A stretch of 64,000 nt of DNA, taken from NCBI GenBank assembly GCA_007618135.1, contig PHFX01000009.1, positions 1 through 64,000 of the forward strand, read 5' to 3'. The stretch is from Candidatus Brocadia sp. WS118 (GTDB lineage: Bacteria; Planctomycetota; Brocadiia; Brocadiales; Brocadiaceae). Position 1 is the first letter of the stretch, and each line of letters opens with the position of its first letter. The notes under the pieces were generated by a model. That model had not been told where the DNA came from. It made no database searches and saw only the letters and a list, made by a program, of their open reading frames with translations. A program made the translations under genes and the position numbers. This document shows positions 1 to 64,000 of the stretch, one piece after another.

Positions 1-154
1 TTTATGCTCCTGAGATAAAAGTATGATTTGGATGGAAATATTTTAACCTTTTTCTGACTTGTTTATCGATCGTATTTACTTTATACATAATTTCCTTTGT
101 CTTTTCTTCTTATTTGTTGACTACATTCTCGGACAACCTGTCAAGGTGTGACCC

Positions 155-222
155 CATCCCACATCCCTATCTCAGTTCCGCATATTTTTTAACCGCTGTA
201 CCGCTGGAATCTCAGGTGATTC
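155..222 (-). pseudogene. Relic of RAYT transposase 3' end (copy 1, very decayed)
   Basis: Reverse-strand sequence here retains the core GCGGAACTGAGATAGG and GATGGGGT that are also found in better preserved copies at about 1060-1225, 1772-1925 and 5513-5613. In those copies it encodes the C-terminal helix-turn-helix tail of a REP-associated (Y1-like) transposase (pattern GL-x-x-TEIGEMMGVDYS). No reading frame survives. It lies about 55 bp downstream of the mazF-like stop codon. The family assignment rests on the better copies, so confidence is low for this one alone. Confidence 0.4.
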
Positions 223-277
223 GCTGCCGAAAAAGCTAATATTTCAATACATTCAGTTCGTTTTTCCTGGTTTGTTG

Positions 278-616
278 TTACAAATCCATCACCAAACGTA
301 ACCCAGCTTCAATCCTCTTTAACAATTTGGCTGGTACTATACCTGCACATTCCGATAAAAAGCTTTTGTCTATTGTGATGACCTGAGAAACATTTGCCAC
401 TGAATTTTTCAATAAGCCGGTTTCTTCAGCCGGAAGCATAACATTGCCTGGAGCCTTTGCCAAACGAAGATTGGAACTGATCACTACTGCAAGAATTGTC
501 CTTACGAGGCTTCTATTAAAAGCATCTGAAGAAATGATTATTATCGGACGTCGATACCCTGGTTCTGATCCTTGAGGATCTGGCAAATTTGCCCACCAAA
601 TTTCGCCCCGGTTCAT
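278..616 (-). CDS. MazF/PemK-type mRNA interferase toxin
   Basis: Predicted 112-residue toxin of the MazF/PemK family, which are ribosome-independent RNA-cleaving enzymes. The N-terminus MNRGEIWWANL and the following GYRRPIIIIS and VVISSNLRLA segments are typical of the family's SH3-like barrel, and the length is normal. I chose the ATG at 616: it shares one base with the TAA stop of the upstream antitoxin (TAATG), whereas the longer frame would need a TTG six bases upstream. It forms a two-gene operon with the antitoxin at 616-852. The family is clear, but the target sequence cannot be read from DNA. Confidence 0.9.
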   Translation of the reverse strand: MNRGEIWWANLPDPQGSEPGYRRPIIIISSDAFNRSLVRTILAVVISSNLRLAKAPGNVMLPAEETGLLKNSVANVSQVITIDKSFLSECAGIVPAKLLKRIEAGLRLVMDL

Positions 617-852
617 TACCAATCTTCCTCTTGAGTAGAGGCTGACTGGATTTTGCTTAATTCTCGATCCAGTTGACTTGACTCATCGGCATAGAGTTCG
701 TTTAATTCTCGTGTTATGTCCGTATGATGATAGGTTTCCAGGAATTCTTTTATCGCCTTTGTGTAAAGCTCGCTGCGGGATATTCCGAGTTCTTTTGCGA
801 CTTGTTCTGCCGTCTTGAAAATTGGAGCTGGGATTGATATTGCTGTTTTCAT
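616..852 (-). CDS. Ribbon-helix-helix antitoxin of the MazEF-type module
   Basis: Small 78-residue protein starting MKTAISIPAPIFKTAEQVAK, with a ribbon-helix-helix-like N-terminus (short beta strand, then GISRSELYTKAI) and an acidic, disordered-looking C-terminus (SASTQEEDW) expected to wrap the toxin. It directly precedes and overlaps the MazF-like gene by one base. The start is the ATG at 852; a longer frame to 927 has no family support. By analogy it should neutralise the toxin and repress its own operon, and an inverted repeat at 928-955 is a possible operator. Confidence 0.85.
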   Translation of the reverse strand: MKTAISIPAPIFKTAEQVAKELGISRSELYTKAIKEFLETYHHTDITRELNELYADESSQLDRELSKIQSASTQEEDW

Positions 853-927
853 GCAAAGCAGTATGACCGAAGTTATACTTTTTGTCAAGAAAAATCTCCG
901 GCTTTTTAAGTTGTGTTCCCAGCACAC

Positions 928-955
928 GTGTGACGGACGGCGTGACGAGTCACAC
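928..955. promoter_or_regulatory. Inverted repeat upstream of the MazEF-type operon
   Basis: GTGTGAC at 928-934 and GTCACAC at 949-955 form perfect 7-bp arms with a 14-bp spacer, about 75 bp upstream of the antitoxin start. The position suits an operator for an autoregulating ribbon-helix-helix antitoxin. This is inference from position and symmetry only. Confidence 0.3.
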
Positions 956-1059
956 CTTGATTTGTGATTAAATTGTTAAAAATAAGGGGCAATTTGCTAC
1001 CTTAGTATTAAATGCGATACAAGTGATTTCTTGCAATCATTCATGCTATTAGATGATAG

Positions 1060-1225
1060 ATGGAACAATTCCTTATTGTTTGCAAATCTGCCTCAATACT
1101 TTTGATAATCTGAGAGAGATGTTTGTCGATTTTTAGTCTTTCTCCCCAGGTTCACCGGACTATAGTCTACCCCATCATTTCTCCTATCTCAGTTCCGCTC
1201 AGTCCACCAACCCGCTATAACAAGT
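1060..1225 (-). pseudogene. Relic of RAYT transposase 3' end (copy 2)
   Basis: Read on the minus strand this encodes, across stops and a frameshift, GLSGTEIGEMMG, then VDYS, then LGRK, then LKIDKHLSQIIKSIEADLQ. This is the C-terminal domain found in long REP-associated tyrosine (Y1-like) transposases. Only the tail of the gene is present. It lies about 90 bp downstream of the broken VapC fragment at 1319-1452. The stretch 853-1318 holds no intact gene; apart from this relic and the inverted repeat at 928-955, I see nothing in it. Confidence 0.6.
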
Positions 1226-1318
1226 CTATAGCTATTTGCTGTATTATACCTCGTTCCCTGTATCCTTTTATAAGCTTTTGCAGCCTTTTGTCTTCGATAT
1301 CCATATGAAAACAGTATT

Positions 1319-1452
1319 CTAAACTTCTATTAATCCTTTTATAGTAATTAAATCAACCTCTTCGTATCAAAAAGAACGTCAACCGGTTCAGTACCTTTTT
1401 CTTTATGATATCGTTTTACTAATGAGCAAGAGTCTATATAAAAATACCTCAA
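1319..1452 (-). pseudogene. Truncated, frameshifted VapC-type PIN toxin
   Basis: Beginning at a TTG codon (1452) three bases after the upstream stop, the minus strand reads RYFYIDSCSLVKRYHKEKG, matching the N-terminus of PIN-domain VapC toxins (YxDxSxLVKxY, with the first metal-binding Asp). The frame hits TAA near 1350. Shifting by one base continues as VDLITIKGLIEV before another stop. Only about 45 of the usual 130 residues remain, and the rest of the PIN domain is missing. The partner antitoxin frame at 1456-1674 is intact, so this is a module whose toxin has been lost. Confidence 0.65.
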
Positions 1453-1455
1453 TCT

Positions 1456-1674
1456 TTATTCCTCTCTTATTCTCAACAATTCCTCACTAAAGTTTTCATC
1501 CTCATCTTTCCATGCCTTTCTTGCAATCTTAACAGACTTCTTGGGTTTCCCATATTGTTGCTTCAATTTACGCAACAATTCATGATGTTTTTCTTTCAAT
1601 CGTTTTGCATAGAAAAGCCTGCCAATATCCGTAAGATTTAATTTGTCTGCTTTTTCTATCGCTTCTGCTTTCAC
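1456..1674 (-). CDS. Small charged protein, likely VapB-type antitoxin of a broken module
   Basis: Seventy-two residues, highly charged, beginning MKAEAIEKADKLNLTDIGRL with a Lys-rich helical middle and an acidic end (DENFSEELLRIREE). I do not recognise a named family. Its position directly in front of the PIN-domain fragment (stop and TTG start three bases apart) is the usual antitoxin-toxin order. A purine-rich ribosome binding site lies just upstream of the ATG. Confidence 0.6.
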   Translation of the reverse strand: MKAEAIEKADKLNLTDIGRLFYAKRLKEKHHELLRKLKQQYGKPKKSVKIARKAWKDEDENFSEELLRIREE

Positions 1675-1771
1675 AACTATTTCCTCCTTAACTGTTTTAG
1701 GTTGTTCTGTAAACTAAAAACTCAAAAGGATTTTCCTTCGAACACACAGGGGAATAGGGGCAAATCTTTAT

Positions 1772-1925
1772 TATTTACAAATCTGCCTCAATTCTTTTGA
1801 TAATCTGATAAAGGTGCTTGTTATTTTTCAGTTTTTCTCCCCTGGCTCACAATACTATAGTCTATCCCAGTCATTTCTCTTATCTCAGTTCTGCTGAGTC
1901 CACCAATCCGCTATAACAAGTTCAT
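1772..1925 (-). pseudogene. Relic of RAYT transposase 3' end (copy 3)
   Basis: Minus-strand reading gives GLSRTEIREMTGIDYSIVSQ, then GRKT, and after a one-base shift LKNNKHLYQIIKRIEADL. This is clearly homologous to copies at 1060-1225, 5513-5613 and 58268-58370. It starts only 7 bp after the stop codon of the intact VapC gene. Only the 3' end of the transposase gene is represented. Confidence 0.65.
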
Positions 1926-1931
1926 TGAAAT

Positions 1932-2303
1932 TTAATAAAATCCTGATTGGTATCCTATCCCCAGTTTTAAAGAAATCTCCTTGAGTTTCTTGTCGGCTGT
2001 CCACAGAGGAATATCAGTTATTATAGCCGAGACAATCAAATGAATGTCAATGTACCCTAACCCTTTCCCCATAAGCGTATGATTCTCTATGAATTGAATT
2101 ACTTCTTTGTGGTCTCCATGGATTGCCGTAGGAAGTGTCTGCAGAAGAGAGAGTATTTCAACCCTGTTTTTGAGATTACCGCAAGCAAGTTCACCAACGA
2201 TGAACGGATGACAAACCACGTTTCCCTTGTTAAGCAGTGTTTCAAGCCCTATATTTCCATTCCGCAAATGCACTACCCATATCGAAGTGTCAACAAGGAC
2301 CAT
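1932..2303 (-). CDS. vapC: VapC-type PIN-domain ribonuclease toxin
   Basis: A 123-residue PIN-domain protein, normal length. It starts MVLVDTSIWVVHLR with the first catalytic acidic residue in VDTS. It carries the conserved Glu in FIVGELACG, and the third acidic cluster appears as GYIDIHLIVSA, followed by LWTADKKL. The active site therefore looks complete. It follows its antitoxin (2305-2502) by a single base. VapC enzymes cleave RNA, often tRNA; the substrate here is unknown. Confidence 0.92.
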   Translation of the reverse strand: MVLVDTSIWVVHLRNGNIGLETLLNKGNVVCHPFIVGELACGNLKNRVEILSLLQTLPTAIHGDHKEVIQFIENHTLMGKGLGYIDIHLIVSAIITDIPLWTADKKLKEISLKLGIGYQSGFY

Positions 2304-2304
2304 C

Positions 2305-2502
2305 TTACGGACCTGCTGCCCTTCTGCGTGGTATTATCTCTAATTTCTTTTCCGTGCCTCCCAATTTAGCAAGCCTCCTGGCGCTTTCCCTTGCAATGAG
2401 CGCCTCAAGACCGAGTCTCACCAGTGCCGTTTTTTCCTCAACACCGGTTAACTTTGCTGCCTTATCAAGCAACTCGTCATCTATGTTTATTGTTGTTCTC
2501 AT
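2305..2502 (-). CDS. vapB: VapB-type antitoxin
   Basis: Sixty-five residues beginning MRTTINIDDELLDKAAKLTG, the typical start of type II VapB antitoxins with an N-terminal ribbon-helix-helix. The C-terminal part is basic (EKKLEIIPRRRAAGP). I chose the ATG at 2502 because the family begins at MRTT; the longer frame to 2529 adds nine atypical residues. It forms an operon with the VapC at 1932-2303. Confidence 0.88.
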   Translation of the reverse strand: MRTTINIDDELLDKAAKLTGVEEKTALVRLGLEALIARESARRLAKLGGTEKKLEIIPRRRAAGP

Positions 2503-2591
2503 AAACTTGCCTCCTAACAAAATATGCATTAATAATGTATCTTTGTCAAAGAATTACTGAGACTTCATAGAAATTCCCAGGTGACATTGTT

Positions 2592-2879
2592 TTATACCGC
2601 AAGTGTTTCAACCATTTTCCATGCCTGAGATTTTTGGGAAACATGCCATAAATCGTAATTTTGCTGTAAATTCAGCCATAGTTGAGGTGTTGTGCTGAAT
2701 GCCTTTGATAGACGTAACGCCATGTCCGTGGTAATTGAACCATGTTCGTTAACAATCCCGGACAGTGTTTTTCTTGAAACTCCGAGTGATTTTGCGAGTT
2801 CTGAAATTGTCAAATTCAGAGGTTCTAGATAATGTCTTTTCAATATGCCGCCCGGATGTATTGGGGGTCTCGTTCTCAT
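2592..2879 (-). CDS. higA: HigA-type XRE antitoxin, orphan
   Basis: Ninety-five residues, standard length for HigA. The N-terminal MRTRPPIHPGGILKRHYLEP (HPGxxL motif) and the helix-turn-helix TISELAKSLGVSRKTLSGIV are diagnostic, followed by the DMALRLSKAFSTTPQLWLNL motif. HigA normally follows a HigB toxin, but 2880-3072 on the same strand has no such gene, so this copy is orphan. It may now act only as a repressor; a palindrome at 2943-2963 upstream is a candidate operator. Confidence 0.88.
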   Translation of the reverse strand: MRTRPPIHPGGILKRHYLEPLNLTISELAKSLGVSRKTLSGIVNEHGSITTDMALRLSKAFSTTPQLWLNLQQNYDLWHVSQKSQAWKMVETLAV

Positions 2880-2942
2880 TTATAATTCTCCTAATGATAA
2901 TTTCCAAGCCCTTTGTGCGCAAAACTTTTAATCATCGAAATA

Positions 2943-2963
2943 GTGTAACCTGATTAGTTACAC
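2943..2963. promoter_or_regulatory. Palindromic candidate operator upstream of orphan higA
   Basis: GTGTAAC (2943-2949) and GTTACAC (2957-2963) are perfect 7-bp arms separated by 7 bp, centred about 75 bp upstream of the higA start. XRE antitoxins bind such palindromes in their own promoters. Assignment is by position and symmetry. Confidence 0.4.
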
Positions 2964-3072
2964 ATGTCAAAGGTAAATCGCTTTGCTTGCCACTGAAGGT
3001 AAACTATGTCACGACGCAAATGAATGTTCTTGATAATTTTTTTACAACAGCCATCATAAAAATATGGGTAAG

Positions 3073-3774
3073 TTACAGATCGGTACACAGGCGGTAGCCT
3101 ACGCACGGCTCAGTAAGGATATAGGCGGGTCTGTCGGGATCGGGTTCTATTTTATTTCGCAAATTACTCATCGTCACCCGTAAGAGGTGTAATGCCTCTT
3201 CAACGTCTTCGGTCTTATCCCAGATTTCTTTTAAGATCTGTCCATGCGTCATAATCTTTCCCGCGTTTAAGACAAGGACTTTGAGAAGGTCATACTCTGT
3301 TGGCGTGAGATGAACAAGGTGACCGTTTACTTCCACGCTATGTTGTGCGATATCTACCGATAGTTTTCCTACCGTAAATAATGATTTCTCGCTTTGAGGA
3401 AGAAGCCTTCTCATAACCGCCCGGATTCGTGCAAGCATTTCACCGGCATGAAAAGGTTTGGTAAGATAATCATCCGCCCCGGCGTCCAGGGCGGTAATCT
3501 TATCAAATTCGTCTTCCCGGACAGACAGGATAATAATAGGAGTTTTCGATCTTTCCCGTATCTGGCGGGTAATATCGACCCCGTCCATGTCTGGTAAACC
3601 CAAATCCAAAATAATCACATCAGGATGCGAAGAAACAGCATATTTCAAAGCCTCTGCACCATTTGCAGCCTCGAACACGTCATAGTCGTGGGAAACCAGG
3701 GTTGCTTTTAAAAAACGTCTGATCGTTCTTTCATCATCGACAATAAGGATTCGCATTTTTTCCTGCCCTGCCAT
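3073..3774 (-). CDS. kdpE: KdpE-like OmpR-family response regulator
   Basis: A 233-residue regulator: receiver domain (residues about 8-120) with phospho-acceptor Asp57 in VIILDLGLPDMDG and the conserved Lys in LTKPFHAGEML, then a winged-helix DNA-binding domain ending in GVGYRL-like CVGYRLCTDL. The start shown directly abuts the TAA of the sensor kinase gene; the internal Met7 (MRILIVDDE) is an equally plausible start. In KdpDE systems the regulator activates high-affinity potassium uptake. No kdpFABC genes lie in the window, but a KimA-like potassium permease does (8893-10890). Confidence 0.9.
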   Translation of the reverse strand: MAGQEKMRILIVDDERTIRRFLKATLVSHDYDVFEAANGAEALKYAVSSHPDVIILDLGLPDMDGVDITRQIRERSKTPIIILSVREDEFDKITALDAGADDYLTKPFHAGEMLARIRAVMRRLLPQSEKSLFTVGKLSVDIAQHSVEVNGHLVHLTPTEYDLLKVLVLNAGKIMTHGQILKEIWDKTEDVEEALHLLRVTMSNLRNKIEPDPDRPAYILTEPCVGYRLCTDL

Positions 3775-5301
3775 TTACGTCTCTTTTACCTCCAGGGGTA
3801 GTATTACGGTAAACGTCACACCCTTGTCGGGATTATTCTTTGCAAAAATCTGTCCGCCGTGCGCCTCGGCAATCCCCTTGCAGATGGAAAGCCCAAGCCC
3901 TGTCCCCGTAATCTGGCGTGGTTTCACGGCACGATAAAACTTATCGAAAATACGCACTAAATCCTCTTCAAGAATTCCGAAGCCCTTGTCTTTTACTTCG
4001 ATCTTCACCTTGTTTTCCAGAAGTTTTGCAGTAATCTCAATCGGCGTATCCGGTGCGGAATATTTTATGGCGTTATCAATGAGATTTACAAACACCCGCA
4101 TCATGAGGGTAAAATCCAGAACAATCTCAGGTAAAACCGGGGGAATGTGCATCTGAATATCCCGTTTTTCAAGCTTGTCCTTCAGCAGGTGCAGGGATGC
4201 GCCAATTACGTCTCTTAATTCGCAGGGTTTGGTTTTCATTTTCAAAGCCCCCGCCTCGACCCGCGTCATGTCAAGAAGATTACCAACAAGCTGGTTCAGG
4301 TGGCCGGACTCTTCATAGGCTGTTTCCAAAAGCTCTTTGCGCGTTTCGGCGTCAATCGAGGAAAAATCCTGTAAGAGACTGCTTAAGGCTCCCATGATCG
4401 TCACTAGCGGCGTTCTCAGATCATGAGAAATGGAATTCAAAAGCGCCGTCTGGAGTTTTTCTCTTTCCCTTACAATCTCCATCTGCCGGGAAATTTCGGT
4501 GAGTTTCGCCCGTTGAACAGCCACAGCAGCCTGACTTGCCAATGCGCTCAACAAATTACATGTTCCAGGGTCAAGACCTGCTTTATCGTCTTTAAAGAAA
4601 ACTCCCAGGACACCAAAGACACCTTGCGATGTATTCAGGGGCAGATAATGTGCTTTGGATGCCGGTAAGGTATCTGTACCCCATCCGGCCGGCTTCTCGT
4701 TTCCAAAAACCCATGTAGCGATGGTATTTTCATGTTCGTCAAGGGGAAAATCAGGGTCAAAACTGCCTGGTTTTATCCCATGGTCTGTCGGCAGAAAAAC
4801 CGCAACACGGCAATCAAATATTCCTCCCACATTCATTCGAATGCTGCGCAGCACGGCCTCTAAAGAATCAGATGCGGCCAAATCTTTGCTCAAACGGTAG
4901 AGTATAGCTGTCTGCTCTTCCCTCCACTGTGCGTCCATGGCCTGTTGCCTGGTTTTAGACGCAAGGGCGCTGACTACTAATCCCACGGCTAAAAGTCCAA
5001 TAAAGGTAAAAATATATTGGACATCAGAAACCGCAAACGTTAAATAAGGCGGCACAAGAAAATAATCAAACGCCAAAACACTCAACAAGGAGGTAGTGAT
5101 TGCCGGATATCTTCCCCACCAGACAGCAGTCATCACAACCATCAGGAGATAAAAAACGACAATATTCGTAGGTTCAATCGCACCCCTAATGAGACTTCCC
5201 AGGAAAGTAGTGATCGCAACAAGGGCAATGCTCATGAAATATGGAACAATTTTATTTCTCTTAGCTTTTGACTTTTTCATAATAAATTTTCGTATTCTCA
5301 A
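3775..5301 (-). CDS. kdpD: Short KdpD-like sensor histidine kinase
   Basis: A 508-residue kinase with the membrane half and kinase half of KdpD. Four transmembrane helices (about residues 19-115, DUF4118 type) are followed by a GAF domain (about 130-265) and a HisKA motif with His293 in SISHDLRTPL. The HATPase domain has its N-box (FVNLIDNAIKYSA) and G-boxes (KGFGI, GTGLGLSI). The large N-terminal KdpD/Usp-like cytoplasmic domain of classical 900-residue KdpD, where c-di-AMP or other signals bind, is absent. It is the first gene of the pair with the regulator at 3073-3774. Confidence 0.9.
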   Translation of the reverse strand: MRIRKFIMKKSKAKRNKIVPYFMSIALVAITTFLGSLIRGAIEPTNIVVFYLLMVVMTAVWWGRYPAITTSLLSVLAFDYFLVPPYLTFAVSDVQYIFTFIGLLAVGLVVSALASKTRQQAMDAQWREEQTAILYRLSKDLAASDSLEAVLRSIRMNVGGIFDCRVAVFLPTDHGIKPGSFDPDFPLDEHENTIATWVFGNEKPAGWGTDTLPASKAHYLPLNTSQGVFGVLGVFFKDDKAGLDPGTCNLLSALASQAAVAVQRAKLTEISRQMEIVREREKLQTALLNSISHDLRTPLVTIMGALSSLLQDFSSIDAETRKELLETAYEESGHLNQLVGNLLDMTRVEAGALKMKTKPCELRDVIGASLHLLKDKLEKRDIQMHIPPVLPEIVLDFTLMMRVFVNLIDNAIKYSAPDTPIEITAKLLENKVKIEVKDKGFGILEEDLVRIFDKFYRAVKPRQITGTGLGLSICKGIAEAHGGQIFAKNNPDKGVTFTVILPLEVKET

Positions 5302-5512
5302 TCTATTGTACCAAAACTCAGTCTAAAGATACTCCCTGTTCTATCTATTTGCGGAAGCATAATAATCAATCTTCTCTAAGAAGATGGCGAATTCATCTCT
5401 ACCTTTTCCTTACTATCCACTTTCTTCCTTCTTCCATCAGGAAGAGAAGGAGTGTAAAGGCAAAAAATAAATTCTTGGGACACCATACTTAATTTTGGGC
5501 TTTATTTAGGGT

Positions 5513-5613
5513 TGCATCCCTTTTTCATTTTTCTCGTAACTGTTTCCTTCCCTGATTCACGGTACTATAATCAACTCCCATCATCTCCCCTATCTCAGTT
5601 TCTGTCAATCCAC
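5513..5613 (-). pseudogene. Relic of RAYT transposase 3' end (copy 4, best preserved)
   Basis: The minus strand reads GLTETEIGEMMGVDYSTVNQ, then GRKQLREK, a stop, then KRDA. This is the helix-turn-helix tail of a long REP-associated transposase, in one frame for about 28 residues. It lies 5 bp downstream of the HigA-type antitoxin stop. Stretch 5302-5512 otherwise shows nothing I can identify. Confidence 0.65.
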
Positions 5614-5617
5614 AACA

Positions 5618-5893
5618 TCACTGCATCACTACATGAAGCTTTTTGCCCAAAGCTTCTGCATACCGATTCAATGTAGAAAGACGTATATCTTCCGCATGAT
5701 TCTCAATACGTGAGATGGCAGATTTCTTGGTTCGCAATTTCTTCGCTACTTCTTCCTGAGTCATTCCAAGCTCTTCTCTTGTTTGGCGAAGAAGAAAACC
5801 CATTCGAAAATTCTCGTACCCAGCTTCAAAGCTCTTTGCAAATGGAGGGCTTTTCTTTTTACGTTTCTCAATGTATTTTCCCAGATCGTCCAT
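5618..5893 (-). CDS. XRE-family antitoxin of a HigBA-type module
   Basis: Ninety-one residues with a Lys-rich N-terminus and a helix-turn-helix, LGMTQEEVAKKLRTKKSAIS, followed by RIENHAEDIRLSTLNRYAEALG, typical of antitoxins paired with Gp49-like toxins. Its start ATG shares a base with the stop of the upstream toxin (TAATG), so the order is toxin first, as in higBA. Confidence 0.9.
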   Translation of the reverse strand: MDDLGKYIEKRKKKSPPFAKSFEAGYENFRMGFLLRQTREELGMTQEEVAKKLRTKKSAISRIENHAEDIRLSTLNRYAEALGKKLHVVMQ

Positions 5894-6240
5894 TAGTTTC
5901 TCCTTTCGAGGTAATCTTTGCGTCTGTGTTGGGCTATAACAATCTCTTTCAGCCTAGTCTTTTGTGTCTTCTTTGCAAAACCATGTGTCAAAACGATAAG
6001 TTGTGGTCCTGCAAAGAATCCAAGCAATCGAAAAATATCGCCACCCAACTTAACTCTTACTTCCCAAATACCGTCTGTATCTGACAATAGTTTGAAATAT
6101 TGTCTTGGAACAGGATCAAGACTTTTAACAAGGCGTAACACCCAAAGTATTTTTTCCGCCTGTTTATCGGATAATGTGTCAAGGAATTCTTCAACAGGAC
6201 AGCGTCCACTGAGTGTGCGATAGAATTCTATTTCTCGCAT
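5893..6240 (-). CDS. RelE/HigB-like (phage Gp49-type) toxin
   Basis: A 115-residue protein of the RelE superfamily, phage-derived Gp49-like branch: MREIEFYRTLSGRCPVEEFL, then IWEVRVKLGGDIFRLLGF and LIVLTHGFAKKTQKTRLKEI, the family's hallmark. Such toxins cleave mRNA on the ribosome. It is translationally coupled to the antitoxin at 5618-5893. An alternative is a related higB; the family level is secure. Confidence 0.92.
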   Translation of the reverse strand: MREIEFYRTLSGRCPVEEFLDTLSDKQAEKILWVLRLVKSLDPVPRQYFKLLSDTDGIWEVRVKLGGDIFRLLGFFAGPQLIVLTHGFAKKTQKTRLKEIVIAQHRRKDYLERRN

Positions 6241-6430
6241 GTAAATAAGTTAACAAATTTGTGAACACATACAAGAGAAATTTAAACTGTATATGAATTG
6301 TTTGTGATAAAGGAGGGCACAGGGAAACATCTTAAAAAATAAATATCTATATTTTCTTTTGCATTTTTATCATGTTTTCCAACTCGTCTTTCACTTTAAA
6401 TAATCAATCTTCTCTAAGAAGACGGCGAAT

Positions 6431-8778
6431 TTATCGCCACCATCTCCTCACCATCCATTTTCTGCCTTCCTCTAGGAAGAAAAGAACCGGAGTAAAGGCG
6501 AACAGGAAGCCCCAATCCCTTACTTCTAATGGTGCAAGACCAAATACCTTTTGTAAGAATGGAGTATAGATAAGGGATAAAATAATCATGAGTTCAGACG
6601 CGATTCCCAACAATACCAGCCTATTCTTAAAGAAACCAACTTTAAAAACCGATTCCCTCTCTGTCCTGCACGCAAAAACGTTTCCGATCTGGGTTGCTAT
6701 GATACCAGCAAGGGACATCGTGGTGCTGTAAGATAAACGTGTCCCGATTCTTCCATCGGCATCCCCGGTCTCCAACCATGCTGGAAGTAAATAAAGAAAA
6801 ATCCGGCCATGCAGGCGACTGCTTCTATAGGACCCAGAAAACAATAAGCCCTGAGGAGTAAAGGTATATCTAAAAGCCTTTTATTCCTTGGCCTTGGAGG
6901 TTTATCCATGACTCCGGGTTCCGGCGGTTCAGCGCCGAGCCCAAGGGCAGGGACCATATCAGTTCCAAGGTCAACTGCTAGTATCTGCATCACCGTTAGT
7001 GGGAGCGGTATCTTAAACAAGACAAAGGCTATGAACGGAACTATTTCCGGGATGTTACTGGCAAATATATAGGTTACAAACTTTTTTATATTTGCATAGA
7101 CCGCCCTGCCTTCTTCTATAGCCGCCACGATGGAGGCAAAATTGTCGTCGGTCAGGATCATGGCTGCCGATTCTTTGACTACGTCTGAGCCCCTTATTCC
7201 CATAGCGACCCCTATATCGGCCTTTTTGAGGGCAGGGGCATCGTTCACACCGTCACCTGTCACTGCCACGATCTCATCCATATCCTGAAAGGCGGTGACT
7301 ACCCGCATTTTGTGTTCAGGGGATACCCGTGCAAATATAACTTCTTCCTCTTTCAATAACTTCCTGAGGGTTTCGTCATTCATCTCAATAAGTTCATTAC
7401 CGGTAACAATCTTTGGATTAACGGTTTTTGTAAGCCCTATCTTTTTTGCTATCGAAAGGGCTGTCAATCCGTAATCCCCGGTAATCATAACCACCCTTAT
7501 GCCCGCCCTGTGGCACAACTCTATCGCCTTAGGCACCTCTGGCTTTGGAGGGTCCATCATTCCTACCAACCCCAGAAATATAAGATCCTTTTCCGTATTT
7601 TCTATGGTAAATCCTTCTGAGAAATCCAGGGGTCTGTAGGTAACGGCTAAAACCCTTAAGCCATCCTTTGTCATTGAATCGTTCTTCGATAAGATTATCT
7701 CCCGCAGAGAATCCGTTAAAGATTCTACTTTCCCATTAGTAAGAATATGGGTGCAGAGATCCAGGGTTTCCCTGGGCGCCCCCTTCACATAAGCCTGAGG
7801 TTTTCCGTCAGAAAAATTGATGGACGTCATTCTCTTCCTTACTGCCTCAAAGGGAAGCTGACCGAGCCGTGGCAAAGCGTTTCTCCTCTCTTCAACATCC
7901 ACACCACCTTTGGCCGCTATAACAAGCAAGGCGGCTTTCGTAGGATCTCCAAGGATACTCCATCTTTCCCTCTCTGTTCCGGGAGGAAGCAAGCCCGCAT
8001 TATTGCAAAGCACACACGCATCAAAAAGGGTGTCCATGCCGTTTTCCGTCATTTCCCGCCTGGAAAGGCTCATCCCTCTGAAATAGAAATTTCCCACAGG
8101 TTCATACCTTGCACCGCCAACAGTTATCATCCTCCCGTTAACGAATATCTTCATTACGCTAATCTCATTGGTAGTCAGGGTGCCCGTCTTGTCCGTACAG
8201 ATAACCGTAGTACAACCGAGTGTTTCTACGGAAGAAAGTCTCTTTATGAGGGCATTTCTTCTGGCCATCCTTTGAACCGCCATGGCCAAAGATAGAGACA
8301 CGAGGGGGAGCAGTCCCTCCGGGACATTGGCAACGATAATACCGACGGCAAATATAAATGCGGCAGGTATGCTGAGCTTCCCTGTGTAAGTACCAATGAA
8401 AAAGAAGCCAACACCCATCGCTATGGAAAGGATTTGGAGGTGGAGCGTTGTTTCTTTTACCGGGGTTAAAAAGAGAAAGAAGAGATAGACCGGGTGTCCC
8501 TCCTTTGCCTTAAAATCGACTCCCCGTTGTGAGATGGCAAGCAAGGCAACTGGTTCTTCCAGTCCATCAATACTTGCATGAGGAAAAGCGACTCCATGCC
8601 CAATGCCCGTGGTATCAAGTGTTTCATGTTCCAAAAGGGCATTTAAAGCGGTGTCAGAATCGCCGATTCTCCCAGCATTGAGAAGGATCTCCACCATCTC
8701 TTGCAATGCGCTGCTCTTGTCCTTTGCCCTGAGATTTGTAATAACGACCTTATTATCCAGAAAGTCGGAAAGCTTCAT
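6431..8778 (-). pseudogene. Broken chimera: PTS IIA-like N-terminus joined to a headless P-type cation ATPase
   Basis: The first frame (8778 down to 6697) begins MKLSDFLDNKVVITNL and for about 125 residues is a PtsN-like IIA domain with its His region (GHGVAFPHA). In the middle of that fold (HLQILS) it switches directly into the fourth-fifth membrane helix region of a P-type ATPase (VGIIVANVPEGLLPLV). The phosphorylation motif CTDKTGTLT, the nucleotide domain (KGAP) and GDGVNDAPAL follow. About 250 N-terminal residues of the ATPase, including the actuator domain, are missing. Near 6730 one base is lost: the frame ends in an unrelated tail, while the next frame continues as TTMSLAGIIATQIGN to 6431 and carries the last membrane helices. 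Both lesions argue against a working pump. The family is the type II cation ATPases; the ion cannot be told. Confidence 0.75.
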
Positions 8779-8892
8779 GGCGCATTCACGGAGAAGAAGC
8801 TTTAAATGAAGCACAAACACGGACAACCAATGGTTGTTCGTACCACCCTGAAACCCGCTTCAGTAAAATGAATATCCCTATACGGCTTATTA

Positions 8893-10890
8893 CTATATTC
8901 GTATGGGCATGATGACGACAGGAAACCCCTTGTTATATAATCTCCTTTGTACGGCGAAGATCGTGTAATTGTGGAGCAATCGCGAAAGGAAAGAATCCTT
9001 GGGGAAGATGAGTTGTCCCCCGAAGAAAACAGGATTATGGAAACGTTCTAATATTTTCAAGGTAATTTGCACAATCTCATCAACAACATCCACGCCAATC
9101 GAGTATAGTCCTTCAGCAAAATAGCCGTGTCGTTGCATAAAATTCACATAACGGTCTACGTCATTTTTTACCTGAGTCCTGAGATTTTCAATTTCTGCTA
9201 TTCCTTTGAAATTGCCAGCATCAACCACGCCGACTTCGACAAAAATAAAATTTCTAAACGTCTTTTCAAAGGTACGGATGACATTGAAGAGGGTATGGAG
9301 CTCTCTGCCATTAAAGCCGCTGACCAGTAAAACTGCCGTCTTAGCCGTCGGATCGAACTCAGTTTGTGTTCTTTGTGTTGCTTCAGAACTTGTGACGGGA
9401 TGTGAAGCATCAGCTACCTGAACAAGGTTGTCCAGTTTGCTCAGAAGGCGGACGGTCTTGTTGTAATGTTCCTTTATCACAATAGAAATTACTGCCAACG
9501 CACCGGTAACAACCAGGGTGATCCAGCCGCCATGGTGAAATTTAAGGATGACAACTGATACCAGGATAAAAACCGTAAGAACCAGCCCCACGCCATTAAT
9601 AAGGAGTTTCCACCATCGATGTTTCACCCCAGAACGTGTGATCCACCAGTAGCGCACCATTCCTAACTGCGAGAGGACAAAGGTAATAAACACGTTAATG
9701 CTATACAGCACCACTAAGATGTGGATAGCGCCACGGGTAAGGAACATCACGATCATCGCAGCAATACCCATGAACAAAATACCGTTCTTTGCCACTAAAC
9801 GATCACTCAACACAGAAAATCTCGTTGGAAACCAGCGATCCATAGCCATATTTGCGATTACTCGCGGTCCGTCTAAAAAGCCTGTCTGTGCCCCGATAAA
9901 AAGGAGCAATGCTTCTGATGCGAGCGCTACAATGACAAACCATGATCCTGAATTTTCCCGCCATCCCGCAGTAACACGTTCGAAGAGAACCGCGTTTAAG
10001 GTTTTTCCGGTTTGTGGCTCAACCCGATAAATAAGGAAGGCAAGCATTAATCCCATGACAATAACGGATAGGGAGGCCGCCATATATCTCATAGTAGTTT
10101 TGGCGGTCTGCACCCGTGGTTCGCGAAGTATTGGAAGACCGTTACTCACAGCTTCGATTCCCGTGTAAGTTCCGGCGCCCATACAGTAAGAACGGAGTAT
10201 GAGTAATAGCATTCCTGCAATTCCAATCTTTGAACTCACACCATGCACGTCGGATACGGATGTTTTTATGACGTCCTGGAAGTGCGCCATATGAGTGACC
10301 GGTCCATAGACAATGACAAATGCATGGGTAATAACAAAGATTAAAAAGATTGGCATTAAGGGGAGTACGGCTTCTTTTACCCCTCGCAGGTTGAGTAAGG
10401 TAAGAAATACAATGCCGGTAACAGCAAAGGAGAGTTTGTAGGGTTGGCATTCTGCGGGAAGAAAGCTGAAAATGGCATCCGCACCGCTTGCAATTGAAAC
10501 CGTAATAGTAAGTACATAATCCACAATGAGTGCACACCCTGAGATCATCCCACAGGTGGGAGATAATAATTTACTGGCAACGTGGTATCCACCACCGCCG
10601 GAAGGAAAGAGTTCAATGATTTGAGAATAACTGGCGCTAATAACAAAAATTGTCAGTACCGTTCCAATCGCCACAAAGAGACTCAGGGAATAATGACCTT
10701 GCAGCGCCCGAAAGGCTTCTTCGGGGCCGTAACAGGATGACGAAAGGCCATCCGCCCCTAAACCGATCCAGGCAAAGAATGCTACGAGCGATAGTTTATG
10801 AAATATTGTCCGATCTTGCGGACTCCGTGCACGGCCGATGACGACATTTTTTAACCACCCAACTACCGACATCTTGTATTTCATGTACAA
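8893..10890 (-). CDS. KimA-like APC-superfamily potassium permease
   Basis: A 665-residue membrane protein with about twelve hydrophobic helices (residues about 30-470) and a soluble C-terminal domain of about 170 residues. Diagnostic stretches are LGADGLSSSCYGPEEAF, FPSGGGGYHVASKLL, DYVLTITVSIASGADAI and LNLRGVKEA, all of which have counterparts in KimA/YdaO potassium importers of the amino acid-polyamine-organocation superfamily. The KdpDE-like genes 5 kb away support a potassium role. A general amino-acid permease is the alternative. The first Met is shown; Met7 (MSVVGWLKN) could also be used. Confidence 0.8.
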   Translation of the reverse strand: MYMKYKMSVVGWLKNVVIGRARSPQDRTIFHKLSLVAFFAWIGLGADGLSSSCYGPEEAFRALQGHYSLSLFVAIGTVLTIFVISASYSQIIELFPSGGGGYHVASKLLSPTCGMISGCALIVDYVLTITVSIASGADAIFSFLPAECQPYKLSFAVTGIVFLTLLNLRGVKEAVLPLMPIFLIFVITHAFVIVYGPVTHMAHFQDVIKTSVSDVHGVSSKIGIAGMLLLILRSYCMGAGTYTGIEAVSNGLPILREPRVQTAKTTMRYMAASLSVIVMGLMLAFLIYRVEPQTGKTLNAVLFERVTAGWRENSGSWFVIVALASEALLLFIGAQTGFLDGPRVIANMAMDRWFPTRFSVLSDRLVAKNGILFMGIAAMIVMFLTRGAIHILVVLYSINVFITFVLSQLGMVRYWWITRSGVKHRWWKLLINGVGLVLTVFILVSVVILKFHHGGWITLVVTGALAVISIVIKEHYNKTVRLLSKLDNLVQVADASHPVTSSEATQRTQTEFDPTAKTAVLLVSGFNGRELHTLFNVIRTFEKTFRNFIFVEVGVVDAGNFKGIAEIENLRTQVKNDVDRYVNFMQRHGYFAEGLYSIGVDVVDEIVQITLKILERFHNPVFFGGQLIFPKDSFLSRLLHNYTIFAVQRRLYNKGFPVVIMPIRI

Positions 10891-11251
10891 CCTGCCTTTT
10901 TTATAGTTTTGATCATTTCTATGACGATTCTTATTACAGAGTTATTGAATAAATATTGGCTAATCTGCTATAAAGATTTACCAGGAAAGTCCAACGATGG
11001 TTCAGGTGCAAGAAGAAGGTACTACGGGTTAATGTTTACATGGTAATGCGAGAAATGCTGGTGAGTGTTTTTATTCGGCTGCTTATCAGGGGGTAATAGT
11101 ATACCACTCTCTGCTTCTATATTGTGAGATTATTTTACATAATTCAGCATTATACATTCTTTTTATTTATTAACAAGTATTTTATTGTGGATTAAACATG
11201 AACACGCCAGATGGTGTTTTTCTTTAAGTCAGGAGCAAAACAAGAATATTT

Positions 11252-11402
11252 GTAACAATTTAGTTTTTTGAAAAAGTAGGGGCGAAGCATTTGCTGGCTT
11301 GTGTATGAACGCATGTATACCAACGATAGCAAATGCTTCGCCCCTACACTGCGCGATAAACATCACCAGTATTTTGATTATTTCAAAAAACTAAATTGTT
11401 AC
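11252..11402. mobile_element. IS66-like MITE, copy A (core type 1)
   Basis: Ends are GTAACAATTTAGTTTTTTGA and its inverted complement, enclosing a hairpin with 19-bp arms of the form GTAGGGGCGAAGCATTTGC (the left arm at about 11277). The flanks GAATATTT (left) and GAATAATT (right) match at 7 of 8 positions, as expected of an 8-bp target duplication. No coding capacity. Most of the gene-free stretch 10891-11660 is this element plus the repeat at 11440-11600; I see nothing clear in 10891-11251. Confidence 0.75.
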
Positions 11403-11439
11403 GAATAATTTATAGCAAATGTCTTACATAAGTTGACAT

Positions 11440-11600
11440 GAATTTACCATTACGAGCAACAGCGAAGCCGAAGTTGCGAGCCCAAGCGAAGCAAACCCAC
11501 GAGATTCCTCGCTTTGCTCGGAATGACAGTCATAGCAGAGATTGCTTCGGGCTAGCGCCCTCGCAATGACAACGGTCTTTTTGCGTTTGCTATAATCATG
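11440..11600. repeat. Interspersed repeat family 2, copy 1
   Basis: Contains GCGAAGCCGAAGTTGCGAGC, GAGATTCCTCG, GCTCGGAATGAC and AGAGATTGCTTCGGGCTA, the same blocks in the same order as at 16960-17115. A weaker relative is at 26262-26430. The blocks are partly self-complementary. Short frames crossing it are not genes. Confidence 0.7.
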
Positions 11601-11660
11601 AAGGAGGTACATCCCGGACTCGTTTGGGCTGGGGCTTATCAGAGAATTCCCGGCAAGCTA

Positions 11661-12083
11661 TTATTTACGATCAGGTTGTTTTTCAGGTTCGAGAATAGTG
11701 GGAGCGACAATCCTCCTTAATCCGGCCCCTTTCGCCGCATCCATGACATCAACAACGGTACCATAAGGCACATTCTTGTCTGCCCGTAAAACAAGGGTCT
11801 TGTCGTCTTGCCTGGAAAAGGCATCTTTCAGTACCGCGATAAGGTCCTTTCTTTCAACCGGTTTGTTTTGATAAAAAAGCTTTCCTTCCTGAGAAATCAT
11901 TAAGGTACGCTCCTCAATTTTACTGGTAGCAGCGTATTTGGTTGAGGGGAGTTCCAGCCTGATATTTGGCTGTTCAATGAAACTTGAAGTAACCAGGAAA
12001 AACAAGAGTATCAGGAACAGCATGTCCACCATCGGGGTGAGGTTGATGATTGACTTTGTAATACGTTTTTCACGAAATCGCAT
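11661..12083 (-). CDS. exbD: ExbD/TolR-family proton channel subunit
   Basis: A 140-residue ExbD/TolR protein: short cytoplasmic N-terminus, one transmembrane helix (LTPMVDMLFLILLFFLVTSS, about residues 15-36, with the conserved proton-path Asp in MVDM), then a periplasmic domain ending APTILEPEKQPDRK. It follows the ExbB-like gene by two bases. With ExbB it would use proton motive force to energise the TonB-like protein encoded just upstream (12721-14211). Confidence 0.93.
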   Translation of the reverse strand: MRFREKRITKSIINLTPMVDMLFLILLFFLVTSSFIEQPNIRLELPSTKYAATSKIEERTLMISQEGKLFYQNKPVERKDLIAVLKDAFSRQDDKTLVLRADKNVPYGTVVDVMDAAKGAGLRRIVAPTILEPEKQPDRK

Positions 12084-12085
12084 AG

Positions 12086-12706
12086 TTATTTTGTATCCGA
12101 ATCCTGAGCAGCAGGGTAAAGTTTATTGAGGATAAGCATGGAGTATTCTTCCATCTCCAGGACAAAGGTATCCACTTTTTTATCGAAATAACTATAAGCA
12201 ACCAGGGATGGAATTGCAATAAAAAGCCCAAATACGGTTGTTCGAATTGCTTCTGCCAGTCCCGCGGAAAATGCCTTTGCCTGTCCCAGTCCTAACTCGG
12301 AAATAATTCCAAAGATATCCTCTAATCCCAGTACCGTTCCAAGTAACCCCAATAAAGGTGCTACGGCGGTGATGACTTCTAATACCAGGAGCCTCTTTTC
12401 AAGCGTCTTGGTTTCTTGCCTCCCTGCGGCCTGGATATCAATAAATTTCTCTTCCCGTGTAAGATGATTATTGGTGAGTATTCGTCGCAACAGATTGGAA
12501 AAAGGACCGGAAATCACCTCGCATCTTGAGATTGCGAAGGGGATGTCTTTCTGACTGCGAATTGCCTCAATGGTCTGGATGATCTCCGGTTTTAAGATCT
12601 TATTCCTGCGCAGATTTATTGTCCTTTCAATGATCACCGCAAGGGCTAAAACGGAACAAATTAATAGTGGCATCATGATAGGACCACCGCCAATAAGCCA
12701 TTCCAA
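12086..12706 (-). CDS. exbB: ExbB/TolQ/MotA-family proton channel subunit
   Basis: A 206-residue protein with three transmembrane segments: near the N-terminus (MMPLLICSVLALAVIIERTI), at about 115-135 (LGLLGTVLGLEDIF) and at about 155-180 (TTVFGLFIAIPSLVAYSYF). The TVLGL and IAIPSLVAY motifs are those of ExbB/TolQ. It sits between the TonB-like gene and exbD, all on one strand and closely spaced, so the three likely form one energy-transducing complex in the inner membrane. Confidence 0.93.
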   Translation of the reverse strand: MEWLIGGGPIMMPLLICSVLALAVIIERTINLRRNKILKPEIIQTIEAIRSQKDIPFAISRCEVISGPFSNLLRRILTNNHLTREEKFIDIQAAGRQETKTLEKRLLVLEVITAVAPLLGLLGTVLGLEDIFGIISELGLGQAKAFSAGLAEAIRTTVFGLFIAIPSLVAYSYFDKKVDTFVLEMEEYSMLILNKLYPAAQDSDTK

Positions 12707-12720
12707 AGTATTATTTCCTC

Positions 12721-14211
12721 CTAGAAAAAATAGAAATTAAACCGCACATCAATTGATGGTTCCGTGATTTTAGATGGAAAAGGATTCAGTGGCGCTGCGT
12801 TTTTAATCGATGATACCAGCCTGGAAGCGAGATTAAAATTTCCCGCATCGTCCACAATCTTCACTTCACCAACAGAGCCATCTGGCAATACTTTAAATTC
12901 CACAATCACCGGTTTGTCGTCTTTGGTTTCTAATTTTAGCTCTGCACGTGTTCCATATCCCAGGAACCAATAGAGAGATATTCTATCCCTGATGTGTTTA
13001 AAATAATCGGCATATTCGTGCTTTTTAACGTTAAAAGACGGCGCACCAGGAATCGATGCATTTGATATCGTGTCCTCAAAAAGCACCGGATCATTGTTTG
13101 CCCCCTCTGTCTTCGCATTAATATTGAAGAAGACCTTGGGTTTTTTTAATCCGCCTGGGCTTTCCTGCTCATCCAATCCCCTGTCGAGCCTGCGTTGCGG
13201 TTCAACGTCTGACGATTCCGAAGCAGCTACGGGAGGAGTTTCTGGCTGAAGAACCGGTGTATTTTTTGTTTCTTTTGTTTCCCTTGGTTCCTTTACCTTC
13301 GTCACGATCCCTTTTGCTGTCTCTTCTTCGCGAAGTAAAGACGGCAACGGTTTCTGCTCTGTTTCAGCTTTTTTGTTTACTTCATCCTGTTTATCCGCAA
13401 AGAACACCCCTTCACTATTTGGCAAGGGTTCTGCCTCTTCCTGGTTAACGCTCCGTCCTATCGTAAGCCTTTCTCTTTTTGGCGCAGGCGCATGATTTTC
13501 TCTCTCTATCGTTTCATCGAGTTTCATGGCCTTTACCTCTGTCGTAGCTTCCTTTCTTTCTTCAGAGGGCGCCCCGGTCTGTTTCATGATAAGGGGTTTT
13601 GCCGGATACCCTTGATTTTCCAGCCCTTTGGGGAGATTGGCATACCTGGGTGGAGCATGTTCCTCATGGGCACTATCCTCAGGAATAACCGCCTGTGCCA
13701 CGACCTCTTGTCCCGGCGGTTGTTGCCGGATATCATGAGGTACGCCGGCTTTTCCCTTGCCCAGGAATGGCGCCTTGGAAACACCTTCTGAATGGGGCTC
13801 GTTGTTAACCGTCTGTTTGTCATCAGGAAAATTATCCTTTGCCACGGCGCCCTTTGCACCGATTTTATCGGTATCAACATCTGTCAGCTCGTCTTCGGCG
13901 TTCTCGGAGGTATCGGTAAACATCTTGTACTTCTTTTTTTCAGCAGGTTCCTCTTTCTTTACCTCGCTCTCTTCTTTTTTGGAGACTAAGTCTTCGGGAT
14001 TTTTTCCTTGAGTATCCGGATTTTCAAGTTCTAAGGTAACTGCATATTCACTTGGCTCACGGACAAAACTGTCCCGAAGTGCCCTTAAGCTGAGAAGTTG
14101 GTTTGCCTGAGGGGACATAAAGATGATGATGGCATGGATAGCGAGGGACGCAACAACAAGGATAAGAAACAGGTTTTTGTTAAAAAATTCTGTACGGGAT
14201 TTGATAACCAT
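12721..14211 (-). CDS. TonB/TolA-like energy transducer
   Basis: A 496-residue protein with one N-terminal membrane anchor (about residues 12-31) and then roughly 350 residues very rich in Glu, Lys, Pro and Gln with no evident fold, a periplasm-spanning linker. A compact C-terminal domain (about 400-496) with EFKVLPDGSVGEVKIVDDAG resembles the TonB C-terminal domain. It is the first gene of the operon with ExbB and ExbD, which supports the assignment. It could serve TonB-type outer-membrane transport or Tol-type envelope maintenance; the sequence does not decide. Confidence 0.75.
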   Translation of the reverse strand: MVIKSRTEFFNKNLFLILVVASLAIHAIIIFMSPQANQLLSLRALRDSFVREPSEYAVTLELENPDTQGKNPEDLVSKKEESEVKKEEPAEKKKYKMFTDTSENAEDELTDVDTDKIGAKGAVAKDNFPDDKQTVNNEPHSEGVSKAPFLGKGKAGVPHDIRQQPPGQEVVAQAVIPEDSAHEEHAPPRYANLPKGLENQGYPAKPLIMKQTGAPSEERKEATTEVKAMKLDETIERENHAPAPKRERLTIGRSVNQEEAEPLPNSEGVFFADKQDEVNKKAETEQKPLPSLLREEETAKGIVTKVKEPRETKETKNTPVLQPETPPVAASESSDVEPQRRLDRGLDEQESPGGLKKPKVFFNINAKTEGANNDPVLFEDTISNASIPGAPSFNVKKHEYADYFKHIRDRISLYWFLGYGTRAELKLETKDDKPVIVEFKVLPDGSVGEVKIVDDAGNFNLASRLVSSIKNAAPLNPFPSKITEPSIDVRFNFYFF

Positions 14212-14337
14212 AATTTTATGTTACGTGTTTGTAAGGTATGTTTAAAGCTCATGCAAACGATACTATCGTATCAGATGATTAAAAGTATTGGTAATTCTCG
14301 GGTGTTTGAAAAAGTGTACCGCATGCTCATTTTGTTG

Positions 14338-14865
14338 TCAATGAGATTCTAACGTTAAACTCTGCCCTTTAAGCCTTAATACGATAAAATCAACGATGGA
14401 AGATACGTTCCCGTCTATAGGAAAGAAAGGGATCTTAATTCCGGGTGTTTTGTCGCCCACAACGGCAATTAATTTTTGATCGTTCTTACACACCAATTCA
14501 GCGCTGATTTCAGAGCGCGAGACCTCAATTTTTGGTATCGCGAGGGTTTTATAACCCTCGGCGAGAATAATGTCCATGTCGGTTAAGTAGGTGTTTACGA
14601 TCTCCGACAGAGGAATTTCTCTATGCGTTACGCGCATGACACCCGTCATGGTTTGCGACGACACCACGACTGCATCGGCTCCGGCCCTGGTGTGCAACCA
14701 GCTGTCCTTTCCCTCCTTGTCAATTTCAAAACTATGGTGACTGTGTTTGATGGTAGCAACCCGGTAACCCCGTGATTTCAATTCCTGAACGAGCTTTACT
14801 ATAAGGGTAGTCTTGCCGCTATTGGATTTGCCGACGATGGATATGACTGGTATTTTTGGCTGCAC
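14338..14865 (-). CDS. mobB: Molybdopterin-guanine dinucleotide biosynthesis protein MobB
   Basis: A 175-residue GTP-binding protein starting MQPKIPVISIVGKSNSGKTT with the Walker A/P-loop. It has the MobB signatures GYRVATIKHSHHSFEIDKEG, KDSWLHTRAGADAVVVSS and DIILAEGYK. MobB assists attachment of nucleotides to molybdopterin. Length is normal. It is transcribed away from the ferredoxin-Mrp pair, and a second molybdenum cofactor gene (moaA) lies 8 kb away, suggesting molybdoenzymes in this organism. Confidence 0.93.
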   Translation of the reverse strand: MQPKIPVISIVGKSNSGKTTLIVKLVQELKSRGYRVATIKHSHHSFEIDKEGKDSWLHTRAGADAVVVSSQTMTGVMRVTHREIPLSEIVNTYLTDMDIILAEGYKTLAIPKIEVSRSEISAELVCKNDQKLIAVVGDKTPGIKIPFFPIDGNVSSIVDFIVLRLKGQSLTLESH

Positions 14866-15098
14866 AATATAAATTATAATAGATACCTTTCAAAAATGAA
14901 AAAGATTTTTGCCGTCGTTCGGGAAATGGGGCGCTGATGATTTAACCTTGACAAATTCAGTATTGATAAATTACAATTTTAGATTGTTTTGACCATGTCA
15001 TCACAGATCAGTTTCTTCCTACCGGAAGGTTTACTATATAGTACTCGTGAAGGATGAGTCTGCAAGTAGCTTGATTGCACGAATAAGGGTATTTCTTT

Positions 15099-15686
15099 AT
15101 GGACGATACGGGGAAAATACTGGGCAGAAGGCAACTTTTTAAAGATTTGTTTGTCTTCGTGGGAGATAAAGTTGCAGATTATGCCAGTAAAAAGATTGAT
15201 CGTGTCATGCCTAAGGGTGACTACTTGCGTCCGCCAGGCGCTGTTGAGGAGACAGAATTTCTTTCCCTGTGTACCCGCTGTGACGAATGTATCAAGGTGT
15301 GCCCTGCAAAGGCCATCAAGAGATATCACGGGCTGATGGATGTGGCTGTGGGTACGCCCGTTATTATGCCCAGGGAAAATCCCTGCGTTTTATGTAACGG
15401 TTTATTGTGTATTGCCGCCTGCAAGGAAGGCGCCTTGAAACCTGTTGCACATCCGGATAAAGTCACCATGGGCATCGCCAGGATAAATGAATCACGATGT
15501 CTGGCATGGGGAGGACAGGATTGTCAACTCTGTTATATAAAGTGTCCTCTACGGGGAGATGCCATTTTTCATGAGGACGGCAAACCCGTGATTGACGAAG
15601 AAAAATGTGTTGGCTGCGGAGTTTGTGAATACGCCTGCCATACGATAAATAACACCTGTGCGATTAAGGTTGTATCGAAAAGGTAA
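15099..15686 (+). CDS. NapG-like ferredoxin with four [4Fe-4S] motifs
   Basis: A 195-residue protein. An N-terminal RRQLFKDLF motif resembles the twin-arginine region of NapF/NapG-type proteins, though the hydrophobic stretch that follows is weak. Four cysteine clusters follow: CTRCDECIKVCP, CVLCNGLLCIAACK, CLAWGGQDCQLCYIKCP and CVGCGVCEYACH. This is the layout of NapG/MauM ferredoxins that pass electrons to nitrate reductases and related enzymes. It precedes the Mrp ATPase by 33 bp on the same strand. The electron partner is not encoded nearby. Confidence 0.85.
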   Translation: MDDTGKILGRRQLFKDLFVFVGDKVADYASKKIDRVMPKGDYLRPPGAVEETEFLSLCTRCDECIKVCPAKAIKRYHGLMDVAVGTPVIMPRENPCVLCNGLLCIAACKEGALKPVAHPDKVTMGIARINESRCLAWGGQDCQLCYIKCPLRGDAIFHEDGKPVIDEEKCVGCGVCEYACHTINNTCAIKVVSKR

Positions 15687-15734
15687 TTTTAGTTTAACGG
15701 CAAACTAGGGGCATAAGCTATGAAAGAGGATATA

Positions 15735-16703
15735 ATGTCAGACTGCAAGATTCCATTTACCTGTGAACTCTGTGAGAAGCAGTTGTCGTGTCAGTTGGAT
15801 CAGATAGAGCACAACAAGTGGGCAATTGCCCAGCGGATGAAGGATATTAAATATAAAATCGTGGTCATGAGCAACAAAGGGGGCGTTGGGAAGAGCACGG
15901 TTACAACAAATCTTGGTGTTGCCTTAGCCCGGATGGGTCGTAAGGTCGGTATCGCCGATGCAGATATCCACGGCCCAAACATCCCCATCATGTTAGGAGT
16001 GGAGGGAAAAAGGCTCAAGGGCAGCAGTGGTGGTGTGCTGCCTTTAGAAGTATTGCCCAATTTGAAGGTGGCGTCACTTTCCTTTCTGATTGAAAACCCA
16101 TCGATGCCGGTAATCTGGAGAGATTCTGCAAAGTGGGATTTCCTTTGTGAGTTGATGGGGAGTGTATGCTGGGGCGATTTGGATTATCTTTTGGTGGATT
16201 TGCCTCCGGGAACCGGGAATGAGGCTATTTCTATCATTGAACTTATTGGAAAGGTAGACGGCGCTGTGATCGTTACAACACCCCAGGATGTCGTTTTGCT
16301 TGACGTCAGGAAGGCTGTGGTGTTTTCGCGGGACAGCAATGTACCTATTATTGGCATCGTTGAAAATATGAGTGGTCTGATATGTCCACATTGTAATACA
16401 CAAATTGACGTATTTAAAACGGGAGGGGGGGAGAAGATTTGTGAGGAATTAAATGTCGATTTTCTTGGCAGGATACCTTTGGAACCAGGAATTACCGAAA
16501 AATGTGATGCGGGTGAGGCGTTTGTATCTGCCTATCCAAATTCGGATGCGGCAAAGGCTTTTGAAGAAATCGTTAAAAAGTGCGATACCTTTGTCAGGAC
16601 ACGCAGAGATGAACTTGATAAGGTTACCGAGTTCAGAGAGGTTCCTTTTCTGGGAAAGGTGCCGGTTGATCCCAATTTTGTTGAAAAGAATCCGGTCATG
16701 TAA
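15735..16703 (+). CDS. Mrp/Nbp35-like Fe-S cluster carrier ATPase
   Basis: A 322-residue P-loop ATPase with deviant Walker A NKGGVGKST, DADIHGPN and DYLLVDLPPGTGN, as in Mrp/Nbp35/ApbC Fe-S scaffold proteins. The N-terminus carries C4, C10, C13 and C19; the C-x2-C-x5-C part matches the N-terminal ferredoxin-like motif of Nbp35. A CPHC pair near residue 220 is the bridging-cluster motif. I chose ATG 15735 (AGAGGA five bases upstream) over ATG 15720, which is also possible. The C-terminus has a second copy of the phrase FLGRIPLEP as FLGKVPVDP. Next to the ferredoxin gene it probably matures its clusters. Confidence 0.88.
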   Translation: MSDCKIPFTCELCEKQLSCQLDQIEHNKWAIAQRMKDIKYKIVVMSNKGGVGKSTVTTNLGVALARMGRKVGIADADIHGPNIPIMLGVEGKRLKGSSGGVLPLEVLPNLKVASLSFLIENPSMPVIWRDSAKWDFLCELMGSVCWGDLDYLLVDLPPGTGNEAISIIELIGKVDGAVIVTTPQDVVLLDVRKAVVFSRDSNVPIIGIVENMSGLICPHCNTQIDVFKTGGGEKICEELNVDFLGRIPLEPGITEKCDAGEAFVSAYPNSDAAKAFEEIVKKCDTFVRTRRDELDKVTEFREVPFLGKVPVDPNFVEKNPVM

Positions 16704-16959
16704 CGATGGTGAAAATACGGCAAATGTCTCATACTTAAAGGTAAGTATGGTTCGCTATGCAACTATTGAGACACTGACAAAAACACAACGATAAAGAAAG
16801 TTTCTCCGATACCGCCTTCTATCAACGATTTTGATTATCACATTTTTACCTGTCAATTTTCCCGCTTCAAATTCCTCTTTCCGTTCCTTCCATAAGTTTC
16901 CATATTGCAATACCGTGGGCATGAATTTATAGTAAACATATGAAATACCCTGACATGCA

Positions 16960-17115
16960 CTGGCCATTGCGAATGATAGCGAAGCCGAAGTTGCGAGCCC
17001 AAACGAAGCAAACCTATGAGATTCCTCGCCTTGCTCGGAATGACCGTCATAACAGAGATTGCTTCGGGCTAACGCCCCCCAATGACAACTTTCTTTGTGC
17101 ATTTACTATAATTAT
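16960..17115. repeat. Interspersed repeat family 2, copy 2
   Basis: Same block order as 11440-11600 (AGCGAAGCCGAAGTTGCGAG, GAGATTCCTCG, AGAGATTGCTTCGGGCTA). It directly precedes the sensor kinase gene and occupies most of the leader. In 16704-16959 I see no convincing gene; a short minus-strand reading YGNLWKERKEEFEAGK may be a relic. Confidence 0.65.
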
Positions 17116-17130
17116 CAAAGCAGCAGTACC

Positions 17131-20100
17131 ATGTTTCGTTCAATCAAATACAAATTAATTTCTCTATTTCTCATAGCAGTCCTCACGCCATTGCTGGTTA
17201 TGAGGCTTATTGCCTACCCTTCTGCACAAAAGGCTATTCAGGAAACGACCATTAAAAATTTGCAATTGATTGGTTCCCAGAAGGTATCGCAGGTAAATGC
17301 ATGGTTAGGGAGATTAAAAAGCGAGGCAGAGCACACCGCCCGTAACTCATTTGTGATAAGCGCTGTCGATTTCACAAATACTGATGCTGATACCATGTCC
17401 CAATTTCTTTCCCATATACCTTGCGGGGCTGGATTTCATAAATTCATGATCAGTGACATATCAGGCAATGTCAGGTTGTCCACTGACAAGCAATCAATAG
17501 GTTTAAACATCACTGACGTTGCTGGTTTTCGTTATGCTATTGAAGGTAAGACGTATATTTCAGATATCGAATCCACGGTTTTTTATGATATTGATGAATA
17601 CGGGAATAAGGCCGGCAGGTTGCCGGTTATGTACCTTTCTGTACCAGTTAAAAACGAAGACGAGTCTGTGGTGGGGGTAATGATGTTTCAAATCGACGTG
17701 TCCGTTCTTAACTCGGTAATGCAGGAAAGACGATACGGGGATAGTTACGATGCATACATCATTAATCAACATGGCAGGATGATTACGGAATCAAATTTTG
17801 CCGATCGACTTAACCACACGGGTCACCCCGGGAAGAGAACAACCATGGAATTGACGGTTGTTGAGCCTCAAACCAGGCAATTTACCAGGAGTGCAGGTGC
17901 TTGTTTAAACGGAGAAAATGGACTCGATGTGAGTGGCTATATGAACTACGCAGGAGAAGAAGTGGTGGGAATTTGGTACTGGCTTCCTGAACTGAAATGG
18001 GGTGTCATTGCAGAAATTAGCGCCGATGAAGTACTTTTGGCTATGGATGAGGTAAAGAGTTCTATCTTCGAGGTTCTTTCCTATTTGACCATTACCGGTG
18101 TGGTTCTGGCTGTTGCCGGGATTGCATTCGCCTTGTTAATTGGACAAAAGATTGCCTATCCTATCATGGAATTAACGGCAGCAACGCGAAAGATGTCCGC
18201 AGGAGATTTATCGCAAAGGGTAAAGATGCATACGCGGGACGAGATTCGGGAATTAGCAGACGCATTCAATGTTATGGCTGAATCAGTGCGGGAGAAGACA
18301 AATACGCTGCAGGATACATCAAATTTCTTAAATAGTATCTTGGTCGGTTCTACCGAACACTCAATCATAGCGGCTGACCTTAACGGAAATATCCTGGCCT
18401 TCAATGAAGGTGCAAAAAGGATGTTCGGACATGAAGCGGGAAATCTGATTTCAAAATCGAGCATTGAAATATTGTTTACAAAGGCAGATGTTGCATCCGG
18501 AAAAGTGCACACAATGCTGGAAACAACACAGGTTGCTGGCCGATATAAAAAAGAAATGCAATTGGTGCGCAAAAACGGAGAGGTGTTTACCGGATATGGT
18601 ACCGTTACTACACGACAAACAATCCGTGGGGAACCGAACGGCTTTGTGATGATTATAAGGGATATAACGGAACAAAAATTACTGGAGCAAGAACTCCAGA
18701 GTTACATGATGCAGCTGGAAAAAATTGTTGAGGAGAGAACCAGAAAATTACGGGTGTCGGAAGAGAAATACCGGCGCCTCTTTGAAACGAGCAAGGATGT
18801 CGTTTTCTTCTGCGATACGGAATGTCAGTTTATCGATATTAATCAAGCCGGGGTGGATTTATTTGGATATGACTCGAAAAATGAGATCTTGAAATTGAAC
18901 CTGATCCAGCACTTGTTCTTTAGCCCCGGCGGAGGTAAGGCAATTAAGGAAATGGTGGGTAGAAATGGTTTTATCAAGGATTACGAAGTGGAGTTAAAAA
19001 AGAAGGATGGCACCAGGGTGCCCTGTCTCATGACAAGTAATCTCAGGCGAGATGAACGGAATAATATTATTGGGTATGAGGGGATTATTATTGATCTGAC
19101 TGAGCGTAAGAAGATAGAAAGAGAGAAGGATATTATGAATAATATCAATAAAATCCTGGCATCAAACCTGGATATCCGGGAAGTGTACAAATCTTTCAGT
19201 GAGGAACTTAATAAGGTCATCGATTTCGATCGTATGAGCATTACCCTTCTTGACGAAAAACGGGAGGAATTCCTCATTTTCGCTGTTTCGAAAGACTATC
19301 GCGATTCCCGATTAGAAGAAGGAATGCATTATTCGAAATATGGGACATTGGCGGGCAAGGTTGTGGACAATGGTGAAGTGTATATGGTAACCGACACCTC
19401 ACAGGGACCTTTCTCCACAGACCCGATTCTCTTTAAAGAGGGAATCAAGTCCCGGCTGTCATTTCCCCTGATATGTAAAGGTGAAATTATTGGAAGCCTC
19501 AATTTCGGGAGTAAAAATGTCAGGAATTATTCTGAAAACCATGTTGATATTATTCAGAAGATTGCCCCGCAACTGGCTATTGCAATTGACAACACGTGTC
19601 TTTTTGATAAAATTAAAGATTCAGAGGAAAAGTACAGAAATCTGGTCGAGGATATTGAAGATGTCATCTTCCGATTGGACAAGCGGGGAAGGTATCTATT
19701 CCTGAACAGCGCATTGAAGAATGTAACGGGGTACGACCCCCGGGAATTTTACGAGAACCCTTCTATCGCAATGGAAATGATTCATAAGCACGATGGAGAA
19801 TACGTGAGGGAAACAATCCGTAATGTCCTGAGCGGTGAATTAAAAGTGTCGAAAGATTTGGAATACCGAATCAACTGTAAAAATGGGGATGAACTGTGGG
19901 TTTCCCAAAATACCTATCCGATCAAAGATAAAAAGGGAAACATTATCGGCATTGAAGGGATCATGCGGGACATCACGAACAGTAAAAAAATTGAAGAGCA
20001 GATAAAGCGGTCAGAACGGCTGGCTTCAATTGGAGAGTTGGCTGCTTCGATTGCCCATGAAATCCGTAACCCTCTTGGCGCCATATCGAATTCCGTTGGT

Positions 20101-20715
20101 ATGTTGAAAAGAGACTTATCCTTACGGGGTGATGATCAAAGGTTATTTGAGATGGTGGTTGAGGAAACGGACCGCCTGAATAGCATTATTACCAACTTTC
20201 TTACCTTCGCGCATCCCGCAGAGTATCATTTCGTCAGGAGTGATATTCTTGAGATTATTGATGAAACTCTGTTTTTATTAGAGCAAGATGCGCGGTTTCA
20301 TGAAGAAATCAGGATTGTGAAAATGTATGATCTCGATATCCCTAAGGTATATGTGGATCGAAATTGGATCAGGAAAGTTTTCTGGAATTTATTAGTAAAT
20401 TCGATCGATGCAATGCCGCGGGGCGGAAAGATTTACCTCCGGGTCGGAAAACCAAAAGGACATGACAATCACGGGATAGAAATTGTAATTGCAGATACGG
20501 GTTCAGGTATTCCGACTGAAATTATCCGAAAGATATTTGAGCCTTTTTTTACGACGAAAAAGTCAAAAGGCACGGGACTGGGCCTTTCTATTGTGCATCG
20601 AATCGTGGACAACCATGGCGGTGTGATAGATGTCAGGAGCAAACAGAACAAAGGGACAACATTTACCGTGCGATTGCCCGTAAAAAACAAACAAATGAAA
20701 ACTGTTTCCGTGTAG
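17131..20715 (+). CDS. Multi-PAS/GAF membrane sensor histidine kinase
   Basis: A 1194-residue kinase. Order: transmembrane helix (about 9-28), extracytoplasmic dCache-like sensor (30-310), second helix (about 315-338), HAMP (338-392), PAS (about 400-515), coiled coil (520-555), PAS (550-665), GAF (690-830), PAS (830-960), HisKA with His976 in SIAHEIRNPLG, and HATPase with NLLVNSIDAMP, DTGSGIP and GTGLGLSIV. The start is the ATG at 17131 (MFRSIKYKLISLFL); the frame open from 17095 lies in a repeat. It is followed by an NtrC-type regulator, its presumed partner. The dCache sensor suggests a small extracellular ligand; which one is unknown. Confidence 0.9.
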   Translation: MFRSIKYKLISLFLIAVLTPLLVMRLIAYPSAQKAIQETTIKNLQLIGSQKVSQVNAWLGRLKSEAEHTARNSFVISAVDFTNTDADTMSQFLSHIPCGAGFHKFMISDISGNVRLSTDKQSIGLNITDVAGFRYAIEGKTYISDIESTVFYDIDEYGNKAGRLPVMYLSVPVKNEDESVVGVMMFQIDVSVLNSVMQERRYGDSYDAYIINQHGRMITESNFADRLNHTGHPGKRTTMELTVVEPQTRQFTRSAGACLNGENGLDVSGYMNYAGEEVVGIWYWLPELKWGVIAEISADEVLLAMDEVKSSIFEVLSYLTITGVVLAVAGIAFALLIGQKIAYPIMELTAATRKMSAGDLSQRVKMHTRDEIRELADAFNVMAESVREKTNTLQDTSNFLNSILVGSTEHSIIAADLNGNILAFNEGAKRMFGHEAGNLISKSSIEILFTKADVASGKVHTMLETTQVAGRYKKEMQLVRKNGEVFTGYGTVTTRQTIRGEPNGFVMIIRDITEQKLLEQELQSYMMQLEKIVEERTRKLRVSEEKYRRLFETSKDVVFFCDTECQFIDINQAGVDLFGYDSKNEILKLNLIQHLFFSPGGGKAIKEMVGRNGFIKDYEVELKKKDGTRVPCLMTSNLRRDERNNIIGYEGIIIDLTERKKIEREKDIMNNINKILASNLDIREVYKSFSEELNKVIDFDRMSITLLDEKREEFLIFAVSKDYRDSRLEEGMHYSKYGTLAGKVVDNGEVYMVTDTSQGPFSTDPILFKEGIKSRLSFPLICKGEIIGSLNFGSKNVRNYSENHVDIIQKIAPQLAIAIDNTCLFDKIKDSEEKYRNLVEDIEDVIFRLDKRGRYLFLNSALKNVTGYDPREFYENPSIAMEMIHKHDGEYVRETIRNVLSGELKVSKDLEYRINCKNGDELWVSQNTYPIKDKKGNIIGIEGIMRDITNSKKIEEQIKRSERLASIGELAASIAHEIRNPLGAISNSVGMLKRDLSLRGDDQRLFEMVVEETDRLNSIITNFLTFAHPAEYHFVRSDILEIIDETLFLLEQDARFHEEIRIVKMYDLDIPKVYVDRNWIRKVFWNLLVNSIDAMPRGGKIYLRVGKPKGHDNHGIEIVIADTGSGIPTEIIRKIFEPFFTTKKSKGTGLGLSIVHRIVDNHGGVIDVRSKQNKGTTFTVRLPVKNKQMKTVSV

Positions 20716-20787
20716 GATTCCCTACCGCAGGGGATGAAGGGGGTTGTTAAAAAACTTGCAAAAAAAAGAAAGATTTTGTGCAGGAAT

Positions 20788-22182
20788 ATGATATGTCCTA
20801 TGTTTAAGATTCTGGTCGTTGAAGATCAAAAAAATATGCGGGAATCTCTGTCCATCGCCTTCAAGAGGTCAGGTTATAATGTTGACAGCGTTGAAAGCGG
20901 AGAAAAGGCCGTAGAAGTTCAAAACGAGCACACCTACGATTTGGCCGTTGTAGACCTTAAGATGGAAAACATGGACGGACTTGAAGTATTATCGCACATT
21001 AAACGTATCAATCCTTCGACTGAAGTTGTTGTCATGACGGCTTACGGCACGATTGATGGCGCGATTCAGGCGATGAGAAGAGGCGCTTATGATTATGTTA
21101 CGAAGCCTTTTCAGCTCTCTGATATCCTCTCCGTTGTGGAACGGGCGTTAGAAAAGAAACGCTTATCTGACAAGGTTATCAGCCTTCAAAAAGAGGGGAA
21201 AGAACGGTATAAATTTGAGGGTGTTATTGGCAATTCTCCCGTAATGATACGGCTCCTCAGTATCCTTATGGAACTGAACAGGAGCGAAAGCACCGTCCTC
21301 ATTACCGGTGAAAGCGGAACGGGAAAAGAGTTGATTGCACGTGCGATCCACGACAACAGTATCAGACGGGGTAAGCCCTTTGTGGTAGTAAATTGTGGCG
21401 CACTACCGGAAAATTTGCAGGAGAGCGAGTTGTTTGGACATGTTATAGGTTCGTTTACGGGCGCGGTAAAAGATAAAAGAGGCCTCTTTTTGGAGGCGCA
21501 GGGTGGCACACTCTTTTTAGACGAAATTGGCGAGACATCCCTTTCAACACAGGTCAAACTCCTTCGGTTCCTGCAGAATGGTGAGATACGGAAGGTTGGT
21601 GACAATAAGCCTATTTATCTTGATATCCGGATTATTGTAGCAACCAATAAAGACCTTGATGAGGCGACAAAAAATGGATCATTCAGGAAGGACCTGTTTT
21701 ACCGGCTCAATGTTATCAGAATCCATGTGCCTCCGCTGCGGGAAAGAAAAGAAGATATCCCTCTTTTAATCAGCTACTTTATGGATAAGTATTCGGGCAA
21801 GCTGAGAAGGCGAGCGCCAGAGATATCTGGCGACGCAATGGAACATCTCATGGATTACCTCTGGCCGGGAAATGTCCGGGAATTGGAAAATGTCATTGAA
21901 AGGGCAGTTACTCTCACAAAGGGAAACCAGATAACGATAGCTGACCTGGCATTAGAAAGCGCATCTCCTGCAGATATGATGAACGTTATGATCGAAATGG
22001 GTGGTATCCGGGCTGCCCTGGCGCAGGAGGAGAGAAAGACAATTGTTGAAACCCTGCGAAAACATGCCGGAAATCGTAAACAAGCCGCAAATAATCTGGG
22101 TATCTCAACGACAACCTTGTGGAGAAAAATGAAGGAATACCAGATCGTGTCAAAAACAAGTTATAATACGGAAAATACCTAG
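20788..22182 (+). CDS. NtrC-family sigma-54-dependent response regulator
   Basis: About 464 residues: receiver domain with phospho-Asp (Asp56 from this start) in DLAVVDLKMENMDG, sigma-54 AAA+ domain with Walker A GESGTGKE and Walker B GGTLFLDEIG, and a Fis-type helix-turn-helix at the end (RKQAANNLGISTTTLWRKMK). The sigma-54-contacting loop reads GSFTGA rather than the usual GAFTGA. The start is uncertain between 20788 and ATG 20800 (MFKILVVEDQ). It lies 72 bp behind the sensor kinase and should be phosphorylated by it; targets are unknown. Confidence 0.92.
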   Translation: MICPMFKILVVEDQKNMRESLSIAFKRSGYNVDSVESGEKAVEVQNEHTYDLAVVDLKMENMDGLEVLSHIKRINPSTEVVVMTAYGTIDGAIQAMRRGAYDYVTKPFQLSDILSVVERALEKKRLSDKVISLQKEGKERYKFEGVIGNSPVMIRLLSILMELNRSESTVLITGESGTGKELIARAIHDNSIRRGKPFVVVNCGALPENLQESELFGHVIGSFTGAVKDKRGLFLEAQGGTLFLDEIGETSLSTQVKLLRFLQNGEIRKVGDNKPIYLDIRIIVATNKDLDEATKNGSFRKDLFYRLNVIRIHVPPLRERKEDIPLLISYFMDKYSGKLRRRAPEISGDAMEHLMDYLWPGNVRELENVIERAVTLTKGNQITIADLALESASPADMMNVMIEMGGIRAALAQEERKTIVETLRKHAGNRKQAANNLGISTTTLWRKMKEYQIVSKTSYNTENT

Positions 22183-22291
22183 CGCGGCGAAACCCGCAAT
22201 CAAAACGAATTTAACCACAAAGACACAAAAAGGTCTAAAGTCTTTTCTTGCGGTTCGAAAAAACCTGTCCAAAAAAGAAGTTTTTATATAG

Positions 22292-23284
<993 letters not shown>

Positions 23285-23470
23285 AGAAGATTCTATGCGA
23301 GCCTCCAACAATGATTAACCAGCTATGATAAGGCAGGCACGCCTTGTCCAATACCCACAAATAAAGCTGAACAAATTATTCCCTGTATGCTAAGCTGTAG
23401 CCATGAAAAAACAAAATCAATTTTTTAATAAGGTGCTTTTTAGCATATCGTTCTTTATTTGTTAATAAAT

Positions 23471-23585
23471 TAAGACGACCTCCTTGTGGTCGGCTTGTGC
23501 GGGGGATAAACCACCCGCGCTACGTTTTCCGTTTCATGTGAATTACTTATAAATGTACGGATTTTTCAAAGAGCTAAATTGTTAC
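23471..23585. mobile_element. IS66-like MITE, partial copy G (core type 2)
   Basis: Contains GGCTTGTGCGGGGGATAAAC, CACCCGCGCTACG and the right terminus GCTAAATTGTTAC, homologous to the full element at 46092-46233. The left terminus with GTAACAATTTAG is missing. It occupies part of the gene-free stretch 23285-23768. Confidence 0.65.
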
Positions 23586-23620
23586 ATAAACGGGAATATT
23601 TTCTATTGGTAATAATAAAT

Positions 23621-23730
23621 GAAAGGGGAGGTATGCACATGACTCTCGTAGTTATAACATGTCGTGTGCCTTCTCAGAGTCTCGGTATGATATATAGTAG
23701 CTACAAGAGTCCAGTGCATACCCCCTTTCC
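23621..23730. repeat. 110-bp near-palindrome
   Basis: The left arm GGTATGCACATGACTCTCGT (from 23630) is matched by the inverted right arm around 23701-23724, with 20 of 22 bases complementary. Weaker pairing continues inward, so the whole segment can fold into one long hairpin. Palindromic miniature elements look like this. It lies just before the TPR lipoprotein gene. Confidence 0.6.
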
Positions 23731-23768
23731 TATGGTTAAAATACAGCGACAACAGAGGATATAACCTC

Positions 23769-24473
23769 ATGGTTATTTTAAATCTTCGATATATCTTTTT
23801 ATTTTCCCTTTTCTTCCTGTGCATAGGCGAAGGTTGTGGTATACAAGACCCCGATTACTACAATCGTCTAGGTGTCTCCCTGGATAGTCAGGGAAGGATT
23901 GATGATGCCATCAAAGAGTACAAAAAGGCATTGAGGCTGGATCCCTTTAACCGGGAAGCACACTATAACCTTGCTATCGCTTACCATAAAAAAGGTTTAT
24001 TTGCCGAGGCGATCGAAGCATATAAGAAGGTATTGGAACTCTATCCATATGACCCTGAGGCGCTGTATAACCTTGGTACCATTTATACGAAAAACAATAT
24101 GCAGGATGCGGCAATCTTTGTGTGGGAAAAGGCCGTTGAATTAAGGCCTGATTTTACTGAGGCACACTACGTTTTAGGATTTGCCTATGCGCAGAAAAAG
24201 AAGTATGCTGAAGCCATAAAAGCATATCGGAAAGTCATCGATAAAAAACCAGATGACGCGGTTACCCACAACAACCTGGGTGTTGTTTATACTGAAACAG
24301 GATACCCGGATGAAGCCATTAACGAACTCAAGAAAGCCATTGCCATAAACCCATCGATAGCGATGACCTATAAAAATCTTGAGGTTGCATATAGGAAAAA
24401 GGGATTGGAAGCAGATGCGGATAGCGCGCTCAAACGATACGAAGAATTGGCTAAAAAAGATCGGGCGCAATAA
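23769..24473 (+). CDS. TPR-repeat lipoprotein
   Basis: A 234-residue protein. A hydrophobic signal (about residues 5-20) leads to IGEGC, a usable lipobox with Cys23. Then come about six tetratricopeptide repeats (for example AHYNLAIAYHKKGLFAEAIE and THNNLGVVYTETGYPDEAIN). TPR lipoproteins act as scaffolds at the envelope. Partners are not evident; the neighbours on the other strand are rnpA and yidD. Confidence 0.8.
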   Translation: MVILNLRYIFLFSLFFLCIGEGCGIQDPDYYNRLGVSLDSQGRIDDAIKEYKKALRLDPFNREAHYNLAIAYHKKGLFAEAIEAYKKVLELYPYDPEALYNLGTIYTKNNMQDAAIFVWEKAVELRPDFTEAHYVLGFAYAQKKKYAEAIKAYRKVIDKKPDDAVTHNNLGVVYTETGYPDEAINELKKAIAINPSIAMTYKNLEVAYRKKGLEADADSALKRYEELAKKDRAQ

Positions 24474-24535
24474 AAGAATCATAATCTTATCCTTGTCTAT
24501 AGAAGAATGCAGATCATTAAAGCATTTCATGAGCA

Positions 24536-24606
24536 TGTTTACCGTAGCCGCACCTTTAGGTTGTGTTATTTCATTCATTTTACGCAGACTAAAGCCTGCG
24601 GCGTAC
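24536..24606. repeat. Interspersed repeat family 3, copy 1
   Basis: Contains ACCTTTAGGTTGTGTTATTT, then TTTTACGCAGACTAAAGCCT and GCGG. The same pair of small inverted repeats recurs at 46013-46075. It lies between the TPR gene and yidD. Confidence 0.65.
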
Positions 24607-24697
24607 TATGCGCTGACATTTCAATGTTTTAATGAAACGGGATATGAGCGCAACCTGTTGAGGATGGCAACACGAGGCACTCTGTTTGATGGTTGCC

Positions 24698-24907
24698 CTA
24701 TTTTACCGGGTCATACCCGGAACTGCCAAACGGATGGCATCGCAATACACGCCACACGCCAAGGCACATGCCCCACAAGATACCCTTCTTTTGTATCGCA
24801 TCGATCATATATTGGGAACAGGTAGGTTCATGACGGCATGAAGGATGCAAGAGAGGCGAGATAATAAACTGATAGGCCTGAATGAGTTTAATGATGATGC
24901 GCTTCAT
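24698..24907 (-). CDS. yidD: Membrane protein insertion efficiency factor YidD
   Basis: Sixty-nine residues from MKRIIIKLIQAYQFIISPLL, with the family pattern of conserved cysteines CRHEPTCSQY, ALxxxG-like AIQKKGILWG and RCHPFGSSGYDPV. YidD aids YidC-mediated membrane insertion. I used the Met at 24907; the longer frame to 24958 lies inside rnpA. It overlaps the end of rnpA by 20 bp, the usual rnpA-yidD order. Confidence 0.93.
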   Translation of the reverse strand: MKRIIIKLIQAYQFIISPLLHPSCRHEPTCSQYMIDAIQKKGILWGMCLGVWRVLRCHPFGSSGYDPVK

Positions 24908-25259
24908 GGGCAAAGGCTTCGTTAATTTTAAGAAGTAATTTCTGAAATCCATTTTCAATATCCGCCCGTTTCAGATCGGACGAAAACGGATGACGCGGAA
25001 TGGCAATCATGTCGACATGCACTGCAAGTAAGTGTTTATTCAACCGGTATACCTCTCTCAACAATCGTTTGGCGCGGTTGCGCCGTACTGCATTTCCTAC
25101 CTTCTTGCTTACTACCAGCCCCAAACGGGAATACGGAAGACGGTTGACTACCACATAGAGAACGACCTTTGCATCTTTAAATACCTTTCCGTCCTGAAAA
25201 ACCTTTTCAAATTCCTTTTTTAAAGTCAAACGTTCAGCTTTCGCAAATCGGAAATTCAT
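24888..25259 (-). CDS. rnpA: Ribonuclease P protein component
   Basis: About 123 residues beginning MNFRFAKAERLTLKKEFEKV and containing the signature LGLVVSKKVGNAVRRNRAKR, then LLREVYRLNK. It forms the protein subunit of RNase P, which trims tRNA 5' ends. The upstream Met at 25283 would add eight residues. The usual upstream gene rpmH is not present in 25260-25350, and no yidC follows yidD, so the classical rpmH-rnpA-yidD-yidC cluster is split here. Confidence 0.95.
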   Translation of the reverse strand: MNFRFAKAERLTLKKEFEKVFQDGKVFKDAKVVLYVVVNRLPYSRLGLVVSKKVGNAVRRNRAKRLLREVYRLNKHLLAVHVDMIAIPRHPFSSDLKRADIENGFQKLLLKINEAFAHEAHHH

Positions 25260-25351
25260 AAGGCATAATCCGGCAAAATCCATCTGTTATAAGCATCTTG
25301 AGTACAGACACGTGTACCTTAGCAAAAGAACAAGAAGAAGTCAATGGGTTC

Positions 25352-26239
25352 TCAGGCAAGATTCAAGGACATCCTGCGAGCCTTCCTGAGTTCATCGGAC
25401 AAAGGCAACGTCTTGAAACCCAACGAAGAGGCCTTTGTGCTGTCAAGTGAAATGTCCGGTGGCCTTGGTGCTGCCATAATCATATCCCTTTGCCTGGTTG
25501 GTATTAGCCGGGCGTCAGAAATGTTAAGGGTGTTCATCAGCAGCTTGCCAAACTCATACCGGGAAACACGCTCTTTGCCGCCTATATGGACTAATCCATG
25601 CACTTTTTCAAGGGACAGAAAAATTCCGGCTCCTGCGGCGGTTACGCTTACGGGAGTTCTGAATTCATCGACAAAGAGTTGCAATTCCCTGCCTGCTCTC
25701 ATCGCCTCTATCATGGGCTGAATGAAACTACTCGAGCCAGGTCCGGGAATACCAAACATCAAAGACAAGCGGCAAATAGCCGTCATGGGATGACGTTTCA
25801 TCATGCCTTCCTCTGCCAATACCTTCTGTTCGCCGTAAACATTGACCGGACAAACCGTATCTCCTTCACGATAAGGGGCGTTCAAACCATTGAAAACCAG
25901 GTCAGTTGAAGTAAAGACACAGGGGATTCGATAGTCTGCACAAAGACCAGCAATATTGACTGAGGCATCCACATTAATTTTCCGGGATTCAACCCAATGA
26001 GTTTGACAAAAATTCGGATCGGATTTCGCTGCGGTATGAATTACGGCATCAGGGCGTATCTCCTGGAATATCTTCTTCACTGCCTCAAAATCCGTCAAAT
26101 CGACTCTCGAGATCTTTATACCTGCTATATCTCCATAATGGGAAAGGACTGTTCCAAAGATTTCCCATGATTGTTTTGCTGCCTGGCAAATGTTCCATCC
26201 CAAAAACCCAGAAGCGCCTGTAACTAGCAATTTCTTCAT
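25352..26239 (-). CDS. RmlD-like SDR (dTDP-4-dehydrorhamnose reductase family)
   Basis: A 295-residue extended SDR with the Rossmann motif VTGASGFLG at the N-terminus, STDLVFNG, and the catalytic Tyr-x3-Lys in NVYGEQKVLAEE. The overall pattern fits RmlD, which makes dTDP-rhamnose. The neighbours are not other rhamnose genes, so the substrate is uncertain. I start at MKKLLVTGASG (26239). Confidence 0.8.
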   Translation of the reverse strand: MKKLLVTGASGFLGWNICQAAKQSWEIFGTVLSHYGDIAGIKISRVDLTDFEAVKKIFQEIRPDAVIHTAAKSDPNFCQTHWVESRKINVDASVNIAGLCADYRIPCVFTSTDLVFNGLNAPYREGDTVCPVNVYGEQKVLAEEGMMKRHPMTAICRLSLMFGIPGPGSSSFIQPMIEAMRAGRELQLFVDEFRTPVSVTAAGAGIFLSLEKVHGLVHIGGKERVSRYEFGKLLMNTLNISDARLIPTRQRDMIMAAPRPPDISLDSTKASSLGFKTLPLSDELRKARRMSLNLA

Positions 26240-26261
26240 AGAGATCATTGCCTTCTATTTC

Positions 26262-26430
26262 TCACCCGAACGAGACGGAAAAGACCTAGCGCAGCGAAGC
26301 CGCAACCAATTCTCTAGCGTGAAAGCGGGGGATTGCTTCGGAAAAGACCCTCGCAATGACACGGGCTATGCCTTTAATGATATATGGTACGTTGTCATTG
26401 CGAGCGAAGCGAAGCAATCTTCCTCTCATA
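26262..26430. repeat. Interspersed repeat family 2, diverged copy
   Basis: Includes GCGCAGCGAAGCCGCAACCA, GATTGCTTCGGAAAAGACCC, TCGCAATGACACGGGC and a final GTCATTGCGAGCGAAGCGAA. These are partly inverted copies of the blocks at 11440-11600. The remaining part of 26240-26625 shows no gene. Confidence 0.5.
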
Positions 26431-26625
26431 AACAAGCTGTGCCTCCTGATAAGGGGCAAATAGAGTTGTGAAAAAAATTACAAAAATAGATGTTTTAACA
26501 AAATAATACTATGATCCCTGTCTGCCCGGCTGGCAGACGAAACACGAAATTCATGAACCAACTCTGTCTTGGTTGATTGTTTTTGTGTCAAACAGCAGTG
26601 GCACACCGCTCGATCCCGGTAGCCT

Positions 26626-28581
26626 TTAAAGTATCTCGCAGTTGCTTATTGACTCCAGCTCAGCGTGCATTTCTTCCCATCGGTTGTAGAGAATGCTCAA
26701 TTCCTGGGTAACCGATTTATACTGCTTATTGATTTCAACAGATTTTTCCCGGTCATCATAAAGCGCCGGATCTGAAAAAATATGATCGAGTTCCTTTTTT
26801 TGAGTTTCCAGCAAGGCAATTTTTTCTTCTACCGTTTGAACCTCTTTGGTGAGCTTTCTTTTTCTGGCAGTTTGCTCTTTTTTGAGCAGATATTGCTGCT
26901 TGTGTGAATTGCTTCCTTCGGGCTTGTGATCGAGGATTTCCGCTGTCCTGCCTTCCGTCGTTTCTCCATGTAATTCAGATGACTTTTTTTCGAGAAAATC
27001 CCGCATACTTACCAGGTGTGTAAGGACTTTCCGGTTTTTCAATTCGTAAACTTTCGAGACAAGCCCATCCAGAAAGTCCCGGTCGTGCGAGACAATCAAC
27101 ATGCTTCCTGCGTAATCCAGCAGCGCATTCTTGAGTATCTTTTTGGTGGTAATGTCGATATGGTTCGTTGGTTCATCCAGGATGAGAAAATTGGTAGGTT
27201 TAAGAAGCATCTTGGCAAGGGATAGCCGGGATTTTTCACCTCCGCTCAGCACGTGAACACACTTAAAAACGTCGTCGCCGGTGAAAAGAAAGGCGCCTAA
27301 GATATGGCGGATATGAGGGATCATGGAAAGCGGGGCAACAGACTCGATTTCCTGCATGACCGTATGCTGCGTATTCAACTTCTCCGCATGTTCCTGGGCA
27401 AAATAATCAAAGGACACGTTATGCCCCATCTTGATAGTTCCCGAGTGCGGCTGCTCAATGCCGGCTATGATACGGAGTAGCGTAGATTTTCCGGATCCAT
27501 TTTGCCCAACGAGGGCAACCTTTTCTTCCCGTTCAATCGAAAGGCAAATATCCTGGAATATCATCCTGTCGTCATATTTATGTGAAATATCTTTGATATC
27601 CAGGACGGATATGCCGCTTTGTTTCGAGGGGGGAAACCGGAATTTGACCTGCTCCGTCATGTTTTCCGGCAATTCCTCTTTCTCCATTTTTTCAAGCATA
27701 AGAATCCGGCTCTGCACCTGGGATGCCTTGGTATTCTTAGCCCGGAACCGTTCAATAAACCGCTCGACTTCTTTAATCTTTTTCTGCTGGTTAACGTAAC
27801 GCGCTACCTGTAATTCCATTCGCTTCTCTTTTTCAACTTCATAAAAGGAATAATTTCCATAGTATTCATGGATTTTCCCCTTCTCCAATTCCCAAATCCT
27901 GGTAACGTTACGGTCAAGGAATGCCCGATCGTGTGATATGATAATCAAACCTCCCTTAAACCCTTTGAGATATTCTTCTAACCAAAGGATTGAATCGATG
28001 TCCAGATGATTCGTTGGTTCATCGAAGAGGAGCACATTGGGTTCCTGAAGTAGTAACCGGCAAAGGGCCACCCGCATCTGCCATCCACCGCTGAAGGTGC
28101 CGATATCCCTTCCAAAGTCTGATTCCTTAAACCCCATGCCTTTTAAGACCTTGCCCGTTTCGGCGTCAATCTTTGCGCTGTTGACAACCTCCATTTGATG
28201 CTGCAGATGTGCGTAATTATCCAGGAGCATCTGGTGGTCTTCACCTTGTATGGCAGGATCTTCCAATCGGGCATGGATTGCATCAATCTGATTTTTCAGA
28301 TGAAGGATATCCTCAAAGGCAGAGCTGGCTTCATCGAACACGGTCTTTTTTCTGAAGGCAAAACCTTCCTGGGGAAGGTAGCCAATGTTTGCATCTTTTG
28401 CGCAAATAAGATTGCCTTCACTTGGTTCAATCAGACGGCAGATGAGTTTGAAGATGGTAGATTTCCCGGCGCCGTTGGGTCCGATAAAACCGATCCGGTC
28501 GTTTCTTCTGATATGGAGTGAAACATTGTCGACAATGGTTTTTGAGCCAAAGGCAAGGCTGACATTATTCAGACGAATCAT
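26626..28581 (-). CDS. ABC-F family ATPase
   Basis: A 651-residue soluble protein with two ABC domains and no membrane segment. Domain one has GPNGAGKST and FSGGWQMRVALC, and domain two has GQNGSGKST and LSGGEKSRLSLAK. A charged linker lies between them and a coiled coil at the C-terminus (about 560-645). ABC-F proteins act on ribosomes, relieving stalls or giving antibiotic resistance (Uup/YheS-like). The start at 28581 (MIRLNNVSLAF) overlaps the stop of the methyltransferase gene by four bases (ATGA). Confidence 0.93.
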   Translation of the reverse strand: MIRLNNVSLAFGSKTIVDNVSLHIRRNDRIGFIGPNGAGKSTIFKLICRLIEPSEGNLICAKDANIGYLPQEGFAFRKKTVFDEASSAFEDILHLKNQIDAIHARLEDPAIQGEDHQMLLDNYAHLQHQMEVVNSAKIDAETGKVLKGMGFKESDFGRDIGTFSGGWQMRVALCRLLLQEPNVLLFDEPTNHLDIDSILWLEEYLKGFKGGLIIISHDRAFLDRNVTRIWELEKGKIHEYYGNYSFYEVEKEKRMELQVARYVNQQKKIKEVERFIERFRAKNTKASQVQSRILMLEKMEKEELPENMTEQVKFRFPPSKQSGISVLDIKDISHKYDDRMIFQDICLSIEREEKVALVGQNGSGKSTLLRIIAGIEQPHSGTIKMGHNVSFDYFAQEHAEKLNTQHTVMQEIESVAPLSMIPHIRHILGAFLFTGDDVFKCVHVLSGGEKSRLSLAKMLLKPTNFLILDEPTNHIDITTKKILKNALLDYAGSMLIVSHDRDFLDGLVSKVYELKNRKVLTHLVSMRDFLEKKSSELHGETTEGRTAEILDHKPEGSNSHKQQYLLKKEQTARKRKLTKEVQTVEEKIALLETQKKELDHIFSDPALYDDREKSVEINKQYKSVTQELSILYNRWEEMHAELESISNCEIL

Positions 28582-29318
28582 TTTATTCCGCCATACACCG
28601 CTTCCCGATACTCCTTCCAAAAACACTCAGCCGTGCGGAATCCGGCCTCTGTAATGATTTGGAGATCATCCATGAGGAGCAACAGGTTGTCGCCATCCTT
28701 TTTTTCTTTATCGGACAATGCTGAGGAAATTTCGTCCAGGGACTTCTCCTCATGCCTGATCTTGCGCGTCCGCTCTTGTATTCCCTGATAATGCAACCGT
28801 CGGAATCTGGCCTCAAGGACGGCATCGGTTGACTTAAAAACATCACAATTTACAAACCAGCCATGCGGCTTTAATATTGACTGAACATATTTGAGGAGCG
28901 TAAGTTTTTCTTCCCGGTATAAATGGTGGAGAGCAAAAGAGGAGACCACGGCGTCGATATGAGAAAGGGTATCCAGCTTTTTTGGTAAATCCTGGAACGT
29001 GGAGATGTGGAAGGTGACTTGCTCACGATGGTTGTTAAGCCTTAATTTGGCCTTTTCAATCATGAGCGCAGCCGCATCAACGGCATCAATCTTTGCGTTG
29101 GGAAACGTTTTGATGATCTTGTGAGACAGGTAGCCGGTGCCGGTACCCAGGTCTAAGAAATGTAAATGTTCCGTCCTGTCAAAGGGTAATATCTCACATA
29201 CAATGGATGCCATTTTGACGCGGTTCGGGTGCCAGACATCCATATCGGCGTCATAGGAAGCAACAATATCGGAGTTGTTAAAGGCGTAGGCCGTTTCCCT
29301 CAAAGGATTTTTTTCCAT
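28578..29318 (-). CDS. Class I SAM-dependent methyltransferase
   Basis: About 246 residues from MEKNPLRETAYAFNNSDIVA. The SAM-binding motif LDLGTGTGYLSHKI and DAVDAA, then VVSSFALHHL, identify a class I methyltransferase. The substrate is not apparent. It is translationally coupled to the ABC-F gene. The upstream frame to 29405 lacks family features, so I start at 29318. Confidence 0.82.
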   Translation of the reverse strand: MEKNPLRETAYAFNNSDIVASYDADMDVWHPNRVKMASIVCEILPFDRTEHLHFLDLGTGTGYLSHKIIKTFPNAKIDAVDAAALMIEKAKLRLNNHREQVTFHISTFQDLPKKLDTLSHIDAVVSSFALHHLYREEKLTLLKYVQSILKPHGWFVNCDVFKSTDAVLEARFRRLHYQGIQERTRKIRHEEKSLDEISSALSDKEKKDGDNLLLLMDDLQIITEAGFRTAECFWKEYREAVYGGIK

Positions 29319-29413
29319 ACCTTCAATTATAAAAATGCAATAGCAGATTATTTTTAAAAGATTATAATGAGAATTTATTTTAACATATTGTATACGTAAA
29401 TTCATAATAAATC

Positions 29414-30310
29414 ATGAAAAGAAAACCCACAACAGACTCAAAAAAACAAAAAAATAGCGATTGTGCTTCTGAATCAGCATCCCTCCGGAAGTGCCTGACA
29501 CGTGCAACGGTGCGAAAATTTCAGGAAAAGATTTGCCAGCACTATCGGATACATGGCCGTGAACTGCCCTGGAGAATGACGCACGACCCGTATCATATCC
29601 TTGTCTCGGAAATTATGCTCCAGCAGACCCAGGTACAGAGGGTCATGGGAAAGTACGAACAGTTTATCAGGGCATTTCCTGATTTTTCAAGCCTTGCCAA
29701 AGCATCTCTTCGGAGGGTACTTCGGGAATGGCAGGGATTGGGTTACAATCGTAGGGCAATAGCCTTGAAGCAGATTGCCCAAAAGGTTATGGAAGAGTTC
29801 CACGGAAAGCTTCCCACATCGGTTGAAATGTTAAGGACTTTTCCCGGGATTGGTGAAGCAACGGCAGCTTCAATTTCTGCCTTTGCATTCCATAAACCGG
29901 CGGTTTTTATTGAGACGAATATACGACGGGTATTTATCCATAGCTTTTTTCCAGGCAGAACAAACATCAGAGACACCGAAATCCTTCCCCTCGTACAACA
30001 GACCCTGGATACCTCTCACCCCCGTGAGTGGTATTATGCCCTTATGGATTATGGAGTAATGCTGAAGCAGAAGGAGGTAAATCCAAACAGAAGAAGCGCT
30101 CATTATCAAAAACAGTCCCCATTTCAAGGTTCCAACAGACAGGTTCGGGGAATGATCCTGAGGGCATGTACCAGCGAATCATACCTTTCCGAGCAGGAAA
30201 TTGCAAAAAAGCTGCAAATAAGTCAGGAAAAGTTAAAAAACAATCTTGTCCAATTAGAAAAAGAGGGGTTTATTAAAAGGAAAAGAGAAAGAATTACTTT
30301 AGCCTTTTGA
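29414..30310 (+). CDS. MutY-like HhH-GPD DNA glycosylase lacking the Fe-S cluster
   Basis: A 298-residue base-excision enzyme. It has the MutY-type helix SEIMLQQTQVQRVMGKY and the helix-hairpin-helix LRTFPGIGEATAASISAFAF. The position where MutY has catalytic Asp in DGN reads FIETNIRRV, so a Glu replaces it. After LMDYGVMLK the four cysteines that hold the [4Fe-4S] cluster are absent; instead comes NPNRRSAHYQKQSPFQGSNR. The C-terminal part is a small winged helix (EQEIAKKLQISQEKLKNNLV) rather than a NUDIX-like domain. The preserved motifs suggest an active adenine- or mismatch-directed glycosylase of a cluster-less branch. Confidence 0.83.
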   Translation: MKRKPTTDSKKQKNSDCASESASLRKCLTRATVRKFQEKICQHYRIHGRELPWRMTHDPYHILVSEIMLQQTQVQRVMGKYEQFIRAFPDFSSLAKASLRRVLREWQGLGYNRRAIALKQIAQKVMEEFHGKLPTSVEMLRTFPGIGEATAASISAFAFHKPAVFIETNIRRVFIHSFFPGRTNIRDTEILPLVQQTLDTSHPREWYYALMDYGVMLKQKEVNPNRRSAHYQKQSPFQGSNRQVRGMILRACTSESYLSEQEIAKKLQISQEKLKNNLVQLEKEGFIKRKRERITLAF

Positions 30311-30508
30311 TTTGTTCGGAATTTCAACGTGAAGTATAGAAAAACCACGATGGGTATGTTTTCTCATCATCCTTGGGAGCAAAGACGTTTTATAGGATAA
30401 CGGCATACATCCAGATACGTATTTACTTGATGTCCTTTGAGATAGCATGTTTCAAGAGAAGGCGAAGATTGCAAGGCATCTTATTTGCGCAACTCTATTA
30501 CAAATTTT

Positions 30509-30605
30509 GTAACAATGTAGTTTTTTGAAAAGTAGGGGCGAAGCATTTGTTATAATTGTCGTGAACGCATTCATACCAAAACGGGCAAATGCTTCGCCCC
30601 TACCC
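30509..30605. mobile_element. IS66-like MITE, partial copy B (core type 1)
   Basis: The left terminus GTAACAATGTAGTTTTTTGA and both 19-bp hairpin arms (GTAGGGGCGAAGCATTTGT and GCAAATGCTTCGCCCCTAC) are present. The right terminus is missing. It sits 20 bp before the amidase gene. The rest of 30311-30626 shows nothing I recognise. Confidence 0.7.
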
Positions 30606-30626
30606 TGCTAATTTCGGATAATAGCC

Positions 30627-31244
30627 ATGCACCTTCGGTGGAAAAGAGGTCTTTGTCTGTCTTTCCTTATCCTTGAGACCCTGGGTTGTTATATGCCGCC
30701 GGTTTCCAAGCCTACGCCCACTGTAAAACACCGGGAAAGTGCCACGGCTCATATGATACCCCCGGAAAGACTAGAATCTTATATCATAAGTCAACTTGAT
30801 CATTATTCTGTACGAGACTGGAGATACATTGTTATTCACCACAGCGCATCGGCGTCTGGTAGTGCCGCTGAATTTGATAAATATCACAGAGAAAAAAGAA
30901 GGTGGGAGAATGGCTTAGGCTATCACTTTGTGATTGGAAATGGAAACGGCACCCCTGACGGCAAAATTGAGATTGGCAATAGGTGGATAAATCAGATAAA
31001 TGGCGCCCATGCCGGTGTTGAGGAATACAACCATTACGGGATAGGGATCTGTCTTGTGGGAAATTTTAATGAATCTTATCCAACGGCAGCTCAGATGGAG
31101 TCCCTTTCGACCTTAGTAGGATATCTGCAGGACAGATGTCGAATTCCCTCTGAAAAGGTAATCATGCACAGACACTGCAGGCAAACTGACTGTCCGGGAA
31201 GAAAATTTCCTTATTATAAATTGCTTGCAAATACTTTTTCCTAG
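30627..31244 (+). CDS. N-acetylmuramoyl-L-alanine amidase, lipoprotein
   Basis: A 205-residue protein. The N-terminal signal ends in LETLGC, a lipobox with Cys21. The amidase_2/PGRP domain follows, with the Zn ligand in YIVIHHSASASG (His71 or His72), LGYHFVIGNGNGTPDG, the AHAG loop, and the second Zn site near MHRHCRQTDCPG. It should cleave the bond between muramic acid and the peptide stem, anchored in the envelope. Confidence 0.9.
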   Translation: MHLRWKRGLCLSFLILETLGCYMPPVSKPTPTVKHRESATAHMIPPERLESYIISQLDHYSVRDWRYIVIHHSASASGSAAEFDKYHREKRRWENGLGYHFVIGNGNGTPDGKIEIGNRWINQINGAHAGVEEYNHYGIGICLVGNFNESYPTAAQMESLSTLVGYLQDRCRIPSEKVIMHRHCRQTDCPGRKFPYYKLLANTFS

Positions 31245-31443
31245 CGTGTTAATAGAAGCCTCTTGTTTTCCGCTTGACATATGATAGCCAAAAATGCTAA
31301 ATAGCAGTACTTTTGCCTCACCAGGTGATAAATGTCTGATAACGCAAGATAGCAATACTTCAATAAGAAGGATACAGAGAACGTGTGATAGTTGTGTTGA
31401 GACGTGTTTTACATAAAGTCTTTTGATATGTGGGGAGGAACAA

Positions 31444-32046
31444 ATGAAAACCGTTGGTCTGAGGAGAGAGTTGTTCGTTTTAGTTTTAACCGTGATTTCG
31501 ATTTTTGTCTTCCGTTGCGTTTCGTATGCTGCAGACAACAATGGCAATCTCAACAATCCATCAATATCCATTATTCAAAAAGAGGGAAACTCAACACTTG
31601 GTTGTTTCAAGGGAAAGAATGAACATTCGGATGTACAGAGGGAAGTTGATGAGAATTTTGTTTCATCGTCACCTGCGATTGTAGCATATAGCGCTTTTTC
31701 TGGGGTTGAAGTAAATACCAATCTTGTTCATATCCCCCTGACAACTCCTGACGCAACGACTCTCATTGTAACTTTTAGGTCAAGTCAGGAAATGCCTTTA
31801 AATGAGGTAGAATGGAAATTATTTAAATACAACGAAGCTTTGGACCTGCGGCAATATGACTCGAGGAAAATAAACTATAATGATTTTGAGCTGGATCCAA
31901 GCTCTTATTATTTTGCTTCGTGGACTTCTTCTCCGGGTGAAGGTGACAAGCCATTAGTTGAGGGATTATATCTGTGTAAAGTGACGGTAAAAGCAAAAAA
32001 TTCTACGCTACGAAGCACGGTTAAATTTAAATTTGAGGTAGAATAA
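31444..32046 (+). CDS. Secreted protein of unknown function
   Basis: A 200-residue protein with a clear signal peptide (about residues 8-30, ending FRCVSYAAD). The rest is a predicted beta-rich domain, with TPDATTLIVTFRSSQEMPLN and a final GLYLCKVTVKAKNSTLRSTV. No family recognised. Start at ATG 31444, because GGAGGAAC lies just upstream of it; the frame open from 31423 lacks such a site. Confidence 0.7.
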   Translation: MKTVGLRRELFVLVLTVISIFVFRCVSYAADNNGNLNNPSISIIQKEGNSTLGCFKGKNEHSDVQREVDENFVSSSPAIVAYSAFSGVEVNTNLVHIPLTTPDATTLIVTFRSSQEMPLNEVEWKLFKYNEALDLRQYDSRKINYNDFELDPSSYYFASWTSSPGEGDKPLVEGLYLCKVTVKAKNSTLRSTVKFKFEVE

Positions 32047-32064
32047 TTCCTGCTACTGCCTTCC

Positions 32065-32156
32065 CCCCTCAACCCCCCTCCTTCGACTGAGCGCTCACGG
32101 CAAAGTCGCAGAAGGGGAATAAAGAAGTCCCTTCCAGGGAGGGGATTAAGGGGTGA
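32065..32156. repeat. Inverted repeat downstream of the secreted protein gene
   Basis: CCCCTCAACCCCCCTCCTTC near the left end and AGGGAGGGGATTAAGGGGTG at the right end are largely complementary. This is a hairpin of a kind common as an intergenic repeat. It may terminate transcripts from either side. Confidence 0.45.
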
Positions 32157-32231
32157 GTTGATCTTATGATAAAAAGTTGCCGGAGGCCTTATGAGTTCGG
32201 GTTGGGGGCACAGACGGGCTTGTGCACCTCG

Positions 32232-32405
32232 TTACGGTTTTTCCTTACGCTCTAAAAAGGCATCCATTTCGGCCTTGATGCGAGGGGTATCGACCTCTTT
32301 GGCCTTGTTATAGCACAGAATACAGATATCTCCCTTTGTGGTAGCCATCTTTTTCCATTCATCTTTTTCTCCGAGAAAGAGACCGCATTTCCAGCAATTT
32401 GCCAT
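32232..32405 (-). CDS. 57-residue double-CxxC zinc-ribbon protein
   Basis: Short gene starting at ATG 32405 and ending TAA at 32232. It starts MANCWKCGLFLGEKDEWKKM, with a second pair in GDICILCYNKAKE and a helical C-terminus (RIKAEMDAFLERKEKP). Two Cys pairs suggest a zinc ribbon or small Fe/Zn site. It lies 23 bp downstream of the DUF3786 protein gene on the same strand, so a functional link with that metal protein is plausible. A purine-rich GGAAA site precedes the start. Confidence 0.72.
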   Translation of the reverse strand: MANCWKCGLFLGEKDEWKKMATTKGDICILCYNKAKEVDTPRIKAEMDAFLERKEKP

Positions 32406-32428
32406 AGAAAATTTCCTTTACCGTTTAG

Positions 32429-33238
32429 TCATGAATGAATAAATAATTCAACAAATCTCTCCACAAGATAGGCAAGATATTCGATGTCGATGTAGGCTTC
32501 CGCGCTGCTGTCTAAAAAAAGCTTGCAGCTTGCCGTAAACTCTTCGTCTGCATCCCAAAAGCACAAGTATAAAGGTATCTGCGGTAAGAGGTCAAAGCGA
32601 CAGATATAATCTGCCTTCATCTTCCCTTGCGTCTCTATACCACCCAGTTCCCGGCATCGCGCCTTCAGACCATGCATATTTTTATTAAACGTTGACGCAA
32701 CCTTCTCTTCCGCGCTCCGTTGAAACGCCTTTACATGCGAGGCAGTATGAGGGAAGTATCCCAGGGTAACCCATTCCCCCGTGAAAGGTTTGTTTCCTTT
32801 TCGTCGTATATAGTCGTAGATAATGATCTTTGACCACGAATCGTGGCAATAGGTGTTGTTTTCAAACAAACCTTCCCGGCGCATCTCGTACGGTTTGTTC
32901 ATCATGGTGAGTCTTATCATTTCCCCATCTTTGCCGGTATCGAAATAGCCCCCCGTGGTAAACGCCGCTTCTCTGAAATTCGTATGTTTGGCTTCGGCTT
33001 CTAATTCGCTGCTTACGCGTTCGTAGTTATCATCCATGGTAACAATGGGTTTTTGGGTTGTCAATTCCCTATTTTCTTGTGTGACATAAGGGCAATCCCC
33101 TATCTTGAGTTGTGCGTTTTTTACCTTAAGCGCAAAGGCCATACACGTAGGAACCCCACATTTACCGCAGTTTGTCTTGGGTAGTTTTTTGTAGATCTCA
33201 AGCATCAAATTTCCGTCTTGCATCAATGTCTCAAACAA
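32429..33238 (-). CDS. DUF3786 protein with N-terminal [4Fe-4S] motif
   Basis: A 269-residue protein. Residues about 20-60 carry NCGKCGVPTCMAFALKVKNA and a later Cys, the Fe-S domain also seen in corrinoid/acetyl-CoA decarbonylase gamma subunits. The remainder is the DUF3786 domain (for example FTGEWVTLGYFPHTASHVKA and YICRFDLLPQIPLYLCFWDA), of unknown biochemical function and common in anaerobes. Start could also be the Met at 33223. It is followed by the zinc-ribbon gene. Confidence 0.82.
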   Translation of the reverse strand: MFETLMQDGNLMLEIYKKLPKTNCGKCGVPTCMAFALKVKNAQLKIGDCPYVTQENRELTTQKPIVTMDDNYERVSSELEAEAKHTNFREAAFTTGGYFDTGKDGEMIRLTMMNKPYEMRREGLFENNTYCHDSWSKIIIYDYIRRKGNKPFTGEWVTLGYFPHTASHVKAFQRSAEEKVASTFNKNMHGLKARCRELGGIETQGKMKADYICRFDLLPQIPLYLCFWDADEEFTASCKLFLDSSAEAYIDIEYLAYLVERFVELFIHS

Positions 33239-33265
33239 TCAATTGGTTGTTTATCCAAAAAATAG

Positions 33266-33292
33266 GGGGGCAAACATTCGTTCGCCCCCCTT
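33266..33292. terminator. Hairpin between DUF3786 and rubrerythrin genes
   Basis: GGGGGGC and GCCCCCC flank a short AT-rich loop (AAACATTCGTTC). It lies downstream of rubrerythrin on its strand and upstream of the DUF3786 gene, so a terminator is plausible. No long T run follows. Confidence 0.35.
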
Positions 33293-33422
33293 ACGAGTAC
33301 ACTTCAAAAACCCGTTCTTAAAAAGAATGTAATCTTGTCACCGCCTTCAGGAAGGAGGTAAGGTGATTGTCGGATTACATTTCATACCTTTTCGGTTTCT
33401 GACACCCAGATACCGGTGAGTT

Positions 33423-33914
33423 TTAACTAATCCTGGTAAACTTTGACTTGGGCGCCCCACAGATTGGACAGGTATCCGGCGCATCCTTCTCAACCGTGTT
33501 CCCGCAGACCTGACATACATAATAGTCTACGGCCTCATTTTTACCTAAATTTTGTAATGCCTTTTGATACAGATCGGCATGGATCTTCTCCACCTTATTG
33601 GCTATTTCAAAGCTCTGCAGGGCTTGTTTGTTTCCTTCCTTCTTGGCTTCCTCAATCATTTGTGGGTACATCTTGGTAAACTCGTGTGTTTCCCCGCCTA
33701 TGGCCTCCTGAATATTTTCTTTTGTCGTTTTAATACCGCCCAATACCCGTAAATGGTTGTGAGCATGCACCGTTTCAGCCTCAGCCGCAGCACGAAAGAG
33801 TTTTGCTACTTGCTTGAAACCCTCCTCATCAGCTTTTTTTGCAAAGGCAAGGTATTTCCTGTTGGCCTGCGATTCACCTGCAAAGGCATCCTGCAAATTA
33901 TCTTTTGTCGACAT
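33423..33914 (-). CDS. Rubrerythrin
   Basis: A 163-residue protein. The ferritin-like diiron domain (about 1-125) has FAGESQANRKYLAFA, AEAETVHAHNH and KVEKIHADLY, supplying Glu and His ligands. The C-terminal rubredoxin domain has CQVCGNTVE and CPICGAPKSKF. It reduces hydrogen peroxide in anaerobes and protects oxygen-sensitive enzymes such as the PFOR at 54 kb. It appears monocistronic. Confidence 0.96.
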   Translation of the reverse strand: MSTKDNLQDAFAGESQANRKYLAFAKKADEEGFKQVAKLFRAAAEAETVHAHNHLRVLGGIKTTKENIQEAIGGETHEFTKMYPQMIEEAKKEGNKQALQSFEIANKVEKIHADLYQKALQNLGKNEAVDYYVCQVCGNTVEKDAPDTCPICGAPKSKFTRIS

Positions 33915-34190
33915 CTCTTCCTTTCTCCTTTCTTTTTAGTAAAAATATCATGATACGGATACCAAAATATGTATCGGATAATACTATAATACAACCTTCT
34001 TAATGTCAATGGCCTCGTTCGATTATAAAAATATATTGAAGAGGCAAAAGCCTGACGATGAGATTTCACATGTAAAAATCGGAAGAATAATTCCTGTAGA
34101 TAAAGCGACAAAAGTTTGTTGTAATTAGTGTGGCAAAAAGAAAGATAAGTTACTGAAAGAAAAAAAGAAATTCATTATACATCTATGACC

Positions 34191-34301
34191 CTGTTGATTA
34201 ACTCGTATTTCGACAATATTCTATACCATATATAGTACAATATAGAGAATATGGAGTTGTATATGGTATGCCAATTTAGTTTGAAAGGACTTAATCAACA
34301 G
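34191..34301. repeat. 111-bp palindromic element with CTGTTGATTAA ends
   Basis: The outer ends are CTGTTGATTAA (34191-34201) and TTAATCAACAG (34291-34301), a perfect 11-bp inverted repeat. Inside are TATACCATATA and TATATGGTATG, a second inverted pair. This looks like a miniature element. No target duplication is evident. Confidence 0.5.
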
Positions 34302-34324
34302 AGTTATTTATGTATCCCCCTGAT

Positions 34325-34728
34325 ACAACATTACCATATTGGTGTTCGCCTGTTGATGAAATGCTAAAGGCTCTGGGGAGCTGTCTTAAAGGCATTAGCA
34401 TGTCAGCCGTGTGGAGCGATTGCAATATTTTGGTTACAATACCGTTCGCGGACGTCAGCAGGGCAGATTCATGTGGCTATTCCTGAATCGATTCCTGAAC
34501 CCGCTTGTCCTCATTCTGGTATGTGCTGCATCTATCGTTGTGGTGCTTCATGATTTGTTTGGTGCAACGATCATGCTGGCCATTATTTTTATCAGCAAGG
34601 TGTTAAGTTTCGCAGGAATAGCGCTTGTCTATTTTTTACCGGAGGGTATTGCAGGAACCTCTTTTTTGCTGGCAGTCTTACACATACTCTCTGCATCAAC
34701 TCTGCCCTGTTCCTGGTTTTTATCATAG
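34325..34728 (+). pseudogene. Relic of the N-terminus of a P-type cation ATPase
   Basis: Across a frameshift near 34405 the plus strand reads SPVDEMLKALGSCLKGISM, then VERLQYFGYNTVR and FLNRFLNPLVLILVCAASIV, the cation-ATPase N-terminal domain and first membrane helix. Conservation continues to ATIMLAIIFIS. It then runs into unrelated hydrophobic residues (YFLPEGIAGTSFLLAVLH), perhaps a fused C-terminal helix. No catalytic domains are present. I see no gene in the rest of 33915-35081 apart from the palindrome at 34191-34301. Confidence 0.6.
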
Positions 34729-35081
34729 CAGTTTGTCTATTTATCAAAAAGACAAAACGTTAACTTCGTCAAGTTGTAGTGGTAACCACATATGTACCTT
34801 TGGAAGTAACACGAGAAGAAAGCCGTTACTGGAGTCTTTTTTTTGTGCCGCTAGGCAGAAACTCCTTGCTGCTACCCTGAATATTGTGTTTTTGCAATAC
34901 CGTGTTATATTACGCGTATCTTATTTCTCTGCTTTTAAGATTCCTAACATTCCAATTTCTGATTTAAAAATTCTTTATATCACTTTTATATTCTTTACAT
35001 ATCATTTTTTCGTTACAGCTAACTCAAGGGAAATGAATACAAAAAAATCCTCTGCATAGCAGTCATCCGCCCCTTTCTTTA

Positions 35082-35378
35082 TTAATGTGCACGTTTTTTC
35101 CAATAAAAGGGTTTTTTGCTGGTATGTGCAAAAGCTATTATCCAAATGTAATCATCAAACTCATCGTAATAGATAAAATAGGGAAACCTTTGAAGCAAAT
35201 GCCTCCTAACTCCGTGTTTGGTTTCCGTGTATAACTTTGGATTTTCTTGTATGGAAATAAGCGCCTTTCGTACCTCATTTTCAAAATCTAAACCTAGACC
35301 AGTAACTTTATCTTCGTAGTACTCAACTGCGTGGCACAACTCTTTTTCAGCGTCTTCGTGAATAATCACACTTTTCAT
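35082..35378 (-). CDS. ParE/RelE-type toxin
   Basis: Ninety-eight residues: MKSVIIHEDAEKELCHAVEY, LGLDFENEVRKAL, then HLLQRFPYFIYYDEFDDYIW and IAFAHTSKKPFYW, the ParE/RelE superfamily pattern. It overlaps the upstream antitoxin by four bases. Targets of ParE-like toxins are DNA gyrase or ribosome-bound mRNA; this one is unassigned. Confidence 0.9.
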   Translation of the reverse strand: MKSVIIHEDAEKELCHAVEYYEDKVTGLGLDFENEVRKALISIQENPKLYTETKHGVRRHLLQRFPYFIYYDEFDDYIWIIAFAHTSKKPFYWKKRAH

Positions 35379-35605
35379 TGATATTTGGCTTTGATTTCAG
35401 ATAGTATTTGCACTGCCGGTTTTCCCTTTGCAATTCCATTTTTTATATCTCTTACCCTCCGATTAATCTCCGTCTCCCAGGCATTATTTATATCAGAATC
35501 GACATGTTCATCTAAGCTTGTGATTAATTTGTGAGCTAATTTTGCCCGGTCTTTTAATGGTAAAGATAAGACATCTTTCGTCATTTTTTCCAGTGAGTTA
35601 GACAT
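35375..35605 (-). CDS. Addiction-module antitoxin (TIGR02574 type)
   Basis: Seventy-six residues with LSLPLKDRAKLAHKLITSLD near the N-terminus, an Asp/Trp-containing NAWETEINRRVRDI and a Lys-rich end, the pattern of the TIGR02574 addiction-module component that precedes ParE-like toxins. It is translationally coupled to 35082-35378. Confidence 0.88.
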   Translation of the reverse strand: MSNSLEKMTKDVLSLPLKDRAKLAHKLITSLDEHVDSDINNAWETEINRRVRDIKNGIAKGKPAVQILSEIKAKYQ

Positions 35606-35980
35606 TTTTTACCTCCACATTTTTTTAATGGTTTAAGTCCGTGACTCCAAAACGATAAGCAAGGTTTATTCCCATCGTTCCCATACATCTTGCCAAAATA
35701 CTGGTATTGTTTGCTATACTAACCAACAGGGATATGGATGTCAACTAATTATACCGTTACTGGACTCGTTCGGTTATTTGAGAGGCAGAGATCAGGAAAA
35801 TGACTTTTTCCATGAAAATAACAACGTACTGTCCTTCTGTGCCCCTCGCTTTTTGTCATTCTGAGCACATGCACTTCGTTCAGTGTAAACTCCGCGAAGA
35901 ATCTGGTCTTAGCAAGCCCGCTCAGCGTGGCATTATTGCTATCTCTTGTGAGCCAGAGGCTCATGGATATTCCATAATTA

Positions 35981-36129
35981 GTAACAATTTAGTTTTTTAA
36001 AAATTTCCCATAATTGCGATATTTGTCGTGCAGGGTAGGGACGAAGCATTTGCTATAAGTGTTATGAACGCATTTATACCAAAACGAGCAAATGCTTCGC
36101 CCCTACTTTTTTAAAAACTAAATTGTTAC
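35981..36129. mobile_element. IS66-like MITE, copy C (core type 1)
   Basis: A full copy with GTAACAATTTAGTTTTTTAA at the left and its complement at the right, enclosing the hairpin (right arm GCAAATGCTTCGCCCCTAC). The flanks CATAATTA and CCTAATTA agree at 7 of 8 bases, consistent with an 8-bp target duplication. It ends 5 bp past the uvrB stop codon. In 35606-35980 there is only a short repeat containing GTCATTCTGAGCACATGCAC. Confidence 0.75.
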
Positions 36130-36134
36130 CCTAA

Positions 36135-38099
36135 TTATTTCGAACGAATTCTTTGAATTTTGTCCCGCAACTCGGCTGCACGTTCAAACTCCAATGCCTC
36201 TGCCGCCTTGAGCATCTCTTCCTCCAGTTCGTTCACAAACTCCTGGGTAATGTATTCTTCTTCGCTTTCCGCAACGGTTTCATAAACGAGCTTATGTGAT
36301 GAGACCTCGTCTTCAATGCCCTTTTTAATCTCCTTTTGTATCGTCCTTGGAGTAATGTTGTGGTCCTTGTTATATGCCGTTTGAATTGCCCGGCGACGGT
36401 TGGTCTCATCGATAGCCCGCTTCATGGAGTTTGTTGTCTGATCTGCATATAAGATTACCTCGGCGTTCACATTCCTGGCAGTCCGGCCAATGGTCTGTAT
36501 TAACGAAGTTTCAGAACGCAGAAACCCTTCTTTGTCTGCATCGAGGATCGCCACCAGCGAGACCTCTGGCAAATCAAGTCCCTCCCGCAGGAGATTGACC
36601 CCCACCAGAACATCGAATTTTCCCATCCTCAAATCCTTCAAGATGGTAACTCGTTCTATGGCATTTATCTCGGAATGAAGATACATGCCTTTGAGCCCCT
36701 CTTCCTTGATATACTCGCTCAGGTCTTCGGCAAGGCGTTTCGTCAGCGTCGTGACCAGCACCCGTTCTTTTTTCTGTGCTCGTTTCTTGATTTGTTTCAG
36801 GAGATCCTCCACCTGAGTTTTGGCAGGTTTCACGTAGATTATCGGATCGACAAGGCCTGTCGGACGAATAATCTGCTCAACCACCCTGCCCTTGCATTTT
36901 TTTAACTCATAGGGACCCGGTGTTGCCGACACGAACATAATTTGATGTATCCTCTTTTCCCACTCATCGAATTGTAGGGGTCGATTGTCCAGTGCGGAAG
37001 GCAGGCGAAAACCGTATTCGACCAGTGTCTCCTTGCGTGCCCGGTCGCCATGGTACATACCGGCAATCTGGGGAACTGACACATGAGACTCATCAACAAT
37101 AAGAAAGAACTCTTTGGGGAAATAATCGAATAGGGTGTAAGGTGTCTCGCCGGGCGCACGGCCGCTCAGATGCCGTGAATAGTTTTCAATACCATGACAA
37201 TACCCCACCTCCAGCAGCATCTCCATATCATATCGTGTCCGTGCTTCCAGGCGTTGAGCCTGAAGAAGCTTTTCGTTTGAACGGAGTTCTTTCAGCCGAT
37301 TATTCAATTCGTCTTCGATGGACTTAACCACCCCGCCAATCTTCCCTTCCGGCATAACAAAGTGTTTTGCGGGATAAACGGATATCTCTTTTACCTCCTG
37401 CACCGTATTCCCTGTTGTTGGGTTGATCACGGAGATCCTGTCGACTTCGTCTCCGAACAATTCTATGCGATAAGCAAACTCCTCATAGGCAGGAAATACC
37501 TCTACAACATCCCCGCGTACCCGCAGCGTGCCACGCACGAACTGTATATCGTTCCGTTCGTACTGGATGTTAATGAGTTTCCTCAGGAGTAAATTCCGTT
37601 CTATTGAATCACCTTTGCACAGATGTACATACATTTCCTGATACTCCTCGGGTGAACCCAACCCATAGATACAGGAAACACTGGCAACAATAATGATGTC
37701 TTTCCGTGACATAAGATTGCTGGTGGCGGCCAGACGAAGTCTGTCAATTTCCTGATTGATGGTTGCTTCTTTCTCTATGTAGATGTCCCTTTGTGGAATA
37801 TACGCCTCAGGTTGATAATAGTCGTAATAACTGACGAAATAACCCACGGCGTTATCCGGGAAGAAACTCTTAAATTCGCTATAAAGCTGGGCTGCCAGGG
37901 TCTTATTGTGTGTCATCACGAGCGTAGGTTTTTCCAGGGCTGCAATCACGTTCGCCATGGTAAAGGTCTTGCCGGAACCCGTGACTCCCAATAAGGTTTG
38001 GCACTTAGTGTTTTTCTGATAACCTTCCACCAATTGTTGTATGGCGTGAGGCTGATCGCCTTCTGGTTTAAAAGGGGATGTCAATTTAAAAATAGACAT
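36135..38099 (-). CDS. uvrB: Excinuclease ABC subunit B
   Basis: A 654-residue helicase-like subunit of nucleotide excision repair. It has Walker [15 protein letters not shown], the beta-hairpin region with [24 protein letters not shown]-type motif [11 protein letters not shown], [11 protein letters not shown], and QTIGRTARN. The C-terminal UVR motif ([19 protein letters not shown]) binds UvrC. Full length. It stands alone, bracketed by MITE copies at 35981-36129 and 38148-38235. Confidence 0.97.
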
Positions 38100-38147
38100 T
38101 TTTGCTTTCGACTCCTACTTGATCGGGAATGATAAATTGTATATTTT

Positions 38148-38235
38148 GTAATAATTAAGTAGGGGCGAAGCATTTGCTGTGATTGTCATGAACGCATTCA
38201 CACCAAAATGGGCAAATGCTTCGCCCCTACCCTAT
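38148..38235. mobile_element. IS66-like MITE, partial copy D (core type 1)
   Basis: The hairpin arms AGGGGCGAAGCATTTGCTGT and GGCAAATGCTTCGCCCCTAC are intact, but the left terminus is decayed (TTGTAATAATTAAG) and the right one is lost. It separates uvrB from the three-gene TIGR04255 module and lies at the 3' end of the last gene of that module. Confidence 0.65.
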
Positions 38236-38623
38236 TTAATCAGTTTTAAATGATGAAATGCCTTTGCCTGTAACTGAAATATCCGCAAGAAGCTTTTCTA
38301 TGGTTCCTCCGGTTGCGGCATAAGCAACAAATATCTCGTCCGCTTATCAAGGCGTGGGCATAGTTGGCGGGTTGTGGATCATGTACACATTCTAGCCCCA
38401 ATTCTCTGGGTTGTTGTGCTTTTAGATAATACAACCTAAACCTATGGATATCTTGGATACTATCCTGGTAGGTGGTTAATCTTTCAACGTTTACAGAAAG
38501 GCCATACTTTCCTTTTTTTAATTGATATGCGCATGAGGTAAGAGTGCCGTCATCCCTTACATAATTAGGGTCAACAAAGGGAACTCTTCTCAGCAGATTA
38601 TCATTATCCAGTATGACTTCCAT
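38236..38623 (-). CDS. Third gene of TIGR04255 module, 3' frameshift
   Basis: Frame one starts MEVILDNDNLLRRVPFVDPN and continues through ECVHDPQPANYAHALISG. Beyond that the open frame is nonsense (RDICCLCRNRRNHRK). The other frame continues sensibly as DEIFVAYAATGGTIEKLLAD and ends at TAA 38236. A single-base shift near 38340 therefore splits the gene; a sequencing error or a real mutation would look the same. The HDPxPxNxAHALI motif is shared, from memory, with small proteins often found beside TIGR04255 genes. Function unknown. Its start shares one base with the previous stop (TAATG). Confidence 0.65.
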
Positions 38624-39096
38624 TAAAACAGTTCAAGTATTCGAGGCAATAAATGATCAAGCATACCCTCTGAAATACAGGCATCGCCCTCATATATCAA
38701 AACCTCATTTGAATTATCGGCATTGAAATATACTTCAGCCTCGTAATTTCCTTTTCTAAGCTCTACCACAATTTCCCCATTAGGTCCTGGAGCAGTAAAG
38801 CAAGCCGGAATTCCATGTGCATCAATGACTCTTATAAATGATAATGCATTAACAATGGCGCTTTCTGAAGGTTTTTCAGCGCCATAACTATCCCAATTAT
38901 CTGCAAAATTTCTAAAACCTAAAATTTTTGAGGCAGTTTTTATGGCTGCATTACTTAATGGAGGCGTATCTGAATAAATATCTATAACAATGCTCGTATT
39001 CCATTCCTGTTGTTCGGTTTCAAATGCTTCTGAAAGATAAATAGAGGAGTTTGCACAACGTTTTCTATATGGAGGCGCTTCTTGTAAAGCTATCAT
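38623..39096 (-). CDS. Second gene of TIGR04255 module, unknown function
   Basis: A 157-residue protein without membrane segments. The central part reads FRNFADNWDSYGAEKPSESA and then FTAPGPNGEIVVELRKGNYE, a pattern (WDSYGA, then a predicted beta sheet) that I associate with small proteins encoded beside TIGR04255 genes. It overlaps the preceding gene by 32 bp and the next by one base, so the three are translationally coupled. No catalytic motif is visible. Confidence 0.7.
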   Translation of the reverse strand: MIALQEAPPYRKRCANSSIYLSEAFETEQQEWNTSIVIDIYSDTPPLSNAAIKTASKILGFRNFADNWDSYGAEKPSESAIVNALSFIRVIDAHGIPACFTAPGPNGEIVVELRKGNYEAEVYFNADNSNEVLIYEGDACISEGMLDHLLPRILELF

Positions 39097-39856
39097 AAAA
39101 CTTTCCCCTTGTCATTTCTTTAAATAATGGTGAAATAATTTCGTGGGCATGTGTGCACCATTCCGTCATTTCATTTCTGGTAAACCTGCCTTTTTTGACT
39201 ATTGCTGTTTGCCAAACCAGTGTGGGATCATGGGTTTTTTTATCACTGCCTGTTGTTACGTTAATGTGCAAAGCAGACCCATCTCTTAACCCGAATATTT
39301 GATTCAGGTTCAGACTTTCCATGGGGCCGAGTGTGTCAAAATGGTTATGCAGTTCTATTTTCAGCGAATCATGTATAAAAGGTAATAAATTATCTTTGAC
39401 GGTTACATGATAATCCTTCAATTTGACAGCATCAATGTAGCGTAGGCTGCAAAAATTCAGGTTTATTTTTTGATTATACGCCTCAAATAGCCTGTTTGTG
39501 GATGCCTCAATCATTGGAAAAAAGGTACCCTTCCAACAATACTTTTTGTCAGTATCATTTACGGTAAAAATGCCGGGACCCAATTGCAGTACGGGCCAAA
39601 TATCTTCACCTTCCCAAAACTGATAGATGGCGGAATAGTTTAGTAAATCTGTTGGAAAATCAGCGGGAATTTTACGTATTATGTGAGGAAAATCGTTTTT
39701 CAGCAAGGTTGCCAATTGTCCTAAGGCAATAGCAAAACCCTCATCAAATTCCCGATTGCTGGCTGGATTTATATTTAAATCCCAGCGAATTTCAAATATC
39801 ACTTCTTGTAAAGGTGCGTTAAGGAGTTTTTCGATATGTTCGTTATTCGATATCAT
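39065..39856 (-). CDS. TIGR04255 family protein
   Basis: A 263-residue protein with the family hallmark near the start, LNAPLQEVIFEIRWDLNI, then a mixed alpha/beta body (YSAIYQFWEGEDIWPVLQLG and FCSLRYIDAV) and a C-terminal helix ending SPLFKEMTRGKFYDSF. The family is sporadically distributed in bacteria and archaea and has no known function. It opens the three-gene module and lies next to the SIR2 operon on the same strand. Confidence 0.78.
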   Translation of the reverse strand: MISNNEHIEKLLNAPLQEVIFEIRWDLNINPASNREFDEGFAIALGQLATLLKNDFPHIIRKIPADFPTDLLNYSAIYQFWEGEDIWPVLQLGPGIFTVNDTDKKYCWKGTFFPMIEASTNRLFEAYNQKINLNFCSLRYIDAVKLKDYHVTVKDNLLPFIHDSLKIELHNHFDTLGPMESLNLNQIFGLRDGSALHINVTTGSDKKTHDPTLVWQTAIVKKGRFTRNEMTEWCTHAHEIISPLFKEMTRGKFYDSFTRSASI

Positions 39857-40039
39857 ATTTTATTAAAAATACGATTTATTTGTGTATATCGGAATAGGGC
39901 TATTTCTATAGATTTATTAATCTTATACATTGTTTAGCCTGAAATCAAGGATTGAGTATTGAAGAGAAATTAAAAACACACAAAAGCAAAAGTCGGTTAT
40001 TACGATAAATTTTAATAGAATATTCCAATGAAATAAAAC

Positions 40040-40150
40040 CTATTCTGCGGCTTCGCCTTCTTTGCCCATGCGATATTTGATGTTGTAATTGATGAAAAAA
40101 ATCCACCTCATTATCCGTAAAGCCGTATTCAAATATTCTCGTAATATAGA
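40040..40150 (-). pseudogene. Relic of the C-terminus of a restriction-modification methylase (copy B)
   Basis: The minus strand reads YGFTDNEVDFF, then after a one-base shift INYNIKYRMGKEGEAAE and a stop. This closely resembles the last residues of Eco57I/type IIG-like DNA methylase-endonuclease proteins. It begins directly after the stop of the 949-residue gene. A second, different relic of the same kind is at 43964-44180. Stretch 39857-40158 contains nothing else I can identify. Confidence 0.55.
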
Positions 40151-40158
40151 CAAAGGCA

Positions 40159-43008
40159 TTAAAGCGACTTTTCAAGTTCTTTGTTTTTCTCAACAGCGTC
40201 CTTTATTTCAGCAAGCCACGTTCGTGGTCTCTCAATTCCAAGTCGTATATAAGCATCAACTACCTCTTTAGCCTTCCTCTCGCCATTAGCCCCCAACGCA
40301 ATTAGATTCTTGAATATCAGTCGGATTGCACCTTCAGGGTAATCGTAGGTATAAGATGCGAGCATTTTGATCCAAATCTTTTGCGCTTCCAACGGCTGCG
40401 AATCACTAATTCCAGCCAAACTTTGCAGTAAATCAGATGCATTGTGGTTTTCGCCTGCATAAGGCGCTATTTTTAGCAGCCAAGTTTCTATGGTAGTATC
40501 TATTTGATCTACAAATGATGCCCAACGACACAGCTTCGAAGCCAATATCCGACCTTCTCTGGAGTTAACATCAACAATCTCTAATAATCGCGGCCATAAT
40601 GCATAGACTTTTTCTCTCAATTTCACGTCATCTTTCCTGCGCAACGTCCAAATAAACCATACAAGTTCGCTCAGTTCATCTAATTTTTCACGCTCAATAA
40701 GATTCGACAGAAGACTATCAGATTGTTTAATATCCTCAAAACTGTTTATATATGCAACCGCAATATTCTGTATGATTCTTTCGTTTACCCTTTTTCCAAG
40801 GCATCCATCATCGAGCCCCTTAAGAAAATCTCCACTTGCCTTTAGGTATTTATAAAATTCCTCGTATATGGTACCGACATAAGAATAACCCTGCATGGCA
40901 CAAAGCCATTTTTGATAACTCGATTGATCAAAAATATCAGAAAGATGAGACATCACCCACTCACGGGACATATAAAGAAAATTTGGAAGGTACATTGCTA
41001 CGAGCGTCGCAAATTCGTATTCTCCCCTTTGACTGCGCTTGAGCTCTGCCTCATAGATACTCTCATATTGGTTCCATGCCTGAGTATGATTACCGTGCTC
41101 TTTATGAGCCAATCGGCACGAGCGAAGTGTAAGGTTCACCAACCCTTCTATACAGCGCCCTAGCGGGCTATTGATAGCTACAGAACCTGCGTCACTATCG
41201 TGTTTAAACTCCTCACCTTCTTGTCGTTCAAGCAAGACAAGAAGAACTTCTTTTGCTTTTGGCAATAAACTTTTATCAAACGCGTGATCATCAGACCTTG
41301 TTCCTTCTTCAATCAGCCGCCCAATCGCCCCCACGATCCAATGCCGATTTGCAACAAAACTCGGCCTTTCCTTAGCGTTTTCTGCTGACCAAAATTTATC
41401 TCTTTTGACGAGGTCTCGACAGAAATCAAGCAGAAGTGGCCACACATCATTCCAGGGCAATTCCCTCTTTTCGCTCCACAATTCACGATATGCCTCTATG
41501 AGAGGATAAATAAATGCCAAGTCAATGTTGGTGAACTTCGTCAGTTCACGATAAATATCTTTTGCCTTAGTCTTAACAACATCCTTGAAAGACTTTACCA
41601 AGCCCTCTAGTCCAGGCTCGTCAAGCCAACCTTGCCCAGTATCTTTGTAATTGTTAATGGTTTCAACAAGTGAATCTACGTTTAGGGTAAGTAAGTGTTC
41701 TATCGGTATAGGTGATTTGTGTTCAACCCAGCCCGAAGTCATATAGCTCGAAAAATCCGGATGCTTCGGTTCTGCCTCTGTCATGGTAGTATATTTTTTA
41801 TAAAGCTCAATAGTTACATCTGAATAATCCTTGATTGCTGACAACCATATTGCCCGTTTATAGGCTGTCGCCCTTGCATTAACGCTTTTGTCTTTGTCAA
41901 CAACTTCCAACCCTTCGATAATTTCTACAACTCTTTTTTTCTGATCAGGATTAAATTCATCATAGTGACCGTTGAGTAAATGCCAAAGTTCATGCCGAAA
42001 ATTATTATGAAAGTATTCAGGAAATAATGCAGTGTCAACTAAGTTTTTGAGCACAGTATATTGTTTATTTAGTATGTGGATAGCTACACGTTTTAGTGTT
42101 TGATATTGGTCACCAAACGTAGACCGGAGATAATTAGTAGCTTCTTGAGCATTATTATCAACGAATCCTGAAAGGCAATCTCTATATGCAGCTACTATCA
42201 GATCGTCTACATCGTCAAGACTACCGTTTTGTTTATGCTCCTCTATTGCCGGGCGCCAGATTGATGACCAGGAATCTTTGTCGCCTTCGTTGAGAATTGA
42301 AACCAGTCGGTTTTGAAAAATTTTTACAGCAGGCAAGCCTAATTTTAGCCCACTTAATTTAGTAACGTTCTTCGTTATTTCCTCTGCATGATAAGAATCA
42401 TATCTAAGCAACGGCTCTTTCCTCTCGTAGTCACCGGTCTTTCTCTTTACAAAATTGACTTTATATAAGCAATCCAATAGACGCAAAGCAATTTGCATAC
42501 AATGATCATCTTGTTTACCAAGCAAATCAGGCAACCATTTTTCTCCGACTTCTTCTGCGACGAGACCCCTGTCATAGGGATCGTCAAGCCAATAATCTAT
42601 TAACTCGATATCCTCTACCTTGATTAAGTGAACGGGTATATTCCTTATAATTTTTGCGAGTTGCCACCAGGTTCTGTAATTGCTATAATTTTTGGTTTTG
42701 GCGTGTAATGTAATTGTTCTGATCAATTCGATGAATTTGACCGCATATTCTTCGTTTTCTGGTACAGACAACTCTTTGCTTGTAGTAACGAGGTACTCAG
42801 TGACTGGCCAAAAAGGAATATTTACGAAACCGTCCTCCCTTGCCGATACGGGTTTTGGGTTCTTCTCTGGCACAAAAAAACCACTATCGTGCAATGGATT
42901 AAACCAATGCAACCCTTTTAACTTACGAAAAAAGAAAGGCTGAAGCTCAGGCTTTTTCAATACTCGATCCAGCAAATCTTTTTCTTTTATGCTAAGCTCA
43001 CGCATCAA
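40159..43008 (-). CDS. Large helical protein, partner of SIR2-like protein
   Basis: A 949-residue protein, apparently almost all alpha-helical, with no P-loop or nuclease motif that I can see. The N-terminal LQPFFFRKLKGLHWFNPLHD, then SGFF, resembles segments at the start of helical-repeat regions in bacterial NLR-like and SIR2-associated defence proteins. Many Trp-rich helices follow. Its start overlaps the stop of the SIR2 gene by four bases. The likely role is a sensor or scaffold that controls the SIR2 enzyme, by analogy with single-chain DSR proteins that join SIR2 to a long helical region. This is inference; a search for homologous gene pairs would decide it. Confidence 0.72.
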   Translation of the reverse strand: MMRELSIKEKDLLDRVLKKPELQPFFFRKLKGLHWFNPLHDSGFFVPEKNPKPVSAREDGFVNIPFWPVTEYLVTTSKELSVPENEEYAVKFIELIRTITLHAKTKNYSNYRTWWQLAKIIRNIPVHLIKVEDIELIDYWLDDPYDRGLVAEEVGEKWLPDLLGKQDDHCMQIALRLLDCLYKVNFVKRKTGDYERKEPLLRYDSYHAEEITKNVTKLSGLKLGLPAVKIFQNRLVSILNEGDKDSWSSIWRPAIEEHKQNGSLDDVDDLIVAAYRDCLSGFVDNNAQEATNYLRSTFGDQYQTLKRVAIHILNKQYTVLKNLVDTALFPEYFHNNFRHELWHLLNGHYDEFNPDQKKRVVEIIEGLEVVDKDKSVNARATAYKRAIWLSAIKDYSDVTIELYKKYTTMTEAEPKHPDFSSYMTSGWVEHKSPIPIEHLLTLNVDSLVETINNYKDTGQGWLDEPGLEGLVKSFKDVVKTKAKDIYRELTKFTNIDLAFIYPLIEAYRELWSEKRELPWNDVWPLLLDFCRDLVKRDKFWSAENAKERPSFVANRHWIVGAIGRLIEEGTRSDDHAFDKSLLPKAKEVLLVLLERQEGEEFKHDSDAGSVAINSPLGRCIEGLVNLTLRSCRLAHKEHGNHTQAWNQYESIYEAELKRSQRGEYEFATLVAMYLPNFLYMSREWVMSHLSDIFDQSSYQKWLCAMQGYSYVGTIYEEFYKYLKASGDFLKGLDDGCLGKRVNERIIQNIAVAYINSFEDIKQSDSLLSNLIEREKLDELSELVWFIWTLRRKDDVKLREKVYALWPRLLEIVDVNSREGRILASKLCRWASFVDQIDTTIETWLLKIAPYAGENHNASDLLQSLAGISDSQPLEAQKIWIKMLASYTYDYPEGAIRLIFKNLIALGANGERKAKEVVDAYIRLGIERPRTWLAEIKDAVEKNKELEKSL

Positions 43009-43928
43009 CCAAGAACCTCATCCATAAACTCTAAATCTTTAACTAATGCCGGTGGCTTTACTTCAATTTGTTCTGACCATGCCTTGACAATATCCTCTAA
43101 CTGTTTATAGTCTTTATGATCTCTTATAAAGCCAATCAGATGCACACCAAATGATTTCAAATAATATTCGCAAAGCATTTTATAAAGCGGAGACTGGCTC
43201 AGGAAAAAGGGCATCAAGGCAAATCGCCTCTTATTCTTAGTATCTTGTACTCTTCCCCTTCTTAATATATGTTCTAATATTTCGGATTCCTCCAGGCGAT
43301 AGCCGATAAATAGGATTGTTTTTTTCTCAAATAGCTCACCAAGAAAAACTTTCACCGTCTCATCATCATAATGTTCAAGGTATTGTTTGGTGGTAAACAC
43401 CATGCCCTCTGGGCTGCTTACCGAGCCATGTAGATGCACTACAGTGCCTGGTGTATTTAGATGACCCGCGTGAAAATCTTTTTTTCGAGAAACCCTAGTA
43501 ATCGGGGCCGCTGTAACTGAGCCGTCTTTGGTTATGGAAAAATGAGGTTCAAGCAACTCATCATAATTTGTTGTAACGCAGGGACAGCCAATCTTGTTCA
43601 GATAACTATATATTTCTCTATCACCATCCTCGAAAGCCACATGTTTGGGCAGTTCAAGAGAAATAGAGTTTTCCTTAGCTATCAGCTCTGCGATAGAAAG
43701 TTGTTTCTTGGGTTCAATGCCCTTTAATTGCTCCAGTTCTGAATAGTTTAGACATCCTTTTTGACGAAGTTCTTCAAGCGCTTTAAAGGCGAGGCCGTCC
43801 CATGAAGGTAATCCAACCAGCATCGAAACACCAGCCCCCACAAAAAGCACAAGATCGCCGTCGAGTGCTGCCTGTCGGATTTCTTCTGGTAGTTCTGGTA
43901 CTTCTCTTAAATCTGGTGGTCTATTCAT
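43005..43928 (-). CDS. SIR2-like NAD-binding protein, likely defence effector
   Basis: A 307-residue SIR2-domain protein. The NAD-binding GAGVS is at 31-35 in LVLFVGAGVSMLVGLPSW. TTNYDE includes Asn121, and VVHLHGS includes His165 and His167, where the catalytic His lies. ILFIGYRLEESEI closes the fold. All catalytic positions appear intact. It is distinct from the protein deacetylase CobB, which has a Zn-binding Cys set that I do not see here. SIR2 domains of this branch in defence systems (Thoeris ThsA, DSR, SIR2-HerA) destroy NAD on infection. It is the first gene of a two-gene operon with the 949-residue protein. No membrane segment. Confidence 0.85.
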   Translation of the reverse strand: MNRPPDLREVPELPEEIRQAALDGDLVLFVGAGVSMLVGLPSWDGLAFKALEELRQKGCLNYSELEQLKGIEPKKQLSIAELIAKENSISLELPKHVAFEDGDREIYSYLNKIGCPCVTTNYDELLEPHFSITKDGSVTAAPITRVSRKKDFHAGHLNTPGTVVHLHGSVSSPEGMVFTTKQYLEHYDDETVKVFLGELFEKKTILFIGYRLEESEILEHILRRGRVQDTKNKRRFALMPFFLSQSPLYKMLCEYYLKSFGVHLIGFIRDHKDYKQLEDIVKAWSEQIEVKPPALVKDLEFMDEVLG

Positions 43929-43963
43929 TCCCTAACCTTAATCGTTAGAAGAAAGATTTTTCT

Positions 43964-44180
43964 TTAGTCATTTGCATCTTCACAACTGTTCCGCCCCATG
44001 CGGTATTTGATGTCGTAGTCGATGATAAAGTCTAATTCCTCGTTGGTAAAACCGTAATGCCGGGCAATACCTTGTCGACTTTGTCTATAATGGTTTGGAG
44101 ATCCTCAGATAAAGTTCTTGATGAAGTAATGTTTCCCGTTTTTGCTGAGACTTTTTCCTGTAATTGGCTTTTTTTCTAAT
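43964..44180 (-). pseudogene. Relic of the C-terminus of a restriction-modification methylase (copy A)
   Basis: The minus strand reads QLQEKVSAKTGNITSSRTLS, then EDLQTIIDKVDK, a frameshift, then IARHYGFTNEELDFIIDYDI, KYRMGRNSCEDAND and TAA at 43964. The HYGFTxEELDFIIxYDIKYRMG ending is typical of type IIG/Eco57I-like methylases. Only the tail is left. It sits immediately upstream of the SIR2 gene. Its nucleotide sequence differs from copy B, so they are not a recent duplication. Confidence 0.62.
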
Positions 44181-44249
44181 CAACTATTAATTCATCACTA
44201 AGCTTCGAAGGCATTTTTACATTGATATATTTATTTTGGGAAGCTTACC

Positions 44250-45503
44250 TTACCCTTTGTAATATGTTGAGGACTTGTATTTTGAAATGATTTCGTCAAC
44301 AAAGACTTTTACCGTAGAGGCAATCGGTACGGCCAACAATAATCCCAAAAAGCCAAACAACTGGCTGCAGATCAGGATAGAGAGGATTACCATGACGGGG
44401 CTGAGCCCTAATCCCTTCCCCATAATCCGCGGCGTTATCACGGTTCCTTCAAGCATTTGCCCGATACCGAAGGTCATAATCACATATGCGATATGGGTGA
44501 AATCGTGAAAATGGAAGAGTGCGAGTGTAGAAGCCAGGACAATTCCTGTGCCGGTGCCAACATAAGGAATCAGGTTGCCAAAACCACCGATGAAACCGAT
44601 AAGAAATGACAAAGGAATTCCGGCAATCGTTAAACCAATGCTATAGATGAGAGAAAGGATAAGACAGATAATAAGCTGTCCTCGCAGAAAACACCGGAGA
44701 TTATCGTTTACCCGGGACAAGAGACCAATCGCCTGGTCTCTTTTTGACAAAGGAAAGATGGTTTTTATCTTTTGGGCAATGATATTAAAGTCCTTAAGCA
44801 GGTAAACGGATACGACGCTGAAGATGATAAAATTCAGGATGATGCCGAAAAAACCAAAGGTACTGTAAAAAATATTCCTGATGATATTGGTAAGAAACTC
44901 CATAACCTGTGGCAGATACTTTTTTAATTTCCATAAGATCTCTACGAACGGGATCCTTTTCACGCGCGATTTTTCGTCAGGTGCGGACTCTTGCGTGGAA
45001 ACCATCTCCTCTTCTCCAGGCTTATCAACAGGTGCAGATTCCATTTTTTCGCGATCACGGTCATGAACTGGTTCCTTAATTTCCTGTAACAGGGATTTGA
45101 CCGATTTGACAAATTCCGTGTCTCCGTACGTTTCGACCCACGCCTCAAGGGCGGCTTGATATTTCGGGTAGTGGTTTTTGATAATACCGCCAACCTGATA
45201 TATGCCACTGGCCGTTTTTGGAATTGCATAAGCCAGAAATCCAGCGGTAGTCAGGAGGACGATAATGAGAATGAAAGCGATGCCGAATCCGCGCTGAATG
45301 TGTTTTCGGGTAAACGGCCAGGTCCTTCGCTCGAAAAAATCAACGGCTGGATCAAAGATGTATGCGGTAATAAATGCCAGAAGAAGGGAGATAAGCGTCC
45401 CTCTCAGGAAATAACACAATACGAAAAAAACAATGCTTGCAATAACCGCGAGCATGAACCGTATCCACAGGTTATCCAACATTTTTTGCCGTTCATTTCC
45501 CAT
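44250..45503 (-). CDS. AI-2E family transporter
   Basis: A 417-residue membrane protein with the AI-2E (DUF20/PerM) arrangement: two N-terminal helices, a predicted soluble loop (about residues 130-195, rich in charged residues), then five or six helices including VPYVGTGTGIVLA and TPRIMGKGLGLSPVMVILSI. Members move small molecules or ions (autoinducer-2 export, Na+/H+ exchange); the substrate is not defined here. It lies five bases downstream of the ComEA-like gene. Confidence 0.88.
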   Translation of the reverse strand: MGNERQKMLDNLWIRFMLAVIASIVFFVLCYFLRGTLISLLLAFITAYIFDPAVDFFERRTWPFTRKHIQRGFGIAFILIIVLLTTAGFLAYAIPKTASGIYQVGGIIKNHYPKYQAALEAWVETYGDTEFVKSVKSLLQEIKEPVHDRDREKMESAPVDKPGEEEMVSTQESAPDEKSRVKRIPFVEILWKLKKYLPQVMEFLTNIIRNIFYSTFGFFGIILNFIIFSVVSVYLLKDFNIIAQKIKTIFPLSKRDQAIGLLSRVNDNLRCFLRGQLIICLILSLIYSIGLTIAGIPLSFLIGFIGGFGNLIPYVGTGTGIVLASTLALFHFHDFTHIAYVIMTFGIGQMLEGTVITPRIMGKGLGLSPVMVILSILICSQLFGFLGLLLAVPIASTVKVFVDEIISKYKSSTYYKG

Positions 45504-45508
45504 ACGTT

Positions 45509-45916
45509 CTATTCCCCGTTATCCAAAACCACACTGGTCGTGACTGAGCCTATTATTATAAAGCCTCTAATAGCCTCCATGATGGAAGTCCCTATGCCTT
45601 TTACGTCGTAGAGCTCATCCAGAGTTTTAAAATTGCCATGGCTTTCACGATGAGCAACAATCGCCTTTGCCTTTGCCTCACCCAATTTAGGCAATAAAGC
45701 CAGCTCATACCAGGGAGATATATTGATATCAAATTTGACTTTTATATCCTCCGGTTTAAGGCTACTGACAATCTCTGTTTCTGGTAACCACCAATGACGA
45801 TCCATGCCCACTTTTAGTATTGCGCCGATAAAAAGCGTTGTTGCCAAAAAGTAGATGATTATGAGTTGCTTTTTTGTGGGGGAAAATCCATCAGACGGTT
45901 TTTGTGATATGGTCAT
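45509..45916 (-). CDS. ComEA-like helix-hairpin-helix protein
   Basis: A 135-residue protein with one N-terminal membrane helix (IIYFLATTLFIGAILKVGMD) and a C-terminal double helix-hairpin-helix: LALLPKLGEAKAKAIVAHRE and TLDELYDVKGIGTSIMEAIR. ComEA-type proteins bind double-stranded DNA at the cell surface in natural transformation. No other competence genes are seen nearby, so the role is open. Confidence 0.82.
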   Translation of the reverse strand: MTISQKPSDGFSPTKKQLIIIYFLATTLFIGAILKVGMDRHWWLPETEIVSSLKPEDIKVKFDINISPWYELALLPKLGEAKAKAIVAHRESHGNFKTLDELYDVKGIGTSIMEAIRGFIIIGSVTTSVVLDNGE

Positions 45917-46012
45917 AATAACCAGCCTTTTTCAGTATTCTTGGCGTATTCTACGATAATAACGCCTTTTTTTACTCCGTATCGTAAACGGTTTCATTAC
46001 CATGTTTGCATG

Positions 46013-46075
46013 TTACCGCAACCTTTAGGTTGTGTTATTTCGTTGATTTTACGCAGGCTAAAGCCTGCGACTACC
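46013..46075. repeat. Interspersed repeat family 3, copy 2
   Basis: Contains ACCTTTAGGTTGTGTTATTT, then TTTTACGCAGGCTAAAGCCT and GCGA, matching 24536-24606. Two small inverted repeats (AACCTTTAGGTT-like and AGGCTAAAGCCT) are the conserved part. Confidence 0.65.
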
Positions 46076-46091
46076 CATACGTGGAAATGTC

Positions 46092-46233
46092 GTAACAATT
46101 TAGCTTTTTGAAAAAGGTAGCGCCGATCCCTTGCGGTTGGCTTGTGCGGGGGATAAACCACCCGCGCTACGCATTCCGTTTCGTGTGGACTACATATTAA
46201 ATATACGGATTTTTCAAAAAGCTAAATTGTTAC
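46092..46233. mobile_element. IS66-like MITE, full copy F (core type 2) with perfect 8-bp target duplication
   Basis: The termini are GTAACAATTTAGCTTTTTGA and its complement ending AGCTAAATTGTTAC. The flanks GAAATGTC (46084-46091) and GAAATGTC (46234-46241) are identical, an 8-bp target-site duplication. The interior (GGCTTGTGCGGGGGATAAAC) is unrelated to copies A-E but shared with 23471-23585. IS66-family elements have ends starting GTAA and make 8-bp duplications. Stretch 45917-46389 contains only this and the repeat at 46013-46075. Confidence 0.8.
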
Positions 46234-46389
46234 GAAATGTCAATGTTTATGAAACGATATAATGGTTTGTTTCTCATAGTGTGTATTCTAGCAGTAATTT
46301 CAAAGGATTCAAGACAATAGATTCGTCATATTTTGTAATAGAAAGGGATAGGGTAACGGATGTTCTACGGTTACAACCGGATACCGTCT

Positions 46390-48891
46390 TTATTCAGCAA
46401 GCATTTCCAAATATTTTTTCGCCTTTGCATGATTTGGATTGAGATATAATACCGCCTGCCATGCGTTTCCCGCCCTTTTTTTATCGCCCTGTTCGTAATA
46501 AACAGCGCCCATATAAAAGATCGCCTCGGCATGGGCAGGGGCGAGCCTTCGTGTAGTTTCAAATTTCTTCAAGGCGCTTTCCCAATTGCCTTTTTTGAAA
46601 TAAGTATACCCTATATTGAAATGGAAATCTGGCTGGTCTGGAAGTAAATCCACAGCCTTTTGAAATGCTACCACGGCGCCTTCCGTATCTCCTTTTTTTA
46701 TCAGCGTGGCACCAAGATTGTTATACGAATAGGGATATGCCGGATTCAGCCTGATTGCATGCTTATATGCAGCTATGGCGTCTTCCAACAGCCCTTTTTT
46801 GTCATAAATCGTGCCCAGATTATTATGGATATAAGCTTGTGCCGGTTCGAACTTCAGTGCGTCCTTATATGCTTCCAGGGCAAGGTCGTACTGTTTTCTT
46901 GCCTCGTAAACATTGCCCAAATTATAATAGGCATCGCCGTACTGAGGATCTAACGACACGGCTTTTTGGTATACCATGATTGCATCCTCTTGCCTGCCGA
47001 GTTTATGGTACAGGACCCCCAGATTATTGTATACATAGGCAAAATTAGGGTTGATTGTAATGGCGGTGTTATATTCACCCATGGCATCATCATATTGACC
47101 AAGGGTAAAATAAATCTTCCCCAGATTGTTATGTGCTTGCTGGTAATCGTGTTTCATCTGAATCGCCTTTTTATAAGCAGAGACCGCCTGATAAGGCAAA
47201 TTCTTCTTTTCGTATGCATTTCCTATATTGTAGTACACCGCGGCATACTGATTAAATCCGACCTCCTGTGCCTTTTGTAATGCCTTCTGGTAACAGCGTA
47301 ATGCTGTGTCCGGATCACCTTTTTTGTTGTATTGCGTTCCCAGATTATTATAAGTCGTGAAACTGCACAGCGGGCTTTGAGAGGATGTGTGCCAGAGCGT
47401 AAATTCATCCCGCCATACGTTGTTTCTGGCAACCGTTATGACAACATAAAAAATGAGTAAGGAAATAATAACAGGGTACCTTATTGTTTTTCCAAAAGCG
47501 GCGAATCCCGTTGAAATGCATAAACAAAACCCGATGAGCGGTAGATAGAGATAGCGGTCTGCCATGATATTTGCCAAAGGAATAATATTCAGAACGGGCA
47601 GGAGAGAGAGAAAAAACCAGAGTATAGCAAATAGCATGATGCGGTAATAACAACCCTTGTTTACCGACTGTGCATTTTTCTTTTCACAAGAAGCGGAAAC
47701 CTGGTGGGCGTTTGCCTTTTTCACCAGACGAACTGCAATAATGGCGATGGAAATGAGGACAAAAAGCGGGATAACGAAAGGTAATGGTAAAGGCGGTTTA
47801 AGGTACAACACGTGGTAATCAGCATTCAGGTTAAAGGGCAGGAAGACCGTCGTCAGGTATCTCCCCAATACCTTTGTCATGGTGAGGGCATTGATGAAAA
47901 AACTGCCTTCCGGATAGCCAATCTTTTCACCGGGATTATGTAAAATGAAAAAGCGAACGGTGAGATATAGGATGCTTATGCCCAGGTATCCCAGGAGAAA
48001 AGGGGTTCGCATGGTTTTTAAGGCCGCTCTGCCTAAAGAGAAAAACCGGGATGAATGGCCGTTTGCCGGGGCGTCTGCCGTAAAGATCATGATAAAGCAA
48101 AAAACCAGGGCGGGCAGTACAATGGCGGATTCTTTGGAAAGCAGGGCAAAGAAATAGGTAGTAAAGGCGCTTACAGAGAGAAACATGGTTCCTTTACTGA
48201 AGGCTTGAGGAACGGCAAATCCCTTTGGATTATTTCCTCCCGCAAGGAAAATGGGAGGGTTTTGTGGCATCACCCTCTCCTGGCAAAGTACAAAAAACAG
48301 GAAAGACGCAAGCAGAAATGCCGTCGCAATCAGGTCCTCCCGGTAACTGATTCCATTGACAACCTCCGTGGTAATGGGATGCACCGCAAAAAGGGTGCTT
48401 GTCAGGGATGCGAGGCCGGCTTGGGGCAGGGCTTTTCTGGTAATCTCTGTCTTTCCCGTGTTGTATCCCTGGAAATCGGAAGAAGGAGGCGATGCTAACG
48501 GGTTATTGACAGATTGCCCTGTGCGCGTATCAAAGTAACGGAAAATGAAAAATAAGAGAAAATAGATAAGGATCACATTCATGGCATGCAATACCACGTT
48601 AACGATATGATATCCCAGAGGGTTTAGATGCCAGAGGGAATAATCAAAGATGTAAGAAAGGGTGACGAGAGGGCGATACGTAAGTTCCCCCGAATACTTG
48701 AAATAATCCTGGTTAAATAAGCCCTTGAGATTCCCCCAATGCCTGATGAGCTGATTATCTACAATGGTAGAGGTGTCATCATAAACGAACTGGTTGGGCA
48801 GGCAATTCAGATACGTGATGATCGTGAGGAAGACAATGATGCCAATAGGAATGGTGTGGAGATAAACCTTGTTTTGATATGACGAGATCAT
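46390..48891 (-). CDS. Membrane glycosyltransferase-like protein with TPR tail
   Basis: An 833-residue protein. The N-terminal half (about 1-510) has ten or more hydrophobic helices with NCLPNQFVYDDTSTIVDN near the start, the acidic motif expected of GT-C fold glycosyltransferases of the TMTC/PMT kind. The C-terminal half (about 520-833) is made of nine or so TPR units (for example AYVYNNLGVLYHKLGRQEDA and AYYNLGNVYEARKQYDLALE). It may mannosylate or otherwise glycosylate proteins recruited by the TPRs. Start at MISSYQNKVY (48891); the longer frame to 48939 is less likely. Confidence 0.83.
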   Translation of the reverse strand: MISSYQNKVYLHTIPIGIIVFLTIITYLNCLPNQFVYDDTSTIVDNQLIRHWGNLKGLFNQDYFKYSGELTYRPLVTLSYIFDYSLWHLNPLGYHIVNVVLHAMNVILIYFLLFFIFRYFDTRTGQSVNNPLASPPSSDFQGYNTGKTEITRKALPQAGLASLTSTLFAVHPITTEVVNGISYREDLIATAFLLASFLFFVLCQERVMPQNPPIFLAGGNNPKGFAVPQAFSKGTMFLSVSAFTTYFFALLSKESAIVLPALVFCFIMIFTADAPANGHSSRFFSLGRAALKTMRTPFLLGYLGISILYLTVRFFILHNPGEKIGYPEGSFFINALTMTKVLGRYLTTVFLPFNLNADYHVLYLKPPLPLPFVIPLFVLISIAIIAVRLVKKANAHQVSASCEKKNAQSVNKGCYYRIMLFAILWFFLSLLPVLNIIPLANIMADRYLYLPLIGFCLCISTGFAAFGKTIRYPVIISLLIFYVVITVARNNVWRDEFTLWHTSSQSPLCSFTTYNNLGTQYNKKGDPDTALRCYQKALQKAQEVGFNQYAAVYYNIGNAYEKKNLPYQAVSAYKKAIQMKHDYQQAHNNLGKIYFTLGQYDDAMGEYNTAITINPNFAYVYNNLGVLYHKLGRQEDAIMVYQKAVSLDPQYGDAYYNLGNVYEARKQYDLALEAYKDALKFEPAQAYIHNNLGTIYDKKGLLEDAIAAYKHAIRLNPAYPYSYNNLGATLIKKGDTEGAVVAFQKAVDLLPDQPDFHFNIGYTYFKKGNWESALKKFETTRRLAPAHAEAIFYMGAVYYEQGDKKRAGNAWQAVLYLNPNHAKAKKYLEMLAE

Positions 48892-49099
48892 AGATTTCCG
48901 GTCAAATATTGAGGGGCGCACCGTCGTTCTTCCCAACAAATTTTTTTGCCATAGTTCAAAAGCGCTTATCTATTAAAGATAAAACGTATATGTTTTACAA
49001 CGCAAAATTCTGGCGTTACTCATTTCTATTTCAATGTGCTTGCGTTTATGACAGCATTATACTATCATGCTTTGAAAGCACAATAAAGGAGAGATTTGT

Positions 49100-49357
49100 A
49101 TGGCAACAATGACTATCAGGGGAATCGATAATGAGATCGCAAAACTTTTAAAAGAACGGGCAAGGAATGAGGGGACAAGCGTCAATGCACTTCTGTTAAA
49201 AATGGTGAAAGAATCTCTCGGCATAGAAAAAAAGAGAAGGATGAAAATATACCATGATCTCGACCATCTGGCAGGCACATGGAGCGAAAAAGATTTGAAA
49301 GAATTTCAGAAGAATGTTGAAGATTTCGAAAACATTGACAAAGAAAACTGGAAATAA
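49100..49357 (+). CDS. Ribbon-helix-helix antitoxin, orphan
   Basis: Eighty-five residues: MATMTIRGIDNEIAKLLKER, a FitA/VapB-like ribbon-helix-helix, then a Lys/Glu-rich toxin-binding-like tail ending DFENIDKENWK. AGGAGAG lies seven bases upstream of the ATG. The expected VapC-type gene downstream is missing; DUF4438 starts there instead. Probably a solitary antitoxin or repressor. Confidence 0.8.
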   Translation: MATMTIRGIDNEIAKLLKERARNEGTSVNALLLKMVKESLGIEKKRRMKIYHDLDHLAGTWSEKDLKEFQKNVEDFENIDKENWK

Positions 49358-49383
49358 ATTGTTGCGAATTGTTGAGTTCTGTC

Positions 49384-50313
49384 ATGAAACAATCTTTTAA
49401 GGTAAAGGTAAAAAACATGGAAACCAATGAAAAGAATCTTGTAGAAATATCGGTTATGGGCGAGGTTTCGAGCCCGCAAAGCGGTTCATCGCCATACAGC
49501 ATAACCCCTGATGGAAAACCGAAGGTGCTACCGGGCATCGGTGGAATTACGTATAACGTTAAAGTGGGTGACAATGCCGTCCAGTGGGAGGCTGATCACG
49601 TAGAACCATGTGTATCCGTTAAAAACAAGGACAGAGATGAGAATGGCGCATTGAATTTGTTGTCCTGTATCGGAAATGTTGCCCGGGTGATAACAGGCGA
49701 TGCAAAAGGCAGTACGGGGATAGTAACCGGAAAACACGGCGGTATTGAGAATGTACTGGTTGATTTTGAAGACAAAACCCTGGAAAAGCTCGCTATCGGG
49801 GACAAGATACTGATACGTGGTGTTGGGGTAGGCTTGTCTTTTACCGGCTATCCCCATATCAAATCAATGAACATATCACCCAATTTCTTAAAGGTATTCC
49901 CCATTCGTGAAGACAAAGCGAAGCATGTCCTGCATATTCCGGTGACGCATGTCATTCCGGCAGCTATCATGGGCTCAGGTTTGGGGTCTCAGCAGTGTTA
50001 CCGGGGAGATTACGACATACAGCTTTTTGACCAACACATGGTGGAGCAGTATCATTTGCAAACGTTGCGTTTTGGTGACGTCGTGGCAATTATGAATGCC
50101 GACCATACCTTTGGGAGGATCTATAAAACAGGGGCGGTAAGTATTGGGGTGATTGTTCACAGTAATTGCGTAACTGCCGGACACGGTCCCGGTGTAACTA
50201 CCTTACTTACCTCCGCTGAAGGCAAAATAGTTCCCTGTCTGGATAGTTCGGCGAATATTGGCATATACTTGAAAATTGGACGGTTTAGGAAAGGAATAAC
50301 CCGGAAAGGTTAG
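49384..50313 (+). CDS. DUF4438 protein
   Basis: A 309-residue protein without signal or membrane segment. Segments such as GKPKVLPGIGGITYNVKVGD, GNVARVITGDAKGSTGIVTG and AEGKIVPCLDSSANIGIYLK match the DUF4438 family, found mostly in anaerobes and thermophiles and of unknown function. The second of these has the character of a KOW-like turn. I start at ATG 49384 (MKQSFKVKVKN); a TTG at 49369 is the alternative. Confidence 0.82.
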   Translation: MKQSFKVKVKNMETNEKNLVEISVMGEVSSPQSGSSPYSITPDGKPKVLPGIGGITYNVKVGDNAVQWEADHVEPCVSVKNKDRDENGALNLLSCIGNVARVITGDAKGSTGIVTGKHGGIENVLVDFEDKTLEKLAIGDKILIRGVGVGLSFTGYPHIKSMNISPNFLKVFPIREDKAKHVLHIPVTHVIPAAIMGSGLGSQQCYRGDYDIQLFDQHMVEQYHLQTLRFGDVVAIMNADHTFGRIYKTGAVSIGVIVHSNCVTAGHGPGVTTLLTSAEGKIVPCLDSSANIGIYLKIGRFRKGITRKG

Positions 50314-50352
50314 CGGGCGTTTTTATCGCAAGAGGCTCTTGCTAAAATAAGC

Positions 50353-50380
50353 TTGACTTTTTCTCCATAAGTAATATAAT
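50353..50380 (+). promoter_or_regulatory. Sigma-70-type promoter of the rpsB operon
   Basis: TTGACT (50353-50358) and TATAAT (50375-50380) with a 16-bp spacer, about 60 bp upstream of the rpsB start. This is the only close match to the consensus in the leader. Confidence 0.6.
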
Positions 50381-50439
50381 GCTAAACTTTCTAAGCATTT
50401 ATATTTTCATTTAATACATTAACCAGGAGAGGAGATTAT

Positions 50440-51144
50440 TTGTCTACGGTGAGTATTCAGGAATTAGTGGATGCGGGATTTCACTTCGGCCACAGGACAA
50501 GCAAATGGAATCCTAAAATGAAGCCTTTTATCTTCGGCAAAAGGAATTTGATTCACATTATTAATTTACGCGAAACGGTAAAAGGGCTTGTGACGGCATG
50601 CAGGTTTTTGACGAATCTTGTCCAGACAAAAAAAGATGTGCTTTTTGTAGGCACCAAATGGCAGGCACGGGATATAACGGTCCGTGAGGCGCAGCGTTGC
50701 GGCATGCACTACGTAAGCGAACGTTGGCTGGGCGGCACATTGACAAATTTTGATACGATCAGGAAGCGGCTGGAACGTCTGGAAGAATTAGAAAACCTGG
50801 AAAAAACCGGTGGAATTCATCAGTTCAGCAAGAAGGCAATTTCCTCTCTCAACCGGGAGCGCAAAAAGATACTTACAAACCTTGAGGGCATCCGCAAGAT
50901 GCATTCTCTTCCCGGGGTGCTGGTAATCGTTGATCCAAAGCATGAACACAATGCCGTCAATGAGGCAAAAAAACTTGGAATTCCAACGGTATGTCTCGCT
51001 GATACGGACTGCAATCCTGACCTGATCGATATTTGTGTTCCGGGAAATGACGACGCTATCCGATCGATTGATCTCTTTTTAACAAGGACGGCAAATGCCG
51101 TTTTAGCCGGAAAGGACCTCATGACGGTTGCTGCAAAGGTTTGA
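50440..51144 (+). CDS. rpsB: 30S ribosomal protein S2
   Basis: A 234-residue S2 protein: VSIQELVDAGFHFGHRTSKW, NPKMKPFIFGKRN, RWLGGTLTNF, LPGVLVIVDPKHEHNAVNEA and PTVCLADTDCNPDLIDICVP. The start is TTG at 50440, supported by GGAGAGGAG five to seven bases upstream and by the protein beginning. First gene of the conserved rpsB-tsf-pyrH-frr cluster. Confidence 0.97.
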   Translation: MSTVSIQELVDAGFHFGHRTSKWNPKMKPFIFGKRNLIHIINLRETVKGLVTACRFLTNLVQTKKDVLFVGTKWQARDITVREAQRCGMHYVSERWLGGTLTNFDTIRKRLERLEELENLEKTGGIHQFSKKAISSLNRERKKILTNLEGIRKMHSLPGVLVIVDPKHEHNAVNEAKKLGIPTVCLADTDCNPDLIDICVPGNDDAIRSIDLFLTRTANAVLAGKDLMTVAAKV

Positions 51145-51342
51145 TGTGAAGATAGAAGATTCAAGATAAAATCCTTCCATTCCTGCAGAAGATAAACGTT
51201 TTGTCCGCGACATTACAAGTCTGATTATTGCCTTCAACGTGCATTTCGTAAGGATTCTATTTTTGGATCATTTTTATACAGCCGGTTAACGGTAGCTTGG
51301 AAACGGTATATTTATACTTTTCGTATTGGGTGGAGGGTCTTA

Positions 51343-51930
51343 ATGGCTGATACATCGAGTATTATGAAGTTGAGAGAGCAAACAGGCGCAGGAATACTGG
51401 AATGCAGGAACGCCCTGGATGAGGTCAAAGGGGATTTTGAAAAAGCACTGGAAATTATTAAGAAAAAGGGTATTGCCAAGGCCGCAAAAAAAGAACAGAG
51501 AGTAACGGCGGAAGGCAGGATTGGCACCTATATCCACACAAATGGCAAGCTGGGGGTCATGGTGGAGCTGAATTGCGAAACAGATTTTGTGGCAAAGAAT
51601 GAGGTCTTTCAGCAGTTATTGAAAGATATTTGCATGCAGGTGGCAGCCACACGGCCGCTTGCCGTGAAAAGAGAAGACATTCCCGCCCACATTATCGAAG
51701 AGCAAAAAAAGATCTTCAGTGAAGAGGCAAAGGGAAAACCCGCTAATATTTTAGAAAAGATTACCAGCGGAAAGATGGATAGTTTTTATAAAGAGAAATG
51801 CCTTCTGGAACAGCCTTTTATAAAAGACAATACCCAGACGATCCAGGATTTATTAGTTGCAAATATCGCAAAAATAGGGGAAAATATTAAAGTTAACCGC
51901 TTTGTCCGGTTTGAAGTTGGAGAATGCTAA
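51343..51930 (+). CDS. tsf: Elongation factor Ts
   Basis: A 195-residue EF-Ts: MKLREQTGAGILECRNALDE, the N-terminal UBA-like EF-Tu-binding region, then KLGVMVELNCETDFVAKNEV and QDLLVANIAKIGENIKVNRF. This is the short form with one main dimerisation-type domain, as in Thermus. A GGAGG-type site precedes the ATG. It catalyses nucleotide exchange on EF-Tu. Confidence 0.97.
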   Translation: MADTSSIMKLREQTGAGILECRNALDEVKGDFEKALEIIKKKGIAKAAKKEQRVTAEGRIGTYIHTNGKLGVMVELNCETDFVAKNEVFQQLLKDICMQVAATRPLAVKREDIPAHIIEEQKKIFSEEAKGKPANILEKITSGKMDSFYKEKCLLEQPFIKDNTQTIQDLLVANIAKIGENIKVNRFVRFEVGEC

Positions 51931-51960
51931 CCACCGCAAAATTGTGCTGTCCCGGCGTCC

Positions 51961-52680
51961 ATGAAAAGAAATCTTCAGTATAAGCGTGTATTGTTAAAAT
52001 TAAGCGGCGAAGGTTTTGGTGATACTGATGGGCGTGGTCTTGAAATGGAACAATTTATTGCATTGGCGAAAGAGATTCAGAAGGTTTCCAGGACGGGCGT
52101 AGAACTCGCGATTGTTGTGGGAGGCGGCAATATCCTCCGCGGGGCAAAATTCAGCGGTACTGGCAAATCAAGGGTGCAGGCAGATCAGGTTGGCATGATT
52201 GCCACAGCGGTCAATGCGCTCCTCTTGCAGGACACCCTGGAAAGATTTGGTGTCATTGCCCATGTTTTCAGCGCCATAGAAATAAAAAATGTCACCGAAC
52301 CCTTTGTGTTGCGGGATTGCCTGCAGTATCTAAAAGAAAAGAAAGTGGTTATCTTTGCCGGCGGGACCGGCAATCCCTATTTTACAACCGATACCGCTGC
52401 GGCCCTCCGCGCGGTCGAGATCGGTGCGGAGGTAATGCTAAAGGCTACACAGGTTGATGGCGTATATACGGATGATCCTGTGAAAAACAGAACCGCACAA
52501 TTATATAAAAAGCTCACTTATATGGATGTCCTGAATAAGCGGCTGGGGGTAATGGACCTCACCGCCATTTCCTTGAGTATGGAAAATAGATTGCCGATTA
52601 TTGTTTTTAATATAAAGAAATACGAAAACATCGGAAAGGTAATTTCCGGAAAACCTGTTGGAACGTATATCGGGGAATAA
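51961..52680 (+). CDS. pyrH: UMP kinase
   Basis: A 239-residue bacterial UMP kinase of the amino-acid-kinase fold: YKRVLLKLSGEGFGDTDGRG, AIVVGGGNILRGAKFSG, FAGGTGNPYFTTDTAAALRA and ATQVDGVYTDDPVKN. It phosphorylates UMP to UDP. Full length; it lies 30 bp after tsf and six bases before frr. Confidence 0.97.
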   Translation: MKRNLQYKRVLLKLSGEGFGDTDGRGLEMEQFIALAKEIQKVSRTGVELAIVVGGGNILRGAKFSGTGKSRVQADQVGMIATAVNALLLQDTLERFGVIAHVFSAIEIKNVTEPFVLRDCLQYLKEKKVVIFAGGTGNPYFTTDTAAALRAVEIGAEVMLKATQVDGVYTDDPVKNRTAQLYKKLTYMDVLNKRLGVMDLTAISLSMENRLPIIVFNIKKYENIGKVISGKPVGTYIGE

Positions 52681-52686
52681 CGTACT

Positions 52687-53247
52687 ATGACAAAAGATAT
52701 TATATGCCGGGAAGCAAGAACAAAGATGGAAAAGGTCGCAGCACATCTGCAGGAGGAACTCAAGGGGTTAAGAACTGGCAGGGCGAACACGGGTCTTGTG
52801 GAAAATATAAGGGTAGAATGCTATGGTGATTTGTCTCCCCTGAAACAGATAGCCGTTATTTCAACTCCGGATGCCCAATCTATTATGATTAAACCATATG
52901 ATGCTTCTATTATTTCGAATATTGAAAAGGCGATATTGCAGTCAGATATTGGTTTAACCCCATCGGTCGATGGGAAGCTTCTGCGTATCCAGATTCCTCC
53001 GCTCAACGAGGAGCGAAGAAAGAAACTTTCCAGCCATGCGAAAGAATTCGGAGAAACGGCAAAAATATCCCTGAGGAATATAAGGCACGAGGCGAACAAA
53101 CACGTGGACAAGGAAGAGAAAGAGGGTGTTTTAACTGAAGATGACGCCAAAAGGGCTAAGGACGATATACAAAAAATTATCCACGAACAGGAAGGCAAAC
53201 TGAACGAGCTGGTTAAGAAAAAAACAGAAGAAATACTCAAGGTATAA
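52687..53247 (+). CDS. frr: Ribosome recycling factor
   Basis: A 186-residue RRF: HLQEELKGLRTGRANTGLVE, GDLSPLKQIAVISTPDAQS, LRIQIPPLNEERRKKL and a C-terminal three-helix bundle. It splits post-termination ribosomes with EF-G. Last protein gene of the translation cluster. Confidence 0.97.
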   Translation: MTKDIICREARTKMEKVAAHLQEELKGLRTGRANTGLVENIRVECYGDLSPLKQIAVISTPDAQSIMIKPYDASIISNIEKAILQSDIGLTPSVDGKLLRIQIPPLNEERRKKLSSHAKEFGETAKISLRNIRHEANKHVDKEEKEGVLTEDDAKRAKDDIQKIIHEQEGKLNELVKKKTEEILKV

Positions 53248-53321
53248 ATCCAAAAGTTGAACAGCGAAAGATTCAGGGAAGGACATTTTTCACGTGAAAT
53301 GAGTATAAGAATGGATATAAT

Positions 53322-53394
53322 GGGGGCATAGCTCAGTTGGTAGAGCACCGCCCTTTTAAGGCGGGCGTCGATGGTTCGAGTCCATCTGCCCTCA
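53322..53394 (+). tRNA. tRNA-Lys (TTT anticodon)
   Basis: The 73-nt cloverleaf has acceptor GGGGGCA/TGCCCTC, D arm GCTC/GAGC, anticodon stem CCGCC/GGCGG with loop CTTTTAA (anticodon TTT), T arm GATGG/CCATC with TTCGAGT, and discriminator A. No CCA is encoded. It lies 75 bp after frr. Confidence 0.95.
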
Positions 53395-53536
53395 TCAATT
53401 TTATGGCAGATTATTCCAAAAGACACGAAATATACCTCAAAAGAGTAAGGAGTGAAGAAACCAGAATTAAAAGAGATAGGTAAAACGTTTTTGTGTTCCG
53501 GGTCAGTTCGTGAATGTTCGTGGTAAACAATTACAT

Positions 53537-53611
53537 GGCCCCATCGTCTAGCCTGGTCTAGGACAACAGATTTTCGATCTGTGAACTGGGGTTCAAATCC
53601 CCATGGGGTCA
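53537..53611 (+). tRNA. tRNA-Glu (TTC anticodon)
   Basis: The 75-nt cloverleaf has acceptor GGCCCCA/TGGGGTC, anticodon stem ACAGA/TCTGT with loop TTTTCGA (anticodon TTC), T arm CTGGGG/CCCCAT-type pairing with TTCAAAT, and discriminator A. No CCA is encoded. It is followed by a strong terminator. Confidence 0.93.
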
Positions 53612-53620
53612 TATATGTGA

Positions 53621-53660
53621 GAAAAAGCCATGTGATTTTAATATCGCATGGCTTTTTTGT
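53621..53660 (+). terminator. Rho-independent terminator after tRNA-Glu
   Basis: GCCATGTGAT and ATCGCATGGC form a ten-pair stem (one G-U) with an A-rich 5' side and a run of T (CTTTTTTG) on the 3' side. Confidence 0.85.
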
Positions 53661-53932
53661 TTTTGACATTTTTAACCACGTTAATTTGATAGAAATATCA
53701 CCCCTGCATTCTGCAACTGGCAGAAAACTCAATAAGAAAAGGCACAACCACCGAAATCCTCCGTGATTTGTTATGTCTACGAGCTTAAGATATAAATATT
53801 TATACTATATTTCAAACGGGAAATTAATGATACCGAATCAATACATTTCCTCGACAAAATGAGAAAAATAGTGTATGCTAATGAAATTGTAAATATCAAA
53901 ACCCCTTTTAACCACAAAGACAGAAAGAACAG

Positions 53933-54007
53933 TGTAGGGGGCGAAGCATTTGCTATAAGTGGCATATATACGTTCATACCCGAACCAGCAAATGCTTCGC
54001 CCCTACT
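53933..54007. mobile_element. IS66-like MITE, core-only copy E
   Basis: Hairpin arms GTAGGGGGCGAAGCATTTGC (one extra G) and GCAAATGCTTCGCCCCTAC are intact. Neither GTAACAATTTAG terminus is recognisable. It lies 66 bp upstream of nifJ, in its leader. Part of 53248-54073; the other contents are the two tRNAs, the terminator and a short ACCACAAAGACA-type repeat at 53909. Confidence 0.65.
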
Positions 54008-54073
54008 TTTCAAAAATCCTGGAAACTCTGTGGTTGCGTTTTTTTCAAACATCAAAACCAACAAGGAGAATGT

Positions 54074-57000
54074 ATGAGTCGGAAGATGGTAACGGTTGAC
54101 GGCTGTACGGCGTGTGCACACGTGGTGCACGCTACCAATGAAATTATCACAATTTATCCGATAACCCCCTCGTCACCCATTGCCGAGATTTGTGATGCAA
54201 AATCTGCCGCAGGGCAAGTAAATATCTGGGGATCGGTTCCCAAGGTAAGCCAGATGCAGTCAGAGGCTGGGGTGGCTGGGGCGGTGCACGGGTCGCTGAC
54301 AACAGGTGCGCTGGCAACCACGATTTCATGTTCTCAGGGACTTCTACTGCTTCTTCCGAACATGTATAAGATTGCCGGAGAACTTGTCCCAACGGTCTTC
54401 CACTTAACCGCACGCTCCCTGGCATGTCAGGGACTATCCATATTTGGTGACCACTCTGACGTCATGGCTGCGCGATCTACGGGTTTTGCCATGCTATGCT
54501 CGAAAAACGTGCAGGAGGCCATGGATTTTGCCTTGATTGCTCAGGCGGCGACCCTTGAATCCAGGATACCATTCATGCATTTCTTCGATGGGTTCAGGAC
54601 TTCCCACGAGGTGCAAAAGATAGAAGAGGTGTCTTTCGATGATATGCGGGCAATGATCGACAACGATCTTGTGATAGCCCACCGCAAGCGGGGTCTTACC
54701 CCTGACAATCCTTATATCCGTGGCACCGCGCAGAACCCGGATGTATATTTCCAGGGACGGGAAACCGTGAATAAATATTATGCCGCGACTCCTTCCCTTG
54801 TGCAGAAGGCAATGGACAAGTTTGCCAGGGTTACCGGTCGCCAGTATAAACTTTTTGACTACTCTGGCGCACCCAATGCCGAGCGCATCATTATCATCAT
54901 GGGCTCAGCCGGAGAAACCGTGTTCAATACTATCCAGAAACTCAATGCAAAGGGAGAAAAACTGGGACTGATCCAGATAAGGCTTTACCGGCCGTTTGAT
55001 GTTGACGCCTTTGCTGATAGTTTGCCTGCCAGCGTAAAGGCAATTGCCGTCCTTGACCGCACCAAGGAGCCCGGCGCGATTGGCGAGCCATTATATCTCG
55101 ATGTAAGAACAGCCATCGGTGAAGCGCTGGATAGGGGAACGGCAAAATTCAAGGATTATCCCATTGTCGTTGGTGGCCGATATGGGCTCGGTTCAAAAGA
55201 TTTCACCCCGGCTATGGTAAAGGCCGTATTTGATAATATCGCACAGAGCAAACCGAAGAACCACTTTACTATTGGTATTAACGACGATGTTACGGGCACC
55301 AGTTTGAACTATGACGAATCCTTTACGATAGAAGGGAAAGAGGCGTATCGCGCCCTGTTTTATGGCCTGGGGGCAGACGGCACCGTTGGCGCAAATAAGA
55401 ACACGATCAAGATTATTGGCTCTGAAACCGATAACTACGCGCAGGGTTATTTTGTGTATGATTCAAAGAAGTCTGGTTCAACGACCGTATCTCATCTGCG
55501 CTTTGGGAAAGACAAGATACTCAACCCGTACCTTGTCACAAAGGCAAACTTCATTGCCTGCCATAATCCGTCATTCCTTGAAAAATACGACATGTTATCC
55601 CATGCGGAGGAAGGCGCAACGTTTCTCCTGACTACTTCAAAAAACAAGGACGAGATATGGGACAGTCTGCCTGTGGAAGTGCAGGAACATCTCATTACCA
55701 GGAAGATGAAATTCTATATTATCGATGCTATAGCCCTTGCCGAGGAGATCGGGCTGGGCACAAGGATTAATACCATTATGCAGACCGCCTTCTTTGTTAT
55801 TTCAGGCATCATTCCCAAGGAAGAAGCTGTCGATGCAATTAAGACCGAGCTGAAAAAGACGTATCAAAAGAAGGGCGATGAAGTGGTCAAGATGAACTAC
55901 GCCTCCGTGGACAAGGCGCTTCAGAATATTGTGGAGGTAAAAGTGCCTGACAAGGTTACCAGCAAGATCAGGATGCGACCGCCGGTGCCTGAAGATGCGC
56001 CCGACTTTGTAAAAAATGTGACAGCAAAGATGATTGCCAACAAAGGGGATTATCTGCCTGTTTCAGCTATACCGGCCGATGGCACCTGGCCTACCGGGAC
56101 GACGCAGTATGAAAAGAGGAATATCGGGGTTCATATCCCTGAGTGGGAACCTGATGCCTGTATTCAGTGTGGTCAGTGCTCATTTGTCTGTCCCCACGCA
56201 ACGATCCGGATAAAGGCGTATGACCCTGCATTATTAAAAGATGCACCCCAAAAGTTCAAATCGATTGATGCGACGGGTAAAGAACTGAAAGGGCTGAAAT
56301 TTACCGTTCAGGTAGCACCGGAAGATTGTACCGGCTGTGGTTCCTGTGTGTTCAACTGTCCCGGCCAAAAGAAGGATGAACAGGGGAATAAGATCCCCGA
56401 TGTCAAGGCCATCAATATGAAGCTTCAGGAGCCACTCCGTCATCATGAGGCGGAGAACTACCAGTTCTTCCTCGATCTCCCCGAAACGGATGCTTCGCGA
56501 TTTAACGTTAATTCCGTAAAAGGGAGCCAGTTTGTAAAGCCGCTCATTGAGTATCACAGCGCCTGCGCGGGGTGCGGGGAAACTCCCTATATCAAATTGA
56601 TTACCCAGCTATTTGGAGATCGCCTGATTATTGCCAATGCCACCGGTTGCTCATCCATTTACGGTGGAAATCTACCAACAACACCCTATACAAAAAGGGC
56701 TGACGGACGTGGGCCAGCGTGGTCGAACTCCCTCTTTGAGGACACAGCAGAATTTGGTCTTGGTATGCGGCAGACGGTAGATAAGTTTCATTCCCAGGCA
56801 GTAGAGTTGCTGGAAAAACTGGTCAAGACGCCTGCGTATGGAGATGCAAAAGAACTTTTTGAGTCCTTGAAAAACGCCGACCAATCTACCCAGGAAGGAA
56901 TTGAAAAACAGAGAGGACGTATAGAAGAGCTGAAAAAGCGGCTGTCAAAGGATGCCTCATCCGATGCAAAGAGTCTCCTCTCTCTTGCTGATTACCTGGT

Positions 57001-57655
57001 GAAAAAATCGGTATGGTCGATTGGCGGTGACGGATGGGGTTATGACATTGGGTATGGCGGGGTTGACCATGTGCTGGCATCGGGCGAAAATATAAAGCTC
57101 CTCATTATGGATACCGAGGTCTATTCGAATACCGGCGGACAGATGTCCAAGGCGACTCCGATGGGGGCGGTTGCACAGTTTGCAGCCGGTGGAAAGAGGA
57201 CACACAAGAAAAATATCGCTTTAATGATGGCTACCTATGGCAAGATATACGTTGCTCAGGTGGCATTCGGGGCGAATCTAGCGCAAACGGTCAGGGCGAT
57301 TACGGAAGCCGAGGCATACAACGGCCCGGCGCTGATTGTTGCCTACTCGGTATGTATTGCCCATGGCTTTGACATGAGTAGGGGCATAGAACAGCAGAAA
57401 AAGGCGGTTGCCAGCGGCTATTGGCCGCTTTACCGCTATAATCCAGTGCTTGAGGCGCAGGGGAAGAATCCTTTGGTTCTTGACAGCAAGGATCCCTCCG
57501 CTTCTTTTGAAGAATATGCCTATAATGAAAATCGCTATCGGGCTTTAAAGGCGAGCAATCCAGAAGTGGCAGCAGCACTCATGAAGCAGGCTGAGGCAGA
57601 AATCCAGAGGAGATGGAAACTGCTCAAACATCAGGCAGCATGGTCGCCTGTGTAG
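54074..57655 (+). CDS. nifJ: Pyruvate:ferredoxin (flavodoxin) oxidoreductase
   Basis: A 1193-residue single-chain PFOR. Order: domains I-II (IITIYPITPSSPIAEICDAK, pyruvate/CoA side), the gamma-like domain (about 420-620), an [4Fe-4S] ferredoxin pair (CIQCGQCSFVCPHA and CTGCGSCVFNCPGQ, about 695-755), and the TPP-binding domain (SACAGCGETPYIK; GDGWGYDIGYGGVDHVL; YSNTGGQMSKATP). It interconverts pyruvate plus CoA with acetyl-CoA plus CO2 and reduced ferredoxin. AAGGAGA precedes the ATG. Length is close to the Desulfovibrio enzyme. No associated operon genes are seen. Confidence 0.97.
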   Translation: MSRKMVTVDGCTACAHVVHATNEIITIYPITPSSPIAEICDAKSAAGQVNIWGSVPKVSQMQSEAGVAGAVHGSLTTGALATTISCSQGLLLLLPNMYKIAGELVPTVFHLTARSLACQGLSIFGDHSDVMAARSTGFAMLCSKNVQEAMDFALIAQAATLESRIPFMHFFDGFRTSHEVQKIEEVSFDDMRAMIDNDLVIAHRKRGLTPDNPYIRGTAQNPDVYFQGRETVNKYYAATPSLVQKAMDKFARVTGRQYKLFDYSGAPNAERIIIIMGSAGETVFNTIQKLNAKGEKLGLIQIRLYRPFDVDAFADSLPASVKAIAVLDRTKEPGAIGEPLYLDVRTAIGEALDRGTAKFKDYPIVVGGRYGLGSKDFTPAMVKAVFDNIAQSKPKNHFTIGINDDVTGTSLNYDESFTIEGKEAYRALFYGLGADGTVGANKNTIKIIGSETDNYAQGYFVYDSKKSGSTTVSHLRFGKDKILNPYLVTKANFIACHNPSFLEKYDMLSHAEEGATFLLTTSKNKDEIWDSLPVEVQEHLITRKMKFYIIDAIALAEEIGLGTRINTIMQTAFFVISGIIPKEEAVDAIKTELKKTYQKKGDEVVKMNYASVDKALQNIVEVKVPDKVTSKIRMRPPVPEDAPDFVKNVTAKMIANKGDYLPVSAIPADGTWPTGTTQYEKRNIGVHIPEWEPDACIQCGQCSFVCPHATIRIKAYDPALLKDAPQKFKSIDATGKELKGLKFTVQVAPEDCTGCGSCVFNCPGQKKDEQGNKIPDVKAINMKLQEPLRHHEAENYQFFLDLPETDASRFNVNSVKGSQFVKPLIEYHSACAGCGETPYIKLITQLFGDRLIIANATGCSSIYGGNLPTTPYTKRADGRGPAWSNSLFEDTAEFGLGMRQTVDKFHSQAVELLEKLVKTPAYGDAKELFESLKNADQSTQEGIEKQRGRIEELKKRLSKDASSDAKSLLSLADYLVKKSVWSIGGDGWGYDIGYGGVDHVLASGENIKLLIMDTEVYSNTGGQMSKATPMGAVAQFAAGGKRTHKKNIALMMATYGKIYVAQVAFGANLAQTVRAITEAEAYNGPALIVAYSVCIAHGFDMSRGIEQQKKAVASGYWPLYRYNPVLEAQGKNPLVLDSKDPSASFEEYAYNENRYRALKASNPEVAAALMKQAEAEIQRRWKLLKHQAAWSPV

Positions 57656-58059
57656 TGTGTTAAACCACAGAGCCACAAAGAAACACAAAGAAGTTTGTAG
57701 TAACTGGACGACTCACCACAGAGAACGCTGAGGCTGCAGAGAATCCGGGAGGTTGAGAAATGGTGAGGTTGCGGGAGTGTAGTCTTCAACCTCCCATTTC
57801 CTCACCTTCGTGTTTATGGAGACCTCTGTGGTCAATATTCCATAGGCTGGTTCAATCTTGCAGATTGAACCGAAACATTTGGCATGATTCCCTTGACACT
57901 GCACCAGCTCAAGTCTTAAAGCGCCATTCAAACTCTATGGTTCAATCGGGGACGAGTGAACCAGTAAAACGAATTTTACCACGTGCACGAAGACAAAGAG
58001 TGGGGGCTAACTGACTATATTTCGTTCATCGTGATGAAAGATCATGATTTGACAGAAGC

Positions 58060-58375
58060 AGATACTTCAGACGAACACTTTCAACAAGTAGGGTTTCGAG
58101 CAATGCTACGTTAAAGAAGGACAGGAGATGTAAGATTTGAATATCTTTCCCTTGATGCTTCAGGAATTTTAAAATTTCCAGTTAAGCACAGATTGGTAAA
58201 GCCGACCATTGACTGGCACTATTCAATCTTTCTTGGCTATGTAAAGCAAGGCGATTATAACAAGTAATTGGCGAGGCTGGGGAGAAAACGATTACGGGAA
58301 AAACTGAAAAGTGACAAGCATCTTTCTCAGACTATCAAAAAAGTTGAAACAGGTTTGTCAACAATATTTGACCCC
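58060..58375 (+). pseudogene. Relic of RAYT transposase, 3' portion (copy 5)
   Basis: One frame reads FPVKHRLVKPTIDWHYSIFL, then GYVKQGDYNK and a stop, the end of the catalytic region of REP-associated tyrosine transposases. The next frame continues RLGRKRLREKLKSDKHLSQ, then TIKKVETGLSTI, the C-terminal tail also found as relics at 0-5.6 kb. It is the only copy that still shows part of the catalytic half. The rest of 57656-58415 contains an ACCACAGAG-type repeat and a short palindrome GGTTCAAT/ATTGAACC near 57849. The GC-rich island begins right after this relic. Confidence 0.6.
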
Positions 58376-58415
58376 TTCCTCTTTTTAACCTTTGTTATTG
58401 CAGGAGAAAAAGATC

Positions 58416-59306
58416 ATGAACAGCAAGAATCCGTCCTTCAAGCTCAACAATGGCATCGAGATGCCGGCGCTTGGTTTGGGTGTCTTTCAATCCTCGCCCG
58501 AGGACACGGTCAACGCCGTCGTAACCGCCATCGCGGGCGGCTATCGGCTGATCGACACAGCCCGCGCCTACAAGAACGAGAGCCAGGTCGGCGAAGGCAT
58601 CCGCAAGAGCGGCATCAGCCGGGCGGAGCTCTTCGTCACCACCAAATTGTGGCTGACGGACTACGGCCACGATGCGGCGCTGCACGGCTTCGACGAAAGC
58701 ATGGCCAAACTTGGGCTCGACTATCTCGACCTCTACCTGCTGCACTGGCCAACAAAGAATTTTGACGCAACCGTGCAGTCCTACAAGGCTGCCGAGAAGC
58801 TGCTCGCCGTGGGACGGGTACGGGCGATCGGCGTGTGCAATCACACGGAGCAGCAGCTCGAAGCGCTGATCGCGCGCACCGATGTCGTTCCAGCGGTCAA
58901 CCAGGTCGAACTTCATCCTTACTTTGCGCAGAAGGCTCTTCGACAGAAGGGCGCGGCACTCGGGATCGTGACGCAGGCGTGGTCGCCGATTGGCGGCGTG
59001 AAACGCTACTGGCCGGGCGCTTCGGACAAAGGCAACGGCGATCCGCTTGCGGATCCGGTCATCACCGGAATCGGCGAGGCGCATGGAAAATCCGCCGCGC
59101 AGGTCATTTTGCGCTGGCATTTCCAGAATGGCGTCGTCGCCATCCCCAAGTCTGTCAAGCCTGCCCGGATCGCCGAAAACATTGCTATTTTTGACTTCGT
59201 GTTGGGCAACTCGGAGATGGCGAAGATCGACGCGCTCGATACCGGCATGCGCGGTGGACCCGATCCGACGCAAGTCGATACCGACAGCTTCTCTGAATAC
59301 AGTTGA
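58416..59306 (+). CDS. Aldo/keto reductase
   Basis: A 296-residue AKR with the complete catalytic tetrad Asp47, Tyr52, Lys77 and His110 (LIDTARAYKNE, TTKLWLTDYG, YLLHWP). The C-terminal cofactor part has GVVAIPKSVKPARIAENIAI, consistent with NADPH use. It reduces aldehydes or ketones, with 2,5-diketo-gluconate reductase type as nearest by motifs. The start at 58416 (MNSKNPSFKL) follows AGGAGA. First gene of the GC-rich plus-strand cluster; its codon use is markedly GC-rich compared with nifJ. Confidence 0.92.
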   Translation: MNSKNPSFKLNNGIEMPALGLGVFQSSPEDTVNAVVTAIAGGYRLIDTARAYKNESQVGEGIRKSGISRAELFVTTKLWLTDYGHDAALHGFDESMAKLGLDYLDLYLLHWPTKNFDATVQSYKAAEKLLAVGRVRAIGVCNHTEQQLEALIARTDVVPAVNQVELHPYFAQKALRQKGAALGIVTQAWSPIGGVKRYWPGASDKGNGDPLADPVITGIGEAHGKSAAQVILRWHFQNGVVAIPKSVKPARIAENIAIFDFVLGNSEMAKIDALDTGMRGGPDPTQVDTDSFSEYS

Positions 59307-59362
59307 CCGGATGCAGCCGGTTCGTGTCAGCAGACGCGACGCAAAACCAAAGGAAGCGCCAA

Positions 59363-59500
59363 ATGAACATCGATCTATCACTATCAGGCAAAGTTGCTCT
59401 TATCACGGGTGCCGGCTCCTGAATGGGGTTGGCATCAGCAGAGGCATTTTTGGAAGTCGGCGCGTCCGTCGTGCTGCCAGAAAGCCACTATAAAAAGGCC
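59363..59500 (+). pseudogene. Truncated SDR with a nonsense codon
   Basis: MNIDLSLSGKVALITGAGS, then TGA (59420-59422), then MGLASAEAFLEVGASVVLPE. The TGA stands where the third Gly of the TGxxxGxG cofactor motif belongs (GGA in relatives), so the frame is broken by one substitution. After about 45 residues the SDR ends and the sequence runs into the leader of the next gene. A deleted remnant. Confidence 0.75.
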
Positions 59501-59528
59501 AACCTTCAATCAACAGGAGTCCGCAACC

Positions 59529-59786
59529 ATGAACCGAGTACTGGTCATCACATACTCGAAGAAAGACGATCGAATCGCGAGCGTCATGGCCGCCGAATAT
59601 GCCATGACCAATTCCTGGCGCGATCAGGGCATCATTGAACATCTTTTCGCCAAAGAGAATGACGGCGGCGGGGTGGTTGTTTTCAATGAGACGAGCGTGG
59701 AGAAAGTCCAGGCTCTCATTGCGCAACTTCCGCTGTTTCCTTTCTTTGAGAAAGTGGAGTATTTCCCGCTCAACAAGGTCTATTGA
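59529..59786 (+). CDS. Muconolactone-isomerase-like protein, copy 1
   Basis: Eighty-five residues, MNRVLVITYSKKDDRIASVM and VVVFNETSVEKVQALIAQLP, then LFPFFEKVEYFPL. The length and the LPLFPFF-x-VEYxPL ending match the ferredoxin-like muconolactone delta-isomerase family. By eye it is about 85% identical to the protein at 60730-60996. A true isomerase role in aromatic degradation is possible but the usual catechol genes are absent. ACAGGAG precedes the ATG. Confidence 0.72.
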   Translation: MNRVLVITYSKKDDRIASVMAAEYAMTNSWRDQGIIEHLFAKENDGGGVVVFNETSVEKVQALIAQLPLFPFFEKVEYFPLNKVY

Positions 59787-59824
59787 GCTTCCGCCAGGTT
59801 CATTTTTCAACACAGGAGAAGGTT

Positions 59825-60733
59825 ATGCAACGCGTCAGCTTCAAGAATCGCAGCATCATCATGGCCGGCAGCTTGTGCCAGCCACGAGATTTCAAGGATG
59901 GCGCACGCTACCCGGCGGTCGTCGTGGTGCATCCCGCCGGCGGCGTGAAGGAACAGACCGCTGGTGAGTATGCCAAGCGCCTGGCCGCGGAAGGCTTTGT
60001 CGCGCTCGCCTTCGATGCGTCCTATCAGGGCGAGAGCGGCGGCGAGCCGCGTTACCTGGATGAGCCCATGAACCGCGTGGGCGACATCTACAGCGCGGTG
60101 GATTATCTCACCACCTTGCCCTTCGTCGATGGCAAGCGCATCGGTATTCTCGGCATCTGCGCCGGTGGTGGATATTCCGTCAAGGCGGCCTCGCTGGATC
60201 GCCGCATCAAGGCGGTAGCCACCGCCAGCGCGGCGAATGTGGGCAACGCGGCACGCAAGGGATGGGATGGCAAGAGCCCTATGTCCGCTTTGCCGGGCAC
60301 GCTCGAAATGCTCGTCAAACAGCGCACCGCAGAAGCCAACGGTGCGGAGGTAGCCTACGCGCCCTATGTGCCCAAAGTTGGTGAGGCTAGCCCTTTCCGC
60401 GATCTGCGCGAGGGCACCGACTACTACTGTACGCCGCGCGGTCAGCATCCGAACGCGCCCAACAAGATGCTCATTTCCTCGCTCATCGGCTGGATCGCGT
60501 TTGATGCTTTTGACCTGGTCGATCCGCTGCTGACCCAACCGCTCATGATCTGCGCCGGCAGCGAAGCCGATTCGCTGTGGCAAAGCCGGGAACTCTACGC
60601 GAAGGCACCCGGCAGTAGCAAGGAACTGTTCCTGATCGAAGGTAAGTCGCACATGGATCTGTATGACGGAGATGGCCGTGAAACTGTGCTCGGCAAGATC
60701 ATTCCCTTCTTCAAAGAGAGGCTCTCCCTATGA
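59825..60733 (+). CDS. Dienelactone-hydrolase-like alpha/beta hydrolase
   Basis: A 302-residue alpha/beta hydrolase. It has VVVVHPAGGVKEQTAGEYAK, the nucleophile elbow GILGICAGGGYS with a probable Cys nucleophile as in dienelactone hydrolases, the acid around GSEADS, and a late His in GKSHMDLYD. Start at 59825 (MQRVSFKNRS) after AGGAGAAGG. It sits between the two isomerase-like genes and overlaps the second by four bases (ATGA). Confidence 0.85.
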   Translation: MQRVSFKNRSIIMAGSLCQPRDFKDGARYPAVVVVHPAGGVKEQTAGEYAKRLAAEGFVALAFDASYQGESGGEPRYLDEPMNRVGDIYSAVDYLTTLPFVDGKRIGILGICAGGGYSVKAASLDRRIKAVATASAANVGNAARKGWDGKSPMSALPGTLEMLVKQRTAEANGAEVAYAPYVPKVGEASPFRDLREGTDYYCTPRGQHPNAPNKMLISSLIGWIAFDAFDLVDPLLTQPLMICAGSEADSLWQSRELYAKAPGSSKELFLIEGKSHMDLYDGDGRETVLGKIIPFFKERLSL

Positions 60734-60996
60734 CAGCCAGGAATAGAATTCTTGTCATCACCTACCCGAGGAAAGACGATCGCATCGCCAGCGTCATGGA
60801 AGCCGAATATGCCATGACCAATTCGTGGCGCGATCAAGGCATCATTGAACACCTCTTCGCCAAAACGAACGACGGCGGCGGGATCGTCGTGTTCAACGAG
60901 ACGAGCATGGAGAAAGTCCAGGCTCTCATGGCGCAACTCCCTTTGTTTCCCTTCTTTGACAGGGTGGAGTATTTCACCCTCACCAAGATCTATTGA
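60730..60996 (+). CDS. Muconolactone-isomerase-like protein, copy 2
   Basis: Eighty-eight residues, a close paralogue of the protein at 59529-59786: AEYAMTNSWRDQGIIEHLFA is identical in both. The start overlaps the hydrolase stop by four bases, so translation is coupled. The duplication flanks the hydrolase gene on both sides, indicating a recent tandem event or recombination between two related operons. Confidence 0.74.
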   Translation: MTARNRILVITYPRKDDRIASVMEAEYAMTNSWRDQGIIEHLFAKTNDGGGIVVFNETSMEKVQALMAQLPLFPFFDRVEYFTLTKIY

Positions 60997-61012
60997 ACCG
61001 GAGACTACCAGC

Positions 61013-61750
61013 ATGATGAACAACGAACATAACAAAACCATTGGAATCATCACTCCCATGAAAACCTTTCTCAGCATCGGATCCGGCCCCGGTATCGGCC
61101 TGGCCACCGCAGAGCGTTTTGCGCGCGAGGACTACCGGGTCGTTTTGACATCCCGCAATCAGGACTACCTCAGCGAACGTGTGAAGGCATTGGAAGCGGC
61201 AGGCCACGCTGCCTTTGGCCGCCACGTGGACGCCAGCGATATCGCCAGCGTCGTCAAACTGGTGCATGAGGTCGAGTCGGAGTTCGGCTCGATCGACGTG
61301 CTGCACTTCAATGCTGCCGCGTTGCATGACGGCACCATCACGCAGCAGAGCATTGAAGGCTTCGTCCAGGATCTGAGCACCAACATCGGTGCGGCCTTCG
61401 CTGCGGTGAAGGAAGTCTCGCGCGGCATGCTCTCGCGCCAGGATGGCACGCTGCTGCTGACCGGCGGCGTGTTCGGCACCTCTCCGCATGCCGATTACGT
61501 CTCGCTCAGTGTCGGCAAAGCCGGCTTGCGCAACCTGGCCTTGGGCCTGTTCAAGCCCTTCAAAGACCAGCGCGTGCATATCGCCACGGTCACCGTGGCC
61601 GCCCAGGTGGCCGCCGATTCCCAGCAAGCCAAAGAGATCGCTGACATGTTCTGGGCCCTGCATGCACAGCCGCCGGACCTCTGGGACGCGGAGGCGGTCT
61701 ACAACGGTGCCATGTCCCGGCAACCAGAGACTGGCCCGGGAGGAGGATGA
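61013..61750 (+). CDS. SDR-family protein lacking the usual catalytic Tyr
   Basis: A 245-residue Rossmann protein with FLSIGSGPGIGLATAERFAR (cofactor motif) and LLLTGGVFG. At the active site it reads YVSLSVGKAGLRNLAL: the Lys is present, but the position four before it is Leu, not Tyr. Chemistry may differ from classical SDRs. The first 15 residues (MMNNEHNKTIGIITP) resemble the start of the following gene, suggesting an exchanged 5' end; the internal MKTFLSIGSG would be the ancestral start. Confidence 0.8.
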   Translation: MMNNEHNKTIGIITPMKTFLSIGSGPGIGLATAERFAREDYRVVLTSRNQDYLSERVKALEAAGHAAFGRHVDASDIASVVKLVHEVESEFGSIDVLHFNAAALHDGTITQQSIEGFVQDLSTNIGAAFAAVKEVSRGMLSRQDGTLLLTGGVFGTSPHADYVSLSVGKAGLRNLALGLFKPFKDQRVHIATVTVAAQVAADSQQAKEIADMFWALHAQPPDLWDAEAVYNGAMSRQPETGPGGG

Positions 61751-61839
61751 TGCCATCACGCGCTGAGCCTCCATACACACAACCCATTCACCAGAGCGGG
61801 CGGAGTCTTTCCCGCTAACTAAAATTTATTGAACCAAAA

Positions 61840-63783
61840 ATGGACAACACTAAGAACAATGAACCTAACAAAACTATCGGCATCATCGGCAGCGGCATGA
61901 TCGGCGCGAATGTCGCGCGTCTCGCTACCGCGGCCGGTTTGAAGATCGTCATCTGCAATTCACGCGGACCGGAAACACTCGCCGAACTGGTCGCCGAACT
62001 CGGGCCAAACGCCAGCGCCGCCACCCTGCCGGAGGTGGCGGCAGCTACCGATCTGATCGTGCTGGCCGTACCGTTCTCAAGCTACGCCGGCCTGCCTGCC
62101 GACACGCTGGCCGGCAAGATCGTCATCGATACGATGAACTATTACCCCGAGCGTGACGGCGCGATGCCGGAGGTCCAAACCGACACCATCGCCACCAGCG
62201 AACTGGTCCAGCGGCATCTAAAAGATTCGCGCGTGGTCCGCGCCCTCAGCAACATGGACTTCGTCCGGCTGCGGACCCGCGCCCGTCCGGGCAGCACCGT
62301 TGATCGCAGTGCGGTGCCCATCGCTGGCGACGACGCGGCGGCCAAGGCCGAGGTCATCGCATTTCTCGACCAGATCGGCTACTACGCCGTCGATATGGGG
62401 CCGCTTTCCGAGAGCTGGCGCAGCGAGCCGACGATGCCTGCCTATGTGCTCCCTTACATGAGCCCCGAGGCTTCCATCATACGTCCGGTCGCCCGGAGCC
62501 TCTTCCTGTCCTCGCCCGGCCGGGTGGTCAGCCGCAGCGAGCTGGAGGAATTGGTCGGCTTGGCCGTTCGCCACGACAAGATGTTCGGCGCCTTGCCGGT
62601 CTTTTCACCAACGAGGCCTGAGATGAGCACAGATACACAGAAACAAAAGGTTCGCGTCGGCATCGTTGGCATGCGCCCGCGGGAGAGCTGGGCCGCCATC
62701 GCACATCTTCCGGCGCTCCGCCAGCTTGGCGATGATTTCGAGGTCGTTGGTGTCGCCAATTTGACGCTCGAGAGCGCCCGTGCCGCCACCGAGGCGCATG
62801 ACATCCCGCAGGCCTTTGCCAGCGTTTCCGAGATGGCCGCCTCGCCGGAGATCGATCTCGTCGTGGTGACGACGCGGGTGCCGCAACACGCCGAGGCCGT
62901 GAAGGCCGCGCTCGCCGCCGGAAAACACGTCTATTGCGAATGGCCGCTGGGCCGGACTCTGGCGGAAGCGGTTGAACTTGCCGACCTGGCGCGCGCTAAG
63001 GGCTGTCTTACGGTCACGGGCACCCAGGCCCGCGTTTCTCCCGCGATCCGGCAACTCCAGCGCCTGGTCGCCGACGACCATATCGGGCAAATCGCTTCCA
63101 CCAACATCATCGGCTACGTCGAAACTTGGGGACCGACCATCACGGATGGGGCGGCGGAGCGCTACCTGCGCGAACGCCGCAACGGCGCGAACCTGCTCAC
63201 CATCCCCTTCGGCCACCTGATGGCCGCGCTGCGGGACGTGCTCGGCGAAATCGCCGAGGTTTCATCCCAGCTCACGACCTGTTACCCGCAAGTGCAAGTG
63301 GTGGGAACCGACGACTGCATCCCGGCGGACGCGCCCGACCATATTGTCGTCGCCGGCCGCCTGGCAAATGGCGCCCCGCTGGCGATCACCTACATCGGCG
63401 GCACGCCGCCCGGAGACGAGGGCTTCATCTGGGACATCCGCGGCGAGCGGGGCGATCTGCGGATCACCGGACCGCACGGCTACGCGCAGATTGCACCATT
63501 CTGGATCTGGGAGCGTCTCGGGGCGGACACGCGGCTGCGCGAAATTTCCCCCGCACCCGATCCGCTGCAGGCGCTCGGGCTCGTGCCAGGCAATGTCGCG
63601 CGGATCTATCAACGCTTTGCGAGCGACCTCCGCCATGGCACGCGGACCGCGCCGAGTTTCGAGGATGCCGTCGCGCTGCACCGCGTGCTGCATGCGATTG
63701 AACAATCGGCGGAAACCGGAAACCGTACGATCCTGCAGCCCGCTCCACCTCCACCAACACAAAGCGGGAGGGTTGAGAAGTGA
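61840..63783 (+). CDS. Fusion of F420-reductase-like NADP protein and Gfo/Idh/MocA oxidoreductase
   Basis: A 647-residue open frame with two Rossmann enzymes. Residues 1-255: [20 protein letters not shown] and [21 protein letters not shown]-dependent F420 reductase-like, with [12 protein letters not shown]. Residues from 262: [17 protein letters not shown], a Gfo/Idh/MocA (Gal80-like) domain with [20 protein letters not shown]. The join passes through a Met (62623-62625) with a GAGG-type site before it, so the second half looks like a former separate gene whose upstream stop was lost. A double enzyme or readthrough is possible; both halves look intact. Confidence 0.8.
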
Positions 63784-64000
63784 AGCGTTACATGCTTATC
63801 GTGCTTTCGAATCCCAAAGACGGACAAGAGGAAGAATTCAAACGGTGGTATCTGGAACAACATATTCCGGATTGCCTTCAGGTTCCGGGATTTGTTAGCG
63901 GCAAATTGCTGCCAGCGGCAGGGCAACAGCCATCGCTACAGAGAGAGAAGCGCTGGAATTATCTGGCCCTATTCGAACTCGAAACCGATGATCTGAATGC
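63780..64000 (+). CDS. EthD-like protein, cut by window end
   Basis: Starts GTG at 63780, overlapping the fusion gene's stop by four bases (GTGA), and runs open to 64000. It reads [20 protein letters not shown], then [20 protein letters not shown] and [13 protein letters not shown]. The pattern (WYxxxHIPD near the start, then a later YLALxExE strand) matches small EthD/dimeric alpha-beta-barrel proteins. Incomplete at its C-terminus. Confidence 0.7.

Follow-up and report, generated by a model that had tools for sequence, protein, structure and literature searches.

The locus and its surroundings

The window, by which we mean the whole 64,000-nucleotide stretch of DNA analyzed here (contig PHFX01000009.1 of Candidatus Brocadia sp. 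WS118), contains three overlapping open reading frames on the minus strand. A sequence-only reading had placed them at 38236-39856, and they are indeed located there, the lower figure falling 10 bases past the stop codon of the last gene. We refer to the genes as A, B and C in the order in which they are read. In the window, the overlap is 32 bp between A and B and 1 bp between B and C. The features of the locus are as follows.

39065..39856, minus strand: gene A, TIGR04255 family, 263 aa (open reading frame and NCBIfam match)
38623..39096, minus strand: gene B, the WDSYGA protein, PDC-M32A family, 157 aa
38246..38623, minus strand: gene C, the HDPQPANYAHALI protein, PDC-M32B family, a 125-aa open reading frame; its first ~95 residues form a domain, predicted to be minimal and ADP-ribosyltransferase-like, that contains R12, S43 and H90, and the remainder is non-native
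38246..38345, minus strand: non-native 3' end of C, a deletion junction followed by the tail of a neighboring gene out of frame
38159..38230: palindromic repeat directly 3' of C, with 19-bp exact arms (38230-38212 and 38177-38159) read from the sequence
38100..44249: accessory insertion comprising the trio and Dsr1, flanked by uvrB and an AI-2E-type transporter gene
43005..43928, minus strand: SIR2 half of Dsr1, 307 aa, matching positions 7-300 of 1227 of PDLC04166 (196 bits)
40159..43008, minus strand: second half of Dsr1, 949 aa, matching positions 309-1215 of 1227 of PDLC04166 (484 bits)

The assignment of A to TIGR04255 made in that earlier reading is borne out by a score of 90.6 bits against the NCBIfam model over residues 13-257, for which the curated cut-off is 30. 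A neighboring SIR2 operon had also been described, and the SIR2 gene with its 949-residue partner does lie 300 bp upstream of the trio, the two jointly matching the PADLOC system Dsr1. This Dsr1-like defense protein (40159-43928, minus strand) is encoded by two overlapping genes and not by one. On the opposite side of uvrB, the window holds a ParE-like toxin gene paired with an Unstab_antitox gene at 35082-35605 (minus strand). Elements resembling the palindromic repeat are seen near the same place in genomes G088 and G070. For genes of the window we use uvrB, AI-2E transporter and ComEA as names presumed from the sequences.

What the sequence-only reading overlooked is that C is truncated in the window. 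Up to about 38345 its DNA tracks that of two relatives, and beyond this point it is joined to the tail of a neighboring gene. The stretch missing from the window is present between C and uvrB in G217, a genome of the same genus, relative to which the deletion amounts to roughly 0.4 kb, and the same neighboring gene precedes uvrB in G070. Searched against its own genome, the non-native stretch of C has a single match, namely itself. The donor of the fused tail is represented at 2565-3119 (minus strand) of locus L265 and adjoins uvrB in both G070 and G217; we take this gene to be DprA-like. The palindromic repeat may have had a part in the rearrangements. The C gene of G217 carries a one-base frameshift. 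The last helix and strand are gone from the window C, so this copy likely yields no working toxin, and the module in the window is probably dead or defective.

Recurrence, transfer and neighbors of the trio

Three B proteins were used to scan genome contigs, yielding 77 loci, of which 70 have at least 600 bp upstream of B, our definition of upstream room, and 70 have room on both sides. Gene A lies upstream of B at 59 of the 70 loci with room, and C downstream of B at 69 of all 77. Recurrence in unrelated bacteria, which the sequence-only reading had suggested, is upheld by this check of gene neighborhoods: A and C flank B in the same order at 57 of 70 loci, with only A present at 2, only C at 5 and neither at 6. 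Across the 77 loci, the commonest overlap is 4 bp both between A and B (28 loci) and between B and C (30 loci). Complete trios span at least twelve phylum-level names, as judged by record titles that include Planctomycetota, Deltaproteobacteria, Nitrospirota, Acidobacteria, Alpha-, Beta- and Gammaproteobacteria, Bacteroidetes, Ignavibacteria, Cyanobacteria, Verrucomicrobia, Gemmatimonadota, WOR-3, KSB1, SAR324 and Mariprofundales. No fusion of B with C was seen among the loci examined.

Within 294 genomes of the window's phylum, TIGR04255 occurs at 67 places in 51 genomes. With the final profiles, built from the loci, B and C are both downstream at 23 of these places and only one of them at none, which argues that the trio is not a product of chance; an earlier count over the same 67 loci had found about 25 with B. 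When C was the starting point, with rows matched by hand and three split C genes merged, B was directly upstream at 35 of 36 places, and the lone C without it is a 50-residue fragment (G081:C30). Type II toxin-antitoxin systems always pair the toxin gene with an antitoxin gene, and C, the putative toxin gene, has B, the putative antitoxin gene, beside it at these 35 of 36 places. Conversely, 7 of 42 B rows have no C row, among them one with a C found by another profile (G166:C258) and one with a possible divergent C, judged by eye (G064:C121). Over 52 trios, pairwise distances correlate at 0.86 for A and B, 0.83 for A and C and 0.82 for B and C, against 0.29 for the best of 1000 permutations, and part of this co-inheritance may reflect host phylogeny. 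B and C form the core of the module.

The upstream position is less constant. TIGR04255 has neighbors other than B and C at 44 of the 67 places, and B-C pairs accept other upstream partners; the partners of TIGR04255 are thus constant only in part. On a Hymenobacter plasmid the partner is a DUF4209 protein, and at L041, L097 and L294 it is a small unclassified protein, which we presume to resemble DUF3467. B-C pairs without TIGR04255 are also found at L097, L098, L099 and L101. Elsewhere, genes found beside TIGR04255 include one that is MazF-like, with PDB matches at E 0.006, and one that is possibly of the PIN type (E 0.005; we take PAE0151 to be a PIN protein), which would suit a partner common to several effectors. 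Two further families, recognizable by 'QGDIF...LTQSCDL' and 'CIAWAA...THAARQL', recur downstream of TIGR04255 (L016, L019, L022, L068; L008-L010), and the two proteins tested from them have no relatives in PDB. DUF4209 is classed among the HEPN domains in PMC3710099, and the Hymenobacter protein that occupies the place of A could itself be a toxin.

Mobility, another suggestion of the sequence-only reading, is supported by comparison with related genomes. In the window, the trio and the split Dsr1 constitute a 6-kb insertion between uvrB and the transporter gene, and in G153 and G122, of the same genus, the site is empty, with uvrB and the homologue of the gene at 44250-45503 only 8-9 bp apart. 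In G088, which belongs to another genus, the trio sits on the opposite side of uvrB. Window and G088 proteins are 93% (A), 91% (B) and 92% (C) identical, compared with 84% for UvrB and 60% for ComEA, while the corresponding values for G217 are 97% for UvrB, 93% for A and 89% for B. Because the trio is more alike than UvrB across genera and empty sites exist, horizontal transfer is the best reading of these sequences. The three-gene unit is a real, mobile and widespread module.

The gene most often split between frames is C, at 7 of 71 loci with a match; A is split at 2 of 64 and B at 1 of 77. The excess for C has p 0.018 relative to A and B together; relative to A it falls short of significance when counted by gene (Fisher p 0.17) and has p 0.015 per residue of exposure, and A is the fair comparison since the search for loci itself favored B. 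Some of the split genes may be assembly errors.

B also occurs by itself. In eight of nine viral contigs (L180-L187) it is present without A or C, whereas in the remaining one, L188, it is accompanied by A and perhaps, judged by eye, by a divergent C. The viral stand-alone genes have at least two contexts by eye, one beside a lysozyme-like and one beside an integrase-like gene. On an Acetobacter plasmid (L076, 7944-9249), a gene with two B domains overlaps a gene of the SspB family, a ClpXP adaptor. Against viral contigs, no match was obtained with the single A protein of the window or with the window C, nor against phages with the C of L033. Against the plasmids of PLSDB, the window C matched one Hymenobacter record, and neither the window B nor the B of L046 matched any.

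The neighborhood of the trio was compared with PADLOC at E 1e-10, using 75 of 142 genes flanking ten trio loci and 75 of 142 control genes; at locus L203 the gene calling used for this comparison detected none of the trio, and the locus contributed no flank genes. Flank genes matched 178 PADLOC families and control genes 21, a contrast that is suggestive, as families and not genes are counted and many of the kinase and methyltransferase models overlap. The control regions themselves contain defense genes, including a type II system, plus one B-C pair. Single PADLOC scans of ten hand-picked large neighbors returned type III methyltransferases at two loci, DISARM DrmA and DrmB, a type IIG protein, a Snf2-type protein, the candidate PDC-M55C and a kinase, and nothing for two of the ten. 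In the window, the defense neighbor is Dsr1.

Predicted fold of C and features of A and B

Neither B nor C belongs to a Pfam or NCBIfam family above cut-off, and the two families searched against Pfam gave single weak hits and nothing more. The window C matches the PDC-M32B profile (PDLC04579) weakly, with E 2.4e-4 over residues 7-94 of 125, the PADLOC threshold not being stated, and the same profile matched none of 59 relatives, the window's own genome included. No convincing sequence relative of C was found in PDB. Structure was modeled for an intact homologue and not for the truncated window copy: the C of L103 (130 aa, 53 sequences) gave a mean pLDDT of 94.9. Its 12 best PDB chains by Foldseek are all Tpt1/KptA, with probabilities of 0.69-1.00 and E-values of 0.016-0.46, and its first 29 VIA-align rows are all ADP-ribosyltransferases (Z 8.7 to 3.6), the first other row having Z 3.2. 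The C family is thus predicted to have an ADP-ribosyltransferase fold, and the earlier statement that no NAD motif is visible does not sit with this model. In a viral structure library, C had no match at E 0.001; viral RNA 2'-phosphotransferases came weakly at ranks 8 and 23. C was also considered as a plain divergent KptA, a candidate rejected when profile comparison with 14 KptA sequences gave nothing (probability 0.2-0.3%).

The three most conserved positions among 89 C sequences are a histidine (88 of 89), a serine (87 of 89) and an arginine (87 of 89), corresponding to H90, S43 and R12 of the window protein, and all three are invariant in 24 diverse members. By strand order, the arginine falls in the first strand, the serine in the second, and the histidine begins the strand of the classical catalytic glutamate, so the Arg-Ser-His set of the model probably sits where the fold keeps its active site. 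Which residues of these strands are catalytic in ADP-ribosyltransferases is presumed here. Neither an R-S-E nor an H-Y-E triad is present, the conserved set being R-S-H, and enzymatic activity is not assured given a histidine in place of the catalytic glutamate. According to PMC8883491, there are variants that lack the acidic residue and compensate for its loss.

Thirteen of 25 aligned homologues of B match PDC-M32A (PDLC04576). For the window B itself, PADLOC gave no match at E 1 and PHROGs none, and there is no convincing relative among PDB sequences. The B family has conserved W-D and G...E-W motifs. In A and B, conservation is highest chiefly at Trp, Gly, Pro, Phe and Tyr and also at some Asp, Glu, Gln and Arg positions, and the conserved residues of A are mostly structural-looking.

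TIGR04255 is not among the PADLOC families, the window protein has no PADLOC match, no convincing PDB sequence relative of A was found, and no mention of TIGR04255 was found in open-licence papers. A model of the window A (52 sequences) reached pLDDT 69.8 and pTM 0.71. Its best VIA-align matches are the catalytic domains of guanidino kinases (Z 9.4, rmsd 3.6, 175 residues). We rejected A as a kinase, this being a likeness of fold at moderate Z in a pLDDT-70 model in which no nucleotide site could be read, and as a relative of the TATA-binding protein, the top Foldseek rows for which have query TM-scores of just 0.21-0.26 and rmsd >10.

Proposed function and known systems

A toxin-antitoxin or defense role, raised in the sequence-only reading, remains the best account of the module. 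We consider it somewhat more probable than not that the trio is a mobile, tripartite, toxin-antitoxin-like defense module with C as effector, B as antitoxin and A as a swappable sensor or chaperone. What computation shows is that the trio recurs in a set order, is mobile and has defense neighbors, and that C has a conserved triad and the fold predicted above; the ADP-ribosyltransferase-like fold in particular makes the module look like toxin-based defense and not a chance cluster. C would be a minimal NAD-using enzyme with an Arg-Ser-His active site, whose likeliest target would be RNA or another nucleic acid because C most resembles the catalytic lobe of Tpt1/KptA. B, encoded directly before C, would be its antitoxin or inhibitor, and A would be the exchangeable third part, sensing infection or stabilizing B. 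Interference with A would then free C, and growth of the infected cell would stop. A bolder and much more tentative version is that such modules form a widespread immune class in which interchangeable sensors (TIGR04255, DUF4209 and the small proteins) control one minimal Arg-Ser-His ADP-ribosyltransferase through a dedicated inhibitor, that the enzyme modifies the phosphate ends of nucleic acids, and that the stand-alone B genes of some phages are decoys.

It is doubtful, though the best of the alternatives, that A is the effector or sensor and B and C its regulators, with NAD, ADP-ribose or a nucleic acid bound as a signal by C, a catalytically dead ADP-ribosyltransferase-like domain. The histidine at the position expected for the catalytic glutamate would fit this, as would an upstream gene that varies, a common trait of effectors, with one variant in the HEPN class (PMC3710099), and the MazF-like and possibly PIN-like genes beside TIGR04255. 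However, 87-88 of 89 C sequences retain the triad, as they would an active site, A has no comparably clear set, and C is the gene most often split. We regard as unlikely a cassette for nucleic-acid repair or processing, in which a KptA-like C removes or caps phosphates on damaged RNA or DNA, A and B are accessory, and neither toxin nor defense is involved. The nearest folds do belong to enzymes that act on phosphate ends (PMC8053099, PMC8883491), but C is missing the KptA N-terminal lobe, and a sporadic, mobile distribution, defense neighbors and frequent decay of C are unlike housekeeping repair.

Rather unlikely, too, is a plain two-gene toxin-antitoxin pair of B and C with TIGR04255 as a frequent hitch-hiker that has its own function. 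The 5 of 70 loci, together with L097, L098, L099 and L101, where C is found without A would agree with it, as would the 44 of 67 TIGR04255 places without B-C, yet A is directly upstream of B at 59 of 70 loci, 4 bp being the commonest overlap, and varies together with B and C. That the trio is a chance or annotation artefact, for which the small size of the proteins and the want of a Pfam family for B and C might speak, is next to negligible in light of its fixed-order recurrence across phyla.

If the favored reading of a tripartite defense module is right, the analysis offers a biochemical hypothesis for two families known solely as a defense candidate and a genetic partner for the sporadic TIGR04255. 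Should C be active, its Arg-Ser-His triad and Tpt1-like fold would make it an ADP-ribosyltransferase effector of an unusual kind, and a natural set of sensors for comparison would be found in the swappable A.

The module was called possibly new, and this holds only in part, as B and C are the two families (PDC-M32A and PDC-M32B) of the PADLOC candidate PDC-M32. TIGR04255 does not belong to that candidate, and no biochemical role is given there. Such PDCs are guilt-by-embedding candidates, mostly unvalidated, according to PMC12988326, and PDC-M32 is reported in a Sinorhizobium prophage in PMC12429752. We found no ADP-ribosyltransferase assignment for PDC-M32 in open-licence papers, and no wet-lab evidence for the A, B or C families in the literature. 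The predicted fold of C and its conserved Arg-Ser-His appear to be new here.

The structural likeness of C is to the catalytic lobe of Tpt1/KptA (Z 8.7, 99 residues, rmsd 4.5; Z 8.6, 95 residues, rmsd 2.9), enzymes described as modifying phosphate ends of RNA and DNA (PMC8883491, PMC8053099). Unlike them, C has no N-terminal lobe, its alignment beginning at about KptA residue 68, and the HGT and HLS motifs of the 14 KptA sequences are absent, with Arg replacing the His of HGT. C also resembles a RES toxin in structure (Z 4.0), which recalls Xre-RES; however, none of 60 B proteins has an Xre-like match or, as in DarTG, a macrodomain match in Pfam at E 0.1.

In the CmdTAC system, a SecB-like chaperone senses a capsid protein and an mRNA ADP-ribosyltransferase is freed (PMC11618068). 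The CmdT triad is H-Y-[E,D,Q] on an exotoxin A-like fold, whereas that of C is R-S-H on a predicted Tpt1/KptA-like one; CmdC is SecB-like and A is not recognizably so, SecB being absent from the best 50 structural rows listed for A, which re-examine Foldseek matches and exclude nothing. The CmdTAC antitoxin ends in LAA, as do 0 of 25 B proteins, and its gene order is apparently different, the toxin coming last in the A-B-C module. Because the triad and the antitoxin ending differ, we do not file the trio as a TAC system. By analogy of logic, CmdTAC is nevertheless the nearest described system, with three genes, an effector of ADP-ribosyltransferase fold, two partners and, as we propose for the trio, release of the effector through the third protein.
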